The notes beneath the pieces were generated by a model. It was not told where the DNA came from and made no database searches. It saw nothing but the letters and a program-made list of their open reading frames with translations. A program made the translations under genes and the position numbers. A stretch of 38,800 bases of DNA from a virus. Below are positions 1 to 38,800 of the stretch, one piece after another; within the stretch, counting starts at the first letter, position 1; each line of letters opens with the position of its first letter. The stretch is from positions 1 through 38,800 of the IMG/VR virus record IMGVR_UViG_3300044527_000754; one strand, given 5' to 3'.

Positions 1-8
1 CACCCCTA

Positions 9-68
9 TCCACTCGGGTTTAATGTCTCACGGCTTTTGTGCGAGTGGACGCGCAAACGTGTTTGCGC
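9..68. promoter_or_regulatory. Paired inverted repeats upstream of the terminase operon
   Basis: Two inverted repeats lie in the non-coding leader. TCCACTCG (9-16) pairs with CGAGTGGA (42-49). GCGCAAAC (51-58) pairs with GTTTGCGC (61-68) across a two-base spacer, giving an 18-bp near-palindrome. They sit just before the candidate small terminase gene, where many phages carry cos or pac sites, so terminase binding is one possibility and a transcriptional operator another. No function can be shown from sequence alone. Confidence 0.4.
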
Positions 69-112
69 ATGGTTTGGACGCATGCGTTGCGTTTTGCGCG
101 GTTTCGGTGCGC

Positions 113-120
113 TTTGACAC
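113..120 (+). promoter_or_regulatory. TTTGACAC box, 12 nt before a start codon
   Basis: TTTGACAC ends exactly 12 bases before the ATG at 133. This is one of six late-gene starts with this box and spacing; the others begin at 6588, 9437, 11844, 22104 and 25511. The core matches a sigma-70 -35 hexamer but is too close to the start codon to act as one. Confidence 0.6.
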
Positions 121-132
121 CGGAAGCGCATC

Positions 133-789
133 ATGGCGCGGTCGCATGCAGAATCGGGGCTGGTGAAGCTCTACATGGCTGCGAAGGGGATGGCCCTTCG
201 CACGGCGCAACTCCATGCCAAGAACCGGCACCCGGATTACGTGGCGTTTTTGGCGACGCAGGGAGCGAAGGCGCTCGAAGTCGCCGACCCGAGCGAAGAG
301 CAAAAACGCGCCCTGGTCGCCGTGATGGGTGGGCAAACGCCCCCCGGAGATCGGCTGGTGCATGTGGCACCACCCGCAATGGAGAAGCCACAAGACCAAT
401 GGACGCCCGAGGAATATGCCGAGTGTCAGTGCTGGGCGGGCATGGTAGCTGCCAATGCGCAGCGGCAGGTCGCACTGGATCGCGGTGATCCCATGGCGGC
501 CATCGGCTTCGTGAAAATCGCCGCCGACTCGCTCAAGTCCTACCACCTCGCCCGCCAGCGTCGAGTCCAGGCCGAGCTGGAAAGCGGACGCCTCCAGCCG
601 ATGTCGGCCTGGCAGGACGCCAAAGCCGCGCTCATGAAATTCGTCTCGCTCTTCGCCTCCTTCGAAGGCCGCATCGCCCAGCGGGCGAACCCCGACAACC
701 CCCAGCATGCCATGCGAGCGATCAGCCAGTGGCGGGAAGAGGAATTCAACCCCGCCCTCGAAAACGTCCTCGCCGAGCTGGCCTTATGA
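133..789 (+). CDS. Candidate terminase small subunit
   Basis: A 218-residue, Arg/Ala-rich, soluble, mostly helical-looking protein with no signal peptide. It is the first gene of the operon that contains the large terminase, and small subunits normally occupy this place, where they recognise the packaging site and recruit the large subunit. I do not recognise a clear Nu1-type helix-turn-helix, so the call rests on position and size. The ATG at 133 is supported by the TTTGACAC box 12 bases upstream; there is no obvious Shine-Dalgarno site. Base composition changes inside this gene: the first 350 or so bases are G-rich like the right-hand module, and the remainder is C-rich like the other late genes. 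The next gene begins 4 bases after its stop. Confidence 0.45.
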   Translation: MARSHAESGLVKLYMAAKGMALRTAQLHAKNRHPDYVAFLATQGAKALEVADPSEEQKRALVAVMGGQTPPGDRLVHVAPPAMEKPQDQWTPEEYAECQCWAGMVAANAQRQVALDRGDPMAAIGFVKIAADSLKSYHLARQRRVQAELESGRLQPMSAWQDAKAALMKFVSLFASFEGRIAQRANPDNPQHAMRAISQWREEEFNPALENVLAELAL

Positions 790-793
790 TCCC

Positions 794-1354
794 ATGACCG
801 AAAAACACGCCAACCTCGAACTCTGGAAATCCGCCCCCCTCGCGGAGATCAACCATCCGCATCCCAAAAATCCCCGCGTCATTCCAGATGCCGACAGCGA
901 GGAAGTCCGCACCCTGGATGCCAGCCTAGAGCACGACTACTTTGATCCGCTCATCTGGAACAAACGAAACCGCATGTGGGTCTCCGGTCATGTTCGCGCC
1001 TGGCGCATGACCGCCCTCGGCTTCACCCATGCCGATGTCGTCGTCGTCGATTACGATGAGGAGACGCACCTCGCCCGCATGCTGGCAGCCAATGCCCACT
1101 CCGGCAAAAACGACGAAGACAAGCTCGACGCCCTCCTCACCAGCCTTCGCACCTCCGAGATTGATCCCGTTCTCGCCATGATCGGATCGTTCAAAGACGA
1201 TTCATCACCGAAAAAATCCCGCAGTAAACCACCGCCGACATCCGTCTCCGAAGTCTTTGAAATCATCCTCGAATGCACCGGCGAAGCCCAGCAGGCCGAA
1301 CTCTTTGATCGCTTCAGAAAGGAGGGTTTGAAATGCCGCTTGCTCACATTGTAA
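794..1354 (+). CDS. ParB/Srx-like nuclease-fold protein
   Basis: A 186-residue protein with a ParB/sulfiredoxin-type N-terminal domain. The diagnostic segment is GHVRAWRMTALG from Gly65, followed by a V-rich strand and the LARMLAANAHSGKND region, which resembles the NTP-binding GHRR region of ParB proteins and the GH-R-LAA form found beside phage DNA-modifying enzymes. The N-terminal segment AEINHPHPKNPR also fits the family. ParB itself is a CTPase and DNA clamp; these short phage members have no settled role. It begins 4 bases after the candidate small terminase gene, and its end overlaps the next gene by 22 bases, so all are probably co-transcribed. The last 60 or so residues, with a Lys/Ser/Pro-rich linker, are not recognised. 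A second, longer ParB-like gene lies at 34046. Confidence 0.7.
   Translation: MTEKHANLELWKSAPLAEINHPHPKNPRVIPDADSEEVRTLDASLEHDYFDPLIWNKRNRMWVSGHVRAWRMTALGFTHADVVVVDYDEETHLARMLAANAHSGKNDEDKLDALLTSLRTSEIDPVLAMIGSFKDDSSPKKSRSKPPPTSVSEVFEIILECTGEAQQAELFDRFRKEGLKCRLLTL
1319..1326 (+). promoter_or_regulatory. Strong Shine-Dalgarno site for the ABC-GNAT gene
   Basis: AAGGAGGG ends 6 bases before the ATG at 1333. Canonical sites like this are rare among the late genes here, so the fusion protein may be translated independently and efficiently even though its start lies inside the end of the ParB-like gene. Confidence 0.7.
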
Positions 1355-2478
1355 GAGAGTCGCCCATCAGCGATTCCTTCCGCACCGCTCAGGTCATGGG
1401 CATGTTTGATGTCCCGCATCGCGGTTCCATTCGTCACGAGTGGGACGTTGAGCTGCCGCTCGAATCACACGACTGGAAAATCGGTCTCATCGTTGGCAGC
1501 AGCGGCAGCGGCAAAACCACCATCGCTCGCGAGTTGTTCCCGCATGCCTACTTTCATGAGCGCTTCGACTGGCCCGCCGGTTCATTGCTCGACGGCTTCC
1601 CCGCTGCCGCCGCTACGAAAGACATCGTCGAAGCACTCTCCAGTGTCGGACTTTCCAGCCCGCCCATGTGGATCAAGCCCTTCGCGCATCTCAGCAACGG
1701 CCAGCAGTTCCGTGCCGAGCTGGCGCGCTCCATGATGCACGATGCCGACACCATCATCTTCGACGAATTCACTTCCGTCGTCGATCGCACCGTTGCGCAG
1801 GTCTGTTCCGCCGCCGTTTCCAAACTCATCCGCAGGAGGCATCGCCCGCAACTCGTCGCGGTCTCGTGTCACTTCGACATCATCGACTGGCTCCAGCCAG
1901 ATTGGTTGTTCGACGTGAACGAGAACCGCTTTGAGTGGCGGAGTCTTCGGCGAAAGCCACCCATCACCCTCCGCATCAACGAAACCCCGCGTTCAACGTG
2001 GCAACTATTTAGGGGGCATCACTATTTGAGCGCCGATCTCCACACCGCCGCCAAATGCTACCTCGCCACCTGGCAGGATGTCCCCGTGGCCTTCGTCGCC
2101 GTCATCCTGCAACCGCACAACATCGTTTACAATTTCCGACGCGAGCATCGGGTTGTGGTGTTGCCCGACTTTCAAGGTGTCGGCATCGGCAACGCCGTCT
2201 CCGAGTTTATCGCTGCTCAATACACCACAGCTGGTTACCGCTACATCAGCGTCACCAGCCATCCCGCCATGATTCGGCATCGCCTTGCCTCGCCTCTGTG
2301 GGCCTGCACACGCGCCCCCGCGCATGGCAGCAAACCCAATTCTCGCAGCGGCTCAGTCGGTAGAACCAGCGTTCAGCGACTCACCGCCAGCTTTGAATTC
2401 AAGCCGTCAAGCGTTACCCCAGAAATCTTTCCCGGCAAAGCCATTGACCCATCTGAATCGGTGGCAAGTGCTGTTTGA
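1333..2478 (+). CDS. ABC-type ATPase fused to a GNAT acyltransferase domain
   Basis: A 381-residue two-domain protein. The N-terminal half is an intact ABC ATPase: Walker A GSSGSGKTT (55-63), signature LSNGQ (120-124), Walker B IIFDE (141-145) and the H-loop histidine in SCHFD (His180). From about residue 210 there is a GNAT-like acyltransferase domain: GHHYLSA (228-234), a central strand, then VLPDFQGVGIG (276-286), which matches the acyl-CoA pyrophosphate loop; near the C-terminus is an RLTASFEF motif. No transmembrane segments are present, so it is not a transporter. The architecture matches the group described as ABC-type ATPase fused to a predicted acetyltransferase (COG2401, from memory). 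Phage Mu Mom, which modifies adenine in DNA, also has a GNAT fold, so DNA modification is a plausible but untested role. It is followed without a gap by the ASCH gene. Confidence 0.8.
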   Translation: MPLAHIVRESPISDSFRTAQVMGMFDVPHRGSIRHEWDVELPLESHDWKIGLIVGSSGSGKTTIARELFPHAYFHERFDWPAGSLLDGFPAAAATKDIVEALSSVGLSSPPMWIKPFAHLSNGQQFRAELARSMMHDADTIIFDEFTSVVDRTVAQVCSAAVSKLIRRRHRPQLVAVSCHFDIIDWLQPDWLFDVNENRFEWRSLRRKPPITLRINETPRSTWQLFRGHHYLSADLHTAAKCYLATWQDVPVAFVAVILQPHNIVYNFRREHRVVVLPDFQGVGIGNAVSEFIAAQYTTAGYRYISVTSHPAMIRHRLASPLWACTRAPAHGSKPNSRSGSVGRTSVQRLTASFEFKPSSVTPEIFPGKAIDPSESVASAV

Positions 2479-2769
2479 ATGGAACCCCGAATCCTCACGC
2501 TCCGCCTGAAAACCATCTATTGGAATCAAATCGCCGCTGGCACCAAGCGCGAGGAATTGCGCCTAGCAAATCCACGCTACATTCGCCAGCTTCTCAGCCG
2601 CGACTACGATGTGATTCATCTCTGGCTCGGCTACCCGCCTGCCACCGAGGCAACGAAGCTGCTGCGTTTCGCTTGGCGCGGCGCTCGCCGCATTCGCCGC
2701 CAGCATGAGCACTTCGGACCGACGCCCGTTGATTTGATCGCTGTCGATCTGAGCGTCCGCATACCATGA
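2479..2769 (+). CDS. ASCH-domain protein
   Basis: A 96-residue protein matching the small phage ASCH family, a PUA-like beta-barrel associated with RNA or modified-nucleotide binding and, in YqfB, N4-acetylcytidine hydrolysis. Visible signatures are the N-terminal LTLRLKTIYWNQIAAGTKRE segment with GTKREELRL, then a GYPP turn, a WRG motif and HEHFGPTPVDLIAVDL at the end. Its start codon immediately follows the stop of the ABC-GNAT gene, and its stop overlaps the start of the large terminase by 4 bases, so the three are translationally linked. The substrate cannot be read. The neighbourhood suggests that it recognises or processes a modified base or nucleotide, but this is inference. Confidence 0.72.
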   Translation: MEPRILTLRLKTIYWNQIAAGTKREELRLANPRYIRQLLSRDYDVIHLWLGYPPATEATKLLRFAWRGARRIRRQHEHFGPTPVDLIAVDLSVRIP

Positions 2770-4817
2770 CCGCCCCGCCGCCAGACCTCACCGCCGCCGC
2801 CAGTGCGCTCAATCGTCGGCGGCTCGCCGCGTTGCTCGACAAATACGGTCGCGGCAGCGCCAGCAAGGCCGAGATCGACGAACTCTACGCCGACGCGCAG
2901 ATCGCCGCCCTGCTGCCGCCACGCGCCGTCGCTGTCACGCCCGAGGCCGCGCCCACGGCACCCGCCCCGCAGATCATCTACACGCCCTCTCGCGTCCCCT
3001 ACACCCCGCAGCAACGCCGCGCCGCCGCCGTGCAAAGCGAGGTGCTCGGCATGTTCCGCACCCAGCGGCGAAAAGCTGTTGTGCCATGGTTGGAGGAAAA
3101 CATCATCCTGCCACGCAAGATGGCCCCGAACTCCGCCGGGCCGTTTCGCACGGCCTCGCGCCCGTTTCAGCGTCCCATCTTGGAATGCTTCGACCCCGAG
3201 TCCGGCGTCAATGAGTGCGGCGTCTCCGCCGGTGTGCAGATCGCAAAGACCGCCATGCTCACCCTCGGGGCCAGCTACCGTCTCGTCAATGCCCCGCTCC
3301 CCATCCTCATCGTCGGCAGCTCCCGCGACTGGACCAAGACCGAACTCAGCGAGAAGCGCATGCAGTGCCTCATCGACGAGAACCCCATCCTCGCCGCTTG
3401 CAAACCTGCCAACCCCGACCGCTACCGCTCTATGTCGATGGATATGGCCGGAGGCATGGTCAACTTCGTCGGCGGCAATTCCCCCGGCGCACTCTCCGGC
3501 GGCTCCTACGGCATCACGCTTTGCGATGAAGCCTCGAAGCTCATCCAAAGCGAAAGCGAGCAAGCCCCCGAGGCACACCCATTCCACCTCATCGCAAAGC
3601 GCACCGACGGCTTTGGTGCGCTGGAGTTCCACTATTACAGCAGCACGCCAAACAGCCCCACGCATCCCTTTTGGCGCTACATCCTCGCCGGAGACCAAAC
3701 CCACTTCTACGTCGAGTGCCCGCACTGCCACGAGTGGTTTTATCTCGACTTCATTGGCCGCGCTGAGGATGTCGAAGACTACAACACCCACCTCGGCCTC
3801 ACCCTCCCGTCCTCGTATAAATCCATCACCTGGGACAAGACCGCCCGCGAAGCCAGCGGACAGTGGGACGAGACCCGCGTCCGTGAATCCGTCCGCTACA
3901 TCTGTCCGCGCAACGGCTGCGAAATCACCGAGCTGCACAAGCAAGCCATGGTCGAAGGCTGCACCGAAAAGCGCCACAACCCCATCGCCGCCAAAAATCG
4001 CCGAACCTTCATCCTTCCCTCATTCTACTCACCCACCAAGTCCTTCGGCACCATGGCCTGGGACTTCCTCGCCAGCCTGCACGACATCTTCGGGCTCCAG
4101 GATTACTACAACAGCCGCCTCGCTCGACCGTGGACCGAATACAACGTCAACCTCAAGATGGAAGACATCCTCCGCGCCATCGCCGACGGCAAAAACGGCC
4201 GCCCGCTCTACCGCCGAAACACCCTCCCCTTCAAGCCCCTCCGCTTACTCCTCAATGCCGATCCCGGCGAAGCCACCACCCATTGGGAACTCGTCGCCCT
4301 CGCCCACGACGGCGGAGTGTGGGTCTGCGATTGGGGCACCGTCGTCTCATCGAAAGATTTGCTCGCCACCGACTTCCTCAAAGCCCGCCACATCATCATC
4401 GACGGCACCAACGAAAAAATCTTCCCCATCCGAGGCTACCTCGACACCGGCTGGCAGCAGGACGACCAGCTCGACGTGTGCTCAGCCTCACGCGGCTTCT
4501 TCGTCCCCGTCAAAGGCTCCGACTCAAAGCATGGACAGCTTCACGAGACCCGCGTTGCCACCCGTCCGCAAATGGCCCTCCTCGTCTTCAACGACCGCGA
4601 GATCAAAAACATGCTCTACGCCAATCGGCTCATGAAACAAAACGACGGCGGCTTCCACCTCCCCACCGATGCCGACCCCGAAGTCAAGCTCGGCCACACC
4701 GGCCAAAAACGCGACGCCGACGGCGAATGGCAACGCGTCCCCCACGACCACTTCGGCGACTGCTCCAAATACACCTGCATAGACTACCAGCTCCTCCGCG
4801 CTGGTGGCATGCTTTGA
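2766..4817 (+). CDS. terL: Terminase large subunit, GpA family
   Basis: A 683-residue packaging ATPase/nuclease close in plan to lambda GpA. After a Pro/Ala-rich N-terminal linker (1-85), the ATPase carries a deviant Walker A (SAGVQIAKT, Lys161) and Walker B ITLCDE (Asp254, Glu255). A zinc-finger-like insertion has CPHC (Cys318, Cys321) and a second Cys pair (Cys380, Cys385). The C-terminal RNase H-like nuclease begins near LLNADPGE (Asp499). It pumps DNA into the prohead and cuts it at the packaging site. The start overlaps the ASCH stop as ATGA. GpA-type terminases usually act at cos or by headful cutting; which applies here cannot be decided. Only terminase-region genes with enzyme-like cargo precede it, an unusual separation from the presumed small subunit. 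Confidence 0.92.
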   Translation: MTAPPPDLTAAASALNRRRLAALLDKYGRGSASKAEIDELYADAQIAALLPPRAVAVTPEAAPTAPAPQIIYTPSRVPYTPQQRRAAAVQSEVLGMFRTQRRKAVVPWLEENIILPRKMAPNSAGPFRTASRPFQRPILECFDPESGVNECGVSAGVQIAKTAMLTLGASYRLVNAPLPILIVGSSRDWTKTELSEKRMQCLIDENPILAACKPANPDRYRSMSMDMAGGMVNFVGGNSPGALSGGSYGITLCDEASKLIQSESEQAPEAHPFHLIAKRTDGFGALEFHYYSSTPNSPTHPFWRYILAGDQTHFYVECPHCHEWFYLDFIGRAEDVEDYNTHLGLTLPSSYKSITWDKTAREASGQWDETRVRESVRYICPRNGCEITELHKQAMVEGCTEKRHNPIAAKNRRTFILPSFYSPTKSFGTMAWDFLASLHDIFGLQDYYNSRLARPWTEYNVNLKMEDILRAIADGKNGRPLYRRNTLPFKPLRLLLNADPGEATTHWELVALAHDGGVWVCDWGTVVSSKDLLATDFLKARHIIIDGTNEKIFPIRGYLDTGWQQDDQLDVCSASRGFFVPVKGSDSKHGQLHETRVATRPQMALLVFNDREIKNMLYANRLMKQNDGGFHLPTDADPEVKLGHTGQKRDADGEWQRVPHDHFGDCSKYTCIDYQLLRAGGML

Positions 4818-4833
4818 ACGATAAGGATCAGGC

Positions 4834-4887
4834 ACAAAATGGGCGCGTTTGATGCCGCCTCGTCTAGTGTCTCTCCGCCCATTTTGT
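4834..4887. repeat. 12-bp inverted repeat after terL
   Basis: ACAAAATGGGCG (4834-4845) and CGCCCATTTTGT (4876-4887) are perfect complements separated by 30 bases, 17 bases past the terL stop. It could form a long-loop hairpin, slowing transcription or protecting mRNA ends, but it lacks a clean T-run. Confidence 0.5.
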
Positions 4888-4983
4888 TGACCTGCATCCG
4901 CTGGTTCTCATTCCGTTCCCCACGACTCCCGCAAAAGATTCTTTTAATTGTGTATTGACACAATTCAAGTCCTCAACTAAGTT
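4886..4983 (+). promoter_or_regulatory. Leader A of the first cargo island, with promoter-like site and operator
   Basis: The leader begins GTTGACCTGCA and contains AAAAGATT about 50 bases later; both are shared with the leader at 5897. AATTGTG (4946-4952) and CACAATT (4959-4965) form an operator-like inverted repeat overlapping TTGACA at 4955-4960. TAAGTT lies 17 bases farther on as a weak -10. This suggests that the cargo gene at 5048 has its own regulated promoter. Confidence 0.45.
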
Positions 4984-5047
4984 CATCTCGTTCCACAAAG
5001 GAACAACGTCCCGGCGTCTCCGGCAACTCAGCAAAGAATACAAGCTC

Positions 5048-5638
5048 ATGAATACTTCAGAATACACCGCCCACGACGACGCGCTCACAGCAGCGTATGC
5101 CAAGAACGCCGCCCGCAATGACGACGCCCTTGATGACCGCACCATTGCAGGCCGCGTTTCATTCGCCGAAGTCCTCGCCGTAATTGACGCAAAGCAAGCC
5201 GCCAAACTCGAAGCACTCAACGCCACGCTTCCGCCATGTCCCCAAGTGCCGAAGCTGGAAGAAGAACCCAGCGAACTGGTGGTCAAAGAAACTGCCTTCG
5301 GCGGTAAGTGGGTGCGCCGCAAGTATGCAAACGGAACTCTGAGTCACGCGGCCTTTATGGGCAAAGGTATTGCCGGTCCTCGCTACACAAACGAAGCCGA
5401 AGTCTATGCCGCCCGCGAAAAGGAACGCGAGTGGGTCAACGCTAAAAACGCAGCGGTTGCAAAGCTCAACTTCATCTCCGGGCACGCTCGCGGTCTGCTC
5501 AACGGAACGGACACGCGGAGCGGTGGCTACCGTGATTTTGGCTCCCGCACGCTGGCAACGATCCGCCAGAAGGCGCAAGGCAGCTCACACACGGCAGGAT
5601 ACTGCCAAGAAATAATCAACGCCTACGACGCCCAATGA
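5048..5638 (+). CDS. Unknown cargo protein
   Basis: A 196-residue hydrophilic protein with no signal peptide or membrane segment. I do not recognise the family. The N-terminal half is Ala/Asp/Lys-rich and probably helical (AHDDALTAAYAKNAARNDD). The central segment FGGKWVRRKYANGTLSHAAF looks like a small basic beta structure, and the C-terminus is enriched in Arg, Gly and Ser. A TTG upstream at 4955 is in frame, but it lies inside the promoter-like site, so the ATG at 5048 is preferred. It lies between the terminase and portal genes behind its own promoter-like leader, which is typical of a moron. Its stop overlaps the next gene by 4 bases. Confidence 0.6.
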   Translation: MNTSEYTAHDDALTAAYAKNAARNDDALDDRTIAGRVSFAEVLAVIDAKQAAKLEALNATLPPCPQVPKLEEEPSELVVKETAFGGKWVRRKYANGTLSHAAFMGKGIAGPRYTNEAEVYAAREKEREWVNAKNAAVAKLNFISGHARGLLNGTDTRSGGYRDFGSRTLATIRQKAQGSSHTAGYCQEIINAYDAQ

Positions 5639-5832
5639 ACCCCGTCGAACCAACACGCGGAGCGCCCCCCAAGCGGGGTGTTACCGCAACTGCCATCATC
5701 AACGTCCGCGTGGACGTTGGCCGAAAAAACCACTACACGCGTTTCGCCAAGAAGCGCCGCGATGGAGACAAGACCCTCGCAGGACTGGTGATCGAAACGC
5801 TCGACGCGGCGACTGGCTACCGTGAGGAATGA
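5635..5832 (+). CDS. Small basic protein, possible ribbon-helix-helix
   Basis: A 65-residue, Arg/Lys-rich protein starting in an ATGA overlap with the preceding cargo gene. The segment TATAIINVRVDVGRKNHYTRFAKKRRDGDKTLAGLVIETLDAAT has the strand, then two-helix outline of ribbon-helix-helix DNA-binding proteins, so it may regulate the island. The match is weak and I treat the function as unknown. Confidence 0.5.
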   Translation: MNPVEPTRGAPPKRGVTATAIINVRVDVGRKNHYTRFAKKRRDGDKTLAGLVIETLDAATGYREE

Positions 5833-5896
5833 GAACGACCTGCGTCAGGCACGCGCCGCGCAGGGCGTCGATGACACGAGAGACTAGCTACGGCGC

Positions 5897-5983
5897 GTTG
5901 ACCTGCACGCTATGGTTCTGGCCCGTTTCGACCTCCGAAAAAGATTTTCACTTTCCGCTCGCAATGATACGGCAATGCCGTAT
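5897..5983 (+). promoter_or_regulatory. Leader B, related to leader A, with operator-like repeat
   Basis: The segment starts GTTGACCTGCA like the leader at 4886 and also has GGTTCT and AAAAGATT in the same order. It ends in ATACGGC (5967-5973) and GCCGTAT (5977-5983) around AAT, an operator-like inverted repeat. It probably drives the gene at 6028. Confidence 0.45.
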
Positions 5984-6027
5984 TGATAGGAATCAGCAAT
6001 GACGCTGACATCACCCAAATCAAACAT

Positions 6028-6267
6028 ATGAAACTCACTCGTAACGACATCGCCCCCAACTCCCTCAGCGGATACAGCAGCTACACGACTGACGACGGCG
6101 AAAAGATCAGCGTCCAGCTCGCAGAAACCAAAGACGGCAAGCACGCAGTGCGCGCATTTACCGAAGACTCCGGCACTGAGATTTTTCGCGGGCCGTTCGC
6201 GACGCAGGAAGAAGCGGAGGCTTGCGCCGACAACATTGAAAACGAATGGCAGGGGTTCGCGGAATGA
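6028..6267 (+). CDS. Small acidic cargo protein
   Basis: A 79-residue acidic protein of unknown family. It reads as alternating beta strands (SYTTDDGEKISVQLAETKDG, then EIFRGPFATQEEAEACADNIENEW), a small alpha/beta fold with a C-terminal helix. The ATG at 6028 is chosen over an earlier in-frame codon at 5983 because the latter lies within the operator-like repeat. The stop overlaps the next gene as ATGA, so the pair is coupled; an antitoxin- or inhibitor-like role is possible but unsupported. Confidence 0.55.
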   Translation: MKLTRNDIAPNSLSGYSSYTTDDGEKISVQLAETKDGKHAVRAFTEDSGTEIFRGPFATQEEAEACADNIENEWQGFAE

Positions 6268-6515
6268 CCTTCGCCGCCCAACTCCAAGACGCTAAAAGCC
6301 ACCTCACCGCGCGTGAGGTGGCTGCTGCTGTGTCGCCGCTGCTGAGTCATCGCACCGTCGAAGACTGGCTGGCAGATCGTCGCAGCCCTCCCGCGTGGAC
6401 GCAGGAATGGATACTCTCCCGCGTCCACCCGCCGAAAAAGGCCCGATCACGCAAGGGCCAGAACGACCTAGCTCACGGCGCTGCCGCGGGCGAAACCCAA
6501 CCGCAAACACACTGA
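6264..6515 (+). CDS. Small HTH-like protein
   Basis: An 83-residue protein. LTAREVAAAVSPLLSHRTVEDWLADRRSPPAWTQEWIL has the shape of a helix-turn-helix followed by the VEDWLxGRRxPP pattern seen in Cro-like DNA-binding proteins. The C-terminal 25 residues are basic and probably disordered. It starts in a 4-base overlap with the gene before it and ends the cargo island. It may autoregulate the island through the operator-like repeats at 4946 or 5967; this is inference. Confidence 0.6.
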   Translation: MTFAAQLQDAKSHLTAREVAAAVSPLLSHRTVEDWLADRRSPPAWTQEWILSRVHPPKKARSRKGQNDLAHGAAAGETQPQTH

Positions 6516-6568
6516 CGTATTAAACCAACCCAGGTTGCGATAACCACCTCTGCCTCACGCTCAGCTCA

Positions 6569-6575
6569 TTGACAC
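6569..6575 (+). promoter_or_regulatory. TTGACAC box, 12 nt before a start codon
   Basis: TTGACAC, preceded here by A instead of T, ends exactly 12 bases before the ATG at 6588. It marks the return from the cargo island to structural genes. A nearer ATG at 6578 is out of frame. Confidence 0.55.
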
Positions 6576-6587
6576 CCATGCCACGGC

Positions 6588-6926
6588 ATGGCCGCAGTCA
6601 CCATCGCCGACCTCACTTCGGACTTCCGTTTTCACGCCCGCATTTTGTATGCGGGCGATCCGAGCGCACAGCGGCAATGGCTGACGGAGCAATACCTCCT
6701 CCTGGCTGAGGATCGCAGCGGTGCCGAGATCACGGCGCAGGCTTTTGAAGGCTCCTCGCACTCGGCGCAGTTTCGCGATTCCTCTCCGGAGCAGCGGCGG
6801 CAGGCCGTGCAGGCCGCCATCGAAGACCTCGAGGCCGAGATTGCCGGCCAAGTCGCCAAGTCGCTCTCCCGTCCCTTTGGCTTCCGCTTCCGGCCTGGCT
6901 ACGAGCCTGCCACCCTGCTCGGCTGA
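6588..6926 (+). CDS. Head-tail connector candidate (gpW position)
   Basis: A 112-residue protein between terL and portal, the place of lambda gpW, which joins the connector to the tail. It is predicted helical, with an acidic middle (SPEQRRQAVQAAIEDLEAEI) and a conserved-looking aromatic C-terminus (RPFGFRFRPGYEP). I do not recognise it by sequence, and it is longer than gpW, so the role is from position. The start is supported by the TTGACAC box 12 bases upstream. Confidence 0.5.
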   Translation: MAAVTIADLTSDFRFHARILYAGDPSAQRQWLTEQYLLLAEDRSGAEITAQAFEGSSHSAQFRDSSPEQRRQAVQAAIEDLEAEIAGQVAKSLSRPFGFRFRPGYEPATLLG

Positions 6927-6930
6927 TCTC

Positions 6931-6960
6931 TGACATCTCACGTCTCACCTCTTACTTTCG
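6931..6960 (+). repeat. Pyrimidine CTCAC-type tract before the portal start
   Basis: A CTCACGTCTCACCTCTTAC tract follows a TCTGACAT sequence and precedes the portal ATG. It belongs to the same CACCTCT-type family as the tracts at 17164 and near 24204. No Shine-Dalgarno site is present. Confidence 0.5.
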
Positions 6961-6967
6961 CCGCCCG

Positions 6968-8590
6968 ATGTCACGTCGCAAAACACTCAAGCCCACCGCA
7001 CCCGCGCCCATCACCAACGCCGCGACCACGACCACCACCTCCGGTGGCAGCTATCGCTCCACGCCGCACTACACCGCGTGGAATTCGAAAAGTGTCGAGC
7101 GCATGCAGCGGTCGAAAGACCTCGTGCAAATCTCCCGCTTTTTGCAAAGCGAGGAAGGCATCCCCCAGGTGCGTTACGGCATCCAGCAACTGCCGCGTGA
7201 GGCCGTCGGCAAAGGCATCGGCTGCAAGTCGATCTCACAAGATGCCGACTTCCGCCGCGAGGCGACCGCGCTCTTCAAAAAATGGGCCGATTCCCCCGCC
7301 ATCGACATCCGCAAAGAGCACAACCTCTTCGCGATCCAGCCGATGCTGCTCTCCGCTATGCTGGGCGATGGTGAGCTTTTCATCTTGCCCGTCTATGAGC
7401 CGACCGGCGCTTCGTGGTCACTCAATGATCGCAGCAAGCGAGCCTTTCAAATCCAGCTCGTCAGTCGTGACCAACTCACCAATGGCGACGTGCAAAGCGC
7501 CGCCGCCCGCAAGCTGCGCTGGTTTGACGGCCTGCAATACAACGGCCTCGATCAACTTCAGCTCCTGCGTCTCAACCAAGACCCCGACGCCAGTGGTTAC
7601 CTGCTCTCCAAAACATTCACCGACATCCCAGCGGTCAATGCCATGGGGCACCGCAACATTTTCCACCTTAAAGACCCGACGCGCATCCACCAGTATCACG
7701 GTGATCCCGTGATCTTCGCCAGTGGTCGCGACCTGCTCGATTCGCTCGATCTCAAAGCCCTGCGCAAGCACTCGGCCAAGGTCCGCGCCTCGCTCCTCGG
7801 TGCCACCACCACCCGCGATGGCAAGATGCTCAATGCCATGCAGCAGATCGCACTCGCCGAGCAAGGTGGCAACCCCACCGCCGACACGGGCCGCCGCTTC
7901 GTCGAGGTCGCCGAAGGCGCAGTGTTCCTGCCGATGTCGGACAACGAAAGCTTCAACTTTTTCAACAATCCCCAAGAGGGCATTCCTTTCCGCGAAATCC
8001 TCGCCGATCTCCTGCATCCCTTCATGTTCGAATTGAAGTATCCGCCGGAGTGGATCTTCACGCGTGGCAAAGTCGGTGGCGTTGAATATCGCGGACTGCT
8101 CCAGCAGGTCGCCCGCGCTCATGAAGGCCTCCGCGCCCGCTTGTATCCCTTCCTGGAATGGCTGTGGGAAAAAGTCATTGGCACCGCCATGATGCCCGGT
8201 GGCCCGCTGTTCCAGTATGCGAACATCGCCGATTGGAACCAGATCGACTTTGTCACCGATCCCGACCCCACGGTCGATGCCGGCCGCGACAAACGCGCCG
8301 ACCTCGAAAGCCTCGGCGAAAACCTCATCACGCCCGACGATCTCATCGAGCGCAGCACCGGCCAGGATGGCGAAGCCGTCCGCCATGCCGCCATTGACCA
8401 AAAGCTCGACAGCATCCGCTACGCCATCGCCCGCGCCAAAAACCTGCCCCTCGACCAGGTCGAAATCCCCGCCAGCGTCGCCCTGGCCATCGGCATGGGT
8501 CTGAAAACATTGCAGCCAGCCTCCGGCATCCTCACCGCCCTCAATCCCGCCACCCTCGCCGCCGACATCGCCGAGCTCGATGCCGTGTGA
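6968..8590 (+). CDS. Portal protein, lambda gpB family
   Basis: A 540-residue portal, the dodecameric ring through which DNA enters and leaves the head. After a Thr/Pro-rich N-terminus, it follows the lambda-type portal layout: SRFLQSEEGIPQVRYGIQ near residue 57, the GDGELFILPVYEP wing segment, the RIHQYHGDPVIFASGRDLLD clip/stem region and a C-terminal helical crown ending near LNPATLAADIAEL. Length and position right after the terminase module fit the family. The only upstream signal is a pyrimidine-rich tract. Codons end mostly in C, unlike the early genes. Confidence 0.9.
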   Translation: MSRRKTLKPTAPAPITNAATTTTTSGGSYRSTPHYTAWNSKSVERMQRSKDLVQISRFLQSEEGIPQVRYGIQQLPREAVGKGIGCKSISQDADFRREATALFKKWADSPAIDIRKEHNLFAIQPMLLSAMLGDGELFILPVYEPTGASWSLNDRSKRAFQIQLVSRDQLTNGDVQSAAARKLRWFDGLQYNGLDQLQLLRLNQDPDASGYLLSKTFTDIPAVNAMGHRNIFHLKDPTRIHQYHGDPVIFASGRDLLDSLDLKALRKHSAKVRASLLGATTTRDGKMLNAMQQIALAEQGGNPTADTGRRFVEVAEGAVFLPMSDNESFNFFNNPQEGIPFREILADLLHPFMFELKYPPEWIFTRGKVGGVEYRGLLQQVARAHEGLRARLYPFLEWLWEKVIGTAMMPGGPLFQYANIADWNQIDFVTDPDPTVDAGRDKRADLESLGENLITPDDLIERSTGQDGEAVRHAAIDQKLDSIRYAIARAKNLPLDQVEIPASVALAIGMGLKTLQPASGILTALNPATLAADIAELDAV

Positions 8591-8636
8591 AGAGTTGAAG
8601 GATTCTATGCACATAAATTACATCATCTAGACAACC

Positions 8637-8951
8637 ATGACCACCACTGACCACATCAACAAACTTCGTCTCATCGCCGCGTCAGTTATCGACGCGGCTG
8701 AGCCTGTATTCAAAGCTAACGGGATAAGCCCAGGAGAAGAGGCGGCCATCTATCATATTCTTTCTGCGATGGTGATCGTAAAAAATCGAAAACCAAACGT
8801 CACAGCAAAGGAGTCTCTGGATAAATCGCTAAGCTTCATCACTGACGAAGCTTCAAAGATGCAGATGTATGAAATGCTCCTGAACCCTTCTGCCCCAATT
8901 GAGGAACCATTTCTATACGCATTTTGCCAAGATGATTCCATCCCAAGCTAA
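8637..8951 (+). CDS. AT-richer cargo protein
   Basis: A 104-residue helical protein of unknown family (SPGEEAAIYHILSAMVIVKN; SLDKSLSFITDEASKMQMYEMLL). It has no signal peptide. Codon use and base composition are clearly AT-richer than those of the flanking portal and protease genes, which points to recent acquisition. Its leader is AT-rich too and lacks the late-gene box. It is followed by a strong 25-bp inverted repeat and then a second AT-richer gene. Confidence 0.6.
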   Translation: MTTTDHINKLRLIAASVIDAAEPVFKANGISPGEEAAIYHILSAMVIVKNRKPNVTAKESLDKSLSFITDEASKMQMYEMLLNPSAPIEEPFLYAFCQDDSIPS

Positions 8952-8966
8952 AGGGATCGTGATTAG

Positions 8967-9029
8967 GCAATGGAATGGGTGGCAATGGAATAAAAACCTC
9001 CGGCATTCCTTTGCCACCCATTCCCTTGC
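8967..9029. repeat. 25-bp imperfect inverted repeat between cargo genes
   Basis: Arms 8967-8991 and 9005-9029 pair over 25 bases with two mismatches around a 13-base loop; the central 14 bases (8972-8985 with 9011-9024) are perfect. It is unusually long for a terminator in this genome and has no T-run. It could be a transcription barrier, an mRNA-processing stem or the remains of a small mobile repeat. Confidence 0.75.
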
Positions 9030-9064
9030 TATCCTCGCACCGACCTTACAACGCACTAAACAGC

Positions 9065-9364
9065 ATGAAAAAGAATTTAGCAGATAGTCTAATTGAAAAA
9101 TTCGAGGAAACCATTCAAGATCACTGCCTTGACCTCGGCGAAGATGGAGAGCGTAGGTGTGCGCAAGATGCAATTTTTGCGCTCACTCATGTGCTTGGTA
9201 AGCAAGCGGCTTTATCCAAAAACAAACACAATTCAAAGCATTGTGTGATGTATAATGTGCTCTCGCATGCAGTTGGAGCGATGCAGCAACAAAAAAGTCT
9301 CGAAGTAGAAATGGAGCTTTTTGTTCATATTACGGGACCAAAAGGAGAGAGGGTTAAAGACTAG
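9065..9364 (+). CDS. AT-richer cargo protein
   Basis: A 99-residue, Lys/Gln-rich, predicted helical protein of unknown family, with two Cys in the first half (DHCLDLGEDGERRCAQDAI). The ATG at 9065 is preferred over an in-frame ATG at 8975 because the longer reading would run through the inverted repeat. Composition is AT-rich like the gene at 8637, and together the two interrupt the portal-protease order seen in lambda-like phages. Confidence 0.55.
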   Translation: MKKNLADSLIEKFEETIQDHCLDLGEDGERRCAQDAIFALTHVLGKQAALSKNKHNSKHCVMYNVLSHAVGAMQQQKSLEVEMELFVHITGPKGERVKD

Positions 9365-9416
9365 CCGAGCTGGATGCTTAGAGTTCGTTGTTCACGCTTC
9401 AGCGTGTCCACGCGGC

Positions 9417-9424
9417 TTTGACAT
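9417..9424 (+). promoter_or_regulatory. TTTGACAT box, 12 nt before a start codon
   Basis: TTTGACAT ends exactly 12 bases before the protease ATG at 9437 and marks the return to structural genes after a cargo pair. A small hairpin, CACGC/GCGTG, lies at 9393-9406. Confidence 0.6.
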
Positions 9425-9436
9425 GCGCCCGCCAGC

Positions 9437-10492
9437 ATGTCCCGCAAGACCTGGTTCACCATTCGCAACGCCGCCTCCGCCGAAGCCCCCGCTGAAATCT
9501 CCATCCACGACGAGATCGGCGCATGGGGTGTCAGCGCCAAAGACTTCCTCGCCCAGCTCCGCAGCATCGCGGCTGCGACTCCGATCACTCTCTCCATTCA
9601 CTCGCCTGGCGGTGAGGTTTTCGACGGTCTTGCCATCTATCACGCGCTGAAGGCACGCGGCAACGTCACCGTGCGCATCGAAGGCCTCGCCGCCTCCATG
9701 GCCTCCGTCATCGCCATGGCAGGCACGCGGATCGAGATGCCGCGCAATGCGTTCATGATGATCCACAATCCCAGCGGCTTTGCGGTGGGTGACTCTGCCG
9801 ACATGCGCCAGCTCGCCGACCTGCTGGACAAGATCAAAGGCAGCCTCCTCGCCGCTTATCGTGAGCGCACGAAAAAGAGCGATGAAGACCTCACCGCGAT
9901 GATGGACGCCGAGACCTGGCTGACGGGTGAAGAAGCCGTCGAGCATGGTTTCGCCGATGCCACCAGCGACGAAGTCGCCCTCAGTGCCTCCGCTTTCAAG
10001 ACTGCCCGCATCACTGCCGCGCTGCGTCATGTGCCGAGCGCCCTCTTTGACATCGCGCCGCCACCGTCGCCATCGCGCACTCCCACCCCAATGAAAGCAC
10101 TCCTCGCCCTCGCTTCACTCGTAGGCATCACCGTCAATGGTGATGAAACTGAAGACCAGCTCACCGCTGCCATCACCGCGCACAAGCCGCAGTCTCCCAA
10201 CGTTGTCATCGACTTCGAAGACGCCGCTGTGAAAGCCGCCTTCGCTGCCAGCATCACCGAGGCCACGAAGGACGACAAAGCCAAGCTCACCGCGCTGGAA
10301 ACTGAGCTCGCCAAAATCACCGCCCTGCTCACCAACGGAGCCGCCGGTGCTGCCGGTGGCAACGCTCCCATCCAGGGCGCTCAAGGTGGCAGCGGCAACC
10401 CCGTCAACACCATGACCCGCGCCGCCTTCAACCAGCTCCCCCACGCCGAGCGAAACGCCTTCATGGCAGCCAAAGGCAAGCTCGAAGAATGA
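9437..10492 (+). CDS. ClpP-like head maturation protease
   Basis: A 351-residue prohead protease. The first 200 or so residues have the ClpP (S14) fold: SIHSPGGEVFDGLAIYHAL, the nucleophile in GLAASMAS (Ser87), MMIHNPSG (His110) and the MMDAETWLTGEEAVEHGFAD segment that supplies the acidic residue. These enzymes cut scaffold and coat proteins during maturation. Residues from about 219 on are Ala/Thr-rich and end QLPHAERNAFMAAKGKLEE, which looks like a scaffolding tail; an in-frame ATG at 10090 could yield this part separately, as in lambda C/Nu3, though no ribosome site is visible there. The start is set by the TTTGACAT box. Confidence 0.88.
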   Translation: MSRKTWFTIRNAASAEAPAEISIHDEIGAWGVSAKDFLAQLRSIAAATPITLSIHSPGGEVFDGLAIYHALKARGNVTVRIEGLAASMASVIAMAGTRIEMPRNAFMMIHNPSGFAVGDSADMRQLADLLDKIKGSLLAAYRERTKKSDEDLTAMMDAETWLTGEEAVEHGFADATSDEVALSASAFKTARITAALRHVPSALFDIAPPPSPSRTPTPMKALLALASLVGITVNGDETEDQLTAAITAHKPQSPNVVIDFEDAAVKAAFAASITEATKDDKAKLTALETELAKITALLTNGAAGAAGGNAPIQGAQGGSGNPVNTMTRAAFNQLPHAERNAFMAAKGKLEE

Positions 10493-10547
10493 TCGCAGAT
10501 TGACACCTCAAACCCAACACACCCCCAACTCTCACTGATCCAAACAT

Positions 10548-11720
10548 ATGGCTAACGACATCTCACTCACTGGACTCACCGAAATCCTTTATGCCGCTCG
10601 CGATCAAGTCGCGATGGAACCATCCGGCTTTTCACAAGGCGTGATCGTCAACGGCGGCTCCGAAGGCATCTCCGCTGGCGGCACCGTCACCTCGCTGCGC
10701 ACCACCGAGCCCACGCTCGAGACCAGCTACACCCCAGCCATGACGGTGCCTGACGCCGCCGACATCACCACCAGCACCGAGACGCTGACTCTCTCCTCCT
10801 ACGCGGGAGCATCCATCCCGCTCAAAGGTGAGCAGTTCGCTCAGCTCTCCAAAACCGTCGGCGCAGAGCTTGCTCTCCAGCAGCTCTACAAGCAAGCCAT
10901 CCGCAAAATGCGCAACAGCATCGAAGCCGCAATCGGACTCGCCGCCTATCAAGGCGCAAGCCGCGCCGTCGGCACCGCTGGCACCACGCCATTCGGTTCC
11001 AACTTCGAGATCCTCGCGGATCTCTACCGCATCCTCGAAGACAACGGCACCCCGATGTCTGACGGCATGCTCTCGCTCATCCTCAACACCGCCGCTGGAG
11101 CCAATCTGCGCAAGCGTTCGACCCTCACCAACGTGGGTGATGCTGGCACGGACGCAACGCTGCGCCGTGGTGAATTGCTGAACCTCTTCAACATGTCCAT
11201 CCGCGCCAGCGCAGGTGTGCAGGCTCACACGAAGGGCGCAGGCACGGGCTACCTCATCAACAACGGCAACATCGCCGTCGGCAGCACGACTCTCACTGTT
11301 GACGGCGGCACCGTGAACAGCACCGGCATCAAAGCTGGCGACATCATCACCGTGGCCGACGAGCCGACCGCAGGCAACTACGTCGTCAAGACCGGACTCA
11401 CCGCGACCTCTGGCAGCTTGGTGATCAATCATCCCGGCCTGCGTGGTGCCATCGTCAACGACAAGGCCGTCACCGTCGGCAACAGCTACACCGCCAACGT
11501 CGCCTTCCACAAGACCGCCATCGAGCTCGCGATGCGCCCGCCTGCACAACCTCCCGGCGGCGATGTCGGCGAAGAGATCGCGGTGCTGGTGGACGCTGAC
11601 ACCGGTCTCTCTTTCTCCGCCCGCCTCTACAAAGGCTACGGCATGAGCGAGATCAAGCTCATGGCCTTCTACGGCGTCAAAGTCTGGAAGCCCGAGTTCG
11701 TCGCCACGCTCCTCGGCTAA
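10548..11720 (+). CDS. Major capsid protein, P22 coat-like
   Basis: A 390-residue coat protein. The C-terminal signature VAFHKTAIELAMRPPAQPPGG is typical of the P22 gp5 coat family, an HK97-fold capsid with an inserted I-domain. The insertion here appears to be the Gly/Thr-rich stretch around residues 230-310 (TLTVDGGTVNSTGIKAGDII). The N-terminal helix and the EQLALQQLYKQAIRKMRNSI-like spine helix fit too. It follows the protease, as expected, and is followed by a strong terminator, suggesting a boundary for abundant coat mRNA. An ATTGACAC sequence lies 41 bases upstream of the start. No Shine-Dalgarno site is visible. Confidence 0.88.
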   Translation: MANDISLTGLTEILYAARDQVAMEPSGFSQGVIVNGGSEGISAGGTVTSLRTTEPTLETSYTPAMTVPDAADITTSTETLTLSSYAGASIPLKGEQFAQLSKTVGAELALQQLYKQAIRKMRNSIEAAIGLAAYQGASRAVGTAGTTPFGSNFEILADLYRILEDNGTPMSDGMLSLILNTAAGANLRKRSTLTNVGDAGTDATLRRGELLNLFNMSIRASAGVQAHTKGAGTGYLINNGNIAVGSTTLTVDGGTVNSTGIKAGDIITVADEPTAGNYVVKTGLTATSGSLVINHPGLRGAIVNDKAVTVGNSYTANVAFHKTAIELAMRPPAQPPGGDVGEEIAVLVDADTGLSFSARLYKGYGMSEIKLMAFYGVKVWKPEFVATLLG

Positions 11721-11771
11721 TTGTGAGACTCTCACCCGGCGCGGTTATTCTTTGCCCGCCGGTGTCCCCTG

Positions 11772-11811
11772 CGCCGCGTCCCTTTTGGTTGGGGGACGCG
11801 GCGTTTTTTTT
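11772..11811 (+). terminator. Rho-independent terminator after the coat gene
   Basis: An 11-bp perfect stem, CGCCGCGTCCC (11772-11782) with GGGACGCGGCG (11793-11803), a 10-base loop, then eight T. It isolates the coat message from downstream head-tail genes. Confidence 0.9.
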
Positions 11812-11823
11812 GCGCCTTCACGC

Positions 11824-11831
11824 TTTGACAT
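11824..11831 (+). promoter_or_regulatory. TTTGACAT box, 12 nt before a start codon
   Basis: TTTGACAT ends exactly 12 bases before the ATG at 11844, directly after a terminator. This arrangement would fit an element that restarts expression. Confidence 0.6.
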
Positions 11832-11843
11832 TTCCACCCCGGC

Positions 11844-12203
11844 ATGTCCGCCGCCCTCGTCAGCAGTGAAAAGCTGCACCTCGCCACACTGTTGCAGCGG
11901 AATCCCTGCACCATCCTGCTCAACAATCGCCGCCTGCCTGCGGCCTTCATTGCGAGGCGTGGCGTGAAGTTTGAGAACGACGGCGGTGTCATCCAATCGC
12001 GCACGATCAAGATCGTCGTCGCCTGCGCTTTGCTGCCCACCGCCGACCTCATCGACGCCACCACCGACAGCACCCGCGCCGTGCGTTTCACGCACGTCGA
12101 AACGGGTCGCGTCTATCAGCTCGCCACCGACGCCGGAGCACCCAACGAGTCCCCCCACAGCGTCTTCTGGACACTCACCGGCCAGCAGATCACCACGCAA
12201 TGA
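11844..12203 (+). CDS. Head-tail joining protein candidate
   Basis: A 119-residue, beta-rich protein (PCTILLNNRRLPAAFIARRG; RTIKIVVACALLPTADLID). Size and place just after the coat gene match head-completion or gpFII-like proteins that form the tail-attachment surface. The sequence family is not recognised. It starts behind the terminator and a TTTGACAT box, and its stop overlaps the next start by 4 bases. Confidence 0.5.
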   Translation: MSAALVSSEKLHLATLLQRNPCTILLNNRRLPAAFIARRGVKFENDGGVIQSRTIKIVVACALLPTADLIDATTDSTRAVRFTHVETGRVYQLATDAGAPNESPHSVFWTLTGQQITTQ

Positions 12204-12976
12204 TCAGCGCGAACGTCCAACTCGGCCCGCTGCTCAAAAAGCTCAAACAAGTCCCGCGTGAGGCCGCTGCGATCATGGCGAAGGCCATCGAAGACGATGC
12301 ACGCGGCTTTGTGCGCGACATCACCGACATCACGCCACCGAGCATGGGCAAAGCCAATCCGGCCTCCAAAAAACGCGGCGAGTCTGCCGTCATGCGCGAC
12401 GTGTGGAAAGTCTATGCCACCCCCGGCAAACTTTATGCCATCATCAAAGCTCGTGACGAAAAACTCGCCGCCGCATTTTGGGCTGCGGTGAAGCATAAAA
12501 ATTGGCCGCAAGCTGCCCGCATTTGCAAAACGCTCGGACTCAAAGAGCTCATCGACTTTGGCAGCGACGACGGAGCCGCTCATGAAAAACGCCGAGGAAG
12601 CAATGGTCGCGTCACCGGCACCAAACCAAGCGAGCATGTCCGCGATGCCCGCTATGTGCGAAGCTACATCAAGCAGCAACAGTCCCGCGTCGGTCTGCTC
12701 GCCTCCGGCTTCGCACCCGCCGCTGCCCGTTTGAAGACCTCGCTTCCGACATGGATCACACGTCACCAGCAAACCGTTGGCAGCATCACCGTCATCCCTC
12801 GCCCGGATCAATTCACGATCATCATCACGAATCGCGCACGTCATGGTCGCGCCAATGATCTCTCCCGCCGCATGCAGTTCGTGCTGCGCTCCGGCAAACG
12901 CCAAAAGCGTCTGCAAAACTCCATCCGCTACAGCATCCGCGCCGCTTTGAAAAAATCCCAGCTCACCATTTCCTAG
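12200..12976 (+). CDS. Tail-completion protein candidate, HK97 gp10-like
   Basis: A 258-residue basic protein. The opening GPLLKKLKQVPREAAAIMAKAIEDDARGFVRDITDITPPS resembles the helix of HK97 gp10/minor tail-completion proteins, which cap the connector. The middle (about 70-170) contains extra Lys/Arg-rich sequence, so it is longer than the usual 120-150 residues, and the C-terminus has a beta-rich part (GSITVIPRPDQFTIIITNRA) ending in a basic helix. It is coupled to the gene before by a 4-base overlap. The assignment is moderate. Confidence 0.5.
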   Translation: MISANVQLGPLLKKLKQVPREAAAIMAKAIEDDARGFVRDITDITPPSMGKANPASKKRGESAVMRDVWKVYATPGKLYAIIKARDEKLAAAFWAAVKHKNWPQAARICKTLGLKELIDFGSDDGAAHEKRRGSNGRVTGTKPSEHVRDARYVRSYIKQQQSRVGLLASGFAPAAARLKTSLPTWITRHQQTVGSITVIPRPDQFTIIITNRARHGRANDLSRRMQFVLRSGKRQKRLQNSIRYSIRAALKKSQLTIS

Positions 12977-13006
12977 TCTCCAAGTCTTTCCGTCACAGTT
13001 TGACAC

Positions 13007-13038
13007 CCTTCATCATTCAACCTTCCACCTTCATCCTT
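13007..13038 (+). repeat. TTCATCC-like tract between box and start
   Basis: A degenerate period-7 tract (CTTCATCATTCAACC and related units) lies between TTTGACAC (12999-13006) and the ATG at 13047. It lengthens the usual 12-base spacer to 40. Confidence 0.55.
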
Positions 13039-13046
13039 CTCTTCTC

Positions 13047-13478
13047 ATGGCCGACATCTCCATCACCGCCTCCGCCGTCATTCCCTCCACCGCTGCCCTG
13101 GCACGTCGCCGCCGCGCCATCGCCGGTGCCACCATCGCCGCCGGTGAGGAAATCTACCTCGACACCGCCGCCGCCAACGTCGCCAAACTGGCCGATGCCA
13201 ACGGTGCCTCTGCGCTCATCCGCACCGCCGTCGGTTTGGCGCTCAACTCCGCCTCCAGCGGTCAACCGGTCGAATACATCACGGAGGATGACGACCTCAC
13301 CATCGGCACCCACGGCGTCACCGTCAACGGTGCCATCGTCGGCTCCGCCACGCCCGGCAAGCTCGCCCCCATCGCCGATGTCACCACCGGCTGGTATGGC
13401 CGCATTTGCGCCATCGCCAAGACCTCCACCAAGATCAATTACTCCGCCGCCGGTCTCGCCTCCGGCGTCGCCGCCTAA
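13047..13478 (+). CDS. Capsid decoration protein candidate, DUF2190-like
   Basis: A 143-residue Ala/Gly/Thr-rich beta protein. The segments AGATIAAGEEIYLDTAA, AVGLALNSASSGQPVEYI and a closing GWYGRICAIAKTSTKI resemble DUF2190/decoration proteins that stabilise expanded capsids. The message ends at a strong terminator, as for the coat gene, which fits an abundant virion protein. A TTTGACAC sequence lies 40 bases upstream, with a 28-base-longer spacer filled by TTCATCC-type repeat. Confidence 0.55.
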   Translation: MADISITASAVIPSTAALARRRRAIAGATIAAGEEIYLDTAAANVAKLADANGASALIRTAVGLALNSASSGQPVEYITEDDDLTIGTHGVTVNGAIVGSATPGKLAPIADVTTGWYGRICAIAKTSTKINYSAAGLASGVAA

Positions 13479-13506
13479 CCCCTGTCCCCGTCCTCATGTG
13501 TTGAGA

Positions 13507-13541
13507 GCGCCGGTGTCGTGCAAACGACCCGGCGCTTTTTT
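13507..13541 (+). terminator. Rho-independent terminator after the decoration gene
   Basis: GCGCCGG (13507-13513) with CCGGCGC (13529-13535), and GTCGT with ACGAC inside, with one bulged T and a GCAA loop, followed by six T at 13536-13541. The run of T passes straight into a TTCATCC repeat tract. Confidence 0.92.
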
Positions 13542-13602
13542 CATCCTTCATCCTTCATCCTTCATCCTTCATCCTTCAACCTTCATCCTTCATCCTTCAT
13601 CC
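13540..13602 (+). repeat. TTCATCC heptamer array (9 units)
   Basis: Eight exact TTCATCC units and one TTCAACC in strict period 7, ending 8 bases before the ATG at 13611. It occupies the whole leader between a terminator and a start codon without a Shine-Dalgarno site, so it may serve as a pyrimidine-rich (S1-type) ribosome-binding leader. Confidence 0.9.
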
Positions 13603-13610
13603 TTCCCCCC

Positions 13611-14093
13611 ATGCCCTCCACCTCCCCCGCCGCGCATTTCTCCACCGTCTTTGCTGACTACACCGCCAGCACGCCCGCTTTGATCGTTTCCGGCGTCCCC
13701 AGCCTCTCCGCCGTGCCACGCCGAACTCATTCCTCATCCACCGCCCTCACGCATCCCCACGCCCTGTTTGAGGTCGAGGTCGATCCCGACTCTGCCGACA
13801 CGCTCCTCACCCTCACCCTCAATCTCAAACTCGAAATCAGCATCGGCACCGAAACCGGCCAGACCACCCGCGCCCAAGCGCACGCCTGGCTTCAAGCACT
13901 CCGCAGCCTTTTCAGCGACGACCACCTCACCACCTGGCAAACCTTCATCGAAGCGCAAACCGACGCCTACCGTGAAGGCTGGAGCATCCAAGCCATCTAT
14001 CCGCAAACCATCACCGACGACTACGACGAAGCCAAATCCCTCCTCACCCTCACCGCCCCCTTCCAAGTCGTCACCTTCTGGAACAATTCATAA
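13611..14093 (+). CDS. Tail terminator candidate
   Basis: A 160-residue protein with a helical N-terminus and a central strand-rich segment (LLTLTLNLKLEISIGTETG). It lies between decoration and tube candidates, where lambda gpU-like tail terminators or neck proteins lie. The ATG at 13611 is chosen since longer readings would translate the heptamer array into repetitive HPSSF units. No motif decides the role. Confidence 0.45.
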   Translation: MPSTSPAAHFSTVFADYTASTPALIVSGVPSLSAVPRRTHSSSTALTHPHALFEVEVDPDSADTLLTLTLNLKLEISIGTETGQTTRAQAHAWLQALRSLFSDDHLTTWQTFIEAQTDAYREGWSIQAIYPQTITDDYDEAKSLLTLTAPFQVVTFWNNS

Positions 14094-14141
14094 ACAACTG
14101 CAAACCACTGCAAACAACCGCCAACAACTGCAAACCTCCTC

Positions 14142-14149
14142 TTTGACAC
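14142..14149 (+). promoter_or_regulatory. TTTGACAC box, 15-nt spacing
   Basis: TTTGACAC lies 15 bases before the ATG at 14165, a variant of the 12-base arrangement. It is preceded by a CAAACAACTG-like repeated stretch (14096-14135). Confidence 0.45.
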
Positions 14150-14164
14150 CTCCCCCTCACTGTC

Positions 14165-14578
14165 ATGACCCCTCTCTTCACCGCAGGCACCCGCCCCGGC
14201 TCACTTCAAAACGAGTCCGGCCTCTACCTCACCGATTTCACCGTCAAAACCACCCGCACCTATGACGATGTCATGGGGGTGCCCAATGCAGGCAGCGTGC
14301 CCGCCACGCTCTACACCGAAGGCTACGACCCGAAGGCCGAAATCAGCATCGTCGGTCAGCCCATCCCCACCAGCAGCGGAGCGCTGCAAGGCTTCGCCGC
14401 ACTCGATGACGCCGAAGTCGTTGCCCTGAGTCTCGCCAACCTCATCGACAACGAACTCTTCGGCATTGAGATCACCGTCGGCACCCTGCAAAGCCGCGAT
14501 CCCGAAGCCAAAAAAGCCCGCAGCGGCACGGGCCGTGAGTTCACCTTCAATCTCCTGCATTGCCCGCAGATGGTCTAA
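14165..14578 (+). CDS. Tail tube protein candidate
   Basis: A 137-residue beta-rich protein (GLYLTDFTVKTTRTYDDVMG; KAEISIVGQPIP; EIEITVGTLQ-like ending). Size, position and a following strong terminator fit an abundant tail-tube subunit, but the family is not recognised. A terminator with a competing alternative hairpin follows at 14601-14652. Confidence 0.45.
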   Translation: MTPLFTAGTRPGSLQNESGLYLTDFTVKTTRTYDDVMGVPNAGSVPATLYTEGYDPKAEISIVGQPIPTSSGALQGFAALDDAEVVALSLANLIDNELFGIEITVGTLQSRDPEAKKARSGTGREFTFNLLHCPQMV

Positions 14579-14600
14579 CCACCGCCCCTCTCCATCTCCT

Positions 14601-14656
14601 GACGATCACCCTCCCACGCAGCGCGTGATCGTCCTCCCCACGATCACGCGCTTCTT
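14601..14656 (+). terminator. Terminator with competing upstream hairpin
   Basis: The stem 14620-14632 with 14640-14652 (13 bp, GCGCGTGATCGT core) around CCTCCCC is followed by a T-rich tail. GACGATCAC (14601-14609) can pair instead with GTGATCGTC (14625-14633). The two hairpins share one arm and cannot form together, an attenuator-like plan. Confidence 0.75.
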
Positions 14657-14682
14657 CATTTCATCCTTCAACCTTCATCCTT
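14657..14682 (+). repeat. TTCATCC-like tract before 14689
   Basis: CATTTCATCC, TTCAACC and TTCATCC units lead to the ATG at 14689, as at 13540-13602 but shorter. Confidence 0.55.
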
Positions 14683-14688
14683 TCAAAA

Positions 14689-15474
14689 ATGCTCGCTTGG
14701 CAAACCACCCGCAACACCTACGAGGCCGCCGCGCTCGCATCCCTCGACATCGCCCTCAAGCCTGTGCCGATGCAGGATCACAAGACCGGCCAGCAACACA
14801 CCGACTGGCACCTCGCCAGCGTCTCCAGTGTCGATCCTGAGCGCAACGGACGCGCCTACATCACCGGCGCTCTGCGTCGCGATTTCAACAACGGCAAACT
14901 CATCGGCGAACTCGCCACGCAGCTCCTCCATCCCTATCTGATCGCGCTCCGCACCATGGTCAATCGCACCCGTTTGATCGAGTCCCACAAAGGAGCGTCT
15001 TACCGCCTCACCGAAGAAGCTCCTGGCAGCTACCTCCTGCAAGCCAGCAAGGAAGCCGTCAATCCGGTCAATGAAGTCACCTTCACCAGCGCCGATCAAG
15101 ACCTCATCCTCGCCCTCATCGGCATCGGTCACGATCTGCTCAACGTCACCCACAACGGCACCGGCCACATCTACACCGTCAGCCGTTACGCCCGGCCCCT
15201 CACCACCGAGCCAAACGCTCCCCGCACCGATTGCGAGCCGCTCATCACAGCCCTGCGCTCCAACACTCTTTTCCCCACCCGTCGCTGGGAACCCTTCGCC
15301 ATCGCCATTCACGCGCTCCATTGCTTGCGAGAGCTGCGCAAGCATCAGCAGTCCGACCAATGGATCACCGTCTCACACAAGACCTTTCGCGACAAAGGCG
15401 CGGCCTTCCGCGCCGACGCCCCCGGCCACACCATCGACCAAGTCCAGCGTCGCCTCGGCATCAAAATCTCATGA
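14689..15474 (+). CDS. Unknown late protein
   Basis: A 261-residue protein of unrecognised family. It has a His-rich middle (GIGHDLLNVTHNGTGHIYTV) and an Arg/Lys C-terminal half ending DQVQRRLGIKIS. No signal peptide, membrane segment or catalytic motif is clear. It lies in the tail module between the tube candidate and a coupled helical gene; a tail or neck component is likely by position only. The stop overlaps the next ATG as ATGA. Confidence 0.5.
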   Translation: MLAWQTTRNTYEAAALASLDIALKPVPMQDHKTGQQHTDWHLASVSSVDPERNGRAYITGALRRDFNNGKLIGELATQLLHPYLIALRTMVNRTRLIESHKGASYRLTEEAPGSYLLQASKEAVNPVNEVTFTSADQDLILALIGIGHDLLNVTHNGTGHIYTVSRYARPLTTEPNAPRTDCEPLITALRSNTLFPTRRWEPFAIAIHALHCLRELRKHQQSDQWITVSHKTFRDKGAAFRADAPGHTIDQVQRRLGIKIS

Positions 15475-15935
15475 GCAGCATCACCGATCAACAACGCGCT
15501 CTCGTCAGCATGAGCGACGCAGAAATCAACGAACTCCTCCGCGAAGGCTGGCCCGCTGAAATCGTTTTCTCGCTCAAAGATCGCGGCTTCCGTCCCTGCG
15601 AGACCGATCACATTGCCGCCCGCTACGACGGCGCAGACCCAAAAAAAACACGCGGCTTCATCCGCCAAACCGCCCTCCCACATCTCCACCTCACGCTAGA
15701 GCGTCAGGGCAGCATGCGCGAGATACTCGAACGCATCGACACCGCTCTTTTCGAGGCCGGTCTCCGCGTCGGCCACGAAGGCCTCGCGGGCATGTTCATG
15801 CGCTTCGTTGAAAGCTGCAAAACCTGGCGTCTCTCCCCCGCTCCCGCCGCCCTGGAAACCAACCTGAGCAATCTGACCGCCCGCCTCGCGAAACTTGAGG
15901 CCGCACACAAGACGAACGACAAAATCCACCCATGA
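15471..15935 (+). CDS. Unknown late helical protein
   Basis: A 154-residue helical protein, starting in an ATGA overlap. Segments such as MSDAEINELLREGWPAEIVF and LTLERQGSMREILERIDTAL suggest amphipathic helices, with a C-terminal coiled-coil-like tail (LETNLSNLTARLAKLEAA). It may be an assembly factor. The stop overlaps the methylase start. Confidence 0.5.
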   Translation: MSSITDQQRALVSMSDAEINELLREGWPAEIVFSLKDRGFRPCETDHIAARYDGADPKKTRGFIRQTALPHLHLTLERQGSMREILERIDTALFEAGLRVGHEGLAGMFMRFVESCKTWRLSPAPAALETNLSNLTARLAKLEAAHKTNDKIHP

Positions 15936-16456
15936 CTGCCCGCCCTGACGCTCCGAATCCACCTGAAACTGCCGCCGGGCAGTCATTGGGTGCGATGCCT
16001 TGTTCGCTTTCTTCGAGGGATCACGCCTGCTTCAAGGCCGCTCACGTCGAATGGGGAACGCCGCCGGATCTCTACGCCGCTCTCGATGCAGAGTTCGGAT
16101 TCACGCTCGACCCGTGCAAGCTTGGGCAAGTGTGGGACGGGACGACAATCCGATGGGATGGTCAGAGAGTCTATTGCAACCCGCCGTATGGCCGGACGAT
16201 TGGCGACTGGCTGGCCAAAGGCCCCGAGGCGGATGTCGCCGTCTTCCTGCTACCAGCAAGGACAGACACAAGATGGTTCCACGAACACGCGCTAAAGGCC
16301 GATGAAATCCGATTCTTCAAGGGCCGCCTGCGCTTCAACGAAAACCACGTCTCACCAGCGGACTACACGAAACGATTCAAGGACATCCAAGCCGCGCCGT
16401 TCCCCTCGATGCTGGTGATTTTCAGTAAAGCGAACCAAGAGCTCACCGACAAGTGA
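15932..16456 (+). CDS. Phage Dam-like DNA N6-adenine methyltransferase
   Basis: A 174-residue enzyme of the phage Dam family (the type represented by Pfam DNA_N6-adenine methyltransferase). The start of the fold is visible at VEWGTPPDLYAALDAEFGF, followed by TLDPC, and the catalytic NPPY lies at residues 83-86 in YCNPPYGR. It methylates adenine in DNA with S-adenosylmethionine, probably as restriction protection. No partner endonuclease or specificity subunit is near, so it is an orphan. It sits inside the tail module, an odd place, and may have been inserted there; the codons resemble neighbours only in part. Together with the cassette at 794-2769 it suggests that DNA modification matters to this phage. 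Confidence 0.85.
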   Translation: MTARPDAPNPPETAAGQSLGAMPCSLSSRDHACFKAAHVEWGTPPDLYAALDAEFGFTLDPCKLGQVWDGTTIRWDGQRVYCNPPYGRTIGDWLAKGPEADVAVFLLPARTDTRWFHEHALKADEIRFFKGRLRFNENHVSPADYTKRFKDIQAAPFPSMLVIFSKANQELTDK

Positions 16457-16493
16457 GCCTGAGCGAGCGCCGTTCGGTGCAGCGGACGTTCGC

Positions 16494-16541
16494 CATCATT
16501 CCTCCTTCTTCATTCATCATTCATCATTCCTCCTTTCCCCC
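16494..16541 (+). repeat. Degenerate TTCATCATTCC tract
   Basis: CCTCC, TTCATCA and TTCATCC-like units ending in a C-run just before the ATG at 16542. It is the same type of leader as at 13540. Confidence 0.55.
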
Positions 16542-17003
16542 ATGCTCCTCCCCTCCGACCCCCCAACTCCCGCCGCTCCCAGCGCCAACCTCATCGACAC
16601 CGCGCCGCTCATCGACCCCGCGCAACGCGAAAAAGATTTCCATCGCGTCTTCGTGTGGCGTGGCAAAGAAATCGCTCTCACGCTCGCCAGTGAGCTCTAT
16701 TACCGCGAGTTGCGCGTGCATGGCAACGCGCCCGCGCTCGGCTCCTATGACACGCTGGCCGACTTCGCGCCGGAGGCCGCCCGCGTCATTTACTGCGCCC
16801 ATCTCACGCCTGAAAGCATTCGCGCTCTCCGCATCACCGCGCCGCACATTCAGCTTGCGGCCTTCGATGCGTGGGTGGAAAAAAACATCGGTCTTCACGA
16901 ACTCAATGAAGCCGTCAGCATCGCTCGTGAAATGAATGAATGCATCGCCCGCGCCCGATTCCACACCGCCACAGGAGGAACCGTGGAAGGACCGGGAAAC
17001 TAG
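16542..17003 (+). CDS. Tail assembly chaperone, G-like
   Basis: A 153-residue protein placed a few hundred bases before the tape measure, the standard place for the lambda G/GT-type assembly chaperones that coat the tape measure during tail growth. It has a helical middle (DFHRVFVWRGKEIALTLASE) and an acidic/helical C-terminal half (FDAWVEKNIGLHELNEAVSI). Its end carries the slippery heptamer GGGAAAC in frame, immediately before the TAG, so some ribosomes should shift to -1 and continue into 17000-17158. That matches the family's conserved strategy. Confidence 0.72.
   Translation: MLLPSDPPTPAAPSANLIDTAPLIDPAQREKDFHRVFVWRGKEIALTLASELYYRELRVHGNAPALGSYDTLADFAPEAARVIYCAHLTPESIRALRITAPHIQLAAFDAWVEKNIGLHELNEAVSIAREMNECIARARFHTATGGTVEGPGN
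16994..17000 (+). promoter_or_regulatory. -1 ribosomal frameshift site GGGAAAC
   Basis: The heptamer G GGA AAC is in the reading phase required for simultaneous slippage, directly followed by the TAG stop. Lambda uses GGGAAAG for the same gene pair. The shifted frame is open to 17158. Confidence 0.85.
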
Positions 17004-17158
17004 CCTTGCCACCCGAGACGTGTGACCTTGTCGCCGACATCGCACACCTCACCGGGTGGCAGGAATCAATGATCTACGCCATGCCCCTGCATCGCGCCTT
17101 GTATTACCAGCTCAAAGCCGCCACGCATGCCCGCACCCTCTGCGAGTGGTCTCTTTGA
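17000..17158 (+). CDS. T-like extension of the tail chaperone (-1 frame)
   Basis: This 52-residue reading frame has no good start of its own and is reached by -1 frameshifting from the gene at 16542, giving a fusion of about 205 residues. The added piece (LALPPETCDLVADIAHLTGW onward) is compact, with Trp/Tyr residues, and would be the tape-measure or tube-binding T part. Position and phase agree with the lambda G/GT pattern. Confidence 0.75.
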   Translation, partial: LALPPETCDLVADIAHLTGWQESMIYAMPLHRALYYQLKAATHARTLCEWSL

Positions 17159-17163
17159 GCTTG

Positions 17164-17197
17164 CACCTCTCACCTCTCACCTCTCACTTATCACCTC
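17164..17197 (+). repeat. CACCTCT heptamer array
   Basis: Three CACCTCT units, then CACTTAT and CACCTC, in period 7, abutting the ATG at 17198 with no gap. The mRNA is the complement of a Shine-Dalgarno sequence, not a match to it. Confidence 0.85.
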
Positions 17198-17368
17198 ATG
17201 CCCCCCTCCGCCTTCTCCGGCCCCTTCGGCCTCATCCTCCTCATCCTCGCGCTCTTCTTTAGCTTCCTGCTCATCCTCGCGCCGTATTACATTTACGTTT
17301 GCGCCCAAGAGCTCATCAAGCTCCGCAAGCTCGGCCAGAAGATCCTCGAAGAACTCAGTCGCCGATGA
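17198..17368 (+). CDS. Small membrane protein
   Basis: A 56-residue protein with one long hydrophobic segment (LILLILALFFSFLLILAPYY, residues 12-31) and a positively charged C-terminal helix (QELIKLRKLGQKILEELSRR). It is probably inserted with the basic tail in the cytoplasm. It lies between the chaperone and tape measure genes, where lambda-like phages usually have nothing. It could be a holin-like or superinfection-exclusion protein, but this is not shown. The stop overlaps the next start. Confidence 0.65.
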   Translation: MPPSAFSGPFGLILLILALFFSFLLILAPYYIYVCAQELIKLRKLGQKILEELSRR

Positions 17369-17487
17369 AGCGCCGCCGCGCAGATCGGGATGCACGGTGG
17401 CAGATGATATTCATCATTGTCTGGCTGATGGTCTGCATTGCCATGCTGCTCCGCTGGCGTTGCGTGTTTGGTCCTCCGCATCTTTGA
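17365..17487 (+). CDS. Very small membrane protein
   Basis: A 40-residue protein with a basic N-terminus (MKRRRADRDARWQ), one transmembrane helix (MIFIIVWLMVCIAMLL) and a short tail. It starts in an ATGA overlap with the preceding membrane protein, so the two probably act together. The function is unknown. Confidence 0.55.
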   Translation: MKRRRADRDARWQMIFIIVWLMVCIAMLLRWRCVFGPPHL

Positions 17488-17490
17488 CAC
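17483..17490 (+). promoter_or_regulatory. TTTGACAC box, 30-nt spacing
   Basis: TTTGACAC overlaps the end of the previous gene and lies 30 bases before the tape measure ATG. The spacer is longer than in the 12-base group. Confidence 0.4.
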
Positions 17491-17520
17491 GCGGCCCTCG
17501 TCAAACCCTGACGATCCCGC

Positions 17521-19305
17521 ATGAGCAACGACGCAACAGTCAAATTCGGCTACGATGGCACCGCGCTCAATCGCGGACTCAGCCAGCAAGAAGGCAAGCT
17601 CAAGCGCTTTGCCTCCAGCACGGAGAACAGCTTTCGCGGGGCACAAGCCGCCATCGGCACTCTGGGCCTCGGACTCCTGGCTCGTGAAGGCGTGCAAGTC
17701 GTCGCCGCCTTCGACCGCATGAATCGCGGCATGACCTCACTCGAAGGCAGCGCGGCCGGTGCCAAGCTCCGCATGGACGAGCTGCGTGAGGCCAGCAAAC
17801 TCCCCGGCCTCGACTTTGAGCAGGCTGTGCAGGGCGACATCCGACTGCGCAGCGTCGGACTCAGCGCGGAGCTTTCCAAAAAAGCCATCACTGAAATGGG
17901 CAATGCCCTCAGCCTCGCTGGTGGCACCTCCGCCGATCTCGACGGCGTCGTGCTCGCGCTGACGCAGATCATCAGCAAAGGCAAAGTCAGCGCCGAGGAA
18001 ATCAACCAGATCGCCGAGCGCGTTCCGCAAGTCCGCGCCGTGATGAAAGACATGTTCGGCACCGCCGACACGGAGACCTTGCAGCGCATGAACATCGACG
18101 CGGAAACCTTTGTTTCCACGCTCGTCGAAGGCTTTGGCAAACTTGAACGTGCGCAGGCCGGGCTGGATGAAAAGATGCAGGACTTCAGCACCAGCATTCG
18201 CGGTGCCGCCAATGCGCTCCTTGAAGGCCTCGTCGGTAAAGGCGCGGAAGGCTTGTCTCGCCTCGGTGGCCTGCTGGATCAAAACAACGACAAGCTCCGC
18301 CAAGCCGGGCAATTCCTCGGCGATAGCGCCAGCGGCGTCGCCGATTGGTTCGTCAATGCGGGTGATGCCATCGGCTTCATGGCCTCCGACCTCATGCGAG
18401 CCATCGGCTACATGGGGGAGGTGGACGGACTTACCAAATACCAAGAGGAGACGCAGGGCATCCTCGAACTCATGCAGGCGCAGAAGGATAGCATCGAACT
18501 CGAAAAGATGCGGGAGGAGCAAATCAAGGCCACGGTTGAGACCCGCAAAGAAGAGCTCAAAGCCTTGGAACTGCCCAAGGCTCAGGAAGATCCCATCCGC
18601 GCCGCCGGGGCTGCCATGGAGCCAAAGCCCGCCAGCAAAGAGCAGCAGCAGCTCGATGAGCGGAAGCGTAAAATCGCAGAGTCTGAATTACCCATTCAAG
18701 AGCAGCTTGCTGCCGTGCAAGAACGCATCGCGGAGCAGATGACTCTTGTCGAAAACGCCGCCGTCACGATCAACCTCACCGACAAAGAGCGCATCGCCAA
18801 CGAGATGAAGCTGCTCGATTTGCAGGAAGAAGCCGCCGCGCTCAAGCGTCAAGACGCCTCCGCTCGTCCTCGACCTGTGGCTGCCGCAGCGCCTCGCACG
18901 GCATCCACGCCGAATGTCTTCACTCCGCGTCGTGTGATCACTGAAACACGCGGCTCCATGCCAGCGCCGTTCACGCCCGAAGAAGGCTATGACGAAAACG
19001 ACCGCAGAATCACCGATGGCCGGAAAAAAATCCGTGGCGTCCAAACCCCAGACACCTACACCGGCGGCAGCATCGCTGGTCCGTTCCAGCCACTTTCTCC
19101 GCGTCGTGGCAGCTTGACTCCAGGCGGAGGCTTGAACGGATTTTACGCGCGTCAAAACGTCGGCAGTGGCAGCGGCAGCATGAGCATCAGCACCAGCACC
19201 ACCGCCGTCAGTGCCACCACGGCGGCGCAAAAATCCAACACGGAGCTAGGTCCTAAAATCGACCGCACCAACGAACTTTTGAACCGCGTCTTTTTCGCCA
19301 ACTGA
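17521..19305 (+). CDS. Tail tape measure protein
   Basis: A 594-residue tape measure protein that sets tail length and is ejected with the DNA. The tape-measure N-terminal domain is visible at residues 90-210, including EINQIAERVPQVRAVMKDMF and ETFVSTLVEGFGKL. Helical heptad stretches follow (about 300-450), then a Pro/Arg-rich and Ser/Gly/Thr low-complexity C-terminus (GSGSGSMSISTSTTAVSATT near 540-565). At about 0.15 nm per residue the tail would be around 90 nm, a rule of thumb rather than a measurement. No hydrophobic central hairpin or lytic domain is obvious. Confidence 0.85.
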   Translation: MSNDATVKFGYDGTALNRGLSQQEGKLKRFASSTENSFRGAQAAIGTLGLGLLAREGVQVVAAFDRMNRGMTSLEGSAAGAKLRMDELREASKLPGLDFEQAVQGDIRLRSVGLSAELSKKAITEMGNALSLAGGTSADLDGVVLALTQIISKGKVSAEEINQIAERVPQVRAVMKDMFGTADTETLQRMNIDAETFVSTLVEGFGKLERAQAGLDEKMQDFSTSIRGAANALLEGLVGKGAEGLSRLGGLLDQNNDKLRQAGQFLGDSASGVADWFVNAGDAIGFMASDLMRAIGYMGEVDGLTKYQEETQGILELMQAQKDSIELEKMREEQIKATVETRKEELKALELPKAQEDPIRAAGAAMEPKPASKEQQQLDERKRKIAESELPIQEQLAAVQERIAEQMTLVENAAVTINLTDKERIANEMKLLDLQEEAAALKRQDASARPRPVAAAAPRTASTPNVFTPRRVITETRGSMPAPFTPEEGYDENDRRITDGRKKIRGVQTPDTYTGGSIAGPFQPLSPRRGSLTPGGGLNGFYARQNVGSGSGSMSISTSTTAVSATTAAQKSNTELGPKIDRTNELLNRVFFAN

Positions 19306-19308
19306 TCC

Positions 19309-20388
19309 ATGCAACCCACGTTCTCCTCCGGCACACTTCCGCTCTGGCGTCATCCCATCGTCAAGCGCACGCAGCTTCGCGGCGTCGATGTGCTCCAAGG
19401 CAGCTACAAAACCCCGCTCACCACCACGTTGAGCGCGGGCGATCCCTGCCCCGACTTTCCCGGCATGATCATCGTGGAACTCAGCCACACCACCAGCGGC
19501 ATCAGCCATGAGTGGCAGATCACCGCCGAAGGCTCGCTCGATGAGAGCTACCCCACCAAAATCCTCAGCCGTGGCAAACGGCGCACCATCGAAGCCGGAT
19601 GGGATGAACGCACCGTGCGCTACCTCTCCTGGCATGCCGCGTGGAAATCTTGCACGGGCGTTTCCAGCTCCGGCGTCATCACCTGCAATGCGCACGGCTT
19701 CCAGAATGGCCGTCGCGTCTTCTTCGCTCGCTTGACGGGTGGCAGCAGTCTGGTGCCGCAAAGTGCCACCTCGCTGGGCACGCCGTATTTCGTCATCAAC
19801 CGCACCGCCGACACCTTCAAGGTCTCCCTCACCAGTGGCGGCAGCGCCGCCGCGCTCGGCAGCGACATCAGCGCGGGCGAGGTCATCGCGGGCGAGTTCG
19901 CGCTCGGTGCCTCGCATCCATCGCATCCCTACCTCTTCCTCTGCGACCTCAGCCATCAAGACGACAACACCGATTTCGTCACCGCCGATTGCACGTATCG
20001 CGGCTATGAAGAGGCCAAGCCGTATCACCGAATGATCACGGTCAACGGCCAGCAATTCACCAGCAGCGAACCGATCACCATCGGACTCACAGGAGGCTGG
20101 CCTAGCACGCCCCGCTACACGAATTTTCACCTCCCCGAAGTCGTCGTCACCGACACCTACCTTGCGGGTGCGGCCACACTGCCCACGGCTTCCGTGCCCT
20201 CCATGGAGACACCCAATAACGCTCCCACCATCCCCACCATCACGCTGACCGCCTCCGAACTCACCTACAACTACCCCTACGGCTGGACGCTGATTTCGGC
20301 CCCCACACAAGCCACCCTCAACAGTCAGATCCAAGCCATGGTCTATCAAAAGGTGTATCGCTACATCTGGCCCGTGATGTTCCGGTGA
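19309..20388 (+). CDS. Tail tip / distal tail protein candidate
   Basis: A 359-residue beta-rich protein beginning 4 bases after the tape measure. It carries an insert domain of a type common in phage virion proteins: CNAHGFQNGRRVFFARLTGG, then LGTPYFVINRTADTFKVSLT and a GG-rich turn. Position after the tape measure fits a distal tail or baseplate-hub protein, but the exact family is not recognised. It ends immediately before a 119-bp heptamer array. Confidence 0.55.
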   Translation: MQPTFSSGTLPLWRHPIVKRTQLRGVDVLQGSYKTPLTTTLSAGDPCPDFPGMIIVELSHTTSGISHEWQITAEGSLDESYPTKILSRGKRRTIEAGWDERTVRYLSWHAAWKSCTGVSSSGVITCNAHGFQNGRRVFFARLTGGSSLVPQSATSLGTPYFVINRTADTFKVSLTSGGSAAALGSDISAGEVIAGEFALGASHPSHPYLFLCDLSHQDDNTDFVTADCTYRGYEEAKPYHRMITVNGQQFTSSEPITIGLTGGWPSTPRYTNFHLPEVVVTDTYLAGAATLPTASVPSMETPNNAPTIPTITLTASELTYNYPYGWTLISAPTQATLNSQIQAMVYQKVYRYIWPVMFR

Positions 20389-20390
20389 CT

Positions 20391-20509
20391 CGATCCTCGA
20401 TCCTCGATCCTAGATCCTAGATCCTAGATTCTAGCATCCAGCATCCAGCATCCAGCATCCAGCATCCAGCATCCAGCATCCAGCATCCAGCATCCAGCAT
20501 CCAGCATCC
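20391..20509 (+). repeat. 119-bp period-7 array (AGCATCC and variants)
   Basis: Seventeen units in unbroken 7-bp phase: three CGATCCT, two AGATCCT, AGATTCT, then eleven exact AGCATCC. It begins 3 bases after one stop and ends 6 bases before the ATG at 20516. It is the longest array in the window; the reverse complement, GGATGCT, recurs inside the gene at 29514. Confidence 0.95.
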
Positions 20510-20515
20510 AGCCCC

Positions 20516-20884
20516 ATGACCCCTGCACAACTCGACACCGAACTCCGAGGCTTTGCCACACATCTCCTCGCGCCCTTGCTCGACGAAGGCAAAAGCCACG
20601 TCGTGAAGCATCAGGTCAACCAGCACCAGCAAACCACCATCACGCTCGGTCTGCGCGTCCCCGGCGTGGAGCTGGAGCACGTCCGCGCCCTCTGCGCAGA
20701 CGGCGGCGCTGTCACCGCCGCCTGGCTCAAACAATGGCCCGACAACAGCCGCATTGGAGACATGTCAGGCAATCGCCCGCCGAAGTCCGTCGCCATCGCG
20801 ACAGACAATAAGCACGTCATCATGGATCTCGTGTTCTTCGGCCTCAAGCTCGATAAGCCCGACTCCTTGACGCCCGCCGAGTAA
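20516..20884 (+). CDS. Unknown late protein
   Basis: A 122-residue protein with a helical start and a beta-rich middle ([32 protein letters not shown]). The family is not recognised. It is preceded directly by the long AGCATCC array and followed 6 bases later by a larger virion-type gene, so a tail-tip accessory role is plausible by position only. Confidence 0.5.
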
Positions 20885-20890
20885 ACCTGC

Positions 20891-22048
20891 ATGAACGCCA
20901 CTGCCTCCACACGCCAGCTCCGCGCCCCGCGCTGGCCCGCTGGCCTGGTGCCCTGGCGCAAAGCGGTCGAGTCCTTCATCGAGCGCCTCGCGCAAGCCGC
21001 CAAGGTGCAGATCCAGATCATCGGCACTCGCGTCTCGCAAAGCGGCGCACAAATCACGATGATCGAAGGCACTGGCAATGGCACCGCCACCAGCAACGCC
21101 GTCGCGTTGGATCGCTGGCCGCAAGGTCTACGACCCTGGAAAGACGCGGTCGATGCCAACCTCGCGAAAATTTCCGCCGCGCTGCATCTCAGCACGGAGA
21201 GCATGCAGGCCAGCGCCCGCATCACCGTCGAGGCCACCGCTGCGCCCATGCTGCCGCTTTCCAGCGCCGTGTGGCGCGATTGGTGCAAAGACACCGAGCG
21301 CACACTCGAAGCGCTCTCACGCGCCACACAGCGGCAACTCCAGCTCCCCGGCATGGCGCGAGCTTCTGGCGGTGACGAGTTGGTCTTTGCCCCGCCGCCG
21401 CCGCCGGTGGAAGTGACCGTGGAACTTGAGGTGCAAAGCCGCACCGCGCTGGCGTTCACCTGCCCCCTCGAAATCGACACCGTCGTGTATGGCAAGCTCA
21501 CCATCGTCACCACCTACGAGCACGGCACCATCACTGAGACGCAGACCGCAGCAGGTGGCGTCCACCTGCACACCCCGAGCGACGACACTTACGTCTGCCC
21601 CTACCACGTTGTGGAGAGCGATGAAGAGGAGGGATTCGATTACGGTTTACCGATCGGAGATCCCGTAATGACTTATTCCGACGTGCTCGATCCTGAGCTG
21701 TTGCGGCCCGCCGCCGACGCCGGTCTCGAATCCTGGGACGATAGCCCCGATCCCTTCATCGCTTCCAGCGGCACCTGGATGAGCAACACCGACCCTCCCA
21801 CCGGACTCGGCGCACCCCTCGGCACATGGGTAGGCGAGAGCGATTCCCGCATCGCCGTCCGCGTCACTCGCAAAAGATACCGCTGGAAAATCTATGCGCG
21901 TGGCGTGGACCTCGAATGGGACCAAGGCGGCACCACCCACACCCTCAGCCTCGATGCCGACGAGGTCTCTGAGTGGTATGACGACACCTTGCCCGACACC
22001 GAAGGCGAAACCGATCAGGTGGAGAACGTCGTCATCACGTTGGCTTAG
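20891..22048 (+). CDS. Virion protein candidate with internal repeats
   Basis: A 385-residue protein. The first 160 residues contain three related segments: PAGLVPWRKAVESFIERLAQ, PQGLRPWKDAVDANLAKISA, and a more divergent AVWRDWCKDTERTLEALSRA. The second half is acidic and beta-rich, with a proline run (residues 166-170) as hinge and an RVTRKRYRWKIYARGVDLEW stretch. No family is recognised. It lies between the distal tail and fibre genes, so it may be a tail-tip, fibre-attachment or baseplate component. Confidence 0.5.
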   Translation: MNATASTRQLRAPRWPAGLVPWRKAVESFIERLAQAAKVQIQIIGTRVSQSGAQITMIEGTGNGTATSNAVALDRWPQGLRPWKDAVDANLAKISAALHLSTESMQASARITVEATAAPMLPLSSAVWRDWCKDTERTLEALSRATQRQLQLPGMARASGGDELVFAPPPPPVEVTVELEVQSRTALAFTCPLEIDTVVYGKLTIVTTYEHGTITETQTAAGGVHLHTPSDDTYVCPYHVVESDEEEGFDYGLPIGDPVMTYSDVLDPELLRPAADAGLESWDDSPDPFIASSGTWMSNTDPPTGLGAPLGTWVGESDSRIAVRVTRKRYRWKIYARGVDLEWDQGGTTHTLSLDADEVSEWYDDTLPDTEGETDQVENVVITLA

Positions 22049-22050
22049 TT

Positions 22051-22078
22051 TTCATCCTTCATCATTCCACCTTCATCC
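22051..22078 (+). repeat. TTCATCC-like tract
   Basis: TTCATCC, TTCATCA, TTCCACC and TTCATCC in period 7, followed by TTTGACAC at 22084. Confidence 0.6.
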
Positions 22079-22083
22079 TTGGC

Positions 22084-22091
22084 TTTGACAC
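22084..22091 (+). promoter_or_regulatory. TTTGACAC box, 12 nt before a GTG start
   Basis: TTTGACAC ends exactly 12 bases before the in-frame GTG at 22104. That makes 22104 a better start than the GTG at 22092, which abuts the box. Confidence 0.6.
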
Positions 22092-22103
22092 GTGCACTCT
22101 CGC

Positions 22104-22646
22104 GTGGAAGCCATTCTCTACGTTAACACGACCACAAAGGTCATCTGTGCGGCACTCACTGGCACGGCGCTCCCCAGCGTGCCGGTCAAGCTGCAAACGC
22201 ACCTGAAGCTCACGATTTATTTTTTTGCCACAGGAGACACCGCCGCCGCACTCCTCAGCGGCTCACCGACTTTCCGCGTCGCGCTGAAGGATAAAAACAC
22301 CCCAAGCGGCAGCGTTCTGGCACTGCTCTCTGCCCCGACTGCGACCAATGCCACGTCCTACGAATTCGAGTGGGCCAGTGTCGATTCCTCCGCGCTCCGC
22401 ACCCTACTCGGTGACAGCGTTGATCCAGCCCCGTCCGTGCTCGAGATCGAATGGGCCATCAGCGGCGTCGTTGAGCGTGCGTCCATGCTCGTCGAGATCC
22501 AAAACGCCTGGATTCGCAGCGGTGATGCCGGTCCCGATTTCCTCCCGTTCGCGGCCACCATCACCGCCGCCGGTTATCTCCGCCTCGTGGACTCCACCGG
22601 CACCGTCTTTCACATCGGCCTCAACACCGGCGAACCTCCCGCATAA
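22104..22646 (+). CDS. Baseplate/fibre-associated protein candidate
   Basis: A 180-residue beta-rich protein starting with GTG. Repeated strands (LKLTIYFFATGDTAAALLSG; VLEIEWAISGVVERASMLVE) and a conserved-looking end (ITAAGYLRLVDSTGTVFHIG) resemble upper baseplate or fibre-attachment proteins with an immunoglobulin-like domain. It directly precedes the fibre gene. The family is not recognised. Confidence 0.5.
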   Translation: MEAILYVNTTTKVICAALTGTALPSVPVKLQTHLKLTIYFFATGDTAAALLSGSPTFRVALKDKNTPSGSVLALLSAPTATNATSYEFEWASVDSSALRTLLGDSVDPAPSVLEIEWAISGVVERASMLVEIQNAWIRSGDAGPDFLPFAATITAAGYLRLVDSTGTVFHIGLNTGEPPA

Positions 22647-22688
22647 GTCTCTCCCAGTCTCATTGTCTGATTGACCCATTGTCTCCCA

Positions 22689-24197
22689 ATGATCCGCTTT
22701 TTCCTTCCCCTCATCCTTCTTTCCACCTTCGCCGCCGCCCAAACCGTCGGCCAATACGAGATCCGCAAACGCGGAGCCTCCGGCTTTACTAGCTACGGCG
22801 TCACCCTCAGCAACGGTCAGGTCTTCGGCCAAACCGCAGGCAGCCCCGCCGCCATCACGCCCTTCGGCGGTGCCTTCTCCGACCTCAGCGGCAAACCGAC
22901 CACCCTCAACGGCTACGGCATCACCGACGGCCTTAGCACCAGCAACAACCTTTCGGACCTTGCCAACGCAGCGACGGCCCGCACCAACCTCGGACTCGGA
23001 GCCGCCGCCACGCTGGCGACCAGCACCGGCGGCAATTACACCGCCGATGGAGGCAAGGCTCTGATCTTTGGCAGCTTTGGCGAGGCCGACATCTCTCGTG
23101 CTCTGACCATTCATCGCATCAACAGCGGCGGATGGCTTCCTGGCGTGTTGCAGCTCGAAGCCGCCGACAACGTGCAGGCTGTCCTCTCGCCGAGCGATAG
23201 CATGGGCTCCTTTCAAACCTTCACGCTGCCCGCTGTCGGCGGCACGCTCATCGGCACCGGCAACCTCACCGCCATCACCGCCACCGGCACCATCACCAGC
23301 GGCACCTGGCAGGGCTCCATCATCGCCCCGGCCTACCTCGGCACCGGCAGTGACATCACCACCAAATACCTGCGCGGCGACGGCACCTGGCAGACCCTCA
23401 GCACCGGCCTCACCATCGGCACCACCACCACGAGCGGTGCGAGCGCTGGCGACATCCTCACCAGCGACGGCACCAATCTGCAAAAGCTCACCCCCGGCAC
23501 CGGCGTCAGTGCCTGGTTGGCGACGCCGAGCAAAGCCAACCTCAACGCCGCTGTGAGTGATGACGATCCGGCTTATTTGGGCACAGCAAACGCATTCACC
23601 GCGACACAGACCGTTACTAAAGTCTCCGCCTCTGCTTCAGCTCCTCATTTTAAGGCTGTCGGATACGGTGTAAATTTCTCTGTCTATGATGATGACGGCA
23701 CCACGCTGCGCACATACATCAGCCAAGGCGATGTGATCACCAACGCGGCATTCAAGCAGCTCAATTCCAATTATTCACTCGGGGACCCTGGATACCCCGG
23801 CCTGGCTATGTGCTCATCTCAGCTCGTGGGCTGGTCATCACACCCCTCTTTATTTTGGTCTGGCACCCGCGACCTATTGCTATCGAGGGAAGGGGCGGGG
23901 CATCTCGCGCAGTCGTCGTCCACCACGGCTCAGCGTCTCAGCGTGTTCAACACCTACACCTCGCCAACTTCCCACGAGGCTTTCACCATGGACTGGCAAA
24001 CCACCGCCAACACGGTCCGCGTTGGCACCGTCAAAGGCAGCGGTGGCGGCACGGCGCGGCAAATAATCATCCAGACGGACGGCACTGAGCGCATCAGGAT
24101 CAGCGCGGTGGGCGAAATCTTCCTGACCCTTCCCACCTCCGCAGGCACTCCAGGCAGCCTCTGGAATGACGCAGGCACGGTCAAAGTTTCACCTTAA
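22689..24197 (+). CDS. Tail fibre protein with an N-terminal signal peptide
   Basis: A 502-residue fibre. Fibre-type repeats are clear: FSDLSGKPTTLNGYGITDG, NLSDLANAATARTNLGLG, and TSGTWQGSIIAPAYLGTGS. The C-terminus ends GTPGSLWNDAGTVKVSP, common in fibre-type proteins. The odd feature is the start, MIRFFLPLILLSTFAAAQT, a textbook Sec signal peptide with an AxA site; virion proteins made in the cytoplasm do not normally have one. An upstream in-frame TTG at 22671 would only add six residues and overlaps the TTGACCC sequence, so ATG 22689 is preferred. It may be a secreted adhesin-like derivative or a host-derived fibre. Confidence 0.75.
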   Translation: MIRFFLPLILLSTFAAAQTVGQYEIRKRGASGFTSYGVTLSNGQVFGQTAGSPAAITPFGGAFSDLSGKPTTLNGYGITDGLSTSNNLSDLANAATARTNLGLGAAATLATSTGGNYTADGGKALIFGSFGEADISRALTIHRINSGGWLPGVLQLEAADNVQAVLSPSDSMGSFQTFTLPAVGGTLIGTGNLTAITATGTITSGTWQGSIIAPAYLGTGSDITTKYLRGDGTWQTLSTGLTIGTTTTSGASAGDILTSDGTNLQKLTPGTGVSAWLATPSKANLNAAVSDDDPAYLGTANAFTATQTVTKVSASASAPHFKAVGYGVNFSVYDDDGTTLRTYISQGDVITNAAFKQLNSNYSLGDPGYPGLAMCSSQLVGWSSHPSLFWSGTRDLLLSREGAGHLAQSSSTTAQRLSVFNTYTSPTSHEAFTMDWQTTANTVRVGTVKGSGGGTARQIIIQTDGTERIRISAVGEIFLTLPTSAGTPGSLWNDAGTVKVSP

Positions 24198-24203
24198 CCA
24201 AGC

Positions 24204-24230
24204 CTCTCACCTCTAACCCCTCACCTCTAA
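24204..24230 (+). repeat. CTCACCTCTAAC tract
   Basis: CTCTCACCTCTAACCCCTCACCTC-type units in the leader of the gene at 24239, of the same family as 17164-17197. Confidence 0.5.
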
Positions 24231-24238
24231 CACGCATC

Positions 24239-24640
24239 ATGAAACGCCTCCTCCTCCTCACCCTCTGCGCCTCACTCAGCGCTCACGCGCAGCTCATCGA
24301 ATCCCCCACAGCCGCCCCGCCGCCCGCCGCGAAGCTCGCCGCTGACAGCATCGTGGACGCGATCAACGGCGAGATCAAGCACCGCGTCGCGGTTCACAAG
24401 ATCGCCTTCGACACGCTCTGGAAAAACACCCGCGAAGGTGCCACGCCCGAGGCCATTCTCGAAAGACTCGGCACCAAGGCCGTGCTCGTGTTCCAGTTCT
24501 CCCGCGAGAACCTCGATCACATCGACCGCTGCGCCAAACTCGTCGGCAAAACCCGCGCCGACTTCATCACGGACGCCGAATGCACACCTCCCCACGAGCT
24601 GGTCTATCACGCCGATGGCCGCGTGACGATCAAAGACTGA
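24239..24640 (+). CDS. Exported protein of unknown function
   Basis: A 133-residue protein with a Sec signal peptide (KRLLLLTLCASLSAHAQ, cleavage after HAQ likely), a Pro/Ala linker and a helical periplasmic domain (SIVDAINGEIKHRVAVHKIA; ENLDHIDRCAKLVGKTRADF) with two Cys. It lies between fibre and lysis genes. An exported lysis or superinfection-exclusion factor is possible. The family is not recognised. Confidence 0.6.
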   Translation: MKRLLLLTLCASLSAHAQLIESPTAAPPPAAKLAADSIVDAINGEIKHRVAVHKIAFDTLWKNTREGATPEAILERLGTKAVLVFQFSRENLDHIDRCAKLVGKTRADFITDAECTPPHELVYHADGRVTIKD

Positions 24641-24658
24641 GCCTCAATAGCCTCACCC

Positions 24659-24946
24659 ATGAGCGAAGATTCCCTCTCCCGCATCGACCTCATTCTCTCT
24701 CGCCTGGAGCGTCTCGCCAAGCTCCTCCTCGCCGCGCTCATGATCATCGTCAGTGGGGCTATTTGGGCCGCGACCATGGAGCTGAGACTGCGCAGCGTCG
24801 AGTCTGAGCAAAGCCACATGTCCCCCAAAGTCGAAGCTCACGGCCAGCAGATCAGCAACCTCGAAGGCCGTCTGCATGGCATCGCCAGTCAGCTTGGCAA
24901 AGTGCCCGGCAAAGTCGCTGCCAAAATCCAAGATAATAGCGAGTGA
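24659..24946 (+). CDS. Membrane-anchored coiled-coil protein, holin or i-spanin-like
   Basis: A 95-residue protein with a short N-terminal amphipathic region, one transmembrane helix (LLLAALMIIVSGAIWAATME, residues 23-42) and a periplasmic coiled coil (LRLRSVESEQSHMSPKVEAH; ISNLEGRLHGIASQL). That topology resembles an inner-membrane spanin or a small holin. It lies upstream of the endolysin, which supports a lysis role; which of the two cannot be decided. Confidence 0.6.
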   Translation: MSEDSLSRIDLILSRLERLAKLLLAALMIIVSGAIWAATMELRLRSVESEQSHMSPKVEAHGQQISNLEGRLHGIASQLGKVPGKVAAKIQDNSE

Positions 24947-24953
24947 TTGACAC
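24946..24953 (+). promoter_or_regulatory. ATTGACAC box, 15-nt spacing
   Basis: ATTGACAC overlaps the stop of the previous gene and lies 15 bases before the ATG at 24969 (10 before an out-of-phase ATG at 24964). Confidence 0.4.
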
Positions 24954-24968
24954 GACGGAAACCATGTC

Positions 24969-25394
24969 ATGAAACATCTCCTGCTCTTCATCCTCGCGCT
25001 CGCGACCCTGCCACTCACCGTCTCAGCACAGGCCATTGATCCCGCGCTTCAAGCGGCCGTCGATGCCGCCGTGCCAGCTCAATATGCCGGTTACACGAGC
25101 CTGGGCCTCATCACCTTCATGATGCTCGGTCGCTGGCTCAAAGCCCTCCAAAACGGCACAGGCATGCGCGGCTGGCTCTCCGCCATCTGGCTCGGCACGA
25201 ACACGCCGAAGCTCCTCATCGCCAGCCTCGCAATCCTCACCCTCCCGAGCTGCTCTTACCTCGCGCCCCTCTCCGCCATCGCCATCGGTTACGGCGAACG
25301 AAAACAACTCTACACCGCCGACGACGCCGCCGCTCTGCGTGAGGTGCGCAACGTCCTCACCAGCGCCAAACAACCGCGCAACGTGGCTCCCTGA
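24969..25394 (+). CDS. Exported membrane protein of the lysis region
   Basis: A 141-residue protein with an N-terminal signal peptide (KHLLLFILALATLPLTVSAQ), a transmembrane segment (GYTSLGLITFMMLGRWL) and a second hydrophobic segment (LLIASLAILTLPSCSYLAPL) that contains a lipobox-like LPSC, then a hydrophilic tail. It may be a holin with two to three helices or a spanin-type protein. An internal lipoprotein start is not visible. It is followed by a strong terminator. Confidence 0.55.
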   Translation: MKHLLLFILALATLPLTVSAQAIDPALQAAVDAAVPAQYAGYTSLGLITFMMLGRWLKALQNGTGMRGWLSAIWLGTNTPKLLIASLAILTLPSCSYLAPLSAIAIGYGERKQLYTADDAAALREVRNVLTSAKQPRNVAP

Positions 25395-25458
25395 TTTATC
25401 CACCCACACACGCCACAGGCTGCGTGATCAGCCTCCCGAAGTCGCCGCGACATTCACA

Positions 25459-25493
25459 CGGCCGCTCTCTTCACCGAGAGCGGCCGTTTTTTT
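25459..25493 (+). terminator. Rho-independent terminator inside the lysis region
   Basis: An 11-bp perfect stem, CGGCCGCTCTC (25459-25469) with GAGAGCGGCCG (25476-25486), loop TTCACC, and seven T. The last three T are also the first letters of a TTTGACAC box. Confidence 0.93.
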
Positions 25494-25498
25494 GACAC
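25491..25498 (+). promoter_or_regulatory. TTTGACAC box, 12 nt before a start codon
   Basis: TTTGACAC shares its first T residues with the terminator T-run and ends exactly 12 bases before the ATG at 25511. Confidence 0.6.
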
Positions 25499-25510
25499 CT
25501 CCACGAAGTC

Positions 25511-25651
25511 ATGACCTGGCTGCACCTCATCGCTTGGGCGGCGGGCATTCTGTTCGCTCTCGCCGCTGTCGGAGCCCTCGGCATCATTGCTCTCTTTGCC
25601 CTCGCCGATCGCGAAGCAGCCAAGCAGCCGCCGCGCAAAAAACGACCATGA
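25511..25651 (+). CDS. Small membrane protein, holin candidate
   Basis: A 46-residue protein: short N-terminus, one transmembrane helix (AAGILFALAAVGALGIIALF) and a basic tail (KQPPRKKRP). Its stop overlaps the amidase start as ATGA, so the two are translationally linked. A small single-helix protein coupled to an endolysin fits a pinholin or small holin, though this is inference. The start is supported by the TTTGACAC box. Confidence 0.65.
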   Translation: MTWLHLIAWAAGILFALAAVGALGIIALFALADREAAKQPPRKKRP

Positions 25652-26211
25652 ACATCACCGGCGACCACTGGCTCGGAACCGCCCTGCGTCGTCCCATCCA
25701 AGGCGGCGCAAAAATGCCCGTGCGTCGTTTCCTCGTCATCCATTTCACCGCCGGAGCCAGCGCCGAATCCTCCATCGAATTTTGGCGCACGCCCGCCGCC
25801 AAAGGTGCCAGCGCTCACCTCGTCATCGACCGCGACGGCACCGTCTATCAAACGCGTCCCTTCAACCGCACCTGCGGCCATGCCGGAGTCTCCGAGTGGC
25901 AAGGTTTCAAAAATCTCAACACCTGCACCATCGGCATCGAACTCGCCAACGCAGGCAACGACGCCCGACTCGCCCAACGCTGGTCCAAGCTCCCACTCGT
26001 TTCCGCCAAGCACAAAAACGGCGGCCCGCATCAACGTTGGGAAGCCTATCCGCTCGCTCAGCTCGCCGCCTGCGAAGCCGTCTCCAAAGCACTCGTCACC
26101 CGCTACCACCTCGACGACATCGTCGGGCACGACGATGTCGCCCCCACGCGAAAAAACGATCCCGGCCCGGCGTTCCCTATGACCGCCCTCCGACAGTCAT
26201 GTGGATTTTAA
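25648..26211 (+). CDS. N-acetylmuramoyl-L-alanine amidase endolysin
   Basis: A 187-residue Amidase_2/PGRP-type zinc enzyme that cleaves the lactyl-peptide bond of peptidoglycan to release progeny. Visible: RRFLVIHFTAG with zinc ligand His32, SAHLVIDRDGTVYQTRPF, TIGIELAN with the catalytic Glu, GHDDVAPTRK with His161, and KNDPGPAF with Asp171. No signal peptide or wall-binding domain is present, so export needs a holin. The ATG at 25648 overlaps the small membrane protein stop. It is the last late gene before attP. Confidence 0.93.
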   Translation: MNITGDHWLGTALRRPIQGGAKMPVRRFLVIHFTAGASAESSIEFWRTPAAKGASAHLVIDRDGTVYQTRPFNRTCGHAGVSEWQGFKNLNTCTIGIELANAGNDARLAQRWSKLPLVSAKHKNGGPHQRWEAYPLAQLAACEAVSKALVTRYHLDDIVGHDDVAPTRKNDPGPAFPMTALRQSCGF

Positions 26212-26273
26212 GCTGGGTGTGTAAACCGGGTGTAATTACAACCCTGGCCACATTCCCCCAGCAAACGCAACGT

Positions 26274-26296
26274 TTCGAATCCCCTTATCTCCACCA
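26274..26296 (+). other. Attachment core resembling the 3' end of a tRNA or tmRNA
   Basis: The segment begins TTCGAATCC and ends CTCCACCA, as the T-loop to CCA end of a tRNA or tmRNA does. No 5' half, anticodon arm or T-stem partner is present upstream, so it is not a gene. Phages often integrate into such 3' ends. Acceptor sequence ending in CTCCACCA suits an ssrA-like target, by inference. Confidence 0.7.
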
Positions 26297-26374
26297 CAAC
26301 AATTCGGGGCTGGAGGCTTGATTTCACTAGGGCGGGAGGCTCAAAGGGGTGTTGGGGCTTTGGAGTCTGTTTTT

Positions 26375-26400
26375 GGCCTTTTATGGCCTTTTATGGCCTT
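26375..26400 (+). repeat. 10-bp tandem repeat GGCCTTTTAT
   Basis: GGCCTTTTAT occurs twice, followed by GGCCTT, in exact 10-bp period ahead of the integrase gene. This places copies on one helix face, a common operator or excisionase pattern. Confidence 0.7.
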
Positions 26401-26422
26401 AAAAAGGGTGTAAAGGGGTGTC

Positions 26423-27652
26423 ATGGGAGAGACGATTCAGAGTGTGAAATATGGCGGGGTGGCGGCGCGGATTTCGCGTCGGGGGGATGGGCGTTTTGTG
26501 GTGCGCTGGCGGGAGGCGCGGCAGGGACGCTCGACGACGGCGATGACGCGGGAGGGGGCGCTCAAATTGGCACAGGCGAAGGTGCGGGAGTTGGCCGGCA
26601 AAGCGGGGTCGCGTATGGTGTCGGTGATCGAGGCGGAGGCGGTGCAAGGGTTGCTGGAGATCGCGGGGGCGAGGTCGCTGCATTCGGTGGTGGAGACGGT
26701 GCGGGATGCGGTGCGGCGATGCGATGGGTTGGCGAATGTTTCGCGGGCGGTGGACGCTTGGCTAAAGGCGGGGCATGGGGCACTGGATCGATCAACGATG
26801 GCGGTGGCGGTGCCGCGTTTTTTGGCGCTGCATGCGCGGTCTTCGTGGGAGCATCTGGCGGGGCTGCGCAAGGAGCTGGAGGCGTTTGTGATGCGCTATG
26901 GTGAGGTGTCGGTGTGTGACCTCGACGTGGAGATGCTAACGACGTGGATCGGGCGACCACGTGAGGATGGCGCGGAGATCGGAGCGCGTTTTTTTAACAA
27001 TCGACTGGCGTCGTGGAAGACGTTTTTGAATCGGTGTCGCGAGTGGGGAATGCGTGCGCGAGGTGAGCCGCATCCGGCGGAGGTGATCAAAAAACGAAAG
27101 GAGGCGGACCCGGTGCCGGAGATTTTCAGCGTTGATCTGGCACGGCAGATTTTGGCGCTGATTCGTGCGAAGGAGCCGCAGTGTCTCAATTATTTTGTCA
27201 TCGGCTGCTGGATGGGGCTGCGTCCGTTTGAGATGCGCCGCATCACCTGGGCGATGTGGGACTGGGAGCGCGGCTATTTGGACCTGGGGCCGCAGGTGGC
27301 GCTCAAGACGATGCAGCAGCGTTATGTGCCGATCCCTGATAATGTGCGGGCGATGCTGCGCGGTGCCAATGCTGACGCACGCTGGGGCAAAAAGTGCAAA
27401 CGTGCGGCTAAGCATTGCGTGAGGACGACGGACCAGCCGCATCTCATGCGACTGCTGAAAACGGCGAAAATGATGAGCGTGTGGCCGCAGGACATCATGC
27501 GGCACAGCTACATCTCCTATCGCCTGGCACAGGGGCATAATCGCGGCCAAGTGGCGGAGTGGGCGGGCAATTCAGAGGGTGTGATTCGGAAGCGGTATCG
27601 CAGGCCGCTGCGGAAGGAGGATGGGGACGCGTGGTTTGGGGTGGGACTTTGA
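26423..27652 (+). CDS. int: Tyrosine recombinase integrase
   Basis: A 409-residue tyrosine integrase: an N-terminal arm-binding-like domain (residues 1-60), a core-binding SAM-like domain (about 100-210), then the catalytic domain with Arg267 (GLRPFEMRR), the second arginine in DIMRHSYISYRLAQ (Arg360) and nucleophile Tyr392 in VIRKRYRRP. Two usual histidines are replaced: the H of HxxR is Asp357, and the later GH becomes GN (Asn383). These changes recur, as far as I recall, in a branch of phage-type integrases. It joins attP to attB. The gene runs away from attP and ends at a bidirectional terminator. Composition is markedly G-rich. Confidence 0.9.
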   Translation: MGETIQSVKYGGVAARISRRGDGRFVVRWREARQGRSTTAMTREGALKLAQAKVRELAGKAGSRMVSVIEAEAVQGLLEIAGARSLHSVVETVRDAVRRCDGLANVSRAVDAWLKAGHGALDRSTMAVAVPRFLALHARSSWEHLAGLRKELEAFVMRYGEVSVCDLDVEMLTTWIGRPREDGAEIGARFFNNRLASWKTFLNRCREWGMRARGEPHPAEVIKKRKEADPVPEIFSVDLARQILALIRAKEPQCLNYFVIGCWMGLRPFEMRRITWAMWDWERGYLDLGPQVALKTMQQRYVPIPDNVRAMLRGANADARWGKKCKRAAKHCVRTTDQPHLMRLLKTAKMMSVWPQDIMRHSYISYRLAQGHNRGQVAEWAGNSEGVIRKRYRRPLRKEDGDAWFGVGL

Positions 27653-27659
27653 GGACATG

Positions 27660-27688
27660 AAAAAGCCGCTCGGTTGGAGCGGCTTTTT
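27660..27688. terminator. Bidirectional terminator between int and the minus-strand regulator
   Basis: A 12-bp stem, AAAAAGCCGCTC (27660-27671) with GAGCGGCTTTTT (27677-27688), loop GGTTG. With A-run and T-run on both flanks it can stop transcription of int and of the convergent regulator. A duplicated GGACAGGAGAATG follows at 27705-27730. Confidence 0.93.
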
Positions 27689-27799
27689 GGTGACGGGGAT
27701 TTCGACAGGAGAATGGGGACAGGAGAATGACTAATTACGGACTTTGAATTCTTCGTTGTGGATGGTGTCGAGCTTGGGGATGCGGCGGGCGGTGGCTGT

Positions 27800-28039
27800 T
27801 TAGATGACGGGTTTGAGGGGTGGGAGTGGGGTGGGTTCTTGCTGGGGTGGATGGGCTTCAGTGATGCGCAGGGGTAGCGAAAGAGTGCCGGTGGCGTCGA
27901 AGTAGTCGAGCGCGGCGAGCAGGGAAGCCCTGGCAAGGGAGACGCCTTCGATGTGGGTTTTTTCTTCGAAGGCGGCGACGCGGGCGGTGGTTTTTTCATC
28001 CAGCCGGACGCCGAGGGTGCGGGCGTTTTTGTTGCTCAT
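27800..28039 (-). CDS. Ribbon-helix-helix regulator (candidate repressor)
   Basis: A 79-residue protein, the only clear minus-strand gene. RTLGVRLDEKTTARVAAFEE, then SLARASLLAALDYF, matches the strand-helix-helix plan of CopG/Arc proteins; the C-terminal 25 residues are Pro-rich and probably flexible. It is divergent from another such gene, with two palindromes between them. This topology, and its lone reverse strand, make it the best candidate for a lysogeny repressor or master switch. No CI-like or S24-type repressor is visible anywhere in the window. Confidence 0.72.
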   Translation of the reverse strand: MSNKNARTLGVRLDEKTTARVAAFEEKTHIEGVSLARASLLAALDYFDATGTLSLPLRITEAHPPQQEPTPLPPLKPVI

Positions 28040-28054
28040 GGCGACAAATGCATC

Positions 28055-28070
28055 ACAAAGTTAACTTTGT
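28055..28070. promoter_or_regulatory. Operator palindrome 1 (GTTAAC-centred)
   Basis: ACAAAGTTAACTTTGT is a perfect 16-bp palindrome 16 bases upstream of the minus-strand regulator start. Together with palindrome 2 it lies between divergent regulator genes. Ribbon-helix-helix dimers commonly bind such sites. Confidence 0.8.
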
Positions 28071-28099
28071 CATCAAAAAGTGTTTGCGCGTTTCGTTAT

Positions 28100-28113
28100 C
28101 ATTGTTAACAATG
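28100..28113. promoter_or_regulatory. Operator palindrome 2 (GTTAAC-centred)
   Basis: CATTGTTAACAATG is a perfect 14-bp palindrome, 8 bases before the ATG at 28122. Its centre is 44 bases from that of palindrome 1 and shares GTTAAC, so both may be sites for one regulator. TATCAT at 28097-28102 may be part of a rightward promoter. Confidence 0.8.
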
Positions 28114-28121
28114 TTGACGAG

Positions 28122-28310
28122 ATGAAGAAACCGAACCGAATCACGATCACGCTGCCGCCCGAGTTGGACGGCGAGGCCACTGAATGCTGCGACCGAACCG
28201 GGGTGAGCCTGAGCGATCTGGCCCGCCAAGGACTGGTGCGGGTGCTGTTGGAGCTGAGACAGACCGGGTCTGTAAAGCTGATGCAACTGCCAGCGAAGCA
28301 AGCGGCCTGA
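28122..28310 (+). CDS. Ribbon-helix-helix protein
   Basis: A 62-residue CopG-like protein. The strand NRITITLPPELDGEATECCD and helices GVSLSDLARQGLVRVLLELR fit the fold well. It is divergent from the regulator at 27800 and directly behind a palindromic operator, so it is likely autoregulated and part of the early switch. The ATG at 28122 is used; the earlier in-frame codon at 28080 would lie within the operator region. Confidence 0.75.
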   Translation: MKKPNRITITLPPELDGEATECCDRTGVSLSDLARQGLVRVLLELRQTGSVKLMQLPAKQAA

Positions 28311-28352
28311 TTTTTTTGAGACCGACAACCAACAACCCAAAACGACACACGC

Positions 28353-28550
28353 ATGAAAACGAACCAACTGCTGAACCTCTTGAAGAACTGCGCGTCTGTG
28401 GACGCGGCCCGTGAGGAGCTGAGCGATGCCACGCCGCGCACGGTGGTGGATGCCTGGAAGAGCCACAGCGGCGCGGCCCGCGCTGACTACAAGACGGCCC
28501 GCGAGGGACTGCTGAAAACGGTGCGTGAGCGTGTGTTTGCGGCGGCCTGA
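28353..28550 (+). CDS. Small unknown early protein
   Basis: A 65-residue helical, Arg/Lys-rich protein (LLNLLKNCASVDAAREELSD; RADYKTAREGLLKTVRERVF). No family is recognised. It is the second gene of the early + strand operon, with a 42-base gap to the preceding stop. Composition is G-rich like its neighbours. Confidence 0.6.
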   Translation: MKTNQLLNLLKNCASVDAAREELSDATPRTVVDAWKSHSGAARADYKTAREGLLKTVRERVFAAA

Positions 28551-28587
28551 GTGACCTGAGTGACAACACTGACCTGACTGACGATTT

Positions 28588-28782
28588 ATGAGCAAGCCGA
28601 TCCTGAAACTGACGAGCACCGAACAGAAGACGCTGGATGCCTCCCGCGACTTGATGCTGAAGCTGCTGCTGGACAGCCGCGTGAAGGGCGAGTGCCGCGA
28701 TGCGGCGGCGCTGCGGGAGACGCTGCGGGATGGTGAGGCGCTGATCCGACGCATCCACAAGCTGGCGGCGGTGCCGGTGTGA
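28588..28782 (+). CDS. Small unknown early protein
   Basis: A 64-residue helical protein (TSTEQKTLDASRDLMLKLLL; LRDGEALIRRIHKLAAVPV) of unknown family. The leader contains repeated GAGTGAC/CTGAC units (28548-28583), like the TGACCGGATTGAC repeats within the genes at 29514 and 30895. Confidence 0.6.
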   Translation: MSKPILKLTSTEQKTLDASRDLMLKLLLDSRVKGECRDAAALRETLRDGEALIRRIHKLAAVPV

Positions 28783-28892
28783 CAAATTTCCGTGCCTGCC
28801 GGGCTGACGGCGGGGTCGAGACGCAGGGCCACGGACGCAGTGACCGCACGGTGAGGAGGCAAAAACTTCTCAGTCCATTTCCACTAAACGGG

Positions 28893-28925
28893 GGTCATCG
28901 CCGGGGAGGCATCCCGGACACTTTT
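28893..28925 (+). repeat. Exact 28-bp repeat, copy 1, with hairpin and T-run
   Basis: The 28-base unit 28893-28920 begins GGTCATCGCC and contains CCGGGG/TCCCGG, a 6-bp hairpin with AGGCA loop, followed a few bases later by TTTTT. It looks like a short intrinsic terminator or attenuator in an otherwise gene-free leader (28783-29027). The same unit recurs at 29461. I see no other gene in this 245-base gap. Confidence 0.8.
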
Positions 28926-29027
28926 TGAGCGCTGAATTTTGAACCGGTGGGGAGCCGGGGACGGGTGGGAATCCTCCTTCGCTCTGACGAGCTACGGAGG
29001 ACAAAGCAACCAAAACGAAAGGACACA

Positions 29028-29420
29028 ATGATGAAGGATGAATGCCGAATGATGAATGGGAGCAAACGCGGCGGCGTGGCGCTGCCGCTTGAGACGCGGA
29101 AGCGGCTGTCGGTGGCGTCGATGACGCTGAGACAGCCGGTGAGGGGAAAGGATGAAGGTGGAAGGATGAAGGATGAAGTCCTGATCCTACCCCTGAAGCT
29201 GAAGGCGGGCATGGGTGTCAGCGCACGCAAGGTGGAGACGCGGGAGCAGGCGGAGCTGCGGCGGGAGCGGGTGGAGAGCATCACGCGGCGGGCACCGGAG
29301 GTGGTGATCACGCGACGGTGGATTCACACGGCGAGCCACTTCGACGGCCAGGAGGCCGTGGTGGTGAAGCTGCCGTGGCTGCAACGACTGCGGAACTGGA
29401 TGCTGGATGCTGGCATCTAG
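29028..29420 (+). CDS. Unknown early protein carrying heptamer-repeat sequence
   Basis: A 130-residue basic protein of unknown family. Several stretches are translated simple repeats: GGATGAA units give KDEGGRMKDEV (about residues 44-54), and the C-terminal NWMLDAGI comes from GGATGCT units. The middle contains RKVETREQAELRRERVESITR, probably a basic helix. AAAGGA before the ATG at 29028 is a fair Shine-Dalgarno. An upstream GTG at 28947 is possible but less likely. The coding status is moderate because repeats dominate parts of it. Confidence 0.5.
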   Translation: MMKDECRMMNGSKRGGVALPLETRKRLSVASMTLRQPVRGKDEGGRMKDEVLILPLKLKAGMGVSARKVETREQAELRRERVESITRRAPEVVITRRWIHTASHFDGQEAVVVKLPWLQRLRNWMLDAGI

Positions 29421-29460
29421 CCTCTAGCAACGAGCAACGAGCATCATCCTGCTGAGGGGT

Positions 29461-29494
29461 GGTCATCGCCGGGGAGGCATCCCGGACATTTTTT
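29461..29494 (+). repeat. Exact 28-bp repeat, copy 2, with hairpin and T-run
   Basis: 29461-29488 is identical to 28893-28920, followed by TTTTTT. It precedes the gene at 29514, just as copy 1 precedes the gene at 29028. Two identical elements before two genes argue for a functional RNA element or a recent duplication. Confidence 0.85.
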
Positions 29495-29513
29495 CAAACA
29501 AACAACTGAGGAC

Positions 29514-30308
29514 ATGATGATGAAATACGAAATGCAGTATGCGGGACCGAAAAGACGCGTGAGGAGGGACTGGCGAGGGACGGTGTTGACCGGATTGACA
29601 TTGCTGACGATGGCTGCGCTGGTGGCGTGGCTGTGGAGCTGTGTGGCTGGATGCTGGATGCTGGATGCTGGATACTGGAATCTCGCAACGAGCAACGAGC
29701 CTCTAGTCGCGATGGCTCCTTGGGCGGAGGGGTCGTTGATGGGCCTGGTGCTGTTTTTTTCGGTGGTGCTGATCCTGCTGGCGGTGCGAAAAGTGGAGGA
29801 GAATGAGCGCTGGTTCGAGGGACTGAGGCAACGGGAGCTGGAGCGGCGGCAGCGGATTGAGAAGGCGGCGCGGTTTTGGGATGAAAAAACCGGGGAGGAG
29901 AAGGGCTGGGAGGATGAGGAGCAGACGGTGAGAGGTGAGAGGGCAGAGGTGAGAGGTGAGGAGCTGAGCTGGCGTGTGGGGCCGCTGGAGAGTTTGAGTG
30001 AGCCTTTGGCGGCGGATGAGGGCATCCGCGCTCCGCTTTCTGAGGTGGACATGCTGACGGTGAGAAGTGAGAGGTCAGAGGTGAGAGGTGTGGAGCTGCG
30101 GCGCATTGTGGAGGCGCTGGTGGTGGAGACATGCTCGGCGCGGGACGATGTGCGCAAGGCGCAGGGTGATCTGAGTGTGGAGGACTACGGTGCGAAGCTG
30201 GCGGCTGCGGAGGCAAGTCTGCACCTGGTCATCGGGTGCCTGGGTGGGCTGATTGAAAGGATAGAGGATGAAGGTGCAATGATGAAAAATGAGGAGGTGA
30301 GGCCATGA
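29514..30308 (+). CDS. Early membrane protein with repeat-derived segments
   Basis: A 264-residue protein with two transmembrane helices (VLTGLTLLTMAALVAWLW, residues 24-41, and SLMGLVLFFSVVLILLAV, about 74-91), then a long cytoplasmic charged region likely to be coiled coil (RQRELERRQRIEKAARF). Three segments come from simple repeats: WMLDAGYWNLATSNEP from GGATGCT/GCAACGA units, and RGERAEVRGEEL and RSERSEVRGVEL from AGAGGTGAG units. Possible superinfection exclusion or replication-membrane role; not recognised. The stop overlaps the next start, which has a near-perfect Shine-Dalgarno. Confidence 0.6.
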   Translation: MMMKYEMQYAGPKRRVRRDWRGTVLTGLTLLTMAALVAWLWSCVAGCWMLDAGYWNLATSNEPLVAMAPWAEGSLMGLVLFFSVVLILLAVRKVEENERWFEGLRQRELERRQRIEKAARFWDEKTGEEKGWEDEEQTVRGERAEVRGEELSWRVGPLESLSEPLAADEGIRAPLSEVDMLTVRSERSEVRGVELRRIVEALVVETCSARDDVRKAQGDLSVEDYGAKLAAAEASLHLVIGCLGGLIERIEDEGAMMKNEEVRP

Positions 30309-30898
30309 GCAAGGAGTCTCAAGATTTTACGGATCTCTGCCGGATGGCGGGGATTTATCTGCCGGGCTGTGGGCTGGCGGTGCGGCAGATTCTGCGGGAG
30401 CTGTCGCAGAAGGCACTGGCGCTGAAGAATGGCTACAAGGGGGCCAAGGTGATGCGGGGGCACAAGCGGATGGGTGTGGCGGTGTCTCATGGGTTCGCGG
30501 TGCTGGATAAGGCGCTGGGGGTGTATGAGATCACGTCGAAGGGACGTGAGTGGCTGGAGAAGGTGGAGAACCTGGGGAAGCGGAAGAAGTCGCGGGTGCT
30601 GGAGGCGAATGATTTGATTCATGCGGTGGAAGAGCGGTGCCCTGGCTGGCGGATGCTGGCGGGGCCGTTTGAGGTGCAGCGTGGCTCGGGACAGTATCAG
30701 CGCGAAGAGCAGAGGCTGGCGCTGAAGGCGAAGCGGGACGCGCTGGCGGGCGGCCTGGCGGCGAAGATCGTGATGTATCGCGGTCGGGCCTTTGTGATGC
30801 GGCCGGCGGAGGGATACATTGACCGGGACACGAGCAAGAATGCGGTGGCTAAGTCGATCAAGGGTGAACCTTTGAACGTGTGGGAGGTGCGGAGATGA
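30305..30898 (+). CDS. Unknown early basic protein
   Basis: A 197-residue Lys/Arg-rich soluble protein. GGAGGTGA ends 4 bases before its ATG, one of the best ribosome sites in the window. It has a winged-helix-like middle (MGVAVSHGFAVLDKALGVYEITSKGREWLEKV), so DNA binding is plausible but not proven. It overlaps both neighbours by 4 bases, in a tight operon. Confidence 0.6.
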   Translation: MSKESQDFTDLCRMAGIYLPGCGLAVRQILRELSQKALALKNGYKGAKVMRGHKRMGVAVSHGFAVLDKALGVYEITSKGREWLEKVENLGKRKKSRVLEANDLIHAVEERCPGWRMLAGPFEVQRGSGQYQREEQRLALKAKRDALAGGLAAKIVMYRGRAFVMRPAEGYIDRDTSKNAVAKSIKGEPLNVWEVRR

Positions 30899-31260
30899 GC
30901 CGGGGGCTTTACACGGTGGCGGAGATCGCCCGTTACTTCGGGTCACGTCCACAGGAGGTGGTGCGGATGATCCAGGACGATGGCTTGCCGGTGGTGAAGC
31001 TGCCGGGCGAGAAGAGGCTGGTGAGGAAGATCACGCTGCATGGTCTGCATGCGTGGATGTCGGAAAGGCACGATGGCGTGGCCTTCATGAGTGTGGAGGC
31101 ACTGGCGGCGGAGATCGAAGCGGCGCAGGCGGAGAGCGGAGTGACCGGATTGACCGCATTGACCGGAGTGACGGATGTGGGGCTGGCGCATTTGCGGGCG
31201 GTTTTTGATCAAGTCTTTGAGGGTGTGAAACACGAACTGGAAAGGAAGAAAGCGGCATGA
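30895..31260 (+). CDS. HTH (excisionase/MerR-like) DNA-binding protein
   Basis: A 121-residue protein. The opening YTVAEIARYFGSRPQEVVRM, with IQDDGLPVVKLPGEKRLVRK, is the helix-turn-helix and wing of the small excisionase/HTH_17 family; LHGLHAWM completes it. The rest is helical. ESGVTGLTALTGVTD near residue 85 is encoded by repeated TTGACCGGA-like units. It may be a recombination directionality factor or early regulator, but it is far from attP. It starts in an ATGA overlap. Confidence 0.65.
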   Translation: MSRGLYTVAEIARYFGSRPQEVVRMIQDDGLPVVKLPGEKRLVRKITLHGLHAWMSERHDGVAFMSVEALAAEIEAAQAESGVTGLTALTGVTDVGLAHLRAVFDQVFEGVKHELERKKAA

Positions 31261-31541
31261 AACCGGGTGAATACAAAGTGACGGTCGAAGGCGTGGAGGG
31301 TGTGCTCTGCACGGGGCGCATCAATCTGGCGGCGATCCTGCTGCAGGCGGACTCGGAGCCGGTGAGCCTGGCGATGGAGGAGTCGAAGGCGATGGAGCTG
31401 GTGACGGTGCTGAGCATTATCGCTGGCGGCTGTGAGAGTGTGGTGTGGCGGCAGCAGCGCGAGGCGACGGAACGCAAGGCGGAAGAGTTGCGCGTGATGG
31501 AGGCGCTGAAGGTCAAGGATGAAGGGAGGGCTGCGAGATGA
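31257..31541 (+). CDS. Small unknown early protein
   Basis: A 94-residue protein with a beta-rich start (EYKVTVEGVEGVLCTGRINL) and a helical, Glu/Arg-rich end (QQREATERKAEELRVMEALK). The family is unknown. It overlaps both neighbours by 4 bases. Confidence 0.55.
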   Translation: MKPGEYKVTVEGVEGVLCTGRINLAAILLQADSEPVSLAMEESKAMELVTVLSIIAGGCESVVWRQQREATERKAEELRVMEALKVKDEGRAAR

Positions 31542-31813
31542 GTCTGACGCAACAAATTGCGACGCACCCGGAGCATCTGCGGGCGGAATTTCAAGCAGGC
31601 CTGGTGAAGTGGGCGGGCGTGATCGACGGCATCGGCAAGCTGCTGGCGATGGAGCCGAGTCTGGTGAGCCTCGAAGATAAGCGACAACTGCTGAGTGAGC
31701 TCAAGACGGCGACCTGCAATGCGACGGCCTGCGTGAACGGCATCCAGGTGTGTGAAATCAGCGCGAAGGCGGCGGTGAAGGAACTGGAAACGAAGTGGGG
31801 GTGGCTGCTGTGA
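31538..31813 (+). CDS. Small unknown early protein
   Basis: A 91-residue helical protein (EHLRAEFQAGLVKWAGVIDG; EDKRQLLSELKTATCNATAC). It contains three Cys. No family is recognised. The operon arrangement of overlaps continues. Confidence 0.55.
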   Translation: MSLTQQIATHPEHLRAEFQAGLVKWAGVIDGIGKLLAMEPSLVSLEDKRQLLSELKTATCNATACVNGIQVCEISAKAAVKELETKWGWLL

Positions 31814-32571
31814 GCAATGAGCATCACGACATCGCTGCGCTGCGCGGCCACAGCGGATTGAGCTTTGATGCGCTGCATCAAGGGCGTCGTGATGACGAGG
31901 AAACTTTGGCGAAGGACTCGCTGTTTGCGGTGGTGACGAACAATGCCGTGGCGGGTCGGCCACCCATCACCGAGATGGGGTATCGGGTCTGGATCATGGC
32001 GCTGCGCTTTTTTGTGGCCTGTCCACCCATGACCGCGGCGATGGTGCGGGAGATGCAACGGATCGCGGTGCGGTGCAATGGTGGGCTGGCACTGCCGAGA
32101 GCGTCGGATGCGGAAGCGGTGTTTGAACTGCTGATGCTGGGGACGCGGACGCCGTGGGAGACAGGACGCCGCGTGACGCTGCTGGCCTATGCGCTGAATC
32201 GCGGCGTGGTGGTGCGTGAGGTGCTGCCGAGCTTTGAGAGCATCGGCCTGCTGTGGCAGCTCAAGGCGGAGAACAAGCGAAGTGCTGTGTGTGCTGCCAT
32301 GAACAAGCTGCGTGAGGAGATGATGCGCACGGGCAAGCTGCCGCGAGGGTTTCGATTCTGGTTTGAAAAATCGGACGAAGCGCGGGCTGTGTATGAGTCG
32401 GTCCAACTCGGGAATCACAACCGCACCGGCGGGAGTAAGGAGGCAGCGGAGACCTATGAAGGGGTGCCGCTGAAGCAGGCATTTGCGCGGCTCGATGAGC
32501 GGCAACGGAGACGTGTGCTCAATGAGCTGCACGAGGCGGCGGAGGCAAGACGGCTGGGGCTTACATTATGA
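31810..32571 (+). CDS. Unknown early protein
   Basis: A 253-residue protein starting with GTG in a GTGA overlap with the stop of the previous gene. It is mostly helical, with a His/Asp-rich start (HDIAALRGHSGLSFDALHQG), a MRTGKLPRGFRFWF turn and a basic C-terminus (FARLDERQRRRVLNELHEAA). An upstream in-frame GTG at 31795 would add five residues. The family is not recognised. It overlaps the AT-richer gene that follows by 4 bases. Confidence 0.55.
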   Translation: MSNEHHDIAALRGHSGLSFDALHQGRRDDEETLAKDSLFAVVTNNAVAGRPPITEMGYRVWIMALRFFVACPPMTAAMVREMQRIAVRCNGGLALPRASDAEAVFELLMLGTRTPWETGRRVTLLAYALNRGVVVREVLPSFESIGLLWQLKAENKRSAVCAAMNKLREEMMRTGKLPRGFRFWFEKSDEARAVYESVQLGNHNRTGGSKEAAETYEGVPLKQAFARLDERQRRRVLNELHEAAEARRLGLTL

Positions 32572-33461
32572 AAACACGCTGCCAATCTTTAGCATTGCGG
32601 ATTGCGCTGAAATACGCTGAGCAGATTACTATTTTTTGGAATCTAGACGACGCCAGCGCTTGCAATTTTGATTATTTTCCTAACGAACGGATTTTAATTA
32701 AGACCAATGATTGTGCATATGCGCCACATGGCGGCGATGAGTTTTTAACAAAGAATCTCCATGAAAGAAAACACACATGGGTGCCTGGCTTTAATACCCA
32801 GTTAAAAAGGAGGGAGCGGCACCTTGTATTGTTTGTTGGTCAAACTTCGATCAATCGTTTCACGCATGAAGAACGGAGACAGCCAACGGACGGTGTGTGG
32901 AGATGGTTTCTAGAACAAATTATAAGCTGCGAACAAAGCTACAGGGCATACTATCGTCAGTTTCCACCGCCTGATTTTTGGCACCATAAAAGGTGGAGCG
33001 TTGCCTACAAAGAGGGGGAAGCGCAAAATGCAGAGTGGCAGAAGCAAAGACAGGCATCTTTTAACCGATACATCCACCCGCCTCTTCTTGGCGCATTGGG
33101 AGTATTAATTCAAGAGTTTGGCGACTGCTCATCTTACACCGTTTTCGGCAGCCTAGCCGACAAGAATGAATATGTGAAATGGAGGCTGCGCAACATCAAC
33201 CATCACTCTCGTAAGTTGCAAAACCAGAAGTTACTGGAGGCCGATGTAAGTCGTGAGTGGCCTTCGATTGTGGCACAACTGACGCCGCATTTTCGCAGCG
33301 GCGATTGGCAAATCAAGACCATCGAGCGCGCTGTGGCAAAAGGGAAGCTCAGCACACGGGGCGCGCGGGCGTGGTTTAAAAAACAGCACATTTTGAACCG
33401 TCTCAATGACGGCATCAAGGCACGGAAAACACAACAACCAATAGAAGAAATAGCAGCATGA
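32568..33461 (+). CDS. AT-rich unknown protein in a G-rich operon
   Basis: A 297-residue protein with distinctly AT-rich sequence for its first two thirds (about 32568-33250), in contrast to the G-rich genes on both sides. It is rich in aromatic residues (QSYRAYYRQFPPPDFWHHKR; CSSYTVFGSLADKNEYVKWR) and His. No family or motif is recognised. It overlaps both neighbours by 4 bases, so if acquired it was fitted precisely into the operon. A late-acquired defence or counter-defence cargo gene is a fair guess, but nothing shows it. Confidence 0.6.
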   Translation: MKTRCQSLALRIALKYAEQITIFWNLDDASACNFDYFPNERILIKTNDCAYAPHGGDEFLTKNLHERKHTWVPGFNTQLKRRERHLVLFVGQTSINRFTHEERRQPTDGVWRWFLEQIISCEQSYRAYYRQFPPPDFWHHKRWSVAYKEGEAQNAEWQKQRQASFNRYIHPPLLGALGVLIQEFGDCSSYTVFGSLADKNEYVKWRLRNINHHSRKLQNQKLLEADVSREWPSIVAQLTPHFRSGDWQIKTIERAVAKGKLSTRGARAWFKKQHILNRLNDGIKARKTQQPIEEIAA

Positions 33462-34027
33462 AAACGATTGTAAAAAAGACGGACAAGTTAGCTGAAATCA
33501 AAGACGCACTCACGGCGGGGTGTTTGGAATTTGTCAGGGCCGGAGAACTTATCGTCGAGGCGTTGGAGGAGGGTGGACTGTCTTTGGCGGGCATTTCTGA
33601 CGCCATCGACATTCCGCTCGATGTGCTGTCTCAACTGGAAAAAATCGGCCGGCACCAGTTGTCGCCTCAGCTACTGTTAGCAGAGTATCCCGCCGCTCGG
33701 AAACTGGAGCGTCTGCCAATGAGTGAGCAGGAGCGGGTGATGATCGAGCCGATTGAGGTGCTGGTGCTGCGGGATGGGCAAACGGACACACTGTTGGTGA
33801 ATGTGCAGCACATGACGCCAGCGCAGACGCGGCAGGTTTTTGCAGCGAACCACATCCGAGGACTATCAGAACAAAGGCAGTGGCTGGAGTCGCAGGTAAA
33901 AACTGGCGACACAGTGAAGATCGAGACGCCCTACGTGCTGACGAGAAAGAGCACGGTCATTTTCCACCAAGGCTGCGAGATGACTGCCAAGGAACTGCTG
34001 CGGATCGCGGCGCAACTCCAAGACTAA
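33458..34027 (+). CDS. Unknown early protein, HTH-like middle
   Basis: A 189-residue protein. The central LSLAGISDAIDIPLDVLSQLEKIGRHQLSPQLL has the form of a helix-turn-helix, and the C-terminal half is beta-rich (PIEVLVLRDGQTDTLLVNVQ; IETPYVLTRKSTVIFH). It precedes ParB by 18 bases and may be a regulator or an accessory replication factor. The family is not recognised. Confidence 0.55.
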   Translation: MKTIVKKTDKLAEIKDALTAGCLEFVRAGELIVEALEEGGLSLAGISDAIDIPLDVLSQLEKIGRHQLSPQLLLAEYPAARKLERLPMSEQERVMIEPIEVLVLRDGQTDTLLVNVQHMTPAQTRQVFAANHIRGLSEQRQWLESQVKTGDTVKIETPYVLTRKSTVIFHQGCEMTAKELLRIAAQLQD

Positions 34028-34045
34028 CACTGAACCAACGAATCT

Positions 34046-35425
34046 ATGACTGAAACAAAAAACGAAGTGGTGGTGCGCTCTTTGGAGCGTGTGAAATTTT
34101 GGGAATGGAACCCACGCGGCTCGAATTATCGTGGCATGCCGGAGCTGGTGTCGTCGCTGGCCCGTGAGGGTCTGCAAGACGCGATCCATGTGTGGGAGCG
34201 GGTGGATGGTGACTATCTGCTCAAAGGGCACCGCCGCTTTGAGGCGATGAGCACGCTGGGCTGGACGGAGTGTGCGCAGGTGGTGCACCACTACGAGGAC
34301 GAGGCGGCGGCGTATCGTTTCCTGCTGGAAGATCACGGGCACAATGATCCGCTGGATGCGGAAGAGAAGATCGTAGCGGTGGAGAACGGTGTGAAGCTGG
34401 GCATGCGAACGGACGAACTGGCTCCGAGTCTGGGTGTGTCTGCCGAGCGTGCGCAGCTATGGTTCGAACTGGGTGAGCAACTGCCGCAGGCGGCGAGAGC
34501 GGCGCTGAGCGATGGGAGGCTGAGCATGAACACGGCAGAGCTGCTGCTGGAGGTGCTGGACGCGAAGGACCGACGTGCAGCGACGCAGATGATCCTCAAG
34601 GATCTGGAGACCGGGGAGCCGATGGCGCATGGACAGGCAAAGGCCTACATCCAGGCGCATTATGTGTTGCCAGAGAAGCGGCGGAAGGAGTGGCTGGCGC
34701 GTGAGATCGTCCTGCGCAAGAAATACAAAGTGGCGAAGGGTTATCACTTCGTGGAGTGGGCGGGGCGACGTGAATTTGCGATGGGTGAAAGCGGGCAACC
34801 GCAGCCGGAGTTTGAGTTTGGCGATGTGATGATGCCGAAGGATCGCGAAGGCCGCACCTGGGAACAGGTGGCACTGGAGATCGGGGTGCCGGTGTATGTG
34901 GTGGCGGCTCCGCTGCATGCGGAGGGGCATGTGCGGCTGGTGAACTCGTCCATGATGCGCGATGCGCTGAGTGTGAAGCCGCCGACCGAGGTGAGCGATG
35001 ACGACGCCGATAACGAGCAGGAGACCACGATGGAGGTGCTGTCGCCGCCGGTGAGCACGATGCCGATCAAGACTGATGCCATGGAGGAGGTGGAGCAACT
35101 GCGGCAATGGCTGCGCACCAACCTGGGCGCAATTTATGACGAGCTGCTGGAGAACCCAACGCTGGTGATGACGAGTGCGCCGTGGGAGCCGCTGCGCGAT
35201 TTCCTGGCGCATCTGACGACGGATGTGGATGCCGGAGCACTGGAAGCCTGGCGTGGTATCACCGACCGCGAGGCGGCGATGGAATGGATGCGCGGCGACA
35301 AGAAGCAACGCGCCCCGATGCGCTGCGCTCTGATGCTGCTGCTGTGCGCGGAGAGCGACTCGAGCGACGAGCCGATGAAGGTGATCAGCGAGGTGGCGAA
35401 GGCGATCGGGGTGGGGCCGATTTGA
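34046..35425 (+). CDS. ParB-like protein of the replication module
   Basis: A 459-residue ParB/Spo0J-type protein. The N-terminal domain includes WEWNPRGSNYRGMPELVSSL, then GHRRFEAMSTLGW (residues 61-73). The helix-turn-helix domain follows (LGVSAERAQLWFELGEQLP and later helices up to about 210). The long C-terminal half (about 230-459) is acidic and not recognised. ParB proteins bind parS and form CTP-dependent clamps for segregation; here it could aid plasmid-like maintenance or replication. No ParA-type ATPase is visible in the window, so a complete partition system is not shown. It is longer than typical ParB (about 280-330 residues). Confidence 0.82.
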   Translation: MTETKNEVVVRSLERVKFWEWNPRGSNYRGMPELVSSLAREGLQDAIHVWERVDGDYLLKGHRRFEAMSTLGWTECAQVVHHYEDEAAAYRFLLEDHGHNDPLDAEEKIVAVENGVKLGMRTDELAPSLGVSAERAQLWFELGEQLPQAARAALSDGRLSMNTAELLLEVLDAKDRRAATQMILKDLETGEPMAHGQAKAYIQAHYVLPEKRRKEWLAREIVLRKKYKVAKGYHFVEWAGRREFAMGESGQPQPEFEFGDVMMPKDREGRTWEQVALEIGVPVYVVAAPLHAEGHVRLVNSSMMRDALSVKPPTEVSDDDADNEQETTMEVLSPPVSTMPIKTDAMEEVEQLRQWLRTNLGAIYDELLENPTLVMTSAPWEPLRDFLAHLTTDVDAGALEAWRGITDREAAMEWMRGDKKQRAPMRCALMLLLCAESDSSDEPMKVISEVAKAIGVGPI

Positions 35426-35485
35426 CGGGCGGTCATTGAGGCAGGGAGAAAACAACCAAAATTCAACGACGGGAGACGATCTAGC

Positions 35486-36577
35486 ATGACTGGAGGGGAC
35501 ATTATCGGCAGGGCGCGGAAGTATGTGGCGGCTTGTCCGCCTGCCATCGCTGGCAGCGGTGGGCATGGGACGACGTTTGGCGTGGCGTGTGCGCTGGTGC
35601 ATGGCTTCGCACTCAATGAGGTGGATGCGATGATGCTGATGCAGGAATACAACCAAGCCTGCGCACCGCACTGGACGGAGCGTGACTTACTGCACAAAAT
35701 CCAATCGGCGGCGCGGGCCTCGCACTCGAAGCCGCGTGGCTGGATGGTGGATGGATCAAGCGACGAGAATGCGCCGGTGTATGTGCCAGCGAAGAAGAAG
35801 GAGAAACTGCTGTATGATGCGGAGATCCTGAAAAAGGTGCAGTGCGCGGACTGGACGTGTGATCATGCGTGGCTGCGGGCGAGATCAAGCGTGGACCCGT
35901 GGACGGTGGACACGGGCGATTTCATCGACGCGATCTACACGCCACAGGAGCTGGTGATGTGCTTCACCTCGATGCGCAGCATGGGTGACTACATGCGCTA
36001 CAAGGGCGCGTGGTTCGCGCTGGGTAAAGACCCGCAAGTGAAGGCGCAGCGCGTGAAGGACGGGCCACGTGGCAGCCGTGAGGGGTGCGTGATGATGATT
36101 CAGCCGGTGGATGGGAAGTGGCATGCGGTGCAAGGGACGACGCCACCGCGACTGAGCCGTCGGACGATCCAGAGTGTGGCGGCGTTTCGATTCATGCTGT
36201 GGGAGTCGGACGAAGCGCCGGAGGCGATGTGGCTGAATGCCATCGCGCAAGTGCGTCTGCCGATTGTAGCGATCACGAGCAGCGCAGGCCGCAGTCTGCA
36301 TGCGCTGGTGAGGGTGGATGCGCGTGACTATGATGAGTGGAGTGCGATGCGCACGGCGGCCCGTGATGTGATGACGATGCTAGGCTTCGACCCTCAAAGC
36401 CTCAGTAACCCAACGGCGGCGATGCGGATGCCGAACACGATGCGCGAGGGCAAGATGAAGGAGGGGCGATTTGTGCCGTTTGAGCACGGGGCGAAAAAGC
36501 AGCGGCTGCTGTATTTTAACCCCAGCGCGACGATCAACGGTGGCTGCATCGGTGAGGAGGCCGTCAGAGCATGGTGA
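35486..36577 (+). CDS. Primase-like protein with PriCT-type and divergent AEP-type segments
   Basis: A 363-residue protein. Residues 5-85 (IIGRARKYVAACPPAIAGSG, GHGTTFGVACALVHGFAL and later ERDLLHKIQSAARAS) resemble the PriCT helical domain that follows primase-polymerase domains in phages and plasmids. The C-terminal half has SSAGRSLHALVRVDARDYDEW and LSNPTAAMRMPNT, which recall the conserved AEP primase-polymerase motifs, but the order is unusual and acidic catalytic residues are not obvious. The middle is unrecognised. It overlaps the helicase gene by 7 bases, so the two probably act as the priming and unwinding pair. Confidence 0.65.
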   Translation: MTGGDIIGRARKYVAACPPAIAGSGGHGTTFGVACALVHGFALNEVDAMMLMQEYNQACAPHWTERDLLHKIQSAARASHSKPRGWMVDGSSDENAPVYVPAKKKEKLLYDAEILKKVQCADWTCDHAWLRARSSVDPWTVDTGDFIDAIYTPQELVMCFTSMRSMGDYMRYKGAWFALGKDPQVKAQRVKDGPRGSREGCVMMIQPVDGKWHAVQGTTPPRLSRRTIQSVAAFRFMLWESDEAPEAMWLNAIAQVRLPIVAITSSAGRSLHALVRVDARDYDEWSAMRTAARDVMTMLGFDPQSLSNPTAAMRMPNTMREGKMKEGRFVPFEHGAKKQRLLYFNPSATINGGCIGEEAVRAW

Positions 36578-38436
36578 TCGCGAGTGATGGAGCGCAACGG
36601 ATCGCGGCGGCGTTTGAGCCGCTGGCGCGGACGGCTGGCGTGGAGGTGCCGGAGGGTGCGGCGCGGCTGGCCTTCTCGCTGTATGTGGGCAAGGAGAAGT
36701 CGAGACCGGTGCCGCAGAAGCTGGTGCTGCGGGTGATCGAGGTGCTGCGTGGGCGTGATTTGATCTTCCGCAGTGGTGGCGAGGTGGTGACGTGGAGTGA
36801 GAGCGAAAGAGCGTTTCAGGTGATGAAGCCGCTGGCGTTTTGCACCTGGCTGCCATCGAGCCAAGGAGGGCAGGTGGTGCTGCATGCGGGGACGAAGAAG
36901 GAGACGAATGCGGAGGGTGCGCTGACGGGGAAGGAAATCCTCGTGGAGAGTGATCTGAGCATTCATCAGGCGTCGATCATTTTGGCGAGCGAGGACTTTA
37001 AGCGGAGCCTGCCAGAGGTGGAGCATGTGGCTCCAGTGTGCCTGCCGACCTTTACCGATGAGCAGGACGAGCGCGGTCTGCCGATGATACGACTATGCCG
37101 CAAAGGCTACGACGCGCACTCGAAGACGTGGACGACGGGCGAGGTGATGTATGACGAGAACATGGAGGTGACGGACGCGGTGATGTGGCTGCACGACCTG
37201 GTGCAGTATTTCGCGTGGCGGCAGAAGGAGCGTGACTTCGCGATCTGGTTGGCGGCCCTGGTGACGATGTTTGGGCGCGGTCTGTTTGGGGGTCGTGCTC
37301 CGGCGTTTTTTGTGAATGCGAACATTCAAGAGAGTGGGAAGACGAATCTGACGTGGCTCATCACTTGGGCGATCCATGGCAGCAGAGCGGTGAAGACGCT
37401 TGAGGACGAGAAAGAGGAGGAGTTGGCGAAGTATCTCGACACGGTGTGTCGAACGCACTCGCCCTACGTGAACTTTGATAACATCGACTGGGGAGGCAAG
37501 CCGATCAAGACGGCCCTGCTCGATACCTTTATCCAAGAGGACGAGCATGAGCTGCGCAAGATGGGCAACAACACGGAACTGGGCCGCTATGTGAACCGCA
37601 CGACGGTGATGGGCAGCGGGAACAACATCACGCTGAGTCGCGACTTGCAGCGTCGTGGTTTGCTGGTTGATTTGTGGAACCCGATGACGGGGACGGATCG
37701 TGTGCTGCCTGCGACGGCGACGCTGATCGACGATGATTTTTTTCGCAACGAGGGTAACCGCAAGATGGTGCTGTCAGCCTGCTGGGCGATGGTGCGTGAG
37801 TGGGACAAGTCTGGGCGACCGCTGAAGCCTGGGCGATTGCTGGGGAGCTTCGAGAGCTGGGCGCGGTTCGCACCGGCGGTGGTGTGGCACACGGGTGGAC
37901 TTTTTAAGCAGCAATGGGACTGCATGATCGCGAGTGGGAATGATGAGATCGGCGACAAGCAGAGCCGGGACTTTGCGCGACTGGCGCAGATCGCGGTCGA
38001 GGAATACACCAAGGACAGCGACGGCAAGCCACGTGATCGCTTTGAGGTGCTGGTGCGGCAATTTGCGGGTATCGCGAGACGGCATGGGCTGGACGCGGTG
38101 ACGGGCTATTTGTGGCCCGAGACGAGCATCGAGGCGGTGCTGGCTTGCAAGGACTTCAAAGCACCGGCGAAGTCGGTGGAAAAGGCAGCGGCGGAGGATG
38201 TCGATGCACTGTGGGCCGAGGACGGTGGGCAGGGCACGGTGGATGCGGCGACGATGGCAGCGGCGGCGGAATTCATGGGGAGCAAGAGCACCGCGAGCTT
38301 TGGCAAGGCGCTCAAGACGCAGATGCACGAGCGGCATTTCAAAGCCAGCGACGGCAGCGTGTGGGCATTCAAGAATCTCGCAGGGTCGAATCCTCGCAGG
38401 CTCCTGGTCGAGAAGGTCCGCGATGCGGAGGGGTGA
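36571..38436 (+). CDS. Replicative helicase/ATPase of phage D5/VirE type
   Basis: A 621-residue ATPase. It has a Walker A-like NANIQESGKT (Lys257, Thr258), a Walker B-like YVNFDNID (Asp303, Asp306), a sensor-type NRTTVMGSGNNI and an arginine pair in SRDLQRRGLLVDLW, in the order of SF3/VirE-like replicative ATPases found after primase domains. The N-terminal 200 or so residues are unrecognised and may be a primase remnant or adaptor. The C-terminus (residues 500-621) is helical and basic. It would unwind the phage origin. Its stop is followed by a hairpin and by the repeat-rich tract at 38600-38785. Confidence 0.78.
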   Translation: MVIASDGAQRIAAAFEPLARTAGVEVPEGAARLAFSLYVGKEKSRPVPQKLVLRVIEVLRGRDLIFRSGGEVVTWSESERAFQVMKPLAFCTWLPSSQGGQVVLHAGTKKETNAEGALTGKEILVESDLSIHQASIILASEDFKRSLPEVEHVAPVCLPTFTDEQDERGLPMIRLCRKGYDAHSKTWTTGEVMYDENMEVTDAVMWLHDLVQYFAWRQKERDFAIWLAALVTMFGRGLFGGRAPAFFVNANIQESGKTNLTWLITWAIHGSRAVKTLEDEKEEELAKYLDTVCRTHSPYVNFDNIDWGGKPIKTALLDTFIQEDEHELRKMGNNTELGRYVNRTTVMGSGNNITLSRDLQRRGLLVDLWNPMTGTDRVLPATATLIDDDFFRNEGNRKMVLSACWAMVREWDKSGRPLKPGRLLGSFESWARFAPAVVWHTGGLFKQQWDCMIASGNDEIGDKQSRDFARLAQIAVEEYTKDSDGKPRDRFEVLVRQFAGIARRHGLDAVTGYLWPETSIEAVLACKDFKAPAKSVEKAAAEDVDALWAEDGGQGTVDAATMAAAAEFMGSKSTASFGKALKTQMHERHFKASDGSVWAFKNLAGSNPRRLLVEKVRDAEG

Positions 38437-38800
38437 GAGGTGAGTGAGCGCGAGCGCCATGATGCGCTCGCGGGGTGCGGGGTGAGCGAGGGGTGAGAGG
38501 TGAGGCAAGAACGCAACGCCGCGAACGTCGCACCATAGCTATCGCTGCGCGTGTGCGGCAGCATCGCCGGAGGCGGAATGCAGACGGCTCGCCGCCGCCT
38601 CCCGACCCTCTTTTTATTCCCACCAATCAAGCCGCGACCCTCTCGACCCTCTCGGCTTTTCAGGCTGTTTTGAACGATGACGGCGGAAGTGGGTGCCATT
38701 TCAAGAGGTTACCCTCTCGAATGCAGCTTTTGAATGGCCACCCTCTCGCGCTGGAACCCTTGATTTTCCAAGGAAGTGAGAGGGTTTTGAGGGTCTATGA
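38437..38800. other. Non-coding tract with 9-mer repeats, candidate origin or packaging site
   Basis: I see no supportable gene in these 364 bases. ACCCTCTCG occurs exactly at 38637, 38646, 38711 and 38740, and a near inverse, TGAGAGGGT, at 38777; a partial ACCCTC lies at 38605. GGGGTGAGAGGTGAG is repeated at 38430 and 38489. AGAGGTTACCCTCT at 38705-38718 is a small inverted repeat. The tract lies between helicase and, on a circular map, the small terminase gene. This suits an origin with iterons or a terminase site. Confidence 0.6.
38449..38472 (+). terminator. Hairpin after the helicase gene
   Basis: CGCGAGCGC (38449-38457) pairs with GCGCTCGCG (38464-38472), 9 bp around CATGAT, 12 bases past the helicase stop. 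No T-run follows, so it may be a weak terminator or an mRNA-end stem. Confidence 0.65.

Follow-up and report, generated by a model that had tools for sequence, protein, structure and literature searches.

A conserved ParB-tail and ABC-GNAT gene pair of phages, predicted to act in DNA acylation

The ParB-like protein and the ABC ATPase-GNAT fusion encoded ahead of the terminase large subunit gene in the phage sequence analyzed here probably form one DNA-modifying complex, which would acylate a base of the phage DNA at a late stage and so serve to evade restriction. Found in well over 100 loci, the conserved pairing of these two proteins goes far beyond chance. Cassettes of this kind have already been predicted in print: a statement by Aravind and colleagues (PMC7824862), citing Iyer et al. 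2013, has an ABC-ATPase-coupled GNAT predicted to acylate a DNA base, so the DNA acylation proposed in a preliminary description of this sequence is essentially that published prediction. What we add is the partnership with a ParB-borne tail and its fusions, the locations in the terminase region and in Mu-like phages, and the near-obligate, mutually exclusive partner enzymes, some of which may already be in Iyer et al. 2013.

The operon and its setting

The window, meaning the whole stretch analyzed, is positions 1-38,800 of the 38.8-kb IMG/VR virus record IMGVR_UViG_3300044527_000754. It encodes portal, protease, major head, and tape-measure genes together with an integrase, and is thus from a temperate tailed phage. 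The features of concern are as follows.

133-789, plus strand: gene without a recognizable family, the first ORF of the operon, 218 aa
794-1354, plus strand: ParB-like protein, with the ParB fold at about residues 11-124 and a C-terminal tail module (phrog_620, 1.3e-15)
1241-1351, plus strand: the tail module of about 36 aa, VFEIILECTGEAQQAELFDRFRKEGLKCRLLTL, common to the upstream partners of nearly all ABC-GNAT loci (tail HMM, 2e-16)
1321-1325, plus strand: Shine-Dalgarno-like GGAGG, 7 nt 5' of the ABC-GNAT start, by sequence reading
1333-1354, plus strand: 22-nt overlap in which the ParB tail codons K-C-R-L-L-T-L hold the ABC-GNAT ATG in another frame; the exact -22 spacing recurs elsewhere
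1333-2478, plus strand: ABC ATPase fused to a GNAT domain (phrog_11143, 9e-106)
1333-1947, plus strand: ABC ATPase half, residues 1-205 (PF00005, 1.8e-8)
1948-2412, plus strand: GNAT half, residues about 206-360, with the acyl-CoA loop QGVGIG (PF00583, 1.9e-5)
2479-2769, plus strand: small ASCH-like (PUA-like) protein of phrog_625 type (1.1e-16)
2766-4817, plus strand: terL, terminase large subunit of GpA type (PF05876, 9.9e-34; PF20454, 2e-8; phrog_15, 4.8e-59)

A 4-nt gap separates the gene at 133-789 from the ParB-like gene, which overlaps ABC-GNAT by 22 nt; the ASCH-like gene follows with a 0-nt gap and overlaps terL by 4 nt. The window ORFs thereby bear out the three-gene cassette at 794-2769 that had been described, with its spacings. 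Since ABC-GNAT has the GGAGG of its own, coupling to translation of the ParB-like gene is plausible but not necessary. The product of 133-789 had been put forward as a candidate terminase small subunit, a label that we regard as an unsupported guess because this protein has no Pfam, PHROGs, or NCBIfam match and no similarity to the terS of a relative. In keeping with the earlier remark that the ABC half has no membrane partner, no ABC permease was found among the window genes searched.

Elsewhere in the window, a 174-aa DNA methyltransferase (15932-16456; phrog_111, 2.6e-32) lies amid the structural genes, so that the phage may have two kinds of DNA modification, this one and the one predicted for the cassette. 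A second ParB-like protein, of 459 aa (34046-35425; phrog_4715, 1.6e-9), is encoded just upstream of a primase-like gene (35486-36577) and is by position unrelated to the cassette.

The ABC-GNAT fusion

The match of the fusion to phrog_11143 is full length, with residues 5-356 aligned to positions 2-348 of the 357 in the profile. Its ABC half has the Walker A motif at 51-62, the signature LSNGQ at 120-124, Walker B with the catalytic Glu (D144 and E145), the D-loop SVVD, and the H-loop H180, while the GNAT half has the acyl-CoA loop Q281-G-V-G-I-G286. These ABC motifs and the loop are nearly invariant among 29 aligned relatives, which upholds the earlier reading of a complete ABC ATPase joined to a GNAT that has an acyl-donor site. 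Further residues of the GNAT that are invariant or nearly so are F226, H230, Y231, R273, P278, G282, G284, and W323. The acyl-CoA loop alone does not establish DNA as the acceptor.

The AlphaFold model of the full fusion has a mean pLDDT of 81.7, and the GNAT half modeled separately has 91.0. The top 50 matches in a PDB fold search with the whole fusion are all ABC-transporter ATPases, and a sequence search of the PDB with the GNAT profile has no match at E <= 0.001. Among viral folds, the best matches are from the family itself, namely the Leptospira LE4 protein and an Enterococcus 9184 protein annotated as a DNA polymerase, followed by assorted GNATs. COG2401 was looked for and not found.

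The preliminary description had likened this GNAT to Mom of phage Mu (PF25680; PDB ID: 8bv8), which is also a GNAT-superfamily phage enzyme (PMC7824862) and shares with the window GNAT an H-Y motif early in the fold. Kinship with Mom was not borne out in sequence or in the viral fold search: the window protein has no PF25680 match at E <= 1 whereas Mu Mom itself scores 2.4e-75, hhalign against Mu Mom gives a probability of 0.1% with E = 0.42, and the 50 best viral fold matches of the GNAT model do not include Mom. Mom also has no ABC domain and no ParB partner, unlike the system in the window. ABC-GNAT may still work like Mom, even though the test of family membership failed.

Another ATPase and GNAT in one chain is TmcA/NAT10, where TmcA acetylates N4 of tRNA cytidine. 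That resemblance in logic allows a reading in which ABC-GNAT acylates RNA or a free nucleotide, as TmcA does, with the ASCH-like protein as a reader on the RNA side. ASCH proteins are PUA-like, and the Escherichia coli member YqfB is an amidohydrolase that acts on N4-acylcytosines (PMC6972931), both of which would suit an RNA or nucleotide target. We nevertheless consider this unlikely: the ATPase of TmcA is RecD-like and not of ABC type, no TmcA Pfam domain (RecD-like helicase, GNAT_acetyltr_2, or tRNA-binding) matches the window protein at E <= 1, the ParB domain elsewhere occurs fused to DNA methyltransferases, and a Mu-like phage holds these genes at the place of mom in Mu.

Spread of the family

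ABC-GNAT fusions make up a widespread phage family. The window protein matches 76 phage records by tblastn, there are 319 matching stretches in the genome collection, and a profile-guided scan of viral contigs gave at least 591 matches. Cultured carriers include Pseudomonas phage Komp_PAO1_1, Gordonia/Rhodococcus phage Jace, Leptospira phage LE4, and Lactococcus P335. Family members are publicly annotated as ABC transporters (iron-siderophore, hemin, or generic) and once as a DNA polymerase. Two "cellular" copies from Nonomuraea that we checked, L079 and L098, look like prophages, since both loci have phage-type terminase genes and L098 also has an integrase; we therefore set aside a cellular origin for them.

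ABC and GNAT are two separate ORFs in some phages of Firmicutes, and SSU5-like phage-plasmids have a split triad of ParB, ABC, and GNAT-like genes. A triad of this kind, with the ParB of phrog_930 and the GNAT-like protein of phrog_886, lies at 2306-4523 of L054, from Escherichia phage PhiR41_1. The predicted ABC ATPase-GNAT system of Tenacibaculum phage pT24 has the same domain pair and the same proposed function and matches the window protein; there ABC and GNAT are annotated as two ORFs, whereas the window has them in one chain with a ParB-tail partner and an ASCH-like gene. The literature searched reports no modified nucleoside from any carrier, a point against acylation of DNA, and the paper on the carriers LE3 and LE4 has no restriction or nucleoside data.

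Among plasmids, the ABC-GNAT query has matches in 876 records, which in nearly all cases cover part of the query only. The conjugative IncP plasmid pKV29 of Delftia has ABC-GNAT with a formyltransferase (L052, 6022-7565) a few kb from the trb genes, a placement that resembles how an anti-restriction gene might be carried.

The ParB-like partner and its tail

The ParB-like protein of the window matches phrog_498 (3.1e-13) in addition to phrog_620, and has no PF02195 match. It keeps an NTP box of the GHxR type, G65-H-V-R68, in which G65, H66, and R68 are conserved; NTP binding within the ParB/Srx fold is diverse (PMC12704722). Its tail has the motif V-x-V-x-C-x-x-E-x-x-Q...G-x-x-C-R.

How regularly this partner accompanies ABC-GNAT was counted in two sets of loci, one of 163 dereplicated at 90% identity and an enlarged one of 180 at 80% identity. 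A tail-bearing ORF is directly upstream of ABC-GNAT in 131 of the 163 and overlaps it by exactly 22 nt in 65; in the remaining loci with upstream sequence, the tail is mostly within about 1-2 kb. An upstream ParB-like gene or the tail alone is found in 157 of the 180, a count that includes short tail ORFs, some of them cut by contig ends. Linkage is therefore conserved in related phages. Three loci (L084, L112, and L180) even have ParB, tail, ABC, and GNAT in one ORF, the fusion in L112 being confirmed by family search, and some members (L038, L042, and L047) have ABC-GNAT without any ParB partner or tail, which counts against the reading that we prefer.

Mu-like phages have lost the ParB domain and keep the tail as a free-standing short ORF. 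The tail is therefore probably what contacts ABC-GNAT, with the ParB domain as a probably optional part that binds DNA or nucleotides. These small ORFs before ABC-GNAT had been candidates for homologs of the Com zinc finger and turned out to be the tails instead.

The phage relatives of the window ParB found by tblastn are mostly ParB-methyltransferase fusions (phrog_498), in which the same ParB-fold domain is borne by a DNA-modifying enzyme with another catalytic partner. One of them, in phiFL3A, occupies the same slot ahead of terS and terL. The tail of the ABC-GNAT type was not found in two ParB-methyltransferases examined. ParBc proteins likewise accompany CmoX, a proven phage DNA carboxymethyltransferase and hypermodifier (PMC12783734), although there too the catalytic partner differs from ABC-GNAT. 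The fusions to DNA methyltransferases and the association with CmoX both favor DNA as the substrate for acylation.

Position in the genome

The ParB/ABC-GNAT pair is usually located ahead of terS and terL, and the terminases are of unrelated types. Among 93 large downstream ORFs, 40 match Terminase_6N, 22 Terminase_3, 7 GpA, and 2 TerL_ATPase; since the families can overlap, with one protein matching both 6N and 3, the true number of terL genes is at least 40 and at most 71. With an iterated HMM that may be over-inclusive, terL is found in 80 of the 116 loci that have 3 kb of downstream sequence. The commonest family for the first downstream gene is the small terminase subunit. Co-occurrence beside GpA-type terminases, as had been suggested from the window, is thus correct as to the terminase region and rejected as to the type, the adjoining terminases being of types 6, 3, and GpA.

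This slot can also be a general site for accessory genes, which counts against the explanation that we prefer. One could imagine a moron, tolerated ahead of the terminase genes, that encodes a GNAT-based toxin or serves in superinfection exclusion; GNAT toxins do exist, and the slot does host other accessory genes such as ParB-methyltransferases. No antitoxin-type partner was seen, however, and the ParB fusions and overlaps, the coupling to an ABC domain, and the metabolic partner enzymes do not fit such a module, which we find very improbable.

Several members are far from terminase genes, in Mu-like and T4-like phages and on a plasmid. In the Mu-like Porphyromonas phage008a, the last two genes are ABC-GNAT and a formyltransferase, just as com-mom comes last in Mu, with mom at the end. 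The same pair follows a tail-fibre assembly gene in Komp_PAO1_1, whose record is opened at a different point. By tblastn, no mom gene is present in phage008a, Komp_PAO1_1, or the window. That ABC-GNAT in a Mu-like phage has the near-terminal slot that mom has in Mu again favors DNA acylation.

These locations also bear on the idea that the GNAT acylates a protein, such as host RNA polymerase, a host nuclease, or a terminase or capsid component, with the ABC domain powering recognition, for packaging control or host takeover. Host proteins are the targets of some phage GNATs, for example Rac (PMC7824862), and the close linkage with terminase genes would suit a packaging target. It is hard, though, to reconcile with adjoining terminases that are mutually unrelated, with members that lie far from any terminase gene, or with formyltransferase and decarboxylase partners, which would not be expected for protein acetylation, and we hold this idea to be quite doubtful.

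Partner enzymes downstream of ABC-GNAT

In some loci, the gene 3' of ABC-GNAT encodes a formyltransferase (phrog_9240, PF00551) whose nearest solved relatives are the hydrolase domains of 10-formyltetrahydrofolate dehydrogenase. In others, it encodes a PanD-type decarboxylase, which in Jace matches PF02261 at 2e-33 and keeps the Gly-Ser of self-cleavage. Within the set of 163 loci, 4 have the PanD-type gene, six others have the formyltransferase, and the window has neither, as is the case for the cultured carriers LE4 and P335. In converse scans starting from these enzymes, 77 of 80 formyltransferase loci (L239-L318) and 22 of 23 PanD-type loci (scan L217-L238) had ABC-GNAT, counts that are not dereplicated and come from seed proteins themselves taken from ABC-GNAT loci; no locus in these scans has both. 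Two of the 3 formyltransferase exceptions are cut off by a contig end upstream of the gene. On a FastTree of 180 ABC-GNATs, the formyltransferase requires 2 changes, against a shuffled mean of 37, and PanD requires 5, against 13. That the two enzymes are near-obligate and mutually exclusive partners suggests the transfer of a small-molecule group.

The sole PanD-type locus without a detectable ABC-GNAT nearby is L238, with the gene at 4001-4357 and a 392-aa ORF at 1626-2804. Two annotations can also be amended: the tRNA-methyltransferase of Gordonia phage Sisko (L037, 1814-2464) is a formyltransferase (PF00551, 4.5e-10), and so is a hypothetical protein of NHagos (L049, 1826-2473).

The GNAT-like protein PanZ regulates PanD, and from this known pairing one may ask if the GNAT fold of the fusion is a CoA-sensing regulatory subunit, with the activity being that of the partner enzyme. 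PanD-type enzymes of this subfamily do almost always adjoin ABC-GNAT, as in the 22 of 23 loci above. With so few of the 163 loci having a PanD-type gene, six others having the formyltransferase, and the window having neither, we give a regulatory GNAT very little credence.

The ASCH-like protein

The small protein between ABC-GNAT and terL has no match to the Pfam ASCH family (PF04266). It is placed by its phrog_625 match, some relatives being annotated as ASCH domain-containing, and its PDB profile matches are weak (E = 0.16-0.19); the G-K..E-R motif is present. ASCH genes are near ABC-GNAT in a minority of loci. Their density within 1.3 kb of ABC-GNAT is about six times that elsewhere, 0.041 versus 0.007 per kb, as computed from 16 versus 7 matches in the same loci with ASCH HMMs built from the near neighbors. 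On the 180-member FastTree, the ASCH trait requires 15 changes, against a shuffled mean of 19 and a lowest value of also 15 in 200 shuffles, so it is scattered over the tree with little clustering. The ASCH genes often overlap the 3' end of ABC-GNAT from the opposite strand, and the same-strand, abutting arrangement was seen for the window and its identical contig alone. Proteins of phrog_625 type are common in other phages, with 210 records. The ASCH-like protein is an optional neighbor of ABC-GNAT.

The active site of YqfB consists of Lys21, Thr24, Arg26, and Glu74. In a motif-only alignment of K23-R-E-E26-L-R28 with the YqfB pattern K21..T24.R26, the window protein keeps the Lys and the Arg, and has Glu26 where YqfB has its Thr nucleophile. 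By this motif reading, it is rejected as an N4-acylcytosine amidohydrolase of the YqfB type, and reversal of the modification by that chemistry, as had been envisaged, is unlikely; the substitution makes a reader more likely than an eraser.

Proposed function

In the mechanism that we propose for a DNA-modifying complex, the ParB domain and tail would recruit the complex to DNA and anchor it to the ABC domain, which, driven by ATP, would expose or scan bases or move the complex along. The GNAT would then transfer an acyl group from acyl-CoA to a base, most simply to the exocyclic N6 amine of adenine or N4 amine of cytosine. With the genes expressed from the terminase region, DNA would be modified once replicated but not yet packaged, and the progeny genomes would bear the mark and withstand restriction in a new host. 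The ASCH-like protein would have an accessory role, as a reader or guide for the modified base more probably than as an eraser, and for the window cassette the simplest expectation would be a plain acyl group from the host acyl-CoA pool. The packaging-linked acylation of the preliminary description is thus retained in part: the published prediction, the ParB partner, the pre-terminase slot, and the acyl-CoA loop all fit it, and what has been dropped is the kinship with Mom, the linkage to GpA, and reversal by ASCH. The loading role suggested there for the ParB-like protein is at most tentative, one clade having kept the ParB tail alone.

The formyltransferase, a relative of enzymes that pass formyl from 10-formyl-THF on to other carriers, and the PanD-type decarboxylase could be suppliers of the donor or tailoring steps after transfer. 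A broader idea, possible though short of likely, is that ParB/ABC-GNAT is the DNA counterpart of TmcA, an ATP-driven system that adds an acyl group not yet described to an exocyclic amine of a phage DNA base, its chemistry being set by third genes that can replace one another. The formyltransferase clade would then supply a formyl group by way of the 10-formyl-THF enzyme, the PanD-type clade would supply an amino-acid-derived group by way of the decarboxylase, and ASCH-bearing members such as the one in the window would use plain host acyl-CoA.

Hypermodification of phage DNA yields both new bases and chemistry for evading restriction, and little has been explored of acylated DNA bases other than the product of Mom. 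The ABC-GNAT system is common, its cultured members make the 2013 prediction testable with ordinary LC-MS, and the near-obligate formyltransferase and PanD-type partners indicate which DNA products to seek.
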